A DNA stretch of 64,000 nt, taken from assembly GCA_023014365.1 (NCBI GenBank), contig JAEBUN010000012.1, forward strand, positions 1,178,001 to 1,242,000, given 5' to 3'. The translations under genes and the position numbers were made by a program. This document shows, piece by piece, positions 1-64,000 of the stretch; within the stretch, counting starts at the first letter, position 1, and the number at the start of each line of letters is the position of its first letter. The stretch is from Lepiota brunneoincarnata. Lineage: Eukaryota; Basidiomycota; Agaricomycetes; Agaricales; Agaricaceae. Under the pieces are notes generated by a model, which worked only from the letters and a program-made list of their open reading frames with translations, was not told the origin of the DNA and did no database searches.

Positions 1-21
1 GCCAACATAGAAGATCAAAAC

Positions 22-1560
22 TTGATTACAGTCCTCCCAGAACACCTCTTTATCACCACTGTTGATATGGAACTCCAAGAAAGAATCACAGAATCACCCA
101 AATACAATGCTAGAACCACCAAAGCATTCAAACTTCTGAAGGAATCCCACCCTAACACTGCCGATAAAGACTTCAGAACAGTCCTGACCCCAAACAGTTC
201 ACTTCTCACATTCCAAGAACATGTCATCATTCCAGAAGACCTCCAACTCAGATGCAATGTCATTGCAAGATACCATGACCACGCTACACATGGCCATCCT
301 GGAGAACAGGAAACATACCGCCTCGCCAAGAAGGAAGTATATTGGCTGGGAATGTTGACGTTCATAAAGAACTACATCAAGGGCTGTCCAGAGTGTCAGC
401 AACACAAAATCATATGCAGACCAGATCATGCACTGACTCAACCGATTCCACCATCATCTTCCAGATGCCCATTTGCTCAAATCTCATGGGATCTTATCAC
501 CAGTCTACTGCCTAGCACCAGCCATAAATGCGATATTGTCTGTGGTGGACCATGGCCTTACAAAGGAGGTAATTTTCATCCCAACCTCAGATCAATCAAA
601 CACTGACAACATTGGACAACTATTAATAGAAAAAGTCTTCACTAGGTTCAGACTACCTGACAAAATCATATCAGATCAGGATCCCAGATTTGCCACCAAC
701 TCCCTCTGAGAGCTAGCCAAATGCCTAAACATCCAACAAGCATTCTCAACCACATACCATCCCCAGACAGATGGTTCCACTGAATGATACAACCAAGAAA
801 TTGAGACCTACCTTGCCATATACTGCACCAGGAACCCCCTCAACTGGTCAGAAACCCTCCCTATCGCCGAGTTTGCACACAACTCCAAAATACATGCCTC
901 AAGGCAGAAATCCCCATTCAAACTAATCATGGGATACAACCCTCCACTGATACCCATGGTCATGGAAACTTCAAACTTTCCATCAGTAGATGAATGCATC
1001 AGACTCCTTGATGATGCCAGAACAGAAGCACACACAGCACACCAACTCTCCACCAATATTATGAAACAAAGAACCAGAAGAACTGTCAAACCCCTTGAAA
1101 CACATCAAAAAGTATGGCTAGAAGCCAAGAACCTCAAACTCCACTTCATCTCCAACAAGATATCCCCAAAATGACTAGGACCTTTCCTCATCTCAGAAGT
1201 CCTATCACCACTCACATACAAACTAAAACTTCTGATCAAATGGAAGATACATCTGGTGTTCCACCGAAACCTCTTAACCCCATACGATGAAACAGAGGCA
1301 TATGGACCTCATCCAACGCCACCGCCACCAGACATCATCAATGAAGAAGAAGAATATGAAATAGAAGCTATTCTCAATCACTGCCATTACCATGGAAAAC
1401 TCCAATACTACATACATTGGAAAGGATACTCCCACACAGAGAACCAATGGATATCCAAAGAAGAACTCCACAACAATGCCAATGAATACTTGGAAGAGTA
1501 TAAAGAAGAACATCAACTTAACAGCAATGACCAGGAACTACCCAGAACCTACCAGAAGCA
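22..1560 (+). pseudogene. Gypsy-D pol C-terminal part: integrase plus chromodomain, broken
   Basis: The broken frames read in order as an integrase. A zinc-binding H-H-C-C domain comes first (HGHPGEQ and CPECQQH motifs, about 285-405). The catalytic core follows at about 470-800 and contains SDQDPRF and a YHPQTDGS-type stretch. The host-site module is at about 1090-1290, and the chromodomain at about 1340-1510 contains YYIHWKGY. A frameshift near 540-560 and in-frame stops near 709, 786 and 1172 break it. Chromodomains of this type guide chromovirus integration toward particular chromatin (family knowledge). The domain order fits a Tf1/Maggy-like chromovirus. Confidence 0.85.
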
Positions 1561-1858
1561 ACTTTGCTCTACCACCAAACATACTCAAAAATGTCCATGA
1601 ACAACCTTGACCTTGTCCACCCCCAATCCACTCTCCCCTTCTCCTCTTCCTCCACCACTTCTTCCATCATCATCATTGACAATCCCAACATTGAAAGAAA
1701 TTCCCCAACTCCAATCCCAAGGCCATCCCCATTCACACACTCCAACACCTTCACCAATGTCAGAGATGAAACTCCTGATCCCAACACTACACCCAAACCA
1801 GAACCAGTAGCCAGTAGCCACTTTACCCATCAACTTCCACACAACTAGTGTAGAAGAC

Positions 1859-2602
1859 TTGCACACAATTGTCTCCACCCAATTCCTTACTGACAAAGTC
1901 AACAATGCTCCCATCAGTGACTATGACAGAGAAGTATGGGTGAACTATACCCATCACATTAAACAAACAAAACTCCTCCATGATGCCTTCCACACCCAAC
2001 AAAAGTGGACTAAAAACTATAAAAACTATGAGGCATTCCTCCTCACATGCCAAGGACTCATGTCCCAAATGCCAAGGAAGAAACAACCCAATGTGACACC
2101 CCCCACCAACAAAATCACTCTAACTCCTACATCAGGAAGAAAGAACCCTGTCAGAACTAACAACACCTTTTGTAAAAATACCACCAAACCAACTCCACTA
2201 TGGAACTCCCCCGCTCTTATCCAACAAGTTCCAAACCCCAAACCCAATGATAGATCCTGATGTATTCAATGCAAACAAATTGGACATTGGGCCATGGACT
2301 GCCCCCAATTTGCCTGCCTTGGTTGCAAACAATATGCTCCAGGTCACTATTCATACAATTGCATCAAATATAGATGCCCACACTGCAGAGTATTCCAACC
2401 TTGCCATAAACAAACCAAGTGCCCCTTGAAAGGAACAAGGCATATGCCTTACAACAGACCTATGGCAGCTTGACCTCAAACTACCTCATCCCTCCATTAC
2501 CAATACTCAGGACTTGAATACCCTGAAGAAGATGACTTTGACGATGGATACAACAACATCACTATGTCCAACATATGCAGAGAACCAGTAGGAGATTTCT
2601 AA
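1859..2602 (+). pseudogene. Gypsy-D downstream zinc-knuckle reading frame (after pol), two in-frame TGA stops
   Basis: One frame runs from the ATG at 1859 to a TAA at 2600-2602 with only two internal stops, both TGA (2258-2260 and one after about residue 200). Both could come from CGA by a CpG transition. The second half holds three cysteine/histidine clusters: C-x2-C-x3-GHW-x4-C, then a C-x2-C cluster with GHYS and a following C, then CPHC followed by further C/H residues. These resemble nucleic-acid-binding zinc knuckles, normally found in Gag. Here they lie after the chromodomain and before the 3' LTR, where env-like or accessory frames occur. Function is unknown; RNA or DNA binding is inferred from the knuckles only. 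Confidence 0.55.
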
Positions 2603-2675
2603 ATATTCCACTCAAACTCAACAGAAGGAAAAGATGTAATGGTTATAATGGAATATAACCTTAAAAATGGGGTAA

Positions 2676-3085
2676 TGTTATCAGAATTCCCCAATCAGAA
2701 ACCTGTCTTGAAGGAACTCTTATCAGAAGCACCAAGTACATATATAAATAGATAGAAGAACTGTTACTCTGAAACAATCAGAAGTGCACATCAGAACAAT
2801 CTATAATTAGATAGATAAGACCTTGACTCAGTATGACTCACTTTACCTGGGTCCAGATATATATAGTAGGAGCATAGCCACACATAGTAGTATATAAGGA
2901 TACCATACTGTACATTGTATCCTTATCTTAGTGTTATACAGTTCTTGCCTCCTATACCTCTTTGCCCTTAAACTGGCTGGACTATAGTGCTCCGTCGTCT
3001 CTAAGTCATGCCTAGTAGGACAAGACCAAGTCTGTATAGACATCTTGCCTCAAACACCATGCTACTCAAGAGCAAACCCCTAACA
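2676..3085 (+). repeat. 3' LTR of Gypsy-D (410 bp)
   Basis: The LTR starts TGTTA just after a purine-rich tract and ends TAACA, a perfect 5-bp terminal inverted repeat of the TG...CA type. It contains TATA-like runs near 2738-2750 and 2858-2868. The 5' LTR partner is outside the window. Confidence 0.75.
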
Positions 3086-3719
3086 CAGGTAACATCTTAT
3101 GAAGTTTTGCTTGGTTGCCCCTTCCTTATGCTATCAAACTCAGTCACCTACCTGGTACTTCCCAGATGGTAACTCAAGCATTACCCTCACCAACACCAAT
3201 ACTCTATCCATCATCACCATTCCCACCCAGCCTTGCATCTGTCCTGCATCAACTGCACAGGGTTTTTGAGGATTGATGATTTGGTACTTAGCCAAGGAGA
3301 TCCAACCACCACTCCAACCCAGTCTTACCATATACTCCCAATCTCCATCTTGTTGGGGGAAGTAAAAGTGCCAGAACCAAGTTGATATTTGGGTGGCAAA
3401 TACAATCAACACCCACACTACTTATATACATAGAGGTCTGTGCACAGACTGGCTAGCTAAACACTATGTAGCTACTAGAATATAATGTACGCAAACAATA
3501 TACAAACAACATTAGTCGTACATGGATCAGACTTGGGGATGGGGGTGGCCGAAGGCTGAGGCCAGGCTTAGGCATCGGGCATTGGCTAGAGAGGCCAAGT
3601 CTGGACACCCAACCACAGACCCTGAGACATACCTTGCATAAGGGGGTGCACATAACACTAGTCCCCTTACACATCTCTCCCCTTTTGTGCTATATGATCT
3701 CTCCACTTGCATTCACATC
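3086..3719. other. Unassigned CpG-poor repeat remnant
   Basis: No convincing gene. A short GCTAGCTAAACA near 3452-3463 looks like the end of a reverse-oriented Copia-type LTR. The rest has no recognisable domain on either strand. It lies between the end of Gypsy-D and the first recognisable Gypsy-B coding sequence, so it may be the eroded 5' part of Gypsy-B. Confidence 0.3.
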
Positions 3720-4170
3720 TGCCTCTTTTGAACCTGTCCAGTTGATCAAAGATATTTTCAAACTTTCCCTTACTAAAATAGAGCCTAATAGTGTTACCCC
3801 ACTAGACATATTGAATTTCACATACAAGAAAGTCACTAATCACATCAAACTTGTTGCTACAACCCTACCTGAGAACTTCTGTATAGTTCAACACATCCCC
3901 TCTGATCCCCTTGCTTCCTTACCAACACTTCCAACTAACCACCCAATTTCTCACCTGGAGAATGATTTACAGAAGAATGAAAGAATGCTATGCAGGTAAA
4001 CAAGGACATTTTTTTATGGCCTGAAGAAGAGAAGCTCATACACTACCTTATCAAGCTCCGAGAATTTGCATTCACATAGGACAACTCTGAGAAGGGAATG
4101 TTCTCCTCTGACTATTTTGATTCTATCATAATTCCAACCATCAAGCACATATCCTGGGCTCTCAAGAACA
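3720..4170 (+). pseudogene. Gypsy-B pol, segment before the reverse transcriptase
   Basis: This matches by eye the region between protease and RT of Gypsy-C. The shared pattern includes a YKKV motif, then a run rich in Pro and Leu, then WPEE followed about 45 residues later by I-P-x-I-x-H. A stop and a frameshift occur near 3995-4080. The frame ends where Tc1 copy 1 is inserted at the TA of 4171-4172. Confidence 0.6.
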
Positions 4171-4172
4171 TA

Positions 4173-4380
4173 CAGTGACCCACAAAACCGTTCCAATGTT
4201 TTGTACTTTGACTTACAGCAGTAATAGCTCAATGAATAAAATGGCTAAATTTGTGAAAGTATTTACAAACATAGCCAAATATGTCATATCTGACCCTGCA
4301 AAGTCGCGTTATGTAATGCTTCTAAATGAGGCAATTATGAATTTTGTAAGCATTTTAAGTCATTGGAACAGTTTTGTCAA
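4173..4380 (+). repeat. Left terminal inverted repeat, Tc1 copy 1
   Basis: About 208 bp, pairing with 5569-5777 in reverse complement. Both the outer end (CAGTGACCC) and the inner end (CATTGGAACAGTTTTGTCAA) are conserved. The motif CATTGGAACAGTTTTG near the inner end resembles the outer terminus, suggesting two transposase-binding sites per repeat. Confidence 0.85.
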
Positions 4381-4520
4381 TAGTAATTTTTAATACTAAT
4401 CCAAGCAATCACATGACTCTGTTGATTGTGAATCAACAAGATCATGTGACCACGTGTCTTTGACATATAAATAGATGTGCTGACAGCCATGTCCCATCAT
4501 TCTCAACCCCCCTACCTACC

Positions 4521-5537
4521 ATGAAGCCATTATCTTCTACTCTAAAGCAAACCATCCTCTCTTTGCTAAATTCTCATCATTCCTATACTAAAATTGAGGC
4601 AATTACTGGTGTTGGGCGCATTACCATATCCAGGCTAGCCTCTAAAAATTGTTCCAGCCTTACTAAATCACTTGGAGGATGTCCTTCAAAACTCTCTACC
4701 ACTAATATTTGGCATGCTATCCATCTTATCTCTGCTGGCAAGGCTGAAACTGCTGTAGATATAGCCAAATCTCTTGCTCCCATCATTGGCATATCAGTAT
4801 CTTCACAGACTGTAGCAAGGCATCTCAAACAGGCAGGAATGAAGGCTGTAGTCAAGCAAAAAAAGCCTTTACTCTCTGACAAGCATAGGAGGGCTAGGCT
4901 GGATTTTGCTCTGACACACCAGCATTGGACTGTGGAGGACTGGAAGCTGGTTGTATGGTCTGATGAGACCAAAATTAATTGTTTGGGGTCAGATGGGAGG
5001 AAGTGGGGATGGAAAAAGAAGGGAGAGGGGCTTAGTGAAAGATTGGTCAAGGGAACTCTGAAGTATGGAGGAGGATCAGTGATGGTTTGGGGCTGTATGC
5101 TGTGGGATGGCCCAGGCTATGCAGTGAGGATTGATGGAAGGATGGATGCAGAGTTGTTTGTGCAAATTTTGGAGGAAGATTTGAAGAAGAGTCTCCAGTG
5201 GTACAAGCTTAAACCCCAAGATATTATCTTCCAGCAAGATAATGACCCCAAACACAAGAGTACACTGGCCAAAGAATGGTTTCAAAAAAATCATTTTAGG
5301 CTCCTAACCTGGCCAGCACAGTCACCTGACCTCAATCCCATTGACCACTTATGGGAATATGTGAAGAGAAAGTTGGGAGAGTATGAATCTCCTCCCAAGG
5401 GTATGGAGGAGTTGTGGCAGAGGGTAGAAAAGGAGTGGGATGCTATTCCAGCTTCTGAGTGTCAGAAGTTAATTGAAAGTATGCCTAGAAGAGTAGCAGC
5501 TGTACTCAAAGCCAGGGGGGGCTACTCTAAGTACTAG
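4521..5537 (+). CDS. Tc1-like transposase, 338 aa, intact frame but D in place of the catalytic E
   Basis: Cut-and-paste transposase. An N-terminal helix-turn-helix region (about residues 1-110, with SLLNSHHSYTKI and TISRLASKNC) would bind the inverted repeats. The DDE domain follows, with W-S-D148-E-T, Q-Q-D240-N-D-P-K-H and S-P-D-L-N-P-I-D275-H-L-W-E. The spacing from 240 to 275 is 34 residues, as in Tc1 DD34E enzymes. The third residue here is Asp, while copy 2 (7119-8720) keeps Glu at that position. The start follows a short leader and matches the first conserved residues. Length is normal for Tc1 (about 340 aa). The Asp is native in mariner but unusual in Tc1, so activity is doubtful despite the open frame. 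Confidence 0.93.
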   Translation: MKPLSSTLKQTILSLLNSHHSYTKIEAITGVGRITISRLASKNCSSLTKSLGGCPSKLSTTNIWHAIHLISAGKAETAVDIAKSLAPIIGISVSSQTVARHLKQAGMKAVVKQKKPLLSDKHRRARLDFALTHQHWTVEDWKLVVWSDETKINCLGSDGRKWGWKKKGEGLSERLVKGTLKYGGGSVMVWGCMLWDGPGYAVRIDGRMDAELFVQILEEDLKKSLQWYKLKPQDIIFQQDNDPKHKSTLAKEWFQKNHFRLLTWPAQSPDLNPIDHLWEYVKRKLGEYESPPKGMEELWQRVEKEWDAIPASECQKLIESMPRRVAAVLKARGGYSKY

Positions 5538-5568
5538 AAATAATAGGATAGCCTAGTATAATATGTCA

Positions 5569-5777
5569 TTGACAAAACTGTTCCAATGACTTAAAATGAT
5601 TACAAAATTCATAATTGCCTAATTTAGAATTATTACATAACGCGACTCTGCAGGGTCAGATATGACATATTTGGCTATGTTTATAAATATATTCACAAAT
5701 AGGGCTATTTTATTTACTGAGCTATTACTACTTTAAGTCAAAAGTACAAAACATTGGAATGGTTTTGTGGGTCACTG
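5569..5777 (-). repeat. Right terminal inverted repeat, Tc1 copy 1
   Basis: Reverse complement of 4173-4380 with scattered mismatches. It ends GGGTCACTG before the TA target duplication. Confidence 0.85.
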
Positions 5778-5779
5778 TA

Positions 5780-7116
5780 CCTATTCCCCCCAGTATCTAC
5801 CATTGCATCATTGAGATCATCAAGACCAAGATAGTGGCAGGAGTTTATGAGCCATCAAGTTCCTCTTACTACTCCCACTGGTTCTGTGTCCTTAAGAAGG
5901 ATGGAAAGTCTCTCCAAATCATCCATGATCTCCAACGCCTCAACACTATCACCATCAAAGACAGCAGTCTGTCCCCCATCATAGAACAGTATGTTGAGTC
6001 ATTCAGAGGACAAGGATGTTATGGTGTATTTGACCTATTTGTTGGTTATGACCAATGGGTCATCACTACTGAGTCCCAAGACCTCACTACCTTCCAGATG
6101 CCTCTAGGCACCTTTTGACTCACTTCACTACCTATGGGTTACATGAATGCACTCCAAATTCAACATGGCAACCTCACATTCCTCCTCCTCCCTGAAATTC
6201 CCTACATAGCAGTTCCTTTTGTGGACAACATCCCTGTCAAAGGTCCCAAGACTCATTATGAGACAACCAATGGGGGATATGAGACCATTCCAGAAAACTC
6301 AGGAATATGCAGGTTTGTATGAGAACACTTACTGAATGTAAATAGGGTTATCCAACATGTCAAGTACACTGGAGGAACCCTCTCTGCCCTCAAATCCCAC
6401 ATTTGCATCCCCTCTGCACTTGTTATTGGCCACCTGTGTACCTATGAAGGATGACCCCCTGAAACATCATGAGTTCAAAAAATCACTGACTGGCCCTTAC
6501 CAAGATCCCTCTCCAAAGTCAGGAGTTTCCTCAGCACCCTTGGCACCATCTGAATCTTCATCAAAGACTTTGCTAGGATTGCCTGCTCCCTTGTCAATCT
6601 CACAAGGAAAGATGTAGAGTTCATTTTCAGCACAGAACAACAACAGGCTATGGACACCCTCAAGGAACTTGCTTGTAATTCACCAGCCATTTGTGCTATT
6701 GACTACACCACCAACTCCAAGGTTATACTAGCTGTGGATACATCTTTCATTGCTGTTGGGTATATCCTGTCACAAATGGGTGATAAGGGAAAAAGGTACC
6801 CCTCCCATTTTGGCTCAATCACACTTAGAGAACAGGAGTCTCACTATTCACAGGCCAAGCTAGAGCTTTTCAGCCTATTTTGAGCTCTCAAGGACATCCA
6901 CATCTGGATAGTAGAGGTGAAGAACTTAGTTGTGGAAGTTGACATGAAGTACATAAAGGGTATGATTAACAACCCAGATATACAGCCTAATGTGACAATC
7001 AACTGGTGGATTGCAGCTATCCTCCTCTTTGACTTCAAGCTCCATCATATTCTTGGCAAAGATCACTCTGGCCATGACAGCCTCTCATGACAACCCTGCA
7101 CTCCTGAAGACCCTAC
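5780..7116 (+). pseudogene. Gypsy-B pol: reverse transcriptase and RNase H, broken
   Basis: RT motifs can be read as YSHWFCVLKKDG, DLFVGYDQW and TFQMPLGTF. The catalytic box reads FVDN (about 6217-6228) where Gypsy-C reads FLDD, i.e. one active-site Asp is lost by a change that fits CpG decay (GAC GAC to GAC AAC). The RNase H part follows at about 6600-7090 with AVDTSFIAVGYILSQ and a connection sequence. Several stops (6116-6118, 6320-6322, 6881-6883, near 7086) and frameshifts inactivate it. It ends at the TA where Tc1 copy 2 is inserted. Confidence 0.75.
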
Positions 7117-7118
7117 TA

Positions 7119-8720
7119 CAGTGACCCACAAAACTGTTCCAATGTTTTGTACTTTTGACTTAAAGTAGTAATAACTCAATGAATAAAATGGCTAAGTTTG
7201 TGAAAATATTTACAAACATAGCAAAGTATGTTGTATCTGGCCCTGCAAAGTCATGTTATGTAATACTTCCAACTTAGGTAATTATAAATTTTGTAAGCAT
7301 TTTAAGTCATTGGAACAGTTTTGTCAATGATATATTATACCAGGCCATCCTATTATTCTAGTACTTAGAGTAGTCTCTCTTGGCTTTGAGGACAGCTGCT
7401 ACTCTTCTAGGCATACTTTCAATTAACTTCTGACACTCAGAAGCTGGAATAGCATCCCACTCCTTCTCTACCCTCTGCCACAACTCCTCTATACCCTTGG
7501 GAGGAGATTTATACTCTCCTAGCTTTCTCTTCACATAATCCAATAAGTGTTCAATGGGATTAAGATCAGGTGACTGTGCTGGCCAGGTTAGGAGCATAAA
7601 ATGATTTTTTGAACCATTTTTTGGCCAATATACTCTTGTGTTTGGGATCATTATCTTGCTAAAAGATGATATTTCAGGGTTTAAGCTTATACCACTAGAG
7701 ACTCTTCTTCAAATCCTCCTCCAAAATTTGCACAGACAACTCTGCATCCATCCTTCCATCAATCCTCATAGCATAGCCTAGGCTATCCCACAGCATACAG
7801 CCCCAAACTGTTGCTGATCCTCCTCCATACTTTAGAGATTCCTTAACCAATCTTTCACTGAGCCCCTCTCCCTTCTTTTTCCATGCCCACTTCCTCCCAT
7901 CTGACCCCAAATGATTGATTTTGGTCTCATCAGACTATCCAACCAGCTTCCAATCCTCCACAGTCCAATGCTGGTGTATCAGAGCAACATCCAGTCTAGC
8001 TCTCCTATGCTTGTCAGACAGTAAAGGCTTTTGTTGCTTGACTACAGCCTTCATTCCTGCCTGTTTGAGATGCCTTGCCACATTCTGTGAAGAGACTGAT
8101 GTCCCAATGAAGGGAGTAAGAGATTTGGCTATATCTACAGCAGTTTCAGCCTTGCCAGCAGAGATAAGATGGATAGCATACCAGATATTAGTAGTAGAGA
8201 GTTTTGAAGGAGGTCTTCCAAGTGATTTGGTAAGGCTGGAACAATTTTTAGAGGCTAGTCTGGATATGGTACTGCACCCAACACCAGTAATTGCCTGAAT
8301 TTTAGTATAGGAATGATGAGAATTTAGCATAGAGAGGATAGTTTTCTTTAGAGTAGAAGATAATGGCTTTATGATAAGTGGGGGGGTTGAGAATGATGGG
8401 ACATGGTTGTCAGCACATCTATTTATATGTCAAAGGCACATGGTCACATAATCTTGTTGATTCACAATCAATGGAGTTATGTGATTGTTTGGATTAGTAT
8501 CAAAAATCACCATTGACAAAACTGTTCCAATGACTTAAAATGCTTACAAAATTCATGATTACCTCATTTGGAAGTATTACATAACGCGACTTTGCAGGGT
8601 CAGATACAACATATTTGGCTATGTTTGTAAATACTTTCACAAATTTAGCCATTTTATTCATTGAGCTATTACTGCTGTAAGTCAAAGTACAAAACATTGG
8701 AACAGTTTTATGGGTCACTG
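7119..8720 (-). mobile_element. Tc1/mariner-type DNA transposon, copy 2 (1,602 bp), reverse orientation
   Basis: Same family as copy 1 but inverted. The ends CAGTGACCC...GGGTCACTG are flanked by TA (7117-7118 and 8721-8722). Inverted repeats of about 208 bp lie at 7119-7327 and 8513-8720. Gypsy-B pol continues on both sides, so this is an independent insertion 1.3 kb away from copy 1. Confidence 0.92.
7358..8372 (-). pseudogene. Tc1 transposase, copy 2, inactivated
   Basis: Collinear with the copy 1 transposase. The start codon reads ATA. The Trp before the first catalytic Asp is TAG (near 7933). Further stops follow the KKSL motif and sit just before QDNDPKH, and a 2-bp deletion shifts the frame just after that motif. 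The DDE residues themselves survive in broken frames, including Glu in S-P-D-L-N-P-I-E-H, so this copy shows the family's ancestral DD34E state. Confidence 0.9.
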
Positions 8721-8722
8721 TA

Positions 8723-10420
8723 ATAGCAAATATTTTGAAGAATGGATCAACACTGCCAATGCATTTCCTCTCTCCATCCTCCCCCCCTTCCCACAACCAC
8801 ACTGTCACCACTCCTCACACTCCAAGTGGTGGCCAGAGTCTTGTAGTGTGTTTGCTATAGAAATTCTCAACAAAAACTGTGTAACACTGACCTTAGTCTA
8901 TTCAATAGGCCTGGATACCTGCCCTGCCTTGCTACCAACTGCTACCTCCCTCACACACCCACACCATGATGCTATGCCACCCCTGACTCCCTCTATTCCC
9001 AGATCAAAGAAAGCTGAAGTCCACAAGCTCAAAATACAGCAGATCCACAATTTTCTTGCCAACCCAGCCAGGCCAGACAATATGTCAGAAGAGAACTTCA
9101 AGAAGCTCATTTGGTCAGCCAGCAACTTCTTTGTTCAAGATGGGAAGCTGTGGAAAAAGGATAGGAAAGCTAAACACAAGGTAGTGGTACTGAAAGAGCA
9201 GCATTACAAGCTGATTCACCAGGCACATGATGAGATGGGACACAAAAGCCTCTTTACAGTCCAAATTTGACTCCTTGAGCAATTTTGGTGGCCTTACCTG
9301 GAGCAAGACATCTGCTGGTTCATCCAGACATGTCACAAGTGTCAAACACAACTTCTCTGCCACATCTACATTCCCCCAACAGTCTCCACACCCCTCTCTC
9401 TCTTCTGAAAAGTGTACATCAACACCATATTCATGCCAAAGTCCAATGGATTCTGGTACATCATCCATGCCTGCTGCTCCCTCCCATCCTACCCTGAATG
9501 GCAAATGCTTAGACAAGAAAATGCCTGAGCCCTTGGCACCTTCATTTTCGAAGATATCCTGTGCTGATGGGGAGTGATTGAAGAAATCATCACTGACAAT
9601 GGCCCCACCTTCATCCAAGCAACCAAGTACCTGGCCAACAAGTACAAAATCCACCACATCTGTATCTCCCCCTACAACCACCATGCAAATTGCCCTGTCA
9701 AACAGTGTCATTTTGATGTTAAGGAAGCTCTTGTCAAAGCTACTGAAGGAGAAGAATCACAGTGGACCTCTGTAGCTCCCTCTGTATTTTGGGCTGAACA
9801 CATTTCTATACAGAAATCCACAGGTTACACCCCCTATTACATTGCTCATGGACTTGAGCCTCTCCTCCCATTCAACCTTGCTGAAGCTACCTATCTCACC
9901 CCCACACTCACTAAACCTATCCCCACTGCTGATCTCATCACCTACAGGGCAATCCAGCTCCAAAAGTGACCACAAAATCTCAAACACATGAAGGATCTGG
10001 TTATCAAAGCCTGCTATGACTCCATCTGGCAATTCAACAAAAGGTTTGCCAACAATATTTGCAATCAAAACTTTGACCCAGGCACCCTGGTCCTGGTTTG
10101 AAACCCATAACTCGATGGCACTCTCAGCAACAAGACACAGCCCTGGTATTTTGGGCCTATGGTAGTCCTGCAATGAACACAAGGAGGTAGCTACATACTC
10201 TCAGAGCTTGACAGATTGATCTCCAAGCTCCAGTTTGCAGCATTTTGGCTTGTCCCCTACCACCCACATGACATTCAAGCCATCCCTCTCACCAAGATCA
10301 CAGATGCAACCTCACAAGAACTCAATGAGACCACCTATGATACAGAACCAACCACCAACTCATCTACTCAATGCTCCTCATCACCCACTCCCTTTGCACC
10401 CTCCCACCTCCCCAGCTAGC
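8723..10420 (+). pseudogene. Gypsy-B pol: integrase and C-terminal module, broken
   Basis: Continues from Tc1 copy 2. A linker (about 9000-9270) leads to the integrase zinc finger, with H at about 9200-9240 and a CHKCQ-type pair near 9330. The core can be read as ITDNGPTF (about 9590) and a later segment with WTSVAPSVFWAEH (about 9764-9800). The C-terminal module with WYFGPMVVL (near 10150) and KLQFAAFWLVPY (near 10225-10260) matches Gypsy-C. Stops near 9268, 9575, 9967 and 10098 break it. Confidence 0.7.
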
Positions 10421-10490
10421 TCCCCCCACTCACACCACTCCAATGCTTGATCAACTGGAACTGGGAAGTCAATATTCAAGTACCCCTTGG
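10421..10490 (+). other. Gypsy-B untranslated stretch before its 3' LTR
   Basis: Short non-coding link between the end of pol and the LTR start TGTGAGGGAGG at 10491. Confidence 0.4.
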
Positions 10491-10601
10491 ATGTGAGGGA
10501 GGAAACATGCTCACAAGTGGAACTTCACACATGCTCCCTCCCCAGCATTGTGCTATCAATCCCAACATGTCTCAACTCCTGAGGCATTGTGCTTCCCAGT
10601 G
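10491..10601 (+). repeat. Gypsy-B 3' LTR, first piece
   Basis: Starts TGTGAGGGAGGAAAC, the same first 15 bases as the solo LTR at 25891. It is interrupted at CAGTG (10597-10601), the target duplication of the old Gypsy-A, and continues at 34948. Confidence 0.65.
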
Positions 10602-10968
10602 TGTCATATCCATGCCAACTCAGAGTCTAATCATTTAAACTTTGGCTTCTCAACTCCACATGTGCTCCACACAATAACCCTCTGCCCTCCAACTCAGCCC
10701 CAACTTGCTCCTACTGCAACCCACTGCCCCAATCACATGACCACCTCCACACATGCCATGGTCACCTGACCCTTGGTGTCTCTATTTCCCAGTCTCCATT
10801 TCCTATCTATAGTCAAGATATGTTATTAGTCTCCATATTTGTACTGGTTTCCATTCCATTTGTAATCCATTTGTAATCCATTTGTAACTATATCAGTCTC
10901 TGCTTTGCTCCACACGTAGTCAGTATGAGTCATAGTTTGTAAGGCCAGTAGTATATATACCATAGGTA
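10602..10968 (+). repeat. Old Gypsy-A 5' LTR, first piece
   Basis: Starts TGTCATATCC, like the intact family LTRs. It is cut at AGGTA (10964-10968) by a solo LTR of the same family and resumes at 11625. Confidence 0.85.
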
Positions 10969-11619
10969 TGTCATATCCATGCCAACTCAGAGTCTAATCA
11001 CTTAAACTTTGGCTTCTCGATTCCATGTGTGCTCCACACAACAACCCTCTGCCCTCCAACTTGGTCCCGACTTGCTCCAACTGCCCCAATCATGCAACCA
11101 CCTCCACATGTGCTGTGGTCACCTGACCCTCAGTGTCTCTAGTTCCAGTCTCCATTTCCTGTCTGTAGTCAAGATATGTTATTGGTCTCCATACCTGTAC
11201 CAGTTTCCATTCCATTTGTAATCCGTTTGTAATCTGTTTGTAACTATATCAGTCTCCGCTTTGCTCCGCATGTAGTCAGTACAAGTCATAGTTCATAAGG
11301 CCAGTAGTATATATACCATAGGTACTTGGCTTGTACTCTTCAGTCTGATAATCGAATCAAGCAGCGGACCAGCTTCCCGTTCCATATCCTCTCCTCTCTT
11401 CTGCCTCGCTCTGCTTCAGCTCCAACTTCCTGAAATACGGACTAGGACAGTAGGAGGGCACAGCACACAAGCTGAGGCTGCAAGTCCAACCCCCCGCCTG
11501 AAGTACTCTGCCTCAGTTCCAAAGTCTATGTACTGACTTTGCCCTGTCCCCCAGTGCCCTTATATCAAGGATACCACCCCGACCCTCTGCTTCGGTCCCA
11601 ATCCACACTGGCTCTAACA
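10969..11619 (+). repeat. Solo LTR of the Gypsy-A family, inserted in an older Gypsy-A LTR
   Basis: Complete TGTCATATCC...GGCTCTAACA LTR of 651 bp, flanked by the duplication AGGTA (10964-10968 and 11620-11624). No internal region remains, so it probably arose by recombination between the two LTRs of a full insertion. Confidence 0.88.
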
Positions 11620-11624
11620 AGGTA

Positions 11625-11676
11625 CTTGGCTTGTACTCTTCAGTCTGATAATCAAATCAAGCAGTGGACCAGCTCC
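11625..11676 (+). repeat. Old Gypsy-A 5' LTR, second piece
   Basis: Continues the LTR from CTTGGCTTGTACTC up to GCTCC, where the gag-only element is inserted. Confidence 0.8.
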
Positions 11677-11877
11677 TGTTGGATTTAAGGAAATCAGCAA
11701 GAAAAGCAGGGACCCGTTGCAAACGCGCAGGGGTTTGTCTCTGTTTGTACCTATTATATACACCTGGTAATAATAAGACTCTAGAAATGAAGTAAAACAA
11801 TAAAAGTAATCGGAAACAGAAATGAAATAGAATAATAACTGAGTATCCAAGCCAGCGGAGTGCTCAATATTCTAACA
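11677..11877 (-). repeat. 3' LTR of the gag-only element (201 bp)
   Basis: Direct repeat of 12895-13095 with only a few differences, several at CpG sites (for example ACGCGC against ACGTGC). Confidence 0.88.
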
Positions 11878-11920
11878 CATCCCTGTGAGCGCTACGCTCC
11901 CAAGTAGTGCATCCCTGCAA

Positions 11921-12730
11921 TCAAAAGCCTTCATCATCCGAATGCAAAACCGATGCAACAGTTTTGTCCTTGCCTTTTTTGAAAATGTCCCATGCTTTCC
12001 TTTCTGGGCAATCGGACTTGAAATGGCCCAACGTATTGCAAAAGCACCGGACTTCGGCAGGTGGCTTGGCATGGGAAACTCCCAAAGCATCGTCGGGTTC
12101 TGCCTTTACTTGTGTCGCAGGCATCTGGGTGGTCTGTCAGACTTCTTCGTTTAGGAGGCGGGTAATGACAAGGGAAAGTGTTAGGGTGTCGGGGGCCATT
12201 GAATCAAAGTTGATAATAAGATTATCGTAAGATTGGGGAAGGCCCATCGTGATTGCGAGAATCTTATCCTGTTCCGGGATAACAATACCTGCCTTCTCCA
12301 TTCGAAAAACCAAGCCTTGAATATGAGCGATCCAAGCTTGCATTGTTTGGAAATTGGTCTTCTTGGCAGTGAGAAACCTCCTCCGGAGGGAGAGTATCGT
12401 AGCGAAGCCAGCTGCTCAATGAATCCTCTCGAAAGTCTGCCAGATCTCCATCAGGTCACGTGATGTTGTATGTGCTAGCTGATTATCCTCCACTCGTAGA
12501 ATTATCTCGGCCCGTGCCTGGGCCATCTTCTCCTTACTCCTCTTTTCCTTCTTCTTCAAAAAATCTGCAGCAATTTCATCATCATTCTTCCCTTCCACTA
12601 CTTCGATCTCCACCATTCCCCACAGGCCCTGTCTTACAAGGATAGCTTCCATTCGTACAGCCCACTCAGCATAGTTGGTGTCATTTAGGCATGTCATGGA
12701 AATTGATCTGGAGCTTGTTTCGGTTGACAT
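11921..12730 (-). pseudogene. Copia-type Gag with zinc knuckle, two in-frame TGA stops
   Basis: The frame starts at ATG 12730 (MSTETSSRSISM) and stays in one register to 11921 apart from TGA codons at about 12416 and 12137. The first part has the W-x-x-R-M-E-A-I-L pattern of Copia capsid proteins (UBN2-like). The C-terminal part has a knuckle ending CNTLGHFKSDC. The first cysteine pair is C-F-C rather than the usual C-x2-C, so the knuckle is short by one residue. Both stops could be CGA codons hit by a CpG transition. Role by family: coat protein of the retrotransposon particle. Confidence 0.75.
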
Positions 12731-12894
12731 TGTGAGAAGTTTGGCAATAGGAAAGGAGGGGGTTCTTCAGGGTTGTCTTCTTCGGGTAATCAGGTTCTTC
12801 AGGTTTCTTCTGCAGTATGGCAGAACTGCAGCCGTCTTCTGCAACGTAACGCGTTGCGGGCGGGACACGATAATGAGGGTTTGCTGCGCATTTG

Positions 12895-13095
12895 TGTTGG
12901 ATTTAAGGAAATCAGCGAGAAAAGCAGGGACCCATTGCAAACGTGCGGGGGTTTGTCTCTGTTTGTACCTATTATATACACCTGGTAATAATAAGACTCT
13001 AGAAATGAAGTAAAACAATAAAAGTAATCGGAAACAGAAATGAAATAGAATAATAACTGAGTATCCAAGCCAGCAGAGCGCTCGATATTCTAACA
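12895..13095 (-). repeat. 5' LTR of the gag-only element (201 bp)
   Basis: Partner of 11677-11877. The gag leader starts directly inside it on the minus strand. Confidence 0.88.
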
Positions 13096-13100
13096 GCTCC

Positions 13101-13343
13101 CTGTTCCATATCCTTTCCTCTCTTCTGCCTTGCTCTGCTTTGGCCCCAATCTCCTGAAATACAGACTTGGACAGTAGGAGGGCACAGCACATAAGCTGAG
13201 GCCATAAGTCCAACCCCCCACCCAAAGTACTCCACCTTGGTCCTGAAGTCTATGTACTGACTTTGCCCTGTCCCCTGGCTACCTTATATCAAGGACACCA
13301 CCCCAATCCCCTGTTTTGGTCCTGATCTGCACTGGCTCTAACA
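13101..13343 (+). repeat. Old Gypsy-A 5' LTR, last piece
   Basis: Resumes after the GCTCC duplication and ends GGCTCTAACA. The internal region then starts GTATTATCAGACTC, the same as in the young copy. Confidence 0.85.
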
Positions 13344-13396
13344 GTATTATCAGACTCAAACTCCTCCCGTCCACCACACTCTAAATTTTTCTAACC

Positions 13397-14799
13397 ATGG
13401 TCTCTTGAACAGTTACCTGGACTTGTACTCTGGTAGCTCCAGCCGCTCACCATAGCAAATGCATCATTCAACAATCTCCTTCCAAGGAACTGCAACCCAA
13501 CTCCCTGAGGGCTTCTTGCTCTTGCTGACAATTGGTTGCACCCTTGACTCCAGACTGGTTTTCTGAAGATATACAACCCTCACTATTCCAGACCCCCAAT
13601 GGCCCCAATGAAGGCCCCAACCCCAATCCTGATCCCAGTGACCCTGGTGATCCTGATGACTATCCTGACAATGGGGACAGGCCCCTGGGTGATGACAAAC
13701 TATCAGACAACAGCAACAACAACAACAACATCCCACCTGGCAACAACTGAGACAACCATGATAGACTCCTGCTTCAAGTTTTCCAATGCATAGCCAACCA
13801 AATGGACAGCCATGGGAACTCTCAAGCCCCACAGCCCCCCTGAACTCCCTGTACCAAAGCTCATGAACCTGACATCTTTACAGGTTCCGACCCTGCCAAA
13901 CCCAAACCCTTCCTCTTCCAATGCTGACTCTATTTCCATACTAACCTGGCCCAGTTCACTATCCCTGCCACCAAGGTCAACTTCGTGTTGACATACCTCA
14001 CAGGTGTGGCACAGCAACACTTCAAAATTGGCCTTAATGAGGCTGACAACCATGGAATAATACACAACTGGATCAAGGACTGGGACCAGTTCACCCTGGA
14101 ACTGCAGACCAATTTTGGTCCCACAGATCCGACTGGAGAAGCTGCTGAGCAGCTTGACTCCCTCCAAATGCACTACAATGAGAAGATTGCTGTTACAATG
14201 TTGATTTCCTCCATCTAGCTGGCCAAATCCACTGGGGTGACAAAGTATTCTGTCGCTGCTACTACAAAGGCCTCCCCAATCACATCCAGGACATTCTGTC
14301 CAATCGGCCTGATAGCAAGCCTGACACCTTCATCGAAATGCAAGCAGCAGTGATGAAGATTAATGCTTACTACTGGGAGTGCCAACGCAAGAAGGCCCAC
14401 ACCAAAGCTGTTTCAGACCTGACCACCTCTAGGAAACCTGGAGGCAATCCATCCCCTTCCACCTTGACCAACCCCCAACTTGCCACCAAGCCTGCCAATA
14501 GTAACAACAAAGGCAGCACCCCCAACAACAGCTTCAAGGGCAATCCACCCAACCCATCTGCTGGTCAGAAATTGGCCCCACCCAAATCCAACCTTACTAG
14601 TAAACTTGGTAAGGACAGTAAATTAACCCCTGAGGAACATCAACAATGTTTGGACAATAACCTCTGCCTTGTCTGTACAGATCCCAATCACAGGGCTGCC
14701 AATTGTGACAAGAAGAAATTCCCTGATGCCAAGGCTAAAGGCCAACAGGCTCAGCTTCCCAAGACAGACATGCTGGCTCTCCCAAGCTTGGAAAAATAA
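13397..14799 (+). pseudogene. Old Gypsy-A gag, decayed
   Basis: Aligns along its length with the intact gag at 16814-18220. The fourth codon, CGA in the intact gene, is TGA here. Later stops and a frameshift near 14200 follow the same pattern. The zinc knuckle CLVCTDPNHRAANC is still readable near 14667-14710. The end keeps the GAA AAA TAA context that corresponds to the presumed frameshift site of the young copy. Confidence 0.88.
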
Positions 14800-16099
14800 T
14801 TGGTGGTCCTCAGGCCTCTGCACAGACTGAGGATCACATTGAACTCTGCTTTGCTCCAGAGAGTTTCTGTCTCAATGCATCTGCTCTTTCTGACCCAAAC
14901 TCTTTTCACATTACATTGACTTCTCCTTTAGTTACTTCTTTATCCTCAGTTTCCACTCCTGTACTCTCTGCTTTGGACCTGCTTTCTACAATGGACAATG
15001 TAGTTAGTTCTGATTTTTTGTCTTTTCCTCCTTTCAAAGCTCTTGTTGATAGTGGTTCTACTTACTGTTTTGTGGACTCATCTTTTGTTCATTCTCATAG
15101 TATTCCAACCTCGTCCATCCCAGCTATTGAACTTCGGTTATTTGACAGGACCTCAAATGCCTACATTACAGAGCTTGCACAACTGCCTGTATCCTTCCCC
15201 TCTGGTGAATCTATCATTTTGGACACTTATGTCACCCAGCTCAACTCTTCCTGTTCTGTGGTCTTAGGACACAACTGGCTCACCTGCTACAATCCATTGA
15301 TTGACTAGGCTTTGGGCAGTATCACTTTCCAGCCACCCCTACTCAAGAATCCTGCTTCTGTCCCTACCTGTGTTGCACCTGCATCAGCCCTGCCTTCAGC
15401 CAACCCTAACTCTCCTGACCTAGGTTCACCACCCCTGTCCAGGACCTCATCCCAATCTGTCCCCCTTGCAAAACCGCACATATCCCTGATAAACACTCCT
15501 GCCTTTATCTGCGCTGCCAAGCTCCCTGGCTCCCAACAATTCCAAATCAACCTCTCCACTGCCTCCGCATTGGCTGCATCCTCTTCTGTCTCTGAAGACC
15601 TGGCTGACCTCTCATCCATCCCCGAGGAAGACCATGAGTTCACTGATGTTTTCAGTAAATTGCATGCTGACACACTTGCTCCACACCACCCTTACAATCT
15701 CCAGATTAACCTAGAGGATGGCAGTCAGCCTCCAGTCAGTACCATTTACTCTCTTTCACAATCAGAGCTTGGAGCTCTACATGATTTTATTGACAAACAT
15801 TTATCCATTGGTTTCATTTGCCCTTCCACTTCTCCTCATGGAGCCCCAGTCCTCTTCGTCAAGAAAAAGGACAGCTTCCTCCATTTATGTGTTGATTTTA
15901 GAGGTCTCAACCATATTACCAAGAAGGATTGCTACCCCCTTTAACTCATCTCTGACCTCTTAGACACCCCTCGCAAAGCCCACATACATATATACCAAAA
16001 TTGACCTCCATCACACTTACCATCTTGTCCACATTGCTGACAGTGACAAATGAAAGACCACCTTTCAGACCTGCTATGGCTCCTTTGAATGGATGGTCA
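14793..16099 (+). pseudogene. Old Gypsy-A pol, left half (protease to mid-RT)
   Basis: Protease (LVDSGSTY near 15041) and the first RT blocks are readable. A TAG replaces the Trp after the protease (15306-15308) and more stops follow near 15942 and 16050. The half ends at ATGGTCA inside the RT, exactly where the young copy inserted. The reading resumes at 23975. Confidence 0.88.
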
Positions 16100-16760
16100 T
16101 GTCATATCCACACCAAACCTAGAGCTTAACCATTAGGCTTCGGCTTCTCGACTCCACGTGTGCTCCACACGACAACCCTATGCCCTCCGACTCGGCCCCA
16201 ACTGGCTCCGACCGCAACCCTTCGCCCCGATCACGCGACCTACCGCTACACGTGCCACGATCACCTGACCCTCGGTGCTCCCATTGTCCAGTTCTCCATT
16301 CTCCGTCCGTAATCAGAATACGTTACCAGTCTCCATACCCGTACCGGTCTCCATTCCATTCGAAATTATTCGTAATCCGCTTGTAACCATATGGGTCTCC
16401 GCTTCGCTCCGCACGTAGTCAGTACAAGTCATAATTCGTCGAGCTAGTAGTATATATACCGTAGGCACTTGGCTTGTACCCCTCAGTCTGATAATCGAAT
16501 CGAGCAGCGGACCAGTCCCCTGTTCCCTATCCTCCTCTCTCCCTGCCTCGCTCCGCTTCGGCCCCGACTTCCTGAAATACGGACTCGGACAGTAGGAGGG
16601 CACAGCACATAAGCTGAGGCCGCAAGTCCACTCTCCGCCCGAAGTACTCTGCCTCGGTCCCGCCGTCTACGTACTGACGTCGTCCCGTCCCCCGGTTACC
16701 TTATACCAAGGATACCACCCCGACCCTCCGCTTCAGTTCCGACCCGCACCGGCTCTAACA
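16100..16760 (+). repeat. 5' LTR of young Gypsy-A (661 bp)
   Basis: TGTCATATCC...GGCTCTAACA. A TATA-like run (TAGTATATATACC, near 16447-16460) lies in the middle and would serve the sense transcript. CpG content is high compared with the older LTRs. Confidence 0.95.
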
Positions 16761-16813
16761 GTATTATCAGACTCAAACTCCTCCTGTCCATTACACTCTA
16801 ATCCTTTCTAACC
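16761..16813 (+). promoter_or_regulatory. Leader and candidate primer-binding region of young Gypsy-A
   Basis: The 53 bp between the 5' LTR and the gag ATG start GTATTATCAGACTC. A tRNA primer-binding site would be expected right at the LTR edge. The tRNA could not be named from the sequence alone. Confidence 0.4.
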
Positions 16814-18220
16814 ATGGTCTCTCGAACAGTCACCCGTCCCCGCACTCGGGTAACTCCAGCCGCTCGCCGTAGCAAACGCATCATTCGACAATCTCCTTCC
16901 GAGGAATTACAACCCGACCCCCCAAGGGTTTCTCCCCCTCGCCAACAATCCATCGTGCCCTCAACTCCAGACCGGTTTAGTGAAGATATTCAACCTTCAC
17001 TATTCCAGACTCCCGACGGCCCCGACGGTGGCCCCGACCCAAATCCTGATCCCAGCGACCCTGGTGATCCCGACGACTACCCTGACAATGGGGACGGACC
17101 CCCGGACAACGACGAACCGTCAGACAACAACGACAACAATAACAACATTCCGCCTGGCAACACCCAAAATGACCATGACCAACTCCTGCTCCGAGTTTTC
17201 CAACGAATAGCCGATCAAATGGACGGCCGTGGGAACTCTCAACCCCCACAGCCTCCCCGAACCCCCCGTACCAAGGCTCCCGAACCTGACATCTTTACAG
17301 GTTCCGACCCCACCAAACTCAAACCTTTCCTCTTCCAATGTCGACTCTACTTCCGTACTAACCCGGCCCAGTTCGCTATCCCTGCCACCAAGGTCAACTT
17401 CGCGTTGACGTACCTTACTGGCGTGGCCCAGCAACACTTCGAAATCGGCCTCGACGAGGCCGACAACCACGGAATAATGCACGATTGGATCGAGGACTGG
17501 GATCAGTTCACCCTGGAACTGCAGACCAATTTCGGTCCCGCGGATCTGACCGGAGAAGCTGCTGAGCAGCTTGACTCCCTCCGAATGCGCTATGACGAAA
17601 AGATCACCGTCTACAATGTCGACTTTCTCCGTCTGGCCGGCCAACTCCGCTGGGGTGATGAGGTATTCTGTCACCGCTACTACAAAGGCCTCCCCGACCG
17701 CATCCAGGACATTCTGTCCAATCGGCCCGATGGCAAGCCCGACACCTTCATCGAAATGCGAGCAGCAGCGATGAAGATCGATGCTCGCTACTGGGAACGC
17801 CAACGCGAGAAGGCCCGCGCCAAAGCCGCTTCGGACCCGACCGCCTCTAGGAAACCTGGAGGCAACCCATCCCCTTCCACCGCGACAAACCATCAACCTG
17901 CCACCAAGCCTGCCAACAGTAACAACAAAGGCAGCACCCCCAGTAATAACATCTTCAAGGGCAATCCGCCCAACCCGTCCGCCGGTCAGAAATCGGCCCC
18001 GCCAAAGTCCGACCTTACTAGTAAACTTGGTAAGGACGGTAAATTAACCCCCAAGGAACGTCAACGACGTTTCGACAATAACCTCTGCCTTGTCTGCGCA
18101 GATCCCAATCACAGGGCTGCCAACTGCGACAAGAAGAAATTCCCTGACGCCAAGGCTAAAGGCCGACAGGCTCAGATTTCCGAGACAGACGCGCCGGCTC
18201 TCCCGAGCTCGGAAAAATAG
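16814..18220 (+). CDS. gag: Gag of young Gypsy-A, 468 aa, intact
   Basis: Structural protein of the retrotransposon particle. A basic N-terminus (about residues 1-30) leads into a Pro/Asp/Asn-rich low-complexity region (about 70-115). The retrotransposon capsid domain follows (about 150-320, with KPFLFQCRLYF, FALTYLTGVAQQHF and WDQFTLELQTNFG). A basic linker precedes the CCHC zinc knuckle CLVCADPNHRAANC at residues 425-438 (CX2CX4HX4C). The ATG lies 53 bp after the LTR. The gene ends GAA AAA TAG, and pol is open in the -1 frame across this point, so Pol is probably made as a Gag-Pol fusion by frameshifting. Confidence 0.93.
   Translation: MVSRTVTRPRTRVTPAARRSKRIIRQSPSEELQPDPPRVSPPRQQSIVPSTPDRFSEDIQPSLFQTPDGPDGGPDPNPDPSDPGDPDDYPDNGDGPPDNDEPSDNNDNNNNIPPGNTQNDHDQLLLRVFQRIADQMDGRGNSQPPQPPRTPRTKAPEPDIFTGSDPTKLKPFLFQCRLYFRTNPAQFAIPATKVNFALTYLTGVAQQHFEIGLDEADNHGIMHDWIEDWDQFTLELQTNFGPADLTGEAAEQLDSLRMRYDEKITVYNVDFLRLAGQLRWGDEVFCHRYYKGLPDRIQDILSNRPDGKPDTFIEMRAAAMKIDARYWERQREKARAKAASDPTASRKPGGNPSPSTATNHQPATKPANSNNKGSTPSNNIFKGNPPNPSAGQKSAPPKSDLTSKLGKDGKLTPKERQRRFDNNLCLVCADPNHRAANCDKKKFPDAKAKGRQAQISETDAPALPSSEK
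18213..18220 (+). promoter_or_regulatory. Candidate -1 ribosomal frameshift site at the end of gag
   Basis: Gag ends with a run of five A followed by the stop codon (A-AAA-TAG). A Lys tRNA on the last AAA can slip back one base onto another AAA. The -1 frame is open from here into pol, with no ATG for about 140 bp. The decayed older copy keeps the A run and the following reading. It is not a perfect X-XXY-YYZ heptamer, so a P-site slip or termination-reinitiation remains possible. Confidence 0.5.
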
Positions 18221-18357
18221 TCGGCGGTCCTCAGGCCTCTGCACAGACTGAGGATCGCATTGAACTCTGCTGTGCTCCAGAGAGTTTCCGTCTCAATGCG
18301 TCCGCTCTTTCCGATCCAAACTCTCTTCATATTACATTAACTTCTCCTTTAGTTACT

Positions 18358-21300
18358 TTGTTACCCTCTGTTTCCGCTCCTGTACTCTCCGCTTCGGACC
18401 CGCTTTCTACAACGGACAATGTAGTTAGTTCTGACTTTTCTTCTTCTTTTTCTCCTTTCAAAGCTCTTGTTGATAGTGGTTCTACTCACTGTTTTGTGGA
18501 CTCTTCTTTCGTTCGTTCTCATAGTATTCCAACCTCGTCCATCCTGGCTATTGAACTTCGGTTATTTGATGGGACCTCAAACGCCTACATTACGGAGCTT
18601 GCGCAACTGCCTGTATCCTTCCCCTCCGGTGAATCTATCATTTTGGACACTTATGTCACCCAGCTCGACTCTTCCTGTTCTGTGGTCTTAGGACACAACT
18701 GGCTCACCCGCTACAATCCGTTGATTGACTGGGCTTTGGGCAGTATTACTTTCCGGCCATCCCTACTCGAGAATCCTGCTTCCGTCTCTACCTGTGTCGC
18801 ACCCGCATCGGCTCCGCCTATGGCCGCCCCTGACTCTCCTGACCTAGGTTCACCACCCCTGTCCGGGACCTCGTCCCAATCTGTCCCCCTTGCGAAACCG
18901 CACATCTCCTTGATAAACGCTCCTGCCTTTATCCGCGCTGCCAAGCTCCCTGGCTCCCAACAATTCCGAATCAATCTTTCCGCCGCCTCCGCATCGGCCG
19001 CGTCCTCTTCTGTCTCCGAGGAACCGCCTGACCTCTCGTCCATCCCCGAGGAATACCACGAGTTCGCTGACGTTTTCAGTAAATCGCGTGCTGACACACT
19101 TGCTCCACACCGCCCTTACAACCTCCAGATTAACCTAGAGGATGGCGGTCAGCCTCCGGTCGGTACCATTTACTCCCTTTCACAATCGGAGCTTGGAGCT
19201 CTACGTGATTTTATTGACGAACATTTATCTATTGGTTTCATCCGCCCCTCCACTTCCCCTCATGGTGCCCCGGTCCTCTTCGTCAAGAAAAAGGACGGCT
19301 CCCTCCGCTTATGCGTTGATTTTAGAGGTCTCAACCGTATTACCAAGAAGGACCGCTATCCCCTTCCGCTCATCTCCGACCTCTTAGACTCCCCTCACAA
19401 AGCTCGCGTATATACCAAGATCGACCTCCGCCATGCCTACCATCTTGTCCGCGTTGCTGACGGCGACGAATGGAAGACCGCCTTTCGGACCCGCTACGGC
19501 TCCTTCGAATGGATGGTTATGCCTTTCGGCCTCACCAATGCCCCCGCCACTTTCCAGCGGTTCATGAACGATATATTCAAGGACATGCTCGACGTCTGCG
19601 TTACTATCTACCTTGACGACATTCTGATATACTCCGACAACCATAGTATCCATTGTGACCAAGTCAAGGAGGTCCTCAAGCGGCTCCGTCAACACGGTCT
19701 ATACGCCCGCCCCGACAAATGCCAGTTCCACTCTGACACAGTGGAATATCTCGGCTACATTCTCTCCCCCAACGGCCTCCGAATGGACCAATCTAAGGTC
19801 AAGACCATCCAGGAGTGGCCTGAGCCTAAGAAAGTCAAGGACATCCAGTCCTTCTTAGGCTTCGCCAATTTCTACCGTCGCTTCATTCACGGATACTCCG
19901 ACATCGTCGTTCCGCTCACTCGCCTCACCCGCAAAGACGTGAAGTGGAATTTTACTGATGATTGTCGCGAGGCCTTTAACTCCCTGAAGGAAGCATTTAT
20001 CTCCGCCCCCGTCCTCACTCCTTGGGTCCCCGACGCTCAGATCATTGTCGAGACCGACGCCTCCGACTACGCCCTTGCGGCAATCCTCTCTATCGTCACC
20101 AACGATGGGGAGGTCCATCCCGTTGCATTCCATTCCCGCACCTTTAACACGGCCGAACTCAACTATGACACTCACGACAAGGAACTCCTGGCGATATTCG
20201 AAGCCTTTCGCATCTGGCGGCACTATCTCGAAGGTGCCCCCCTTGCTATTGATGTGGTCACTGACCACAAGAACCTCGAATACTTCTGCACCACCAAGAT
20301 CCTGACTCGCCGCCAAGCTCGTTGGTCCGAGTTCCTATCCCAATTCCACCTCGTCATCCGTTTCCGACCCGGCCGCCTTGGCACCAAGCCTGACGCCCTA
20401 ACTAGACGATGGGACGTCTACCCTAAAGGGGGGAATAGCGACTATGCATCAGTCAACCCGCACAACTTCCGGCCTGTGTTCACTCACGAACAGCTTGCGG
20501 CCTCCGTCCGTGCCACCACTCTTTACGCCCCTTCCCTTCGCGCAGCTGTAGTCATGGACCTTGATCAGCTACACCGCGATATTCTCGCCGCCCTACCAGC
20601 GGATCCGACCGCTTCCGCCCATCTTGCCAGCCCAGAAGGCCGTTGGTCAGTTAATGATAAAGGTTTCCTCCTCTTGGACGACAGAATCTACGTCCCTGAC
20701 GCCGACAATCTCCGACTTCGGGTCCTCCAGTACAAGCATGATCACGTCCTAGCCGGCCACTTCGGTCAGAATAAAACGCTGGAACTCATCCGGCGCGAAT
20801 ACACCTGGCCTAGCGTCCGCACCTTCGTCAAGGATTTCTGTAAGTCTTGCGTCACCTGTATGAGGTCTAAACCCCAGCGCCATCGCCCCTACGGTCTCCT
20901 TAAGCAACTCCCCATCCCCGAACGCCCTTGGAATTCAATCTCCATGGACTTCATCGAAAAACTTCCCGCCTCCTCCGGCTACGACGCCATCCTGGTAATC
21001 GTTGACAGACTCACCAAACAATCCCTCTTCATTCCGACTTATGATACCGTCACTTCCTCCAACCTTGCCCGCCTATTCGTCCTCCACGTCTTCTCTAAGC
21101 ACGGCGTGCCCGAACATGTTACCTCCGACCGCGGCTCCGAATTCGTCTCCCACTTCTTCCGCTCATTGGGACAAGCCCTTGACATGAAGCTACATTTCAC
21201 CTCGGGCTACCATCCAGAAGGCGACGGACAAACGGAACGCACCAACCAGACCCTCGAACAATACCTTCGGGTCTATTGTAACTACCAACAGGACAATTGG

Positions 21301-22023
21301 TCCGAATTACTACCCCTAGCTGAGTTTGCTTACAACAACGCTCCTAGTGCCACCACCGGTATCTCCCCATTCTTCGCTAATAAAGGATACCATCCGAACA
21401 TCACAGTTCATCCTGAACGCGATCTTGCCTCCGCCCAGGCCCGCCATTTTGCTGTTGATCTCGATGACCTACATACCACCCTGAAGTCCGAAATAGCGCT
21501 AGCCCAGCAACGTTATCAGACCTCCGCCGACGCCCGCCGACTCCCCGCCCCGGACTTCAAGGTTGGACAAAAGGTATTCGTGAAAGCCCAATTCTTCCGC
21601 ACCACCCGTCCCTCCAAAAAACTCTCCGAAAAGTACCTTGGGCCTTATGAGATCATTGCACAAGCAGGTACTCACTCCCTTACACTCCGACTTCCCAACT
21701 CCATGCGTGGAGTACACCCAGTCTTCCATGTTTCCATGCTCGAACCAGCCACACCTAACACCATACCCGCCCGATCGGATCCGCCGCCCGCGCCGGTTTC
21801 CATTGACGGTGAACCAGAATATGAGATTGCCCGCATCGTCGACTCTAAGATCGATCGGCGCCGCGCGTGCAAGCTCCTCTATAAAGTCATCTGGTTAGGT
21901 TACGAAGACACTGAAGAAGAGTCCTCGTGGTTGCCAGCCACCGAGCTTGAACATGCTATAGATCTCGTAGAGGCTTTTCATTCCTCTTACCCTGCAAAGC
22001 CTGGTCCTCTTCACTCACTTTGA
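18358..22023 (+). CDS. pol: Pol of young Gypsy-A: protease, RT, RNase H, integrase, chromodomain (1,221 aa from the first ATG)
   Basis: The frame is open upstream to 18214, so the true N-terminus probably comes from frameshifting. Domains: aspartic protease with D39-S-G; RT with Y-L-D-D at 418-421; RNase H with T-D567-A-S; integrase zinc finger HHCC at about 794-835; integrase core with D864, D924 and E960 (35 residues between the last two). After the core come a GPY-type module (LGPYEII) and a C-terminal chromodomain (about 1150-1215, with LYKVIWLGYED and SSWLP). The gene has no stops or frameshifts and all active-site residues are present. The stop lies 69 bp from the stop of the antisense gene, tail to tail. 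Confidence 0.96.
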   Translation: MLPSVSAPVLSASDPLSTTDNVVSSDFSSSFSPFKALVDSGSTHCFVDSSFVRSHSIPTSSILAIELRLFDGTSNAYITELAQLPVSFPSGESIILDTYVTQLDSSCSVVLGHNWLTRYNPLIDWALGSITFRPSLLENPASVSTCVAPASAPPMAAPDSPDLGSPPLSGTSSQSVPLAKPHISLINAPAFIRAAKLPGSQQFRINLSAASASAASSSVSEEPPDLSSIPEEYHEFADVFSKSRADTLAPHRPYNLQINLEDGGQPPVGTIYSLSQSELGALRDFIDEHLSIGFIRPSTSPHGAPVLFVKKKDGSLRLCVDFRGLNRITKKDRYPLPLISDLLDSPHKARVYTKIDLRHAYHLVRVADGDEWKTAFRTRYGSFEWMVMPFGLTNAPATFQRFMNDIFKDMLDVCVTIYLDDILIYSDNHSIHCDQVKEVLKRLRQHGLYARPDKCQFHSDTVEYLGYILSPNGLRMDQSKVKTIQEWPEPKKVKDIQSFLGFANFYRRFIHGYSDIVVPLTRLTRKDVKWNFTDDCREAFNSLKEAFISAPVLTPWVPDAQIIVETDASDYALAAILSIVTNDGEVHPVAFHSRTFNTAELNYDTHDKELLAIFEAFRIWRHYLEGAPLAIDVVTDHKNLEYFCTTKILTRRQARWSEFLSQFHLVIRFRPGRLGTKPDALTRRWDVYPKGGNSDYASVNPHNFRPVFTHEQLAASVRATTLYAPSLRAAVVMDLDQLHRDILAALPADPTASAHLASPEGRWSVNDKGFLLLDDRIYVPDADNLRLRVLQYKHDHVLAGHFGQNKTLELIRREYTWPSVRTFVKDFCKSCVTCMRSKPQRHRPYGLLKQLPIPERPWNSISMDFIEKLPASSGYDAILVIVDRLTKQSLFIPTYDTVTSSNLARLFVLHVFSKHGVPEHVTSDRGSEFVSHFFRSLGQALDMKLHFTSGYHPEGDGQTERTNQTLEQYLRVYCNYQQDNWSELLPLAEFAYNNAPSATTGISPFFANKGYHPNITVHPERDLASAQARHFAVDLDDLHTTLKSEIALAQQRYQTSADARRLPAPDFKVGQKVFVKAQFFRTTRPSKKLSEKYLGPYEIIAQAGTHSLTLRLPNSMRGVHPVFHVSMLEPATPNTIPARSDPPPAPVSIDGEPEYEIARIVDSKIDRRRACKLLYKVIWLGYEDTEEESSWLPATELEHAIDLVEAFHSSYPAKPGPLHSL

Positions 22024-22092
22024 GTTACTGACCACACATCACACCAAGAAACAACCATGTATTAAACAAACCCAAAAAACAACCCCGTACAA

Positions 22093-23178
22093 CTACCTAT
22101 CGGTGTCGTCTCCAGAGAGCCCGGGCGACCCATTCACTTCTTCCATCAAATCCTGCACCTCCTCCTCCGAAGCGGGCCCGACACTCCCCTCCGAACCCTC
22201 CGTCTCCGAAAAATTTCCACTCGACCAATTTCCGTCCACCTGAGCCTCCCAACGCCGTAGTTGCTCGTAGCGGCCAGCAAGCAACCCCATCTTGTCGACC
22301 TTTTCCCCCAACCGAGCGATGGACCGCTCAATTCGCACCTCCAGGATGTAGATTTTCTTGACGGTCTCCTGGTGCCTTTCTTCGATGAGCCGTTTCAACT
22401 CTACAAGGTCCATCAATTGGCATCCATCATAATACAGGATTCCTTACTCACCTTCGAATTGCTGGCCCGACAAACCACCGGCCCCGCTCGGCTCCGTCTC
22501 CTCTTGACCCCCGCACCGTTTTTTCATTTTGCTGCACCGATGGCAACTCCTGGTGTTACTAAGAAACTATCAGTATGTAGTCCGGAAATCCTCCAAAATG
22601 ACTTACCCGCCGGCCACCTCACATGGGACCCCGTCTCGCTGGCACCTCCAGCAGGGATTCTCGCCCCCAAATACGTGCACATTGCCCCGTCGCGGGGCCG
22701 CCCTCGCCTTTGCCTTCCCCTTACCCTTACCCCCTGAATCCCCGGAGTCCTCCTCCCCCTCTTCCTCCTCGTCCCTCGCCTCATCCCTATCCGTATATTC
22801 GGAATCCGACTCCTCCGTATCTACTTGCATCGGGTCTTCCGACAGACGGCTCGACGAGGCCCCTGTGGTCGTCGCAACGAGTCGGGCCCGAATCGCCCGA
22901 CGCTCTGCCTCGGCGGTTTCCTCTTGCTGCCTCCTGATCTCCTCCGCATATCGCTCCTTCGCGCGCTCTTCCGCTTGTTGCTGGTGCAGCTCTATGAGCC
23001 GCCGTCGCTCCTCCTCTTGGCGCTCTATTGCCAGCCGCCGCTCCTCCTCCTCTCGCCGTTCCTCTTCTTCTAGCCTCTCGATTTCGAGCCGCTCTCGTTC
23101 CTCTCGCTCCGCCTTCTCTCTCAGTAATCGTGCCTTGCGCTCCGTAGCGGTCGGTTGACGGGATGGTTGTCTGCTCAT
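22093..23178 (-). CDS. Antisense, spliced accessory gene of young Gypsy-A: coiled-coil protein with a Zn2Cys6-like cluster (328 aa)
   Basis: Three exons on the strand opposite pol: 22607-23178, 22452-22558 and 22093-22400. Intron 1 (22559-22606, 48 bp) is GTAAGT...TTCTTAG and intron 2 (22401-22451, 51 bp) is GTGAGT...CTTGTAG. Joined exons total 987 nt, an exact multiple of three with no stop. The protein has a Glu/Arg-rich coiled coil (about 10-95), an acidic Ser/Glu/Asp stretch (about 115-150), a Lys/Gly/Arg patch that could be a nuclear signal (about 150-168) and six cysteines at 176, 179, 186, 196, 199 and 206. That pattern, CX2CX6CX9CX2CX6C, fits the fungal Zn(II)2Cys6 consensus, and intron 1 splits it. 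A second coiled coil (about 228-275) and an acidic tail follow. The ATG has a TATA-like box about 55 bp upstream. The older copy keeps both introns and all six cysteines. Function is unknown; DNA binding and element self-regulation are inference. Confidence 0.8.
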
Positions 23179-23230
23179 GGGGGTAGGAGGTCAAGTTGTG
23201 TCCTCTCAAATTCGAATCAGTTCACCTTTT

Positions 23231-23240
23231 TTTTTATACC
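23231..23240 (-). promoter_or_regulatory. TATA-like box of the antisense gene
   Basis: GGTATAAAAA on the minus strand, about 55 bp before the antisense ATG and outside the LTR. The degraded older copy keeps GGTATAAAAAC at the matching place (near 27607-27616) although the first exon next to it is mostly deleted. Confidence 0.5.
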
Positions 23241-23313
23241 CTCGTGGAATTTTCCGGTGGGCCCCGGTCTAGACCGCCTTGGGCCTCGAGGCTCGGCCCT
23301 AAAGGGGGGGCAC

Positions 23314-23974
23314 TGTCATATCCACACCAAACCTAGAGCTTAACCATTAGGCTTCGGCTTCTCGACTCCACGTGTGCTCCACACGACAACCCTATGCCCT
23401 CCGACTCGGCCCCGACTGGCTCCGACCGCAACCCTTCGCCCCGATCACGCGACCTACCGCTACACGTGCCACGATCACCTGACCCTCGGTGCTCCCATTG
23501 TCCAGTTCTCCATTCTCCGTCCGTAATCAGAATAAGTTACCAGTCTCCATACCCGTACTGGTCTCCATTCCATTCGAAATTATTCGTAATCCGCTTGTAA
23601 CCATATGGGTCTCCACTTTGCTCCGCACGTAGTCAGTACGAGTCATAATTCGTTGAGCTAGTAGTATATATACCGTAGGCACTTGGCTTGTACCCCTCAG
23701 TCTGATAATCGAATCGAGCAGCGGACCAGTCCCCTGTTCCCTATCCTCCTCTCTCCCTGCCTCGCTCCGCTTCGGCCCCGACTTCCTGAAATATGGACTC
23801 GGACAGTAGGAGGGCACAGCACATAAGCTGAGGCCGCAAGTCCACTCTCCGCCCGAAGTACTCCGCCTCGGTCCCGCCGTCTACGTACTGACGTCGTCCC
23901 GTCCCCCGGTTACCTTATACCAAGGATACCACCCCGACCCTCCGCTTCGGTTCCGACCCGCACCGGCTCTAACA
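23314..23974 (+). repeat. 3' LTR of young Gypsy-A (661 bp)
   Basis: Same length and ends as 16100-16760. It differs at about 10 sites by eye, nine being CG against TG or CA. It is preceded by the polypurine tract. Confidence 0.95.
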
Positions 23975-26825
23975 GGTCATGCCTTTCAGCCTCACCAATG
24001 CCCCTGCCACCTTCCAGTGGTTCATGAACAACATATTCAAGGATACACTTGACATCTGTGTTACCATCTATCTTGATGACTTTCTGATATACTCCAATAA
24101 ACATAGTATCCATTGTGACCAAGTCAAGGAGGTCCTCAAGCGGCTCTGCCAACATGGTCTATATGCCTGCCCCGACAAATACCAGTTCCACTCTGACACA
24201 GTGGAATATCTTGGCTACATTCTTCTACCCAACAGTCTCCGAATGGACCAATCTAAGGTCAAGACCATCCAGGAGTGGCCTGAACCCAAGAAGGTCAAGG
24301 ACATCCAGTCCTTCTTAGGTTTTGCAAATTTCTATTGTCGCTTCATTCATGGTTATTCTGACATTGTTGTTCTGCTTACCCACCTCACCTGCAAAGATGT
24401 GAAATGGAATTTCACCAACAAATGCTGTAAAGCCTTCAGTTCCCTGAAAGAAGCATTCATATCTGCCCCCATCCTCACTCCTTGGGCCCCTGATGCTCAG
24501 ATCATTGTCAAGACCAACACCTCCAACTACACCCTTGCAGCTATCCTCTCTATCATCACTGATGATGGTGAGGTCCACCCTGTTGCATTCCATTCCTGCA
24601 CCTTTAACATGGCCAAATGTAATTATGGCACCCATGACAAGGAACTCCTGGTGATATTCAAAGCTTTTCACATCTGGCGACACTACCTAGAAGGTGCCCC
24701 CCTTACTATTGATGTAGTCACCAACCACAAAAACCTTGAATACTTCTGCACCACCAAAATCCTCACTTGCCACCAAGCTCATTGGTCTGAGTTCCTGTCC
24801 CAATTCCACCTTGTCATCCATTTCCAACCCAGCCGCCTCTGCACCAAGCCTGATGCCCTAACTAGATGATGGGATGTCTACCCTAAAGGGGGGAATAGTG
24901 ACTATGCATCAGTCAACCCACACAATTTCCAACTGGGATTCACCCATGAACAGCTTGCAGCCTCTGTCCATGCCACCACTCTTTATGCTCCTTCCCTTCA
25001 TGCAGCTGTAGTCATGGATCTCAACCAGCTACACCACAATATCCTCACCACTCTACCAGCAGATCCAACTGCCTCCACCCATCTTGCTAGCCCAGAGGGC
25101 CATTGGTCAGTTAATGATAAAGGTTTCCTCCTCTTAGACGACAGAATCTATGTCCCTGATGCTGACAATTTCTGACTTTGGGTCCTCCAGTACAAGCACA
25201 ATCATGTCCTAGCCAGCCACTTTGGTCAGAATAAAATGCTGGAACTCATCTAGCACGAATACACCTGGCCTAGTGTCCACACCTTCGTCAAGGATTTCTG
25301 TAAGTCTTGTGTCACCTGTATGAGGTCTAAACCCCAGTGCCACCACCCCTGCGGTCTCCTCAAGCAACTCCCCATCCCTGAATGCCCTTGGAATTCAATC
25401 TCCATGGACTTCATTGAGATACTCCCCACCTCCTCCAGCTACAATGCCATCCTAGTAATAGTTGACAGACTCACCAAGCAATCCTTATTCATCCCCACCT
25501 ACGATACTGTCACCTCCTCCAACCTCACCCACCTATTTGTCCTCCACGTCTTCTCCAAGCACAGTGTACCTGAACATGTTACCTCCAACTGTGGCTCTGA
25601 ATTCATCTCTCACTTCTTCTGCTCATTGGGACAAGCCCTCAACATGAAACTACACTTCACTTTGGGCTACCACCCAGAAGGTGACAGACAGACAGAACAC
25701 ACCAACCAGACCCTGGAACAATATCTCCAGGTCTATTGTAACTACCAACAGGACAATTGGTCCGAATTGCTACCACTAGCTGAGTTTGCTTACAACAATG
25801 CCCCTAGTGCCACTACCGGTATCTCCCTGTTCTTTGCTAATAAAGGATACCATCTGAACATCACAGTTCATCCTGAATGCAACCTCACCTTGTGAGGGAG
25901 GAAACTCGCCTATGTGCAGAATCTGTCCCTGCATCATATTTTCATTTAGGTATTTAAGTAGCACATTTGTACTTAGATCCCTTAGTTCCCAATGACAAGG
26001 ATGTCTCCACTGCCATAAGACCTCCAATAGGCTACAGTGTAACCAGCCTGAAGTTTCTTTCCCTCAGTTTCGCTCTCTCTCTGTCTCTCTTTCTCTCACT
26101 CTCTCAAGTTTCCCTACAATCCCTCACTTAACTGGAGTTGTACTTGTACCCTGTTTCACAAGGTTGAGAAGATGAGCCTGTGGTCATTTCGTCAACCACA
26201 CCTCACCCTTATGATTCTCTTTCCTACAACCTCTGCTCAGGCCTGCCATTGTGCTGTTGATCTTGATGACCTACATACCATCTTGAAGTCTGAAATAGTG
26301 TTAGCCCAGCAACGCTATCAGGCCTCCACCGACATCCGTCAACTCCCCACCCCAGACTTCAAGGTTGGACAAAAGGTATTTGTGAAAGCCCAATTCTTCT
26401 ACACCACCTGTCCCTCCAAAAAACTCTCCAAAAAGTTCCTTGGGCCTTATGAGATCATTGCACAAGCAGGTACCCACTCTGTTACACTCCAACTTCCTGA
26501 CTCCATGTGTGGAGGACACCCTGTCTTCCATGTTTCCATGCTCAAACCAGCTACACCTAACACCATACCCACCTGATTGGACCCACCACCTGCACCAGTT
26601 TCTATTGATGGCAAACCAGAGTATGAAATTGCTCACATTATTGACTCAAATATTGATTGGCACTGCGCATGCAAACTCCCCTACAAAGTCATTTGGTTAG
26701 GTTATGAAGACACTGAAGAAGAGTCTTTGTAGTTACCAGCTACCAGGCTTGAACATGCCATGGATCTAGTAGAGGCTTTCCATTCCTCTTACCCTGCTAA
26801 GCCTGGCCTCCTCCATTCACTCTGA
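23975..26825 (+). pseudogene. Old Gypsy-A pol, right half (RT to chromodomain)
   Basis: Continues the RT broken at 16099. YLDDFLIYS is near 24069-24095. RNase H has TNTSNY where the intact copy has TDASDY. Integrase (about 25190-25900) and the chromodomain (about 26610-26790) follow. Stops at 24867 (CGA to TGA), 25172 and 25250, and others near 26573, break it. A 308-bp solo LTR interrupts it at 25891. Active-site Asp codons in the RNase H (GAC to AAC) and the integrase (SDRG to SNCG) are lost through CpG transitions. Confidence 0.9.
25891..26198 (+). repeat. Solo LTR (308 bp), Gypsy-B-like, inside old Gypsy-A pol
   Basis: Starts TGTGAGGGAGGAAAC and ends TTTCGTCAACCA, similar to both ends of the Gypsy-B 3' LTR. 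It is flanked by CACCT (25886-25890 and 26199-26203). It contains a CT-rich tract near 26065-26108. A few extra bases remain between the right flank and the expected pol sequence. Confidence 0.65.
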
Positions 26826-26884
26826 GTTTTCCACTGATCACCCACCACACCAAGAAACAAAAATTTATTGGACAAGTACAAACT

Positions 26885-27590
26885 GCCTGTCTATGTTGTT
26901 CCCAGAAGTGCAGGACAGCACTGCTGCATCCTCCATCATATCTCACACCTCCTCTTCCAAAATGCCTCCGATGCTCTCCAACCCCTCCATCTCCTCCATC
27001 TCCATAATACCCCTACTTGACCAGTTACCATCCACCTGCACTTCCCAATGCCACAACTGTTCATAGTGGCCAGCTGTCATTTTGACCTTATCCACCTTCT
27101 CCCCCAACCAAGTGATGGCCTTTTCATGCTGCAACTCCATGATGTTGACCTGCTTGAGGGTCTCCCAGTGTCCTTTTTCAACAAGCCTCTTCAACTCTAC
27201 AAGACTTGGTCAGCAATCCTCACAGTCAATGATCATTATTTTACCTTTGAATTGCTGGCTCAACACTGCCCTGGCCCTGCTTGGCTCCATCTCCTCTTGA
27301 CCCCCACACCATTTTTTCATTTTGCTGCACTGATGGCAACTCCTGGTGTTACTAAAAAACTATCAGTATGTAGCCTGGAAACCCTCAAAATGACTTACCT
27401 GCTGGCAACCTCACACAGGACCTCATCTTGCTGGCACCTCCAGCAGGGATTCTCACCCCCAAATACATTCGCATTTCCCCGTCACAGGGCTGCCCTCACC
27501 TTTGCCTTCCCCTTACCCTTATCCCCTGAATCCCCAGAGGCCTCCTCCTCCTTATCTCTTGCCTCATCCCTATCCATGTATTTGGAATTG
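26885..27590 (-). pseudogene. Remnant of the antisense gene in old Gypsy-A
   Basis: Counterpart of 22093-23178. Exon 3 (coiled coil with KRLVEKGHWET), exon 2 and the end of exon 1 can be followed. Both intron borders survive as GT...AG, and the six cysteines of the CX2CX6CX9CX2CX6C cluster are all present. The large N-terminal coiled-coil part of exon 1 is missing: one deletion joins the acidic region to the upstream leader at about 27586-27596, near a short GGAAT/GAAT similarity. The stop codon is also changed. Confidence 0.7.
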
Positions 27591-27687
27591 AACCAGTTCC
27601 TCTGTTTTTATACCCTGCTGGAACTTTCCGATGGGCCCCAGCCTAGACTGCCTTGGGCCTTGAGGCTCAGCCCTAAAGGGGGGGCAC

Positions 27688-27916
27688 TGTCCTATCCATG
27701 CCAGCTCAGAGTCTAATCATTTAAACTTCAGCTTCTCAACTCCACATGTGCTCCACACAACAACCCTCTGCCCTCTGACTTGGCCCCAACTTGCTCTGAC
27801 TGCAACCCACTGCCCCAATTACATGACCACCTCTACACATGCCATGGTCACCTGACCCTTGGTGTCTCTATTTCCCAGTCTCCATTTCCTGTCTGTAGTC
27901 AAGATATGTTATCAGT
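27688..27916 (+). repeat. Old Gypsy-A 3' LTR, first piece
   Basis: Starts TGTCCTATCC after the AAAGGGGGGG tract. It is cut at TCAGT (27912-27916) by Copia-1 and resumes at 34510. Confidence 0.88.
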
Positions 27917-28258
27917 TGTTGGATTCTTACAAGCCAGTGGACAGTCAATGCAACGTCAGCTGCATTTTTGTTAGTGCTTTATTTGCATATGGACTCTATT
28001 TGTGCAAATCGCAATCTTGCGATTTGTTTACTGCCTCATTTCTATTGCTATTCAGTAAAACTTCAGCTACCTGGTTTACGGACACATAGCTAGGTTTTCC
28101 TCAGTACTCATGCATATGATGAGTGACTGAGGTGAGCATTTATGTCTATACTCACTATACTCATGCTTAACTTATGTCCATTAGACTTATATTCCTAAAG
28201 GTGGCTTAATACATAGTACTCATGCATATGACAAGTGACTGAGACTTATATTCCTACA
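27917..28258 (+). repeat. 5' LTR of Copia-1 (342 bp)
   Basis: TGTTGGATTC...TATTCCTACA. It contains an internal near-repeat with CATAGTACTCATGCATATGA (near 28214) and a similar CAGTACTCATGCATATGATG (near 28100). Confidence 0.8.
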
Positions 28259-28292
28259 GGTTATGGGCCCCAACTATTGCTAAATCTACACA

Positions 28293-31200
28293 ATGAGCTC
28301 TGCAACATCAGATATCCTCCCTTCCTCCGGTCCAAAACTTGACCTGGCAGGATCGAACTGTGCTATCTTCATGCTCAGGTTCAAAGCAGCCATCCAGGGC
28401 AAGGGGCTCTGAGGCCATTTCAATGGTACCGAGATGCGCCCCCAGCTGCCAGACATGACAGCTGCTGCCACAACCACACAGGAACAGACACCCACCACAA
28501 CCCCATCTTCTGTCACAGCTGAAATGGTTGAGAAGTGGGACCGTGACAAATGTGTCATGCATGCCCTACTCATCCAGTGGTTGCCCAACTCCACTCTTAT
28601 GATTGTTGCCTGTGTGATCACTGTCAAAAACATGTGGGACCAGGTAAAACAGGAATACACCTACAAGGGTGCCTTCTCACAGGTACAACTGTGACGTGAG
28701 TTCATGGCAGCACAGTGCCCTGAACGTGGAGATGTCTGAGCCTTCCTAAATGATTTACATGCAAAACACATTGAGCTGTCAATAGTTGGAGTCACCATCA
28801 GTGATGATGACTACAGAAGCACAGTCATTGGTTCCCTACCTTGCTGGTTGGCATCATATGCCTCAGCACAACTATCCTTTGCTCATGTCCATGCTGCCCC
28901 TTCCTTCATAATAGACCCTGAAATCTTGATCATCCTGATCTGTGATGAGTGGGACTGATGTTGAAGCAATAAACCAAAGGGTCCTACCAAAAATGATGGT
29001 GATGAAGCCATGAACATTGAGGGAGGCAGCCAGAAGAGTTCAGGAAAGAGGAACTTCAAAAAGGGGAAGTGCCACAACTGTGGAATCCCAGGCCATTATG
29101 CCTACAAGTGTTGCAAACCAAAGAAAGAAGGGGGAGCAGAAAAGTCAGCACCCAAAGCTTCGAAAAAGGAAGCACCCAAACCTAAACCAGCAAGCATAAA
29201 TGCAGTCATGGATGACTTTGAGGATGAAGCCCTGATGGTGGAAATAGATGATGAGATTGAGATCATGGATGATGATGCCAACTGGGGCATCCCAATTGCT
29301 GCTACAATAGAAGTAAGCAAATTAGAAGATCTCCCCAATTTTGAAGAGACAGACCTACTAGAAGAGGTCTATGCCACCTCTGAAGACAACGAAGTCTTCA
29401 CAGGGCAGGTTCAAGAACAGAACCTCCATACACACATTGAATTATTTGATTCAGGGACATCCAGGCATATCTCACCATATTGAGATGCCTTTGTCAAACT
29501 GCAGAGCATCCCCCCTCGACCCCTTAAGGCTGTCAACAAACAGAGTTTCAGTGCAATCGGGATCAGCAATATAATCCTCAACTTACCAAATGGCAGTACC
29601 ACCTCAAAACTGCATTTATCCAATGTCCTGTACTCACCTGAGGCTGGGTACACCCTCATATCCATTGGATGACTCAACAAAGCTGGATATATGGTCACAT
29701 TTGCAAATGGCAGATGTATTATTCATGAACCAGGTGGAAACAAAATAGCCAAGATCCCACAGAACCAAGCAGCCCTGTACAAACATGTCAGGGAAGGAGA
29801 AATTGAGGTGAACACTGTCTGTGAGACACTCACTCTTGATGAGATGCATCAACAGCTTGGCCACATTGCACCAGCAGCTGTGAAAAGACTTCTATGCGAA
29901 GGAATGGTGATCAGTTTACAACTAGACTCCAACGGAGACACAAACCTGTCCTGCGATTCATGTATATTTGCAAAATCAACACAGCAGCCAATCACAAAGG
30001 CTCAGCAAGCCACAGGAGCAACTAGCTTTGCCCAGGAAATACACTCTGATGTGTGGGGGCCTGCCAAAACAGAGTCACAAAGGGGACATAAATACTATGT
30101 TACCTTCACTGATGACTATTCTCAATGGACACATGTGGACTTCCTATCGAATAAATCTGACACCTTTGATGCATACAAACGGTTTGAGGCATGGTGTGAG
30201 ACACAGTTCCAAGCTTGTGTGAAGGCCCTACATTCAGACAGAGATGGAGAGTACATTGGGAATGACTTTCAGCAGTATCTCAGATCGCAAGGCACAGAGA
30301 TCAAGCTCACTGTGCATGATACTCCTCAGCACAATGGAATAGCCAAACATCATAATTGCACCATCATGGAATGATTCCAAGCCATGAACCACATTGCTTG
30401 TCTCCCAAAATACCTGTGGCCTGAAGGAGTTTGCCACATTGTGTGGCTAATGAACAGAACAGGGACAAAAGCAATTGCAGGGACAACACCCTACAAGGTC
30501 CTGTACAGCAAGAAACCAGATCTTTGAGCAGTACACGAATGGGGAGAGGAATGCTGGGTGCATGAGCCAGGGGTAAATAAAATGGCTGATTGTGCTAAAA
30601 AGGGCTGGTGGCTGGGTTTTGACCCAGAAAGCGATGGTATACAAGTCTGGATACCAGCCATGGGTGCCATAAGGGTAGAATGAAACATCCATTTCAGAAA
30701 GGAGGCAAATCTTGAGGGGGAGAATATGCCAATCAGCAAGATTTGCAGTGAGCAACCACTCACCACACACCAGACCACCATACAACCCTCAAGCCAGCCA
30801 CAAACAAGTGCTGAAACCCCTAGCAAGTCACTAGAGGTCCCAACAAACCCCCCAGAGTCAGTGGTACAACTGCCAACAAAGGCAGACAACCAGGACCTGC
30901 CCCAGAGCGACCATCCACAACATATCCACATGCCAAGCCAAAAAGCTCATGAAATCCTTGAGGGAACAGCCATAACAATGGCTGAGGAGCTAGATTGGGA
31001 GGATGTGCATGCCCTAGCAGCCAAAATGGAGTCCGTTGAGGCATTGGAACCAGGAAGCCTCAAAGAGGCTAGAGAACAAGTGGACTGGCCACTATGGGAG
31101 AGTGCAATAAAGGAGGAGTTAGCCACCCTCAAAGCTGCAGGGACATGGGAACTATGTAGTGGATGCACCACCTGGCATGAATCAAGTTGGCTCAAAGTGG

Positions 31201-32294
31201 GTATTTCAAGCCAAGAAGGACCCAGCTAGCAATGTTGTCAAGTACAAGGCTAGGCTTGTCATGCAGGGATTTTTGCAGGTGCCTGGAGTAGATTACTTCA
31301 ACACATTTGCTCCAGTAGCACGTCTGGCATCAATTCGGGCAGTGCTGGCCATTGCAGTGGCAAGGGACATGGAGTTGCACCAGATAGACATAAAGGGTGC
31401 TTACCTAAATAGTCAGCTGAATGACAACAAAGTTGTTTACATGTCACAGCCTCCTGGTTACTGCAACCCCCTACATCCTCACAAGCTCTGCTGCCTCCAA
31501 AAAACTCTCTACAGGCTCAAACAGTCTGGCCGATGATGGTATCAAAAATTATGTGAGATCCTGGTGGACAATCTCAGCTTCACAAGATGTAAAGTCAATC
31601 AGAGTGTGTTTTTTAAAGATACACCTCCCGATCTCACCATCATTCTAGTTCATGTCAATGACTGCACACTAGCAGCCACTACAATTGCTCTAGTTGCCTG
31701 CACAAAGTCCGGAATATCCAGCTTTGTTGAAATTTCGGACTTAGGAGAGCTCCACTGGCTCTTAGGCATTGAGATCAAACAAGACCATGCAAACCGAAAA
31801 ATTTTCATGTCCCAGTGATCCTACATTGACACCTTGCTTTGTTGCTTTGGTTTGGAGGATGCCAAACCACTCAGTGTGCCAATGGACCCATCCACCCACA
31901 TTATGGTCGATGCAGCACCAAAATCAATGGCCAAAATTGCTCAAATGGCCCAAGTTCCTTATCAGGAAGCTGTGGGCACTCTCATGTATGCTGCCCTAGG
32001 CACTTGTCCTGACATTGCATACACCATTCAACACCTTTCCTGCTATTTGAAGAACCCAGGTGAGGCCCACTGGGATGCTGTCAAGCATGTTTTTCACTAC
32101 CTCAGGGGTACTTGCAATTTGTGGCTCACTTATGGAGGCCATGGCCAAGATCTTGCAGGGTACAGTGATGCAGATGGCAACATGGCTGAGGACTGTTGCA
32201 CTACATCTGGCTATGCGCTCATTATCAATGGAGGGGCTGTTTCCTGGAGTGTGAAATGGCAGGAGATAGTCACTCTATCAACAACGGAATCCGA
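28293..32294 (+). pseudogene. Copia-1 gag-pol, decayed, first part
   Basis: From ATG 28293 the reading gives a Copia capsid domain, then the zinc knuckle CHNCGIPGHYAYKC (about 29071-29112), protease (FDSGTSRH, about 29449), and an integrase zinc region and core (SDVWGPAK near 30047, and a later E-bearing region). RT follows (WVFQAKKDP, IDIKGAYLN and the catalytic box HVNDCTLA where Copia-2 has HVDDCTLA), then RNase H (YSDADGNMAED near 32162). Stops interrupt it at least near 28410, 28694, 29482, 30373, 30527, 31535 and 31818. The RT Asp-to-Asn change again removes a catalytic residue. It continues after the nested insertion at 34153. Confidence 0.85.
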
Positions 32295-34152
32295 TGTTGT
32301 GCTGCAAAATCATTTCATTTGTGAAATCACTAGCTAATAAAGTAACTAACTCTCCATTACCAAATAATACCAGTATATGGCCATGGTCAGACACTGGGTG
32401 TGAGAGATTTAGAATACTATCTAAAATATGTGAAGGCGGACATCTCAGAAACAGAACCAGAACACCCAGACAAGTAAAAAGTGATGTTAACTAACTTATT
32501 GGTGACAAGGCTATGGAAGAATGACTCTGGTATGAATGTACCCAAGCATTGTATCTGATACCATGTTAACTAGGATATTAGTTAAGATACTCATGACTGC
32601 ACAAAAGACCCATTTCTTCACCTCTGCCCTAGAAAGCAGACGAGTCACAGCACCTATGTCATCCGGATGGTACCTAGTCATAATAACAGGTCCAGGAGTG
32701 AATCTTGACAAAAGAATGTAGGGATTAGCTAATGCTCTGACAAGAATGTCCCCTTGGAACAGTTCTGATGATATTGAAACCTAAGGGATCGAATGGGGGT
32801 ATCCTAGAGGGTACTCAGGGAAGGATGCCCCCTCATAGAAACAAAAAGAGATCAGAAATGATGAACTAGAAAATGAAGATTGATAAGAATAGAATAAGCT
32901 AATTAATTCTAGTGTTAGTCTACTACCTGAAGACTATGGAAGTGGACTTTAGAACATTAGGGTTGAGAAACTCAGGTGTGGAGAGTCTGAGAATAAAAAC
33001 CAATAGATAAATGTTAGCAAGGAAACTTGCTAACCCAGCTGGCTGTGATATAAATAGCCAGGCACCTAGGGAGCAAGTCCCTGAGAGCAAATTGATGTTG
33101 CTTATATCGGAACTCCTAGAATGATGCTCCCAAATGATGAGGAGACAATAAAATGATGAAGCTGAAGGCTTGTTTCAGGTATACCCATAAGTTAATTGTA
33201 TATTGTTATAAAAACTCATCTGTAAATTACATGGGAGGCCAGAAACCGCTTGCCTATTCCCCCCCCCTGATTGTATGGTCAATTAGGATAGGAATATAAA
33301 GCAATTTTACACAATTTTCTTCAGTCATAGACCACCAGAGACTTAAAGAGTTATACTCTTTAAAACCAGACCCTTTGAAATGTTTGAGACATTGACAGAC
33401 TCTTCTGCTTGACTTGAGAACTGAATACAAGTTGCTACGACTCTTCTGTTCTTAAGTAGAAAGTTCACTAACTTCCATTTCTTTGGGTTCCTCTTAGAGG
33501 CCTTGCCTCAGAAGTATACCATTGAATTGTAGAGCTGTTTAATTGAGAAGTGAACATAGTATGCTAGGGCCCGTTGAAAACACTGTCCACTGGGTCTATC
33601 TAGTTTAAAGATACTTACTGCAGGAGCTCACTAGAAGCCTGTCTCGCTGAGTAGTATAAAGTTTTATTGCCTTGTTCAGAAGCTGTAGTGCACTAGGGCC
33701 CATTAGATAATGCCGTCCGCTAGGCCTACTAGCTTAAAGACACTTACTGCAGGAGCTTGTCAAAAGCCTGTCTCGCTGGGTAGTGTAAATTTACAGTATT
33801 GTCAAGAGACAAGGACGTAGTATGCTAGGGCCCGTTAGAACACATTGTCTGCTAGGTCTACAGAGGTTCACTGATTGCAAAAGCTTGCGTTTTGCCTGAC
33901 TTATTGAATTGTGAAGATATTAGTTAACATATTATATAGTAATGACTGTCAAAGTTCCCATTGTATTCAGATAGGACAACTATCTATCTAGTTGGAGACT
34001 AAGAGAATAACTTACCAAGACCCTAAAAACACTAGAATTGAATATATTTCTGGAGATCTGTGACAACCTCTCCCCCACAAACTTATAAAGTCAGAATTAG
34101 CAAACCTGTTAACAAACTTTGTTTTCCATCTTGTAAAGTAATCTGCATTTCA
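32295..34152 (+). repeat. 1.86-kb non-coding LTR-like insertion with internal repeats
   Basis: Begins TGTTGTGCTG and ends TGCATTTCA. The flanks are CCGA (32291-32294) and CTGA (34153-34156), one CpG transition apart, and removing it restores the Copia RNase H reading. It has no credible coding sequence. A TATA-like GATATAAATAG (near 33048) and an AATAAAATG signal (near 33147) suggest a promoter and poly(A) site of one long solo LTR. Three diverged repeats with TGCTAGGGCCC / GGGCCCATT cores lie at about 33565-33660, 33690-33790 and 33820-33900. Confidence 0.6.
33562..33905 (+). repeat. Three diverged tandem-like repeats
   Basis: Each unit carries CTAGGGCCC(G/A)TT, then a (G/T)C(C/T)(G/A)CT(A/G)GG(T/C)CTA block, then ACTGCAGGAGCT in the first two, then GCCTG(T/A)CT. 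Units start about 128-135 bp apart. Confidence 0.6.
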
Positions 34153-34485
34153 CTGAGTACATAGCAGCAACCCATGCAGCTAAAGAGATTCTTTGGCTGT
34201 GCTCCCTTATTTCACAGGTTTTTGGAACCCCCCTCCCTACCACCACTCTCTTTTCGGACAACCAGTCTGCAATTGCACTTGCGAAGGACCATCAATATCA
34301 CATGAGAACAAAACACATTGACATATGATACCACTTTATTTGATGGGTTGTCGACAAGGGCAAATTACAGCTAATTTATTGCCTTACCAAAGAAATGATC
34401 ACTGATGTTTTTACGAAAGCTCTCACATTGCCAAAAGTCAAGCACTTCACTTGAGAACTTGGCCTGTCCTTGGCTTGAGGGGGAG
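34153..34485 (+). pseudogene. Copia-1 pol, C-terminal end (RNase H)
   Basis: Resumes with YIAATHAAKEILWL and SDNQSAIALAKD, the RNase H end of Copia pol, with stops near 34327 and 34450. It ends at the GGCTTGAGGGGGAG polypurine tract. Confidence 0.8.
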
Positions 34486-34504
34486 TGTTGGATTTATTCC
34501 TACA
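34486..34504 (+). repeat. Collapsed 3' LTR of Copia-1 (19 bp)
   Basis: Only the first and last bases of the 342-bp LTR remain (TGTTGGATT joined to TATTCCTACA), directly followed by the TCAGT duplication. Confidence 0.8.
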
Positions 34505-34509
34505 TCAGT

Positions 34510-34942
34510 TTCCATACCTGTACTGGTTTCCATTCCATTCATAATCTGTTCATAATCTGTTTGTAACTATATCAGTCTCTGCTTCACTCCGCATGTAGTC
34601 AGTACAAGTCATAGTTTGTAAGGCCAGTAGTATATATACCATAGGTACTTGGCTTGTACTCTTCAGTCTGATAATCAAATCAAGCAGCAGACCAGCTCCC
34701 TGTTCCATATTCTCTCCTCTCTTCTGCCTTGCTCCACTTCAGCCCTGATCTCCTAAAATATGGACTTAGACAGTAGGAGGGCACAGCACATAAGCTGAGG
34801 CTGCAAGTCTAATACCCTGCCTGAAGTACTCCACCTCGGTCCTGAAGTCTACGTACTGACTTTGCCCTGTCCCCTGGCTACCTTATATCAAGGACACCAC
34901 CCTGACCCCCTGCTTTGGTCCTGATCCACACTGGCTCTAACA
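34510..34942 (+). repeat. Old Gypsy-A 3' LTR, second piece
   Basis: Continues from TTCCATACCTG to GGCTCTAACA, followed by the CAGTG duplication. Confidence 0.88.
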
Positions 34943-34947
34943 CAGTG

Positions 34948-35151
34948 GCACAATGCCCCTCTTGTCCTCTAGCATAGTTCTCATCTCCATTTCTGTAGAT
35001 ACCCATTCTTCTTCCTTCACGATGTATTCTAGTAGTCATAGCTAATTGTCCTCTAGGTAGTATAAAGCTCAGGTGCTCATGCACCCTAGTTAGTTAGTTC
35101 TTTGGACCCACTTCTTGTCTCAATCTTTTTTTTTCTTTTCTCTCACTCTTT
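34948..35151 (+). repeat. Gypsy-B 3' LTR, second piece
   Basis: Follows the CAGTG duplication. A pyrimidine-rich run near 35128-35151 resembles the CT tract of the solo LTR at 25891. It is cut at TCTTT (35147-35151) by Copia-2. Confidence 0.6.
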
Positions 35152-35456
35152 TGTAGAATAACTAAGTCTCAGTAGCTCGTAACACAAGTACTATATATTC
35201 TATACCTGTAAAATAACTAGGTCTAACATAGGCATAAGTATCATAGTGGGGAAAACATGAGAAGACTCTACTCACCCCAGTAGCTTGTAATGCAAGTACT
35301 GAGGTGTCTAATGGCAGGCTGGTAGGTATATACACTACCAACGAATATCCATAAATGGGCGGAAACATGCCCAGTCTCAACAAACAATGTACAAACAAAA
35401 GAATCCCTAAACAGGATATGTCGTGGAAAGCTCGACATGAGCTTGCTAGCTCAACA
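35152..35456 (-). repeat. 3' LTR of Copia-2 with a 55-bp extra segment (305 bp)
   Basis: The last 250 bp (35207-35456) match the 5' LTR. The extra 55 bp at the outer edge repeats the TGTAGAATAACTA terminus, and the true boundary at 35152 is fixed by the TCTTT duplication. Confidence 0.75.
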
Positions 35457-35464
35457 CTCCCCCT

Positions 35465-37750
35465 CAAGCCATGACAAGTCCGAGGGCCTGAGCAAAATGC
35501 TTGACTTTAGGTGAAGGTAACGCCTTTGTAAACACATCAGCAATCATTTCATGTATGGGGCAGTATACAAGCCTCAGCTTGCCCTCCTCGATCACCCATC
35601 GAATGAAGTGGTATCAGACATCAATATGCTTCATCCAGGCATGGTACTGGTGGTCCTTTGTGAGGGCAATGGCCAACTGGTTGTCAGAGTGAAGTGTTGT
35701 GGGGGTGGGGTCTTCTGCAAAGACCTGGGAGATGAGGGAGTGAAGCCATAGGGCTTCCTTGGCTGCATGTGTCACCACCACATATTTGGACTCTGTAGTG
35801 GACAGGATAGCTAGCTCTTGATGCTTTGCACTCCAGGAGACAGCACCGCCATTGATGAGAAATGCATACCTGGATGTGGCCCTCCTATCTTTGGCCATAT
35901 TTCCATCTGCATCTGTGTATCCCTCTAGACTCCCCCTAGAACCTCCATATGTGAGTTTTAGCCCTTGTGTGCCCTTGAGATAGCGAAAAATTCGCTTTAC
36001 GGCCTCCCAGTGAGCAGGGCCTGGGTTCCTGGAGAATTTTGAGACAACCTGCACAGTGTATGCAATATCTGGCCTTGTGCCAATCGCTGCATACATTAGC
36101 ATGCCCACAGCCTCCTGGTATGGGATTCTGGCCATAAATGTGATCTTGGCAGTCGTTTTTGGGCTATGTTCTGAGGTAAGTTGTGTGGAGGGGTCCATGG
36201 GGATTGTCACTGGTTTTTGGTCTTTGAAACCAAAACGGCAGAGCAAGGACTCTATGTAGGAGTCCTGGGACATGCTGAGGGTGTTTTGCTTGTGTACGTG
36301 AGCTATCCGGATGCTTAGTAGCCAGTGGATTTCGCCCAAGTCAGTGATCTCCACATATTCGGAGATTCTTGTCTTCAGCCAGATAATGAGAGTGATATTG
36401 GTGGCTGCGAGAGTGCAGTCATCAACATGAACAGTGGGGATGGTGAGGTCTGGCTCATCGTGTTTGAAGAAGACACACTGGTCAACTTCACAGCATGTGA
36501 AATCAAGGTTGCTGACCAGGATCTCACATAATTGTTGATACCATTGACAACCTGACTGTTTTAGGCCATAAAGGGTCTTCCTCAACTTGCACACTTTCAT
36601 GGGGTGTGCAGGATCCTCAAATCCAGGTGGCTGGCACATATATATGGTCTCGTCCTTGCTGAGGACACCATTCAGGTATGCTCCCTTTATGTCAATCTGG
36701 TGGATCTCCATGTCTCAATCTGCTGCAATTGCCAGGATTGTTCTGATCAATGGGAGCTTAGCAACAGGTGCAGACATATCAAAATAGTCCACACCAGGGA
36801 CTTGGGAGAAGCCTTGTATTTGACCACGTTCCCACTGGCATCCTTCTTGGCCTTGAAGACCCACTTGGATCCAACCTCATTTATGCCCTCTGGGGCATCC
36901 ACTAGCTCCCAGGTTCCTGCTTTCTGGAGTGTGTTGAGCTCCTTGTGAATTGCTTGCTTCCATAGGTGCCAGTCTGCTCATTTTTCAAGCTTCTTTTAGG
37001 TTTTGAGGCTCTAGTGCCTCAGCCTCTGCCATCTCTGCAGCGAAAACGTGGACTTCCTCCCACTCATTTGCCTCTACAGCTATGACTGCACAACCTTCTT
37101 GAAGGTCTCAAGCTTTCTGGCTTGGCATTCAAGTACATTGGGGACAGGGTGTATGGTGGGCATTTTCAGCAGTGTCTGGTTGCTCTATATGTTTTGTTGA
37201 GGAGTTTTCTGGGGCTGGGGCTTGGGATGTCGCTGTCGCATTTGTTGTCGCAGCAGGTATGTTTGCCTCTGCAGTCTCATTTGCTAGTGTTGATGTCACT
37301 CTCTTCCCCTCAAGACTAGCAGTGGCAACATGGCCCTTTATATATCAAATATTTTGCTTGATGGACACTTTTCAAGTGTCAGGCCACCAAATTCGTACAC
37401 TGTTGCTGGTCTCATCAAAACCCAGCCATTGTCCCTCCTTTGCCCTTGCTGACAGCTTGTTACGATCCTCTACTCGCACCCACACCTTCTCTCCAAACTC
37501 ATGGACCTCTGACATGTCAGGTTTATGACTGTGAACTATTTCATATGGTGTCTTTCCATTGAGGGCCCTTGTACTGGTTCGGTTTATGAGCCAGATCGCG
37601 TGTTTGGCTGCCTCACCCCATAGATACTAGGGAAGCTTGCTTGCATGGAGGAGTGCTCAGACACGCTTGAGGATGGTCTGATTTTGCTGTTCTGCTACAC
37701 CATTGTGTTGTGGAGTGTCATGGACAGTGAGCTTTTGCTTAGTCCCTCGC
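35465..37750 (-). pseudogene. Copia-2 pol: integrase end, RT and RNase H
   Basis: Minus-strand reading gives the integrase tail (LTVHDTPQHNGVAEQ, near 37735-37680, then GEKVWVRVEDRN), then RT with IDIKGAYLNG, the catalytic HVDDCTLA and LSIRIAHVH, and RNase H with TDADGNMAKDRR and SDNQLAIALTKDHQ. The stretch 35614-36711 is open for 365 codons and keeps both Asp of the RT box. Upstream parts contain stops (near 37640, 37625 and 37370). A TGA at about 36713 separates the open stretch from the rest of the RT. Confidence 0.85.
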
Positions 37751-37754
37751 AATT

Positions 37755-38347
37755 TCAAATACTCTTTGAATTTGCAAGTTGGAAGGGAAGTGATTGAAGT
37801 ATTGTGCTTTGGTAGTCATCATCATTGATTGTTATTCCCTTCATGTACAGCTCTGCTCTCCTGGTCCTCAGGTCATTTAGGAACATCCTAACATCACCAT
37901 CCTTGGGACATCTGGACTCCAAAAACTTGGCCCACATCTCCATTTGGTTGAAAGCCCCTTGGTATGTGAATTCTTGTACTATGGCATCCCAGACTTCCTT
38001 GACATAGTCAAAACTCTCTGTCATTATCAGGATAGAGTCTGGTAAATGTTGTGACAGCAGGGAACACACTATGTCCTCATTTCTGTCCCATTCTCGGATG
38101 TCTGCATCTGTTCCTACAGGGACTGTGGGGTAGTGCTCTTTGCTTTGTCTTTGTCGATGGATGGGGTACCAGGAGGGGTGGTGGATGAAGTGGTAAGGGT
38201 GGGATGTGGCTTGCTTCCATCAAAGTGACTCCATAGTCCTTTTCCATGTATGACGGTATGGAAACACACAGAGAATATTAGCCAGTTTGTGCCTTGGGGG
38301 TCAAGGGGTGGTACAGAGGTGGAGAGGTTGTCGTTTATGGTGTTCAT
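37755..38347 (-). pseudogene. Copia-2 gag, truncated
   Basis: Starts MNTINDNLS at 38347, collinear with Copia-1 Gag (GKGLWSHFDG against GKGL-GHFNG). It passes one or two stops near 38110, continues as TFTYQGAFNQMEMW-like capsid sequence, and ends at LPFQLANS, where the internal deletion begins. Confidence 0.75.
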
Positions 38348-38407
38348 GTTGTGTATGACGCATTGTAATGAGTGTTAGAAGAATTTTTTGGGTTGGGGCC
38401 CATAACC

Positions 38408-38657
38408 TGTAGAATAACTAAGTCTAACATAGGCATAAGTATCATAGTGGGAAAAACATGAGAAGACTCTACTCACCTCAGTAGCTCGTAACGTGAGTAC
38501 TGAGGTGTCTAATGGCAGGCCGGTAGGTATATACACTACTGACAAATATCCATAAATGGGTGGAAACATGCCCAGTCTCAACAAACAATGTACAAACAAA
38601 AAAATCCCTAAATGGGATATGTCGCGGAAAGCTCAACATGAGCTTGCTAGCTCAACA
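38408..38657 (-). repeat. 5' LTR of Copia-2 (250 bp)
   Basis: Minus-strand TGTTGAGCTAGCAAGC...GTTATTCTACA, followed by the conserved GGTTATGGGCCCC primer-binding candidate. Confidence 0.88.
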
Positions 38658-38662
38658 TCTTT

Positions 38663-38762
38663 TGTATCTCAAACCCACTGTCCTTATACATCTAGATATC
38701 ACACTCATTTATCCCTTCCTTTTTGCTCCTGACAGACTTGAGCCCTGGTGACCATTTCATCA
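38663..38762 (+). repeat. Gypsy-B 3' LTR, last piece
   Basis: Follows the TCTTT duplication and ends GGTGACCATTTCATCA, similar to the end of the solo LTR at 25891-26198. Confidence 0.55.
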
Positions 38763-39052
38763 GTCCCACTTGTCCCTTTCTTTACCTTAGTCATGAACAT
38801 GACTTATTGATCTTCATCATGCTTATGCTGAACTCATGCTTGTAGACCTTTATTCTTACATGAACATAGTGAATCATATACATCACTGATGACTGCAGTC
38901 ATTAATGGGCAAATGGCACATCAAACTCAAGATTATGCATGACTAGGCACAAGTTATAGAGTATGTCACAAGCACAGAAACATCATCAGCAACCTAAACA
39001 AGAAGGTGGACTATTTTTATCACCTTGGGCTTGTCATGGCTTGAAGGGGGAG

Positions 39053-39167
39053 TGTTGAGCTTGCAAGCTCATGTCAAGCTGTTTTGCTGCAACACACCAT
39101 TTTCAGATATTCACTTTGTCAAATAAAGTGACAGATCACTTATTAGTTAGTAACAAATTATGATATA
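39053..39167 (+). repeat. Copia-3 3' LTR, first piece
   Basis: TGTTGAGCTTGCAAGCTCAT is close to the Copia-2 LTR start. It is cut at TATA by Gypsy-C. Confidence 0.6.
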
Positions 39168-39568
39168 TGTGGGGTGAAGGGTGTGAGTTCGAAGGGGTAG
39201 TAGTCAACAATGGGAGATTTGAATATGAGTTTTTTTTAGTGAGTGAACTTCGAGATGAACAAAGGGTAAATTTGATGGTTAACTACATGAGTACAAGCTG
39301 ATTATATAGCTATGAGAGGCGCCTAAGCACCGGACAAGCAAGAAATAACAAAAGACCTATTCTACGGTCTAAGCTAAGTCCAATCTGTGAGACCCATCAA
39401 GGCAGCGGTCTTATTGACTGGGTCTGTGTCTAAGCAAGATGAAAGGAATAACTAACTACAAGTCCAAGAGCGTGTTTTATAAGTCCAAGCACGTGTTCTG
39501 TGCTGCCATGTCACCGTCGCCAAGTCACTGTGGGTCCATGCTCAGGTAGCCACAGTGCTACCCCCACA
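39168..39568 (-). repeat. 3' LTR of Gypsy-C (401 bp)
   Basis: Direct repeat of 45410-45810 with a few percent differences by eye, mostly transitions. Confidence 0.88.
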
Positions 39569-39710
39569 CCTCCCCCTTACTTTCTGAATGCAACTGTCCT
39601 CAGTTGTCGTCCAATTCCTTCAACTCTTCCATCCTGATGTCCTCCTTGTCCACAACCTTCTCCAACTCCTCCGGATCAATGAACTCTGTAACCAGCAAGT
39701 GATTGCAAGA

Positions 39711-42540
39711 TCAAGGGAAATAAGGGATGAGACAGAATGCTGCAAATTTGAGCTTTGAGACCGTGCCATTCACCTCGGCTAGTATGTAGGCACCACTGTT
39801 GAGACGTTTGACCACCAGCATAGGACCAAAATAACGCGGCTTGCACTTGCAACCGAGCTCCGGTTCATTGCATTTATTAAGAACCAGCACAAGGGATCCA
39901 GGCTTGAAGTCGTAGTCCACAATCCTACCCTTGTTTTGCCTAGCGAAGTCATGCATGGACTGATAATGTGCCACCAAGACCCGATCTTCGAGTTCCTTAA
40001 AGTTGCTATCTCATTTCTCAAGGGTCCGAGCACGTATTGCAAGGAGCTGCAAGTTGGAGAGCTTGTGGGTGATGTGAGGGGTAAGGAATGTAGCCTCAGT
40101 GATGTCGAAGGGGAGAAGGGGTTCAATTCCATGGGTTGCATAGTAAGGAGTCATGCCAGTAGCCTTGCGAGTGGTAACATGATCAGCCCAAAAGATGTAG
40201 GGGGCATGTTCATACCATTTCCGAGCATCGCCATTGCAGGCCTTGACTAGAGCATCCTGAATCATCCTATGAGTTGTTTCTACCATGCCATTGGATTAGG
40301 AGTTGTAAGCAGAGATTCAAATATGGCAGATATGGTACTTAGCAGCCAGCCAGTCGAGTGCAGCTACAAAAGGTGCTCCATTGTCCATAACAATCTTGTC
40401 CAGCCCTCCCCAACAGCACAAGACTTCCTCAAAGATGAACGATCCAAGTGTGTGGCTGGTTTCTCAAGTCAGGGCACACCATTCCGGCCATCCAGTGAGG
40501 CTACAGTGAGCTTGGATGATATACTTGAAGCCGTGAGAGGGGGGCATATGCATAGTGTCAACATAGGCTTTCTGGAAGAGTGCTGCTGGGTGTTGTACAG
40601 TAGGGGGGATGACAACTTGCTGCATGGATCAAATCTGGCATTGGTGGCATGATTGGAGGTACCATCGTAAGTCTTGGTCCAGGTTCGGCCAGTAAAATCG
40701 GTCACCCAGGGTTCATCGTGTTGCGTAAAAGCCCTTGTGACCTAAGCGATCATGTGTCTTGATCAACAATCGATAACGGTTGGATGCCCCCATGATGACC
40801 TGGCAATGTTGTCCACTGTACTCCTTCCTCCACAACTTGTTCCCACTGATGAAAAACTTGCCTGCATGACAGAGAAAAGCCTTTTTGGCCTTGTCGGTGA
40901 GTCCCTGTGGCATTTTCATCATCTCCAGAAAGGTTTTGACTTTCCCCAGCTCTTCATCCCAGTCCCTAGTTTGATTGTCATACCACTCCAGATACCCACC
41001 CAGTCCATCCTCCTCCCCAGTTCTTCTGCCAATGGCATCCTCGTCATTCCCCTGCTCCATCATCATGACCCCCACTGTCCCACCCCTACCAACTGATCCC
41101 ACCACCCAAATTCCACAACCCAGCACCTCATCCACCCAGTCCTCTGCCTCCTCAATCCCCTCTCCTTCCTCCTTGCCCTCATCTTCTGCCACTCTCCTTC
41201 TGGACAACCCATCTGGACCCTTATGCTTGGCCCCCAGAAACTTGAAGTCAAACATCAAGATCACCAAGATCCATTGATTCATCGCTGCATTGGGGTGAAT
41301 ATCTGGCTTGTTGAGCATCCCCTTGATATACTGTGCATCCACTTCAACCACCAGGTTCTGGGCACCAATAATCCAGAGCTTTGTCGCATTTAGGGTGCAA
41401 AACAGTCCATAGAGCTCGAGTTTTGCCTGTGAGTACCACGAGATCCGGTCATTCCATGCAATTGATCCAAAACATGCAGGTCTCCGTCATCCCTCCACAT
41501 CGAGCTGTGCCAAGATGAAACCAACTGCAATAATAGAAGTGTCAACGGACAGAATAATGTTGAAGGGGAGGGAATGATCAATCAGCTGTATCACTTCACA
41601 CCTTGCAACCCTCTCCTTCACCTCCTCCATAGCCTTTCTCTGCTTGTCTTCCCACTGAAACTCCCCCTTTGTCACCCTCGTCAACTTTGTCAATGGGTTG
41701 CATACTTCTGCAAAGTTTTGAATCCAGTTCCGCACTGTCCCAGCCATACCCAGAAAGCCTCGCACTTCTGAGACATTCCTACACTCAGGCCACTTCAAGA
41801 CCTTCCCCACCGTGGTTGCATCTGGCTCCTGTCCTCTGTATATGCACAACCTCCCAACCACCACTATTTCTGGCAAGCAAAGTTGAAGCTTCTTCGCCGA
41901 TACTGTAGCACCTGCATGTTTGAGCTGGTAGAGTACTCTATTGAGATCCATCACATGCTCCCAGACAAAACATCAAATCCCTGAATTTGCTGGGATTGTC
42001 TCGTAAGTGCCATCTGTATGTTCATAGTGCATCTTCAGCCCTAACACGGTGACATCATCCAGAAAGTTTGGTGCCTTATCTGTCTCATCTTGCAGGATGA
42101 ATGCAACATCATTGTGAAAAATCCTGACAGAACCTGTCCATCCCTGCGGAAGTACTGTAAGTTGCATGGTCCCAAGTGGAGTATCAAATGTTGTGTAATC
42201 ATGAGACCCTTCAGCTAGCGTGCAGTGGTCATAGCCCACAAAGAGGTCAAGTCCAGAATAAATCACCCATGCTGAGCACTGTTTGGCATAGAGATACACA
42301 AGAGATGGTTCCTGCAAGTTGCAAATGGTGATAGCATTGAGGGGAGTAAGATTGTGGACAATGCACACATTGCCATCCTTTTTGGCCACTGTGAACCACT
42401 GGTGTTGGTAGGAACTGTAGGATGATTCATACTCCTGTTTCAACTTTCTGTTTAATGAGGCTGATGACCTTGTCACAAATATCAGGAGGAATCAGCAGTG
42501 ATTTTTGGGTCCAAGGAACATGCTCAATGACTGGAATCTT
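39711..42540 (-). pseudogene. Gypsy-C pol: RT, RNase H, integrase
   Basis: Minus-strand reading: RT (QHQWFTVAKKDG, DLFVGYDH, then NFLDD at about 42060) and RNase H (SVDTSIIAVGFILAQ, about 41540). A linker rich in Glu and Gly is followed by the integrase zinc region (HDRLGHKGFY, about 40720-40760) and a decayed core (40286-40660). The C-terminal module has PRYFGPMLVV (about 39830) and KLKFAAFCLIPY. Stops near 41950, 41485, 40712, 40460, 40290 and 40010 break it. No chromodomain was seen. Confidence 0.8.
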
Positions 42541-43990
42541 CACAGGTGCGAAATAATCCTCTCAAAATCGTCCTTTCTCCACCTCATCCCAAGCCAACCC
42601 AGTTTCATTCTTCACCAACACATCTGCCACCAGTTTTTGTTCCTCTGGCCACAAGAACTCATTTGAGAACAATCCAATTGCATCCATCCACTCCTGAGTC
42701 AACCGTTCACCTGGGGAAAATAGTGGTGGGAAAGGGGATAACCCAGGCAGGGACATCAGTGGGTCCTCGGGAAATTGTCGCAAGATCCTGACGTCGCTCA
42801 GCATGGTTCCCAGTACTGGGCAGACCTTGTTGGCAACCTTCTTGTAGGCAAGACAGTGAGCATTGGGATCCCAGGTGAATGACAATTCTAGCACCGCATT
42901 GGTAAGTGAATCCTGCCCCCCTCTCATCTCCATCCCCTCTTTCCCTCGTCCTTCCTCTCCAAACACCACCAACCCCCTTTTTACCCTTTCCTCCACCTGT
43001 TCCCTTGTAGGCACCCTCACCCTTTGTTCCCCATCTGCCGGATCTGTCACCTCTACTTCTACACCCCCATCCACTCATTCTACCTTCCCCAGCCTTACAC
43101 TCTGCTGCCATGGCCTTCCCAACAATAGTCAATATGGTGCTGACTTCACCACAAATGCGTGCGCAAAGGTCTTGATACCCCCCACCTCAATCTCCAGCCA
43201 CTCGATACAGCCCTCCAAGTCCTCCTTCCCTCCGTTTGCTGTCTGCATGGTCATCCTTCGACCCCAGTTAACCTCTATTCCCAGTTCTTCCCACAAGTCC
43301 TTTCAAACCACTACAATTTCCGACCCCTCATCCAGCAACCCCATCTCCTGCACCTTCCCCATCAGTGTGACCTTGACTTCCCAAAGTGGTGTTGAGAATT
43401 CCAATGGGATCACTGGTGCAGTTGACAGAGCTGCCCCCACTGTCGGTATCTTCTGTGCACATGTGTTTTCCACCAGTATCTTGCGAAGATCACCACTGAT
43501 AGTCAATAGATCCTTCATCAATAGTTTTGGGGCTTCCATATCAAGAACCTGCTGGTAGACCCGCTGCGCTGCCTGGGGGTCCACCATTTTGCACTCAAAG
43601 CAATAAGCCTGTTGCTGGTAAGTGTTTGGTACCTTCTCCTCCTTTCTTCCACCTGTCTCACTCCCTTCTCCACTTTTCCTCCCTGACCCCCTCCTTTCCT
43701 GTGCTCTCATGGTCACCAATCCATCTGCCTCTCCTTCTGCTATCTCCTCCAGTTCTGCCACAGCACCCCACACAAACCCCTCCTCGTCACCCTCCTGTGC
43801 TGAGATGTAGGAACTAAATGCTGTTGGAGCCATGAGGTGTGGTGGCAGCTCTCACTGTACTGGTCTAGTTGGTGTAGTTGTCGGTGCCATCCTTGAGGTA
43901 AGGGGTCCACCATACTTCTCGTCAATTGCCCCCTTAAAGCCTCCAGGGTGTCGTAGAATACGTGAGCCGTCTGTGTGAACATGGTACCCA
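42541..43990 (-). pseudogene. Gypsy-C protease region and pre-RT segment
   Basis: Contains LLDEGSEIVVV followed by LGRPW about 80 residues later, the spacing of a retropepsin (Asp at the active site, here DEG instead of the usual D-S/T-G). A YKKV...WPEE segment shared with Gypsy-B follows. Two stops (near 43300 and 43076) interrupt an otherwise continuous reading. Confidence 0.65.
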
Positions 43991-44003
43991 CTGGGGAGGA
44001 CAA

Positions 44004-45138
44004 CTAGTCATCCAGCACGCATGTACTCTGGAACAATTGGACACATGCAAATGCGATGATCTCCTTTGCACATGAGGCATGAAGTATCAGGGATGGTTGG
44101 AGTAGAGGGAAGAGCTGGGCTAAATGTGGATCGTGGAGTACTGACAGCAGCTTGTTGATAGGTGCCTGCTGTTCCTGGAGTTGTCCAGTGAGCTGGAGGA
44201 GGAATGCATTTGGCAACCATTGGAGCTACCATGATGAGTCAAACATAAGCATGCATGTAGGCGTTGTCCCAGACATTGAGATCTCGTAGTTTGGCTGTGA
44301 GTTCCTCTACTTCTCCCATCTCCTTCGGCTTCTCCTCTTCAAACCTCACCCTCCTCATCCTCACTTCCTCTCTCTCCTTTCCCCTCCCTTTACGTACTCG
44401 TGGCCTCTCGTCTTCATCCTCACTTGATCCTTCTGTCATTCCACCCTCATCTTCACTGCTCTCTCCCCTTCTTGCCTTCCGTCCTCCAACCTTTTGCCTC
44501 CTCTTTTTCAATGCATAATCCACCTTGTCCCCATCTTCATCTTCATCCACAGTTCCTCTTGCATACACCAATCATCCCACTGCCAAGGCTTTGTTCATTT
44601 TGGGGATCTTTGACCAGTCCATTGTACAATCATCAACCAGGAGTTGACTGCAGATAGTTATACAAGCCTTTGAAGGTAAGCCTTTCCAAAAGTACCTGTC
44701 ATGTTCTCCTTCATTGAGTTTCTTTTTGTCAAGTAGGTGTGCTGCAGTTGGTCAGAACTTTCAGTAATATGTGTTGAGATCCTCCACATCCCTAATGTAG
44801 CCATCTGCTGAGGCATCAATGAGTTTGAGAAGCTGACTGATAGAATATTTCTCATCAGGGGATGTCATGGCATACGACTCAAGGATCTCTTTCTTCATCA
44901 CATCCCAATCCTGCTCATACCCTTCCAAACTCCTCCAATATTCCTTTGTCTCCGCATCTGTGTACCGCACCACCATCTGTGTCTTCTCTGCCTTATCCAA
45001 TCCACATGCTGCTGCCTGCACCTCAAACTCCTTCAAAAACTCCTGCAGTTCCTCTGGGTACCTCGAATCAAAGTCTGGAGCTTGTCTACTTCCTGGAGCT
45101 GGCATCCCTGGCATCCCCTTTATTACTGGTGTCATCAT
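44004..45138 (-). pseudogene. Gypsy-C gag
   Basis: Starts MMTPVIKG at 45138. A capsid-like helical region (about 45080-44760) precedes stops near 44760 and 44570. A highly charged Lys/Glu region (about 44550-44300) and a knuckle-like CLMCKGDHRICMC (about 44080-44040) follow. The end is broken. Confidence 0.65.
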
Positions 45139-45409
45139 ATTTGGTGCGATATAATGGCTGAGTAACTCTCTTCATGAATGTCCGCGTAATGTCTCGTTAT
45201 CTATGGTGGCATCGTATTGCTCTCATTCTATCAATGCATTCGTCGTTATGCCTGCTAGCCTGGGTATTCTCGACAGAGGTGGCTGACTCCTCGAATAGGT
45301 GTTCACTCAGGTTGTAAGGATGTCGTCTGTTATGATGAAGTAGGAAAGAGCTCAGGCTGAAGAGTTGAGAGTCAGAATGACCACAACCCCTCATGGTGGG
45401 CTCCAATTA

Positions 45410-45810
45410 TGTGAGGTGAAGGGTGTGAGTTTGAAGGGGTAGTAGTCAACAATAGGAGATTTGAATATGAGTTTTTTTTAGTGAGCAAACTTCGAGATGA
45501 ACAAAGGGTAAATTCGATGGTTAACTATGCAAGTACAAGCCAATTATATAGCTATGAGAGGCGCCTAAGCACCGGATGAGCAAGAAATAATGAAAGACCT
45601 ATTCTACAGTCTAAGCTAAGTCCAATCTGTGAGACCCGTCAAGGCGGCAGTCTTATTGACTGGGTCTGTGTCTAAGCAAGATGAAAGGAATAACTAACTA
45701 CGAGTCCAAGAGCATGTTTTATAAGTCCAAGCACGTGTTCTGTGCTGCCATGTCACCGTCGCCAAGTCACTGTGGGTCCATGCTCAGGTAGCCACAGTGC
45801 TACCCCCACA
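45410..45810 (-). repeat. 5' LTR of Gypsy-C (401 bp)
   Basis: Partner of 39168-39568. The region just inside reads TTGGAGCCCACC on the minus strand, a possible primer-binding site. Confidence 0.88.
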
Positions 45811-45814
45811 TATA

Positions 45815-46101
45815 TAAGTAATTAGTTGTTATGTACACCCATCCCTTGGGGATGTCAATTAGTGGACACCAAGTTTCATGCCTCGTGTCCATTTTGACAG
45901 GATGGGACCTTAGACTAGCCAAATCCTATTATGTGAAGGGGAGTTACATACGAAGAACCTTTACACTTGACCAAATCAGTGGGCTTATCAAATCACACTA
46001 TTATTAACAACATGTGAATACATCAGTGATTGTTGATCAACTTGAGCTAGTGACTAGTGATCAGTGTGTCACTGATACTATTGACTCTACTCAGTTCAAC
46101 A
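45815..46101 (+). repeat. Copia-3 3' LTR, second piece
   Basis: Continues after the TATA duplication and ends TTCAACA. This is the right edge of the repeat block; downstream DNA is richer in CpG. Confidence 0.6.
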
Positions 46102-47653
46102 CACTTATGTTGTCATATGGCATTCTAGACAACCTCTCACATTAGATTCTCCTATCGGGTATTCCCATATGTTAACACGGTAGTCCGTTTCCTCTCCCCA
46201 TTTTGCCTCTCCCATCCGAAGCAGTCCAAGGACAGCCCTCTCCACTCTTGCATTTTCCGGCAAAGGCTGGTTCCCCCGCCCCCCCGACGTTCTCCCTCGG
46301 CTGTCTCTTGGTTTCGATACCCCCCCATAGCTCTTCTGCGTCGTGGATGTTTTCGCTTGTAGTAATCCCCCCATTCTGTTGGTTGATACTGCTTTGTCCC
46401 CTGGATTTTCAAAGAAACGCCGACATGCGTGCTCAGGCTCATGTGATGGCCCTGGAGTGGATGATGCTGTCGATCGTTTTTTTTCCTGCTGTTGTTATTA
46501 ATGAACAAATCCACGAGGTTTGATCAGTCATACCTTGGATCTCTTTGGTGGCATTATTAACGTCTGTTGGCTAATCCCCGTACTGATTCGCCGCAGAATG
46601 GTTATGTTATGGATGGGATCTTGGAGGAGGCAAGAGAGTGCTAGGGCTTTTTGTCTTTGTGGTCCCTCTATTTCAATTTATATACCATTGAACCACGTGC
46701 CTGGCCAGACTCATAACTCCATTAAATGCTCAGACATATGGAACTATGCAACCGGGTGCGACCTAAAATGATTTGGAAGCTTCAATTGCCACCACAAATA
46801 GGGACATACTTGTGTGCTGGTTGTCGTCGATAGGTGGGCACAGAAGCTGGCCCCCGACCTAATTCGGTGCATTTTGCGTACCTGGCTCAGGTTATTTGTG
46901 TGTCCAAGTGCTCAATTTGCTCACGTGTATCCAATATCCAGCTCACGAGAGTCTACAGGATTGAAGTTTCCGAGGCGTGGGGTGAGGGACTTATCAAAAC
47001 ACATCGGGCACGGAGTGCTATCGCAGAAAGGTTACAGTCGATCGCACGGCACCGGACACCCTTACAAGCTACAGTGGAATGGGCCCAGTGGTGGCTGAAC
47101 GACCAAATTAAGCCGACACTACTCGTTCCGCCAGCCGCTATTTGACATAGCCAAACCCCAACAATTCGCAGTCATTGCGAAACAATAGGCAATTGGCCTT
47201 GAATTAACAGACATAACTGGCTGGAATCTCGCCGTCCTGGGATGTCTCATTTGACAGAGTCCCCCGCCGGTTACCAGGAGCCTGCGGGTTATAGTTGCCA
47301 ACACGCTCACCAATACAGGTAGGCAGTAAATAGTCAGTCATTAATCGCTTGATGGGCAGTACGGCGACTACGGCACCCATGCCCATGACATTCCGCTGCT
47401 TACTTGGGTTTGCTACACCCACTAACGAATTTTTCTAGGCTGTCGCAAATAATGGCAACGGAATGATTAGCAGGCGGATCAAGGTGCGCGAGTGGATATC
47501 GCTGGTTTTTGATCAATCTACGCACACACTCTTATAAATATACACGAGCAAATGATTACTGCCGCAGATTTCAAACAAAACATACGGCCCAAGGAGCAGT
47601 CTGACGGTGAGGGCACATGAGAATGCTTGGGGGTATGCGAAACAGTCCCCTTT
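46102..47653. other. Low-copy intergenic DNA, no gene recognised
   Basis: Several open frames of 60-106 codons exist on both strands (for example 46203-46523 and 46834-47145 plus), but none shows a domain, clear splice signals or a start context. Base composition changes here from CpG-poor to CpG-containing. Confidence 0.4.
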
Positions 47654-48659
47654 TTAGCTAGCACCAAGCCGCCGTCCAGAGCCCCAATTGTATCCACTGG
47701 ACGACCCGGACGCGGCTCCCCTTGGTGGGACAACATGCACGCCTCCAGCATCCATTTGGGCACCCGGACCGCCGGTACTCGTCCGTGGTCGCCTGCTGCC
47801 TTCGCCAAACACGTTTCTCAGCCAAGACGGTGCGCTGGCATAATTGATCAGACGGCCAGTTGTTCCAAGCGACGTCCCCCACACAGCCCACAACCAAGCA
47901 TGTCCCGCTACTGCTCCAGCAAGGGCCATTGCCCCAGCCCCCGGCCCGCCCGAGAGGAGGTCTATACCGATAAGAATGTACGGAAAATACTGAACCGGAA
48001 TTGTAATGAGACCAAAAAGTGACGTCTGGGTCCCTGGTGGTGCGAGGGAGGACGAAAGGTAGACGAGCGCGATGAGAAACGGCCTTTCAAAAATAACGGC
48101 GTGGAGGAGACGGGTCAAGCCCTGCGTTGTGCTTGTCAGATTGAAGTATGTATTGGGACCATGAACCCGACTCACAATGATAGAGGTGCCAACGAAGACA
48201 AGTTGCCAGGTAAAATCAGCTGAGCGACCGGCATATGGTCCTGATTCAAGGTCATTCGCAGCCCGGCTAAGAAATGGTGAATGATTACGCCGGAGGAGTG
48301 GACCCAAGAAAATGACGCACTAGAGCATGATAAGCTCAAAGATGTAGCTCAACCCTGGAGCTTTGGGACGAGGTCAACCCAGGAAATCCGCCATCGCCAA
48401 AAGCGTATTACTTACGCCCTAAAAAGAAACTGGTGTAGAGTCTCCAAAGCTAAAGGCATAATTCAGTCCAGGCAACGAAAAGGGCGCCCCAAGGGGACCC
48501 ACTTACCTGGAGTTTTTTGAGTACCAGCTCCCCCCACAACGGGATCCAGTATCCAGAGAGGAGGTTCATGCGAACACCCAGTGTCACTCCTAGAGAGGAG
48601 GCTACCAGGTACCGGGTGACCGGCGGTATTTTTCGAATTTCCGCAGAGAACTGGTTCAT
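47654..48659 (-). CDS. Derlin (Der1) family membrane protein, 261 aa, five exons
   Basis: Exons on the minus strand: 48507-48659, 48416-48449, 48321-48360, 48176-48266 and 47654-48121. Introns are 57, 55, 54 and 54 bp with GT...AG ends. The joined length of 786 nt is in frame. The protein starts MNQFSAEIRKIPPVTRYL and has LWRLYTSFFLG and YAGRSADFTW, the conserved blocks of Derlins, then a hydrophobic run with SSSLAPPGTQTSLFGL. A glycine-rich loop and a GHAWLWAVWG end resembling the Derlin GHxYxF region follow, and then a hydrophilic tail. Derlins are multi-pass ER membrane proteins used in ER-associated degradation (family knowledge). Intron 4 is 54 bp without a stop, so it could be misread as coding. 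Confidence 0.88.
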
Positions 48660-50118
48660 TTCAAGCTGATGAGAGGATGGGCATTGGAAGATGTAACATA
48701 TACATGTGTTGTGACGTGTTACACAAAAGATCATCTCGTGACTGTGGGAAGTTGGATTGTATCCAACACTTTCGCTCTTGCCCAACTCGAAGAGCCTGCT
48801 CATCGTGGTATATAGCCAGACTTCCATTGAACCGACACTTCCACTGCCAACGAACTTGATATTCTATTGACGACAGATAAACTCTTCGCCCCCTAAGGCC
48901 GTTTTTCCCAAAACGCGTTCCCTCGGTTATCCCTCGTTATCTTTCCCCACCCGTTTGTCCAGCTAGCAATCCGGCCTGCCAGATCCCAACCCTTATCCTC
49001 GCGGAAGATCCCGGGTACGTCCGTTTTCAATCTTTATCCCAACTCTTCATCTCTTTTTGAGTTTCCGATGATACCGTTGATGAACAACACATACATTGTT
49101 GAGATGCTGTTGAGCATCCGTGAATCATGAGATCCATTCTTACGCTCTGGTACACTTCGTTTCTGCTCTTTGCTAAGAGGAGGGAGGAGGAACCGCTTGG
49201 AGAAACGGGTCAAGAACGGAAAGCTGAGGCACGAAATCGGACTCCTTGTTATCCTCCCTTTCTTTTCAACATTTGTAGACTCTGGCTCATTGGACATTTG
49301 ATTTTGATAATAGGTTACCAAGTCATCCAACGATCTCCACTTGGCTCAGACGCATCACGAGATGATCTCCATCATCATGTTACAGATCCTCTCACTCCTT
49401 TGACATCTCTACCCAGAATCCTTGACTGACTCGGCTCTAAAAACGGCGGAGCCCTTGATTTCCACCATCGCGGACACCCACATAAGCAGTATCTGAGCAC
49501 TTGGGATCAAATATAGCCAAATTGGGCACTCTCTGCGCTGTCTCTGGCTCGAGTTCTCCTGCCCCCACCACCTAGTCATTGTATAAGGCTATGTCGAAGG
49601 TTCGAGGACACGAGGATTGATTCATCTCAGCCCCCAGCACTCACCCCGATGATCTGCCCCACCACCTCTCCATTCCAACTGGTGAGACCATGCGGACGAA
49701 AGAAAACAAGAACGAAGGCCACGATGTCAACATCCTATCTACCTCAGCTACATTCCTTATGGACGTTGGCTCAGGGCTCGCTCGGGATTCAATCAAACCT
49801 TTTATACGATGACACTTCCTGTGTTTGAGTGCCGATCCCTTGCTGGGAACGGGGATAGCGCGCTCGCGGTCTCGACACCCGGCTCATATTTGACTCGCTT
49901 TCCTCTCACCTTGTGCCCTTTTTCGATCCCGCTTGGCTTGCATGGTGACTGCTGAATTTAACAAGCGTCAGACTGGTGCCCAGCATTTGACCCCGCCCAT
50001 TTAGAAGTGAGTATAAGGCAACGAAAAATGTCGTAGTTATCCTCGGCTAATATAGGAATTACATATGGGTATCAAGGGTCGCTCAAACGAGCTCGGAGGA
50101 CAGGCATAATTGTGTAAG
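48660..50118. other. Intergenic region, no gene recognised
   Basis: The minus-strand frame 49034-49330 and the plus frame 49127-49429 overlap each other, and neither has a domain. No RNA gene was seen. The region includes the Derlin promoter side. Confidence 0.35.
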
Positions 50119-51311
50119 TTAATGAGACCTGCTCTGATGCAATTTAAGTTCTGATTTGATCTCTCCTACTGTAGGCCAGTCCTGAACAGACCGCTGTGCC
50201 ATTACGTTGTGGAGTAGTCGCAACAGACCATCACCCATCCCTCCCACCTGCGGCAGATCTCTATGCCCGTACAAGCCGATACGCTGTATCGATTGGAACG
50301 CCCATTCGTACATGGGGAACGGCTCCTCACCGTTCAACACCTCGAGAATAGATAAGCCTCGGCTCACTTGGAGGGCTGGAGATGTATGGGCTTACCGTCC
50401 AGATTGTCACCGCCAAGGCGAAGACATCGTGACGGTCCATGGGAGTGGTAGGTCGCAAACCTGCCTCCATGACCAATTCAACTGATTTGCATGATAACGA
50501 CGTTGGAAATCTTATGCGATATAGAATTTCCTTTGGTACCAAATCCCGGATGACCGATGTATAGATAGCTGCATCCGCCAACAGAGCGTCCCCTTTGTCA
50601 TCGATCAGGATGTTGTGCTATCCAAAATACTTGATAAGAGCGGAAGAAATGTTTTGCAAAACAAACTGACGACGTGTAGGTTTCCATGAACGATACCCTT
50701 CATATGGAGGTGCTCCAGGGCATCTGCAACTTGGTGCAACTCGACGAAAGTCAGTATACCCGCAAGGTCAGGTTTGTATCATTACACTGCTCACCCATCT
50801 CATCCTTGTTGACTGAGAGGCACCTACACGGTTGATATGTTCGAGGATGTTCCCGTTCTTGTATTCTGGCATGACCAGTGCCAATGCCAGAGGGTTGATC
50901 TCGGGAAGGCCAGGCTCTCTGACTCGACAGAAACGCATCGGAGCGACATGCGGGTGCTCTTGTGCCAGCTTCCATTTCGGTCCCAGGCTCTTTTCGAGCT
51001 ATACTCATTTATAATGTCAGCCTTGGACTCTGAACAATACTTGGGATGGTACGAACTTTATCCAGGCTGCGATCTGCCAGGGAAATATCCGGTATACGGA
51101 GTGTCTTTACTCGTATCTTGGAATGTTGTGTCGAGTCGGTTGAAAGGATGTAATGTCGGAAACAGTTGTATAATGTTGTGTCTGTTTCTTCCCTGGGGAG
51201 TGTGACGAGCTCCGGGAGACCAAGCCCCATGATAAGCGCAGGGTAGGCAATCAAATTATGGATGGTTGCGAAAGGTGACTCGAACGGCAGTGATGCACAG
51301 GAGCGAGTCAT
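50119..51311 (-). CDS. Divergent protein-kinase-like gene, probably catalytically dead
   Basis: Several exons on the minus strand. The first (from ATG 51311) contains IRVKTLRIPD, which looks like the kinase beta-3 VAVK lysine. Next come ELEKSLGPKWKLAQEHPHVAPM and a hinge-like ALVMPEYKNGNILEHI, then VADALEHLHMKGIVHGNLHV joined across a 53-bp intron (50618-50670) to HNILIDDKGDALLADA. The catalytic loop thus reads HGN where active kinases have HRD, and the DFG motif reads ADA. The C-lobe has MDRHDVFALAVTIWT, a short intron, then VLNGEEPFPMYEWAF. Overall it resembles the TKL-type kinases expanded in Agaricomycetes. Exact borders of the second exon are uncertain. Confidence 0.65.
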
Positions 51312-52116
51312 GATGGGACTAAAGAATGACTAGGAAAGGTGGGAAACAAAAGGACCTATCTTCCCCCACCTTTTTGAGGGATGTACGCGAGTGACTAGGA
51401 TCAAGCTTCATCGGAGGCGAAGTCACGAACCGATTCCCACCGGTGCCCCCTCGAACAGCTCCTACCTAATTCACCCAAGGCTCGATCAATCTGCCGGACG
51501 AATAAAAGAATGACACGATAGGGAAAGGCACCAATGTGGAAGCCCACTTCGATGAACAGGTCCGGAGCCTATAGTTCCCCTCTATATGGAGCCTACCTTA
51601 TCACTGGTGCTAAAATGATATCAGAGACACTGCAGCAGCTAAGGCTCTCCTGAGCTTGCAGGGGTGGGTATCCGCAAATACCCAACGCCCAAGCGACATG
51701 TTTTGTTCATAGATGCGCGCGTCTGAAGGCAATAGGTAGGCCTGAAGGCCCAGGAGGCCAAGAGTAAGTGGTCTGTGCCACCCTTCAGGTCTCAGGCACG
51801 GCGGCTGGGGATCGTTACGATCAGAAATCATCACACCTATTTGTGTTTACCTGCCATCATCTCGCTTCTAGCGGTGGGGTACCATATACAAAAATGGAAG
51901 GGAAAATAGCTGTGCGCGATGCTCTGTTAACACCTTTCTCGGGTGTTGCCCACATAGGAGAAAATTCGATGATATTTACTACCTTTGGGAACACAAGTAA
52001 TGGGCGCTTGAGCCTTTAGTTCGACCGTAATCCGTAGCTCGCACAGAGGAAATACGGGTACTTGTTGGATATCCCAGAGCATGAGTGAGAAATGATTCTG
52101 GCTCAATTCAATTGGG
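51312..52116. other. Intergenic region, no gene recognised
   Basis: Upstream of the kinase-like gene. No frame above about 85 codons and no recognisable motif. Confidence 0.3.
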
Positions 52117-52476
52117 TTAAGCGACTGTACCAATTACGTACGCGTTTGATATCGCACTGGAGTGATCCGATGACAGTGATAGCTTGCTTCCTGAAAGCAT
52201 CTCGAACCTTTCCACCCGCAGCAGGAGTTGCCTTTGAACCACCAGTTGCTCCGTCGTGATGCTTTGTTCACCTTTTTGCTGCAGCAGGCTGGGCGGTATC
52301 GGGGAAACCATTAGTTCCGACGGGCTTTCCAGCTTTGGCCCGTCCGAATGTTGTTCAGGTTGGTTGTCGACGAAAGTATTGATGTATGGGAATAGTGCAC
52401 GGACCTGAGTGGATTGAATCTTGACGGCATATGGTTTCGTCGGATTCGAGGGTTTGTTAGGGTTCTTGCTGGGCAT
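52117..52476 (-). CDS. Hypothetical protein, about 119 aa
   Basis: Open from ATG 52476 (MPSKNPNKPS). It has a Pro/Asn/Lys-rich start, then a Gln/Leu-rich stretch (TTEQLVVQRQLLLRVERFEML) that could form a short helix or coiled coil. No known domain was recognised. It could be a first exon of a larger gene, or chance. Confidence 0.25.
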   Translation of the reverse strand: MPSKNPNKPSNPTKPYAVKIQSTQVRALFPYINTFVDNQPEQHSDGPKLESPSELMVSPIPPSLLQQKGEQSITTEQLVVQRQLLLRVERFEMLSGSKLSLSSDHSSAISNAYVIGTVA

Positions 52477-52829
52477 GATCGGCAAACTCCGGGGTTCTCT
52501 CAAGGGCGGTGAACAGCTTTCGGGTGGTGGTATTACAGCTTTGGGCGGTATTCGCTGACGTGGGGAAAGAAGCGGATACGTAGCAAGATAAGCAAGTCAG
52601 GTCGTTATACTCTGGTCGCTTTCTTATACATGAGCGCGATAAAATACCTCGATAAAGATTAGTGTGCGCTGAATTTGCTGTATGGCGCTCCGAATGGTTA
52701 TCTAGTACTGAGGACACCTTCCAAGGATAATTGACGAGTTCTGGTGCTCGACAACTACAACGGCTATTTTTACCAGCAACAGATTACGCTATTGCGCCAT
52801 TAATGCCGACGAATGATACTTACTGGGCC

Positions 52830-53960
52830 GGCTCACGTCAAATTCAGAAACGGCAATCATTGTTTGACCTATGCATTAGCACAAGACCACAGGCGCAGGC
52901 TGGATACTTCACCTCTGACGAAATGGGCTTCCGGTGATTCCGAGATAAGAAACTTGGCACGCGATATCACCTGGACTGACCCGTTCTTGCGCCTGGTATA
53001 CGTAAAGCCCGCCACCAGGTATATAGTCTTCAGCTACGTGTGTACTGAGGGAAGGCCGGCTTCACACACTTTCTTTAAATACGAGACTGGACCTCTATGC
53101 TGCTCATCAAGCGGACTTCTGACTGTTAAGAGTTGACATGTGGCAGTCATCCACCTAAATCTGTATCAATGGCACCTGGCGCACACACGTTTACTGTTAC
53201 GTCGTGTTCATAGAGCTCTCGCACTGCGATTGATAGCAGCTGTCAGATGTCATAGCAACATGTGAACCCGAGTGCCCACCGCTTGATTGAGTCAGAGACC
53301 ATACTCCAAACTCTGAGATGCGATCCTTTGAGGACGCATGGTTTTGTATTATCGAAAAAAACACACACATATGTACCCTTATAGCCGCAAATCGAAGCGG
53401 CACCTCCATACACAGGCAAGGAGTTTTGATTGGTCGCCTCTCACCAATTATTCTTCCCCCAGATTTTTGTTCGATCATCCGACGTCCAGCATATTTATAG
53501 CAGAGAACAACTCCTCGTATTTTGACCGACCACGCCCTATCCCAGACAGACAAGTCCGCTGCATCCCACGATGTGCCACTTTGGGTCCAAGCCCAGATTC
53601 CGATAAGTAGTTTTAGCATACAAGCCATCCACAATAGATTAGAGATCATGGCCAATTCAGGCATTTGCAACCATCTACAGCGTGAACCCGTTGAACGCAA
53701 ACCGAATTGGATAGTCTGATGGTGAGAGACCCACCACATCAACTCGACCTAAAGACTCCACGGCCTGTTGTGCCATCCTCCGTCAAAGCAATTGCCTATC
53801 CGCCCACATAATTGATCTCTTTCACCAAAGAGTTGAGCTGATCATCTTTGCTTGAAAGATCATCAATGGCAACATCCAATCCATCCAAGGCCAAGCGCAA
53901 GGCGATAGTTCGGCCGATGCCTTGAGCTGCGGTGGCTATGATGGCTACGCGTGTGGTCAT
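52830..53960 (-). pseudogene. Short-chain dehydrogenase/reductase, decayed paralogue
   Basis: Counterpart of the gene at 54568-55806. From ATG 53960 it reads MTTRVAIIATAAQGIGRTIAL, so the TG of the TGxxxGxG nucleotide-binding motif is changed to TA. A TAG follows at about residue 58. Exon-like pieces with WDRAWSVKIRGVVLCYKYAGRRMIEQKSGGRIIG, SEFGVWSLTQS and VNVCAPGAIDTDL can be followed. The catalytic YxxxK segment is degraded and the last exon diverges after GQTMI. It is a tandem duplicate that has lost function. Confidence 0.75.
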
Positions 53961-54567
53961 ATTCAGCTTAGTTTATCGGGTATTGGAGAGTGAATTGACT
54001 GGGAAAACGATGCTCAAGGGGCGAAGGTGTGTTGTCGGTGTCCATAGAGTGCTGCCTGTTTGGTAGTCAAATCAAAAGAAGATTGATCGACATGTTTGAC
54101 AAAAAGCGTTGGGAGTTAATTTGCCGCTATTCGTAGTGTGAGTCCGTCTTAGCTCAAGGTGCGAGGACTGTCCTCGCCATTATCTAAGCACAGGGGATTA
54201 TCAATACAAGCCGCATCACCGAACACGCTCGATTGATTACCACCCATTCATCTCACATAATGCTCGCAAAGGCTTTCTGAAATCACCTGGGGAATCCTAA
54301 TGTTACTGAACCGGCTAAGCGACTGGGCATGCATGGACCTAGCAGCGGAATGAAATTGGTAATTTCGAAACCCAATGTTCACATGAACTAGTTCCTGTCA
54401 ATTTGTTGTTCATACCCGAGTTTTCACCAGGCATGACTAGGACTTCAAAATAAATTGATTGCTTGACCACGATCAACAGCAGAATACTTGTTCAACGGCG
54501 GATAAATGGTTGACATTTCGGGGCTGTCACTGCTTGAAAAATCAGCAGGGACATGGTTCCTTCGAAT

Positions 54568-55806
54568 TCAGAAGGTCGCGCCACCATCCGCGATCATTGT
54601 TTGACCTATGGAAGATATGATTAGCGCGAGTTCACAGGCTCAAGTTGGATAACTGGAGGCTTATACCTGTAACAAAATGGGCTTCCTGTGACGCGAGATA
54701 AGACACGAGGTGTGCGATATCACTCGGCTGACCCGTTCTCGCTTCTGGTATGCGTAAACCCTGTTATCAGTAAGTTTTTAGACGTTTTCACGAAGAAAAG
54801 GTTGGTATAGTTCACGCACTCGCTTGATATCTGAGCAAGGGCCTCCATACTCCTCATCGAGTGGACTCCTGACTGTTGACAATTGACACATGTAGCAGTC
54901 AAAGGTCTCTCAAATTCCGGCTCACCTAAATCAGTATCAATGACCCCTGGCGCATACGCGTTCACTGTTATGTTATGCTCATAGAGCTCTCGTGCTGTTG
55001 TTGATTGCAAGTCATTAGAGATCCCTGTTCGACGAGATTAACTGAACACGCACCACTTGATTGAGTCAGAGACCGTACCCCGAACTTTGAGATGCAATAA
55101 GCCCCCAAGCCAGCATATCCTTTGAGGACGCATGATTTTGTATTCTAATGCGAAATCGAACCAAAAAAAAAAGACATACCCTTATAGCCGCAAATGGAAG
55201 CAGCACCTTGGTTCAGAATTAGATGCACTGGCGAGGAGTTTTTGATTCGTCGCCTCTCACCGATTATTCTTCCCCCGGATTTTTGTTCAATCATCTGACG
55301 TGCTGCATACTTATAGCAGAGAACAACTCCTCGTAGGTTGACCGCCCACACCCTTTCCCAGACCGATAAGTCTGCTGCATGTCATGATGTGCCGATTTTG
55401 GATTAGGCCTCTGATCCCAGTAAGTACACAGATTAGCATACCATCTACAATGGAATGGAGTTCATGCGCGGTTCCGGCATTTGCAACCATCTACAACGTA
55501 ATCTCAGTAATAAGCATCTTATCTGCGTGGACCAAGTTGGATAGCTCCATGGTGAGAAACCTACCACATCAAGTCGACCTAGTGATTCCACATCCTCTTA
55601 ACAGCTTCCTCTTCCGTGACGTCTTCCATTAAAGCGACTGCCTTCCTCCCTGTGTCATTAATCTCTTTTGCCAGGGAATTGAGCTGGTCAGCTTTGCTAG
55701 GAAGATCGTCTACGGCGACGTCCAACCCATCTTTGGCCAAACGCAAAGCTATGGCCCTGCCGATACCTTGAGCTGCACCGGTCACGAGTGCTACACGTAC
55801 GGTCAT
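54568..55806 (-). CDS. Short-chain dehydrogenase/reductase (acetoin/diacetyl reductase-like), one apparent frameshift
   Basis: NAD(P)-dependent oxidoreductase of the classical SDR family. The first exon reads MTVRVALVTGAAQGIGRAIAL with the TGxxxGxG motif. Later short exons give VANAGTAHELHSIVD (NAG motif), WAVNLRGVVLCYKYAARQMIEQKSGGRIIG, AASICGYK, GYAGLGAYCISKFGVRSLTQS with the catalytic Y-x3-K, ELYEHNITVNAYAPGVIDTDL and SDIAHLVSYLASQEAHFVTG. The last exon is QTMIADGGATF followed by TGA at 54568-54570. Introns are about 50-65 bp, GT-AG. Near 55590 the reading RM-VESLGRLDV needs one extra G (ATGTGG where ATGGTGG is expected). This is either a real frameshift or a sequence error. The substrate is a guess from overall similarity. 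Confidence 0.75.
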
Positions 55807-56171
55807 GATCGATTCGGTTTCTCAGGTGCCAAAACGTAGATTGGCTAAGCAGAAGAAGGAAACAATTTTCCGATGAGGAGAGGGGGGGGGATTATCCACC
55901 CCTATTTATATGGATATCTTGATATCCCAGCTGGCCTGGGGCGGGTGCCACTTCCCTGGCAACCGAATCAGGGAAGAGGATTAGCCGGCATGCCGTTGAT
56001 ATGCGTCAAGCTTCCGACCCGACCCTCCTTTGCGAAAATCGTTGGTCGCTATTCTTGTGTGAGTATGTCCTGCGCCACGTGATGAGGGCCGCTTCCGTCA
56101 TAATTGGAGTACTCTGAGAGTAAAATTCAGGGAAGCAGTCCTACTGAACATGTTCGATTCATTGATCACAT
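55807..56171. other. Intergenic region between SDR and hydrolase A
   Basis: Promoter side of the SDR gene. A G-run (GAGGGGGGGGG near 55880) stands out. No gene. Confidence 0.4.
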
Positions 56172-57434
56172 CTATACATGTCGCATACCGTCCGCAAGAG
56201 CTCTCAGGAAGTCATCTGGGTCATCCCAGTGCCACTGTGAATCGGGTGAGTGGATCGGCATGTACAGACCTAGTAGTGTAATTTGAACGTACAAAATGAT
56301 TTGCATCCTTGGCAACTTTGAAGCTCAATGGTCGCATGAACTGGTTCTGGTCGATCCGTTCTTGACGCGCGACTTGCATCTGATGGTAGCTCCAAAGTGC
56401 TTGCTTGGTCGATCTCCAGCATACGAAGTATAAGACAGTGACGTCTGGGAAAGTGGTCTTGACGACGTTTTCGTCAAAAAAGACCCTCCGTGTCATATCG
56501 TAAACGGCCAACTGCACCGCATCAGTATGCCTTGGGAAAAGTTAGAATCCCAACTCGAAAATACTCCCGTTATCGACTTACATGGGATATTCGCATCTGG
56601 CAGCTACGGCAGCCTGGAATATTCTATCCCACTGCTCCTGTGACCAAGAGTCGGTAGTGACACGATCGGTGATGAGTCTGGAGTCCAGTTCGTTCATATC
56701 TCCATTCCAATTATCTGGATTGTCAAAGTAGGAACCGACAAAACGCCTGAAAGTCTCATAATGTTCCATGATGTTCCTTCCAAACATGGGCCTGGCTTGG
56801 CCTCTGCCACCTATCGGCTCGAGCCCGAAAGCCACATAAGGAGGATCTAGGGATGGACCTCAGCAGAGCAACAATATCTCTCAAAAGGATCCTTACCGTA
56901 AAGTACAAGTTTGATAACGAAGCGACGTAGAATATCGTACTGCTCTTGCCCAAAGAGGGATGAATCTGATAAAAGGGTCATAGCAGTCGTACAACCCATT
57001 GACCATCCCAACAACGCTATGCCGCCTGCCGATCGTTGGGCGCTGGGTTCGGGTATGTCGTGAGCTTGGACTATGTGGCAGATAAGATGGCCGAGTGAGA
57101 TTGCCAGACCATCCAGAAATGCTTTCTTTCCATTGTGCAGGTCCTCGAGCTCCGCGTCGGTGTAGCGAGTGGAGCCCATGTAGTCCCTTCGCTGAACTGC
57201 TATGATGCGCAAGTTATATCTTGCGGCCAAGGCATGTAAAGGATCAAACACATCTATGAAAGAATCAGAGACGGTGGGTACCATATTTCGGGCTCTGGAC
57301 GTACGGCCATTAAATGCGGTTCCATGGAGCATGACTACCGTTGTGTACGTTGAAGAACTCTCGACTGGGCCGGAATCCATATATGACATATCGTTGCCAT
57401 CTGGCAAATGGGCGGTGGTGCTCCTAAAGCTCAT
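56172..57434 (-). CDS. Alpha/beta hydrolase, copy A
   Basis: Starts MSFRSTTAHLPDGNDMSYMDSG at 57434. VVMLHGTAFNG gives the HG oxyanion region; an intron (GTACGT...TTTCATAG) follows. Then come DVFDPLHALAARYNLRIIAVQRRDYMGSTRY and the nucleophile elbow LLGWSMGC (GxSxG). A lid-like part (VAFGLEPIGGRGQ, then WNGDMNELDSR) precedes TFPDVTVLYFVCWRST. The last exons give DANHF joined to WHWDDPDDFLRALADGMRHV, where the His is the likely third triad residue, with the stop at 56172-56174. About five exons. The reaction is unknown; the family covers esterases, lipases and related enzymes. It is a tandem duplicate of copy B. Confidence 0.82.
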
Positions 57435-57813
57435 GTGTGTTTGCAGGGAGAGTGGCGCCCCAGATCTTGAGAAGCGGGATGATGATTACACCATTAGTCA
57501 GCAAAAGCCCCCAACGATTTTAGTTCGAGGTTTTTCGATTTCAATTTAGGTCTAGAGATCATCGTGTGCCCTCGCATCATCAAATTTACGTATGTGTTCT
57601 TTGAATCCCTCAGCTGATGGTAAAACAAACTCCGATAGGCCAAGGATCCAAGTGCCTGGTTGAGTTTTCGTCCAAGTGGACAAAGCTTCTTGTGGAAACG
57701 TCGCTAAAAGCCAAGGTGAGATCTATTTCTGTATTGAAAACTTACGATATGAGCACTAGAGAAAGTATTCGGAGTAACCTACACTTTAACTAGGACATGC
57801 TCGATTCATAACG
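57435..57813. other. Intergenic spacer between the two hydrolase genes
   Basis: No gene. Contains the copy A promoter and the copy B 3' end. Confidence 0.4.
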
Positions 57814-59077
57814 CTATCCATCCCGCACAGCGTCCGCAAGGGCTTTAACGAAATCATCTGGAGAATCCCAATGCCACTATGAGGAAACAGGTCAGTGACT
57901 GATCGGGTGTGGACCTGACAGTGGTATGAACTTACGAAGTGGTTGGCGCCCTTGACAATTTTAAAACTCAACGGCCGCATGAACTGGTTCTGGTCAATCT
58001 CTTGTTGACACGCGACTTGCATCTGCCAGTAGGCCCAAAGTGCCGGCTGGGCCGACCTCCAGCATGAAAAGTATAAGACAGCGACATCTGGGAAAGTGGC
58101 CTTGACGATATCTTCGTCAAAAAGGACCCTCCGTGTCATATCGTAAATGGTCGATTGCATCACATCCGTGTACCTCGCCGAAAAGTGAGAATCGCGATTC
58201 GGAATCTTCTTGGTGTCAACCTACATGGGGTAGTCGCACCTAACGGCTATCATGGGCTGAAATGCCCTCTCTTGCTGTTCCTGTGACCAGGAGTCGGTGG
58301 TGACATGTTCAGTGGCGAGCCGGGAATCCAGCTGCTTTGGATCTCCATCCCAATTATCCGGGGTGTCATAGTAGGAGCTGGCAAAGCGCTGGAGGGTCCT
58401 GTGGCCTTCTGGGTTTTGATCAAATATAGCCTTAGGGAGCGTTTGGCCTCTGCCACCTATCGGTTCAAGCCCCAGAGCCAAATGAGGGGGGTCTGGAAAT
58501 ATGAGCAAGCAGAGGGACAATGTCACCCAAAGGATCCTCACCGTAAAGTACGAGTTTGATCACGAAACGGCGCAGAAGTTCATACTGCTCTAGCCCGAAG
58601 AGGGTGGAATCGGACAAAAGCGTCAGAGCAGTCGTACAGCCCATTGACCATCCCAATAGCACTATACCACCATCTGAGCGTTGAGCGTTGGGCTCAGGTA
58701 TGGCATGGGCTTGGATTATGTGGCAGATGAGATGACCGAGCAAGATCGTCAGGCGATCTAGGAATGCTTTTTTCCCGCTGTGCAGATCCTCGAGCTCCGC
58801 GCCCGTGTAGCGAGTGGAACCCATGTAGTCCCTCCGCTGAGCTGCTATGAGGCGCAAGTTATATTTTACGGCAAAAGCGTGGAGAGGATCAAACACATCT
58901 ATGGAACAATTAGAGAAACTGGGTGCATTTTTCTCAGGGGAGCGTACGGTTGTTAAACGCGGCTCCATGGAGCATGACCACTGTGGTGTATGCTGACGAA
59001 CCCTCCCGCGGGCCAGAATCCATGTAGGGGATTTCGTTGCCATCCGGGAGATGAGCAATGGCATTCTTGAAGCTCAT
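57814..59077 (-). CDS. Alpha/beta hydrolase, copy B
   Basis: Start at ATG 59077 (MSFKNAIAHLPDGNEIPYMDSG), chosen because it aligns with the start of copy A. VVMLHGAAFNN precedes an intron (GTACGCTCCC...GTTCCATAG), then DVFDPLHAFAVKYNLRLIAAQRRDYMGSTRY, the nucleophile elbow LLGWSMGCTTAL, ALGLEPIGGRGQ, TFPDVAVLYFSCWRSA and GANHF with the final WHWDSPDDFVKALADAVRDG, ending at 57814-57816. The exon layout is the same as copy A. Several substitutions around the lid suggest the two have diverged in substrate. The promoter region is shared head-to-head with seh1. Confidence 0.82.
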
Positions 59078-59260
59078 GGTTACTTACAGGGTGTGATACA
59101 GCGTCAGATTATTCGCTGGAGTCCTCTATTGGAGCCAACTGGAGCCTACCAAAAAAATAGGAGTTACTCGGCGGTGATTATTGTAGGTGTCACGTGCACT
59201 CTTGTCGAGGTTCCTTCAGCGGCCGAACATGTCTGTTGGTTAAGCCAATTGTCTCCAGCG
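59078..59260. promoter_or_regulatory. Shared upstream region of hydrolase B (minus) and seh1 (plus)
   Basis: Only 183 bp separate the two start codons, so both promoters must lie here or overlap the first exons. No clear TATA box was seen. A CACGTG-like CACGTGCAC occurs near 59192. Confidence 0.45.
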
Positions 59261-60935
59261 ATGATACAAACAGGATTGATTCAGCACGCTCATGATGACC
59301 TGGTAACCGACGCGTCGTATGATTTCTATGGCCTCCGTCTGTCGACTTGCAGTCTGGATCAAAGGTATAATTCTGCGCAATCTCATTACAAGATTGGAGC
59401 TTATCGAGTCCAGGATAAAGATCTGGCAACTTGATGAAAGCAATGGCTCGTGGCACGTACAAGATGAATGGAAGGTGCGCGTAACATGATGCTACAAGGC
59501 GAGGATATCTTTGAGAATGTCGTTCCATCTAGGCACACGAGGCTGCAGTCTCCAAAGTAAGCTGGGCTCACCCAGAATTCGGCTCGATCATCGCGTCCGC
59601 CTCATTTGACCGCACTGCAAAAGTATGGGAGCAAGCGCCCCCAAGTGCCCTCCTTGATTCCCAATTGGGCACCTCCAGCGGGGGTCAGTCACAGCATACG
59701 TCCCGTTGGATAGAACGGTTCGTTATGGCAGAGTCGAAGGGTACTGTTCGTGGTATTGAGTTTGCCCCACATTACTTTGGCCTCAAACTGGTACGTGTAA
59801 TTCCAGCTGGCATTCTTTGTCCTCGTTCTAAACACGAATGTAATACTTCTAGGCAACCATTGCGTCCGATAATATCCTAAGACTTTATGAATGCATTGAT
59901 CAGTCGTCTCTGACAAGCTGGCAATTGCTGCAGGACATTGATGTCTACAACCTCCCCTCATCTTCCACTCCCACCTTCTACTCACGTGCACATACCCTTG
60001 CACTTGCGACCCCAACACAAACCAGTTCAACCCTCGACAAAAATAACTATGCTGACCATGCTCAAGCCCTATCACAAGGTCTCCAACAAAATGCAATGAA
60101 CAATCAGACACGACATGGAATTGGGAATAGGGAAGCAGACGGTGGTTGGTGCTTATCATGGTGCAAGGATAGGTATTGGGGTGAGATTATCGCTGCTGGC
60201 GCGGGTACCACTGGCGTCATCAAGGTAAGTCTATTACCCTTTTTTCGCTCCTCTCACTCGATTCTTAGCCTGCTCTAGATTATTCAACTCACGCCATCCC
60301 GACGCCACGTAACACTTCTCACTCTCGATCCCTCCCCAACTACCTCCGCCGCTGCATCTCCCCGTCTAGCACCCATCAATCCTTCGCAACTTCCCACCGA
60401 AACAGAGAGCCGCATTCAAGTAAAGTCTGCCATTACCTGCCTATCCTGGGCACCTTCGTGCGGGCGCTCCTATCATTTGATTGCTACCGGAGGCCGTGAT
60501 GGAAGTGTGAGGATATGGCGCATTCAACCGGGGGAGGAGCTGGAAAGTGACGATGGGAAAGATGGAGAAAGCGAAGAAGCCAAATGGAGAGTGATCTCCG
60601 TGTCGAAGGTCGAGCACAAGTCAGTAGTTGGTACCCCTGCTTCCGTCTTGGCATCATTTACCGACTCGAATCGAATCTTCAGGTCCGCGGTCAGCAAGGT
60701 GGAATGGAATATCACTGGGTACGCGACGGGTAACAAATTCTAGTCCTGGGGTCGACTCACGGAGCCTCCTTTCAGCACGATCTTATCCTCGGTGGGCAAT
60801 GATGGGCGTGTGCGGTTGTGGAAAGCTGCTCCTGAGGGAGATTGGAAGTCGGTCGGAAGCATCGGCGTCGAACAAGCCGAGGAGACGGAGCCCGGTCCAC
60901 AATCCGAGAACCGTGACGTCGAAATGGATTCATGA
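59261..60935 (+). CDS. seh1: Nucleoporin Seh1, WD40 protein, 443 aa, seven exons
   Basis: Exons 59261-59364, 59414-59474, 59533-59790, 59853-60224, 60279-60619, 60683-60718 and 60776-60935. All introns are GT-AG, and 1,332 nt stay in frame to TGA at 60933-60935. The protein reads HAHDDLVTDASYDFYGLRLSTCSLD, then IKIWQLDE, VSWAHPEFGSIIASASFDRTAKVWE, GIEFAPHYFGLKL, LSWCKDRYWGEIIAAG, CLSWAPSCGRSYHLIATGGRDGSVRIW and NDGRVRLWKAAPEGDWKSVG. These are Seh1-type WD blades, including the FDRTAxVWE and WCK motifs. Known role: part of the nuclear-pore Y complex and of the SEA/GATOR complex at the vacuole. It is somewhat longer than yeast Seh1 (about 350 aa) because of low-complexity loops after exon 4 starts and in exon 5. 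Confidence 0.92.
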
Positions 60936-61149
60936 AGGTACACAGTCGCTGATGAGCTCGTAAATTGGATATCCCTCTTCTTTCATCAGATCCCAGAGAT
61001 GCTGGTGCAAAATATGATATATGTGGTTTAGGTAATGCGCAGGTATGGAGCATACCAAGAAACTCGGGGATCACAAACAAAGAAACGAATCGTCTCAGGC
61101 GATCGAAGGGGGAGTGTATGCATGCATTATTGGGAGACTCCTTTGGTAT
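60936..61149. other. Convergent intergenic spacer between seh1 and gdhA
   Basis: 214 bp holding both 3' ends. No gene. Confidence 0.4.
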
Positions 61150-63042
<1,893 letters not shown>

Positions 63043-63084
63043 CGCAGAGGATAAGTGGAGAAGTAGATTGAGCGTTGCGCGCCA

Positions 63085-63092
63085 CTTTATAG
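63085..63092 (-). promoter_or_regulatory. TATA-like box upstream of gdhA
   Basis: CTATAAAG on the minus strand, about 43 bp before the start codon. Confidence 0.4.
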
Positions 63093-64000
63093 CAGCTCCT
63101 TATCTCTGACCAATGGCACATCCCGTCTGGAAGGCTGAGTAACCGCACAGCATACAAAACAGCAACTCACAAGGATAGCTAAGAGTTTGGCAGCGCTACG
63201 GCGGCCACAAGCGTCCGTCCTGTCTGTCCGTGAGGTCCAAGATTTAGAATTCCCCTTCGGTCCCCCTTCGTGCCCCTCTGCCCACGTGACAGCTTGGAAC
63301 CGGTCTAATCAGGCTGTAAACTCCTGATCGACGGGCTGCTGGCGAGGAGAGTCGAGACGGATCGTGACCACAGGGTGGCGTGAGTAGCGAGATGTGGACC
63401 CGACACTAAACACGCGTGCCCTTCAATTTGCTTACACGCCGTAGTACATTATCTGACCGGCGGTCCGATTTGTGAGGTCAATGCAACACACACTGACCCT
63501 GGATTGTCCGTGTCACGTTCCAGTGGATATTCCTGAGACACACTCCCAACTACCATAAGTGTTGGTTCGGTGGGAGTCATTCAGCGGATGCATTACGTAA
63601 AGCGTGATGATAAGGCGTGAAACTTGGGACACGATTGTCCTATGATACAGAAGAATACAGATAGCATTTCATGCATCCTTATACCTTTTTTTTGCCCAAA
63701 AATCAAGCGGAAAAGAGCCAAGAAAATTTGACCCATGTCACGCCCAGTCATTGCGCTTGTTCCCCATGACTACCAAAACTCCACGGTAGTAGTACCCTTT
63801 AGCCATATGCGAACATCTAATCGCCGCCAACACCCCTGCAAGACGCATATCGGACCCTGTATCCTCAATATATCTGAGGATGGTTCAACAATGCTCCGTT
63901 GCACCTCCTCTCCGCCGCACTCTCTAAGGTTTTCGTTGATCCGACAACGAGCTTAGAGGTTTGATCATCAGCTTCTGGAATTAAACCTGAGGAGTCTTAT
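63093..64000. other. Upstream region of gdhA, no further gene recognised
   Basis: Only small open frames (for example 63735-63956 plus), without domains. Contains the gdhA promoter. Confidence 0.35.

What the first reader, a model, noticed from the sequence alone, without database searches (positions are those of the whole stretch)
22093..23178. Spliced antisense gene with a Zn2Cys6-like cluster inside a young Ty3/Gypsy element
Between pol and the 3' LTR, on the opposite strand, three exons join into a 328-residue frame. Introns of 48 and 51 bp have clean GTAAGT/GTGAGT donors and TAG acceptors. Six cysteines spaced CX2CX6CX9CX2CX6C fit the fungal Zn(II)2Cys6 consensus, and the motif exists only after splicing. 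Coiled coils flank it. An antisense, intron-containing, putative DNA-binding protein carried by an LTR retrotransposon is not something I know to be described in fungi. Antisense genes are known in some plant Gypsy elements and in HTLV-1 (HBZ). It could regulate the element's LTR promoter, the host, or integration.
Basis: partly seen in the sequence, partly recalled or inferred. Interest (0 to 1): 0.93.

Follow-up and report, generated by a model that had tools for sequence, protein, structure and literature searches.

The report
Antisense spliced gene in fungal retrotransposon
A mushroom-type jumping gene carries, on its opposite strand, an extra intron-containing gene for a probable DNA-binding protein that has been kept under selection among its relatives, a fungal variant of an antisense-gene layout known mostly from plant retrotransposons.

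Summary
Between pol and the 3' LTR of a Ty3 element with a chromodomain, three antisense exons give 328 residues with six cysteines spaced CX2CX6CX9CX2CX6C. In 29 diverged relatives from the same genome, the ATG, intron-2 GT-AG and all six Cys codons are kept in 29 of 29, intron-1 GT-AG and a TATA box 52-58 nt upstream in 28 of 29. Between-family dN/dS in the spliced antisense frame is 0.16-0.37 (14 pairs), so it is a real protein gene. Among 21 young copies no clear selection on it is seen, although pol and gag show some.

The cluster is not a canonical Zn2Cys6: its halves sit in swapped order relative to Pfam and to this fungus's own clusters. A heptad repeat follows, a Gal4-like layout.

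The novelty claim is too strong: antisense genes at this place are known in plants (Grande, RIRE2, Retand) and a fungus (Boty brtn). New here, as far as searched: introns, permuted cluster, tested selection, mosaic genes. Best reading: a self-encoded nuclear regulator of the element. Expression and DNA binding are untested.

The parts
16095..16099 (.). 5' target-site duplication GGTCA
   Evidence: sequence; matches 23975-23979
16100..16760 (+). 5' LTR, 661 bp, TGTCATATCC...GGCTCTAACA
16814..18220 (+). gag (Retrotrans_gag; CCHC knuckle read by eye)
18160..22023 (+). pol: protease, RT, RNase H, integrase, chromodomain; open in another frame overlapping the end of gag
22607..23178 (-). antisense gene exon 1: charged helix, acidic stretch, basic KGKGKAKARAAPRR, first CX2CX6C triad
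22559..22606 (-). intron 1, 48 nt, GTAAGT...TAG
   Evidence: GT-AG in 28 of 29 relatives
22452..22558 (-). antisense gene exon 2: second CX2CX6C triad
22401..22451 (-). intron 2, 51 nt, GTGAGT...TAG
   Evidence: GT-AG in 29 of 29 relatives
22093..22400 (-). antisense gene exon 3: C-terminal heptad coiled coil and acidic tail, stop
23232..23238 (-). TATAAAA box of the antisense gene, 60 nt before the ATG
   Evidence: kept in 28 of 29 relatives
23254..23276 (-). CGG-N6-CCG-N8-CGG half-site array upstream of the TATA box, candidate binding site (chosen post hoc)
   Evidence: exact half-sites in 17, 19 and 20 of 30 rows, other rows nearly all consistent with CpG transitions; shuffles with at least one CGG-N6-CCG 129 of 2000
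23301..23310 (+). polypurine tract next to the 3' LTR
   Evidence: invariant in the 13 sequences aligned
23314..23974 (+). 3' LTR, 661 bp
23975..23979 (.). 3' target-site duplication GGTCA
26982..27703 (-). decayed antisense gene and promoter of the older related element into which this one is inserted

Best explanation
The element carries an accessory gene with its own promoter, convergent with gag-pol. Its spliced mRNA makes a protein with a charged N-terminal helix, an acidic stretch, a basic (nuclear-signal-like) stretch, a Zn2Cys6-type binuclear cluster with swapped halves, and a C-terminal coiled coil. I think it enters the nucleus, dimerises through the coiled coil, binds paired GC-rich half-sites in the element, most likely next to its own promoter and the 3' LTR, and sets the level of element transcription. 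Shown: gene structure, conservation, between-family purifying selection, swapped halves. Inferred: transcription and splicing, nuclear entry, dimerisation, zinc and DNA binding, the target, and whether it activates or represses. Because the gene is antisense, the sense genomic RNA holds only the complement of its introns, so introns survive each round of reverse transcription (inference from orientation).
For: Gene model kept in 29 diverged relatives: ATG 29 of 29, intron 1 GT-AG 28 of 29, intron 2 GT-AG 29 of 29, six Cys codons 29 of 29 while other residues are 72.5% identical to the window protein, TATA box 28 of 29. dN/dS 0.16-0.26 for the window gene against 10 diverged relatives and 0.16-0.37 over the 14 pairs that I chose; four control frames 0.71-1.89. 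Same with loci beside their own pol: antisense 0.16-0.45, pol 0.05-0.30, 10 pairs. Swapped triads: window residues 172-187 match Zn_clus 15-31, L051 residues 194-209 match 1-16, and a profile from 8 host clusters shows both halves in swapped order. Cluster - linker - coiled coil order as in Gal4 (recalled). Precedent: Grande gene23 is nuclear and has its own promoter (PMC7264820, parts 1 and 2 of 3 read); Retand antisense proteins carry a domain predicted to bind DNA (PMC11963269, passages).
Against: No transcript seen: the one database protein found (P0122) begins with intron-2 residues, so it was predicted from unspliced sequence. Polymorphism among 21 young copies gives no clear purifying selection on the antisense frame: singletons 45 N, 2 stop, 35 S; shared 19 N, 2 stop, 4 S, with a transition opportunity of 653 N to 331 S. 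Among 19 of the same copies pol (shared 45 N, 1 stop, 40 S; opportunity 2565 to 1296) and gag (shared 56 N, 2 stop, 64 S; opportunity 938 to 466) do lean to synonymous change, so the antisense gene may be relaxed in the young family. One control frame (-1) also has low dN/dS, 0.25-0.59, though above the true frame in 14 of 14 pairs; a shifted frame of one close pair fell to 0.46. CGG-N6-CCG near the promoter is post hoc, occurs 7 times in the element and never in the LTR. Zinc binding is untested, and the swapped order might not bind DNA like Gal4.
Confidence: 0.5

Rival explanations
1. The protein works in the pre-integration complex (nuclear import or target choice) and not in transcription; the zinc cluster and basic stretch bind cDNA or chromatin.
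For: Basic stretch plus acidic and coiled-coil parts are compatible; PMC7264820 discusses such roles for plant antisense genes (parts 1 and 2 of 3 read).
Against: The integrase already has a chromodomain, a targeting module in other elements (role recalled); the antisense gene diverges faster than pol (dN 0.116-0.185 against 0.018-0.037 in the 9 of 10 pairs left when the close pair L050-L043 is set aside).
Confidence: 0.17
2. The antisense RNA is what matters (dsRNA and silencing, or transcriptional interference); the protein is incidental.
For: Convergent gene with its own TATA box; antisense transcripts can act this way (PMC7264820, part 2); no clear selection on the frame among young copies.
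Against: Between-family dN/dS near 0.2 in the spliced frame, six Cys codons intact in 29 of 29 relatives, introns differing by 23-57% in 14 pairs: selection has acted on the protein.
Confidence: 0.08
3. The protein chiefly acts on host genes, as a captured fungal transcription factor serving the element indirectly.
For: The two halves resemble halves of host Zn clusters of this genome.
Against: I found no host gene with the swapped order, but no search here was built to exclude one; rows look like element copies, though only part of them was fetched. The profile search returned one hit, a near-identical piece of such a gene, among the 7990 candidates scored.
Confidence: 0.15
4. Structural helper: coiled coil plus Cys cluster binds genomic RNA or Gag in the particle.
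For: Coiled coil and Cys cluster.
Against: Gag has its own CCHC knuckle (read by eye); the Cys spacing is that of a DNA-binding binuclear cluster.
Confidence: 0.08

Closest known systems
brtn, antisense gene of Boty-like Ty3 elements (Botrytis cinerea; Zhao et al. 2011, not held; seen as cited in PMC7264820, PMC8365987 and one passage of PMC4227169)
   Same: Fungal Ty3 element with chromodomain; antisense gene between pol and 3' LTR
   Different: I could not read the primary paper; splicing, zinc cluster and selection of brtn not compared. Ascomycete host; here probably an agaric
Grande gene23 (maize), RIRE2, Retand ORF4/TRP28 (plants): aORF-3R class of Vicient and Casacuberta 2020
   Same: Antisense, between pol and 3' LTR, own promoter and nuclear protein (Grande), predicted DNA binding (Retand), kept in most copies
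   Different: Sequence relationship not tested. The parts of PMC7264820 and the passages of PMC11963269 that I saw describe no introns and no Zn2Cys6-like cluster in them (in PMC11963269 'intron' and 'zinc finger' occur 0 times)
HBZ of HTLV-1 (named in a passage of PMC11963269; details recalled)
   Same: Antisense, spliced, nuclear regulator made by a retroelement
   Different: bZIP protein with an antisense promoter in the 3' LTR; here the TATA box lies inside the element, next to the LTR
Fungal Zn2Cys6 regulators (Gal4, Ppr1; PF00172)
   Same: Six Cys with allowed spacing, cluster - linker - coiled coil order (recalled for Gal4)
   Different: Two triads in swapped order; whole-protein score under the Pfam cut-off; cluster placed after a long charged and acidic region

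Membership tests
Ty3/Gypsy chromovirus-type LTR retrotransposon | Flanking LTRs with TSD; RT-RNase H before integrase; chromodomain | tested here: met
aORF-3R (antisense gene between pol and 3' LTR) | Open frame antisense to gag-pol, placed between pol and the 3' LTR, in most copies of the family | tested here: met
   frame open in 15 of 21 young copies
aORF-3R | Protein-level conservation comparable to the element's other proteins | tested here: inconclusive
   dN/dS 0.16-0.45 against 0.05-0.30 for pol in 10 pairs: constrained, but less; within young copies pol and gag lean to synonymous shared variants and the antisense gene does not
aORF-3R | Transcribed from its own promoter | not testable with these tools
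   TATA box conserved in 28 of 29 relatives; no RNA data
Zn2Cys6 binuclear cluster (PF00172) | Six Cys as CX2CX6CX5-12CX2CX6-8C (consensus recalled) | tested here: met
Zn2Cys6 binuclear cluster (PF00172) | Match over the curated cut-off (21 bits), basic triad first | tested here: not met
   15 bits for the whole protein; 21.9 bits only for a 56-residue cut-out and over two stretches; halves in swapped order
Zn2Cys6 regulators | Binds zinc and DNA | not testable with these tools
   no binding data; sequence tools only
brtn family | Sequence homology to BRTN | not tested
   BRTN sequence not held; the profile search scored 7990 candidates and returned only P0122, which is weak evidence

The most novel reading that the evidence does not exclude
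A retrotransposon-encoded, intron-containing transcription factor with a circularly permuted zinc cluster forms, with the half-site array at its own promoter, an exchangeable self-recognition module: families keep the DNA-binding half linked to the LTR-side target and swap the dimerisation half with the pol side, giving family-specific self-regulation.
Probability: 0.2. Interest if true: 0.85.

Novelty: new variant of a known kind. Interest (0 to 1): 0.62.

Why it matters
The role of antisense genes in LTR elements is still unknown even in plants (PMC7264820, parts 1 and 2 of 3 read). This case offers a compact, multi-family fungal example with a recognisable DNA-binding-type cluster, a candidate promoter and clear between-family selection. 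It also shows how an intron-bearing gene can persist in an element that copies itself through RNA: by lying on the other strand. A zinc cluster with swapped halves, if it binds DNA, would be a natural circular permutation of a very common fungal DNA-binding domain.

Tried and rejected
Protein database: residues 155-328 gave 407 candidates and no hit; profile A1 of six proteins gave one hit among the 7990 candidates scored (a capped list), P0122, 98% identical and read from unspliced sequence. The database does hold close pol relatives (Leucocoprinus 84%, Agaricus 83%, best 120 of 7976 listed), but gene predictions in transposons are often absent, so the lack of hits is weak evidence.

Other species: viral contigs with A1 and with pol gave no relative; genome contigs gave L082 (44%, a fungus-like element in a bacterial bin), whose stretch after pol shows no antisense frame that I could recognise by eye, and L083 (30%). 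Plasmid records matched pol only at 25-32%. So spread beyond this genome is untested.

PDB by sequence: nothing significant; best E 1.8 and 0.17, with Zn2Cys6 chains (Pho7, C27B12.11c) among the non-significant rows. Structure prediction not run: the spliced protein cannot be read letter for letter from the DNA, which the tool requires.

Pfam domains other than Zn_clus: none significant; weak TRIM_CC (4 of 6 members, best E 0.05) and VEK-30 (1 of 6, 0.43). Selection within young copies: tested, not clear. LTR as target of a CGG-N6-CCG binder: no such site in the LTR, though CCG-N8-CGG occurs there. Script faults: one search used a wrong gag frame, corrected; the profile search failed on an option and was rerun.

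Literature: ten searches; in the listings shown I saw no antisense zinc-cluster gene in a fungal element. The library lacks most subscription papers, among them Zhao 2011 and Gomez-Orte 2013.

Full report
Observation. The element around them is a Ty3/Gypsy element at 16100-23974 with 661-bp LTRs, GGTCA target duplication, gag, and pol with protease, RT, RNase H, integrase and chromodomain. It sits inside an older, decayed relative that has its own decayed antisense gene at 26982-27703. pol ends at 22023 and the antisense gene at 22093, so the two genes converge with 69 bp between.

Copies. The antisense stretch has at least 40 places in the genome at 98-100% (194 candidates, 40 scored), and the protein has 182 matches, exon by exon, at E up to 10 (332 candidates, 122 scored, list cut). 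I fetched 20 of the 40 places at 9 kb, mostly the ones closest to the window copy; 17 of 20 have both LTRs found, 97.6-99.8% alike; the window copy is 98.5%. With one shorter locus added (L008), the antisense frame is open in 15 of 21 copies; pol is open in 13 of 19 and gag in 13 of 19.

Is it a gene? I fetched 29 diverged relatives (12, 17, chosen for divergence) and aligned them. ATG is kept in 29 of 29; intron 1 has GT-AG in 28 of 29 (47-51 nt) and intron 2 in 29 of 29 (49-51 nt); TATAAAA lies 52-58 nt before the ATG in 28 of 29 (60 in the window; the exception, L043, has a deletion there); all six Cys codons are kept in 29 of 29, against 72.5% identity for other residues and 84.6% for the other residues of 172-211. 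AATAAA follows the stop within 90 nt in 13 of 29, not in the window copy. Introns differ by 23-57% in the 14 pairs. Many of the 29 are decayed, and mosaics L036 and L037 are among them. The codons TGC and TGT are little exposed to CpG decay, so the Cys count overstates constraint somewhat.

Selection. Between families, dN/dS in the spliced antisense frame is 0.16-0.26 for the window gene against 10 of the 12 relatives (the mosaics L036 and L037 left out), and 0.16-0.37 over the 14 pairs that I chose; four of the five control frames give 0.71-1.89, and frame -1 gives 0.25-0.59, above the true frame in 14 of 14 pairs. For five loci with 837 codons of their own pol beside the gene, pol gives 0.05-0.30 and the antisense gene 0.16-0.45 in 10 pairs; shifted frames give 0.46-1.74. 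The 0.30, 0.45 and 0.46 come from one close pair (L050-L043), and the L033 pol piece has two stops. Within the young family the result does not support selection: antisense singletons 45 N, 2 stop, 35 S and shared variants 19 N, 2 stop, 4 S, against an opportunity of 653 N to 331 S; pol (shared 46 N or stop, 40 S) and gag (58 N or stop, 64 S) lean to synonymous change, the antisense gene does not. Of the 107 antisense variants 90 fit CpG transitions; of the 17 others 10 are S and 7 N. I read this as mostly neutral, methylation-driven decay after insertion, but relaxed or altered selection in the youngest family is not excluded. Selection is shown between families only.

Modules. The antisense gene has higher dS than the neighbouring pol in 10 of 10 pairs (for example 0.76 against 0.22). 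L036 and L037 have diverged exon 1 of two different types and switch to window-like sequence (96-100%) within exon 2, just after the zinc cluster, at the 75-bp resolution. One search lists further loci with about 80% identity in the first part and 94-98% from residue 189 on; these may be copies of few events. So in the two mosaics the N-terminal plus zinc part goes with the LTR side and the coiled-coil part with the pol side. Faster evolution of the gene is an alternative to exchange for the dS excess.

The zinc cluster. Spacing fits Zn2Cys6, but the order of halves does not. In Pfam the window's first triad matches Zn_clus positions 15-31 and the second triad of L051 matches positions 1-16. 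The second half of the window alone gave no Pfam match. A profile from 8 host clusters of this genome (of 20 fetched; 12 dropped because no full motif was readable in the fetched frame) aligns the first triad to about 20-33 and the second to 1-22 in the three sequences whose alignments I saw; the fourth had two domains but its printout was cut. A position-score test, built from 8 first and 17 second host triads, prefers swapped over direct order in 3 of 3 (10.1 against -7.4; 1.3 against -6.2; -0.3 against -4.1). It is weak for the last two: taken alone, the first triad of L051 scores slightly better as a first triad. In its leave-one-out control 8 of 8 host first triads and 14 of 17 second triads were assigned rightly. 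Since the two triads of a binuclear cluster are related by pseudo-symmetry (recalled), a permuted cluster could still hold two zinc ions.

Rest of the protein. Residues 10-100 are a charged helix-like stretch rather than a clear coiled coil; 222-285 have a good heptad pattern. Acidic 115-145 and basic KGKGKAKARAAPRR are read from the sequence.

Possible target. Upstream of the TATA box lies CGG-N6-CCG-N8-CGG (23276-23254). Exact half-sites occur in 17, 19 and 20 of the 30 rows without gaps (of 31 rows, window and its relic included); the exceptions fit CpG transitions but for one GGG and one shifted row, while the N6 spacer has 8 forms. But 129 of 2000 shuffles of the promoter hold at least one such site, the motif was chosen after looking, the element has seven CGG-N6-CCG, and the LTR none (it does hold CCG-N8-CGG). 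I keep it as a hypothesis.

Mechanism. Most likely a self-encoded nuclear regulator; see the best explanation. Antisense orientation explains how introns persist: the sense genomic RNA offers their complement only.

Known or new. The class 'antisense additional ORF between pol and 3' LTR' is known (PMC7264820: parts 1 and 2 of 3 read; PMC11963269: passages). Boty brtn is a fungal case (named in PMC7264820, cited in PMC8365987 and PMC4227169, passages; a brtn-like transcript is reported from Monilinia in a passage of PMC5987419; primary paper not held). PMC3248453, a survey of fungal LTR elements, has no occurrence of 'antisense' or 'zinc' in its main text (passages only). In the listings of my ten searches I saw no zinc-cluster or spliced antisense gene in a fungal element. 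Hence: new variant of a known kind. The host is probably an agaric: the nearest named fungal pol relatives listed are Leucocoprinus and Agaricus at 83-84%.

Noticed in passing
about 12895-16099 and 23975-27703: An older related Ty3 element, rich in CpG-decay changes (Arg codons turned to Cys, His and the like, seen by eye), interrupted by the younger one; its antisense gene is decayed at 26982-27703.
   Followed up: partly
28965-30374: Frames reading like Ty1/Copia gag and integrase (CCHC knuckle, integrase-like motif), by eye only.
   Followed up: no
10599-11619: Further LTR-like pieces related to this family in direct repeat.
   Followed up: no
L036 and L037, exon 2: Mosaic antisense genes whose breakpoint lies just after the zinc cluster, with two different 5' parts.
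   Followed up: partly
L043, promoter of the antisense gene: Deletion that removes the TATA box while the protein frame stays open.
   Followed up: no
L008-L028: Antisense-gene variants among young copies are mostly CpG-type transitions (90 of 107), far less so in gag; LTR differences are almost all transitions. This suggests cytosine methylation, unevenly marked along the element.
   Followed up: partly
L082 (VBAU01000528.1): A Ty3 element of fungal look in a bacterial metagenome bin, with a second gag-like frame after pol; probably a contaminant.
   Followed up: no
plasmid records NZ_CP087956.1, NZ_CP065944.1, NZ_CP065945.1: Ty3-like pol (25-32% identity) in records filed as Wolbachia and Bacillus plasmids, perhaps eukaryotic contamination.
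   Followed up: no
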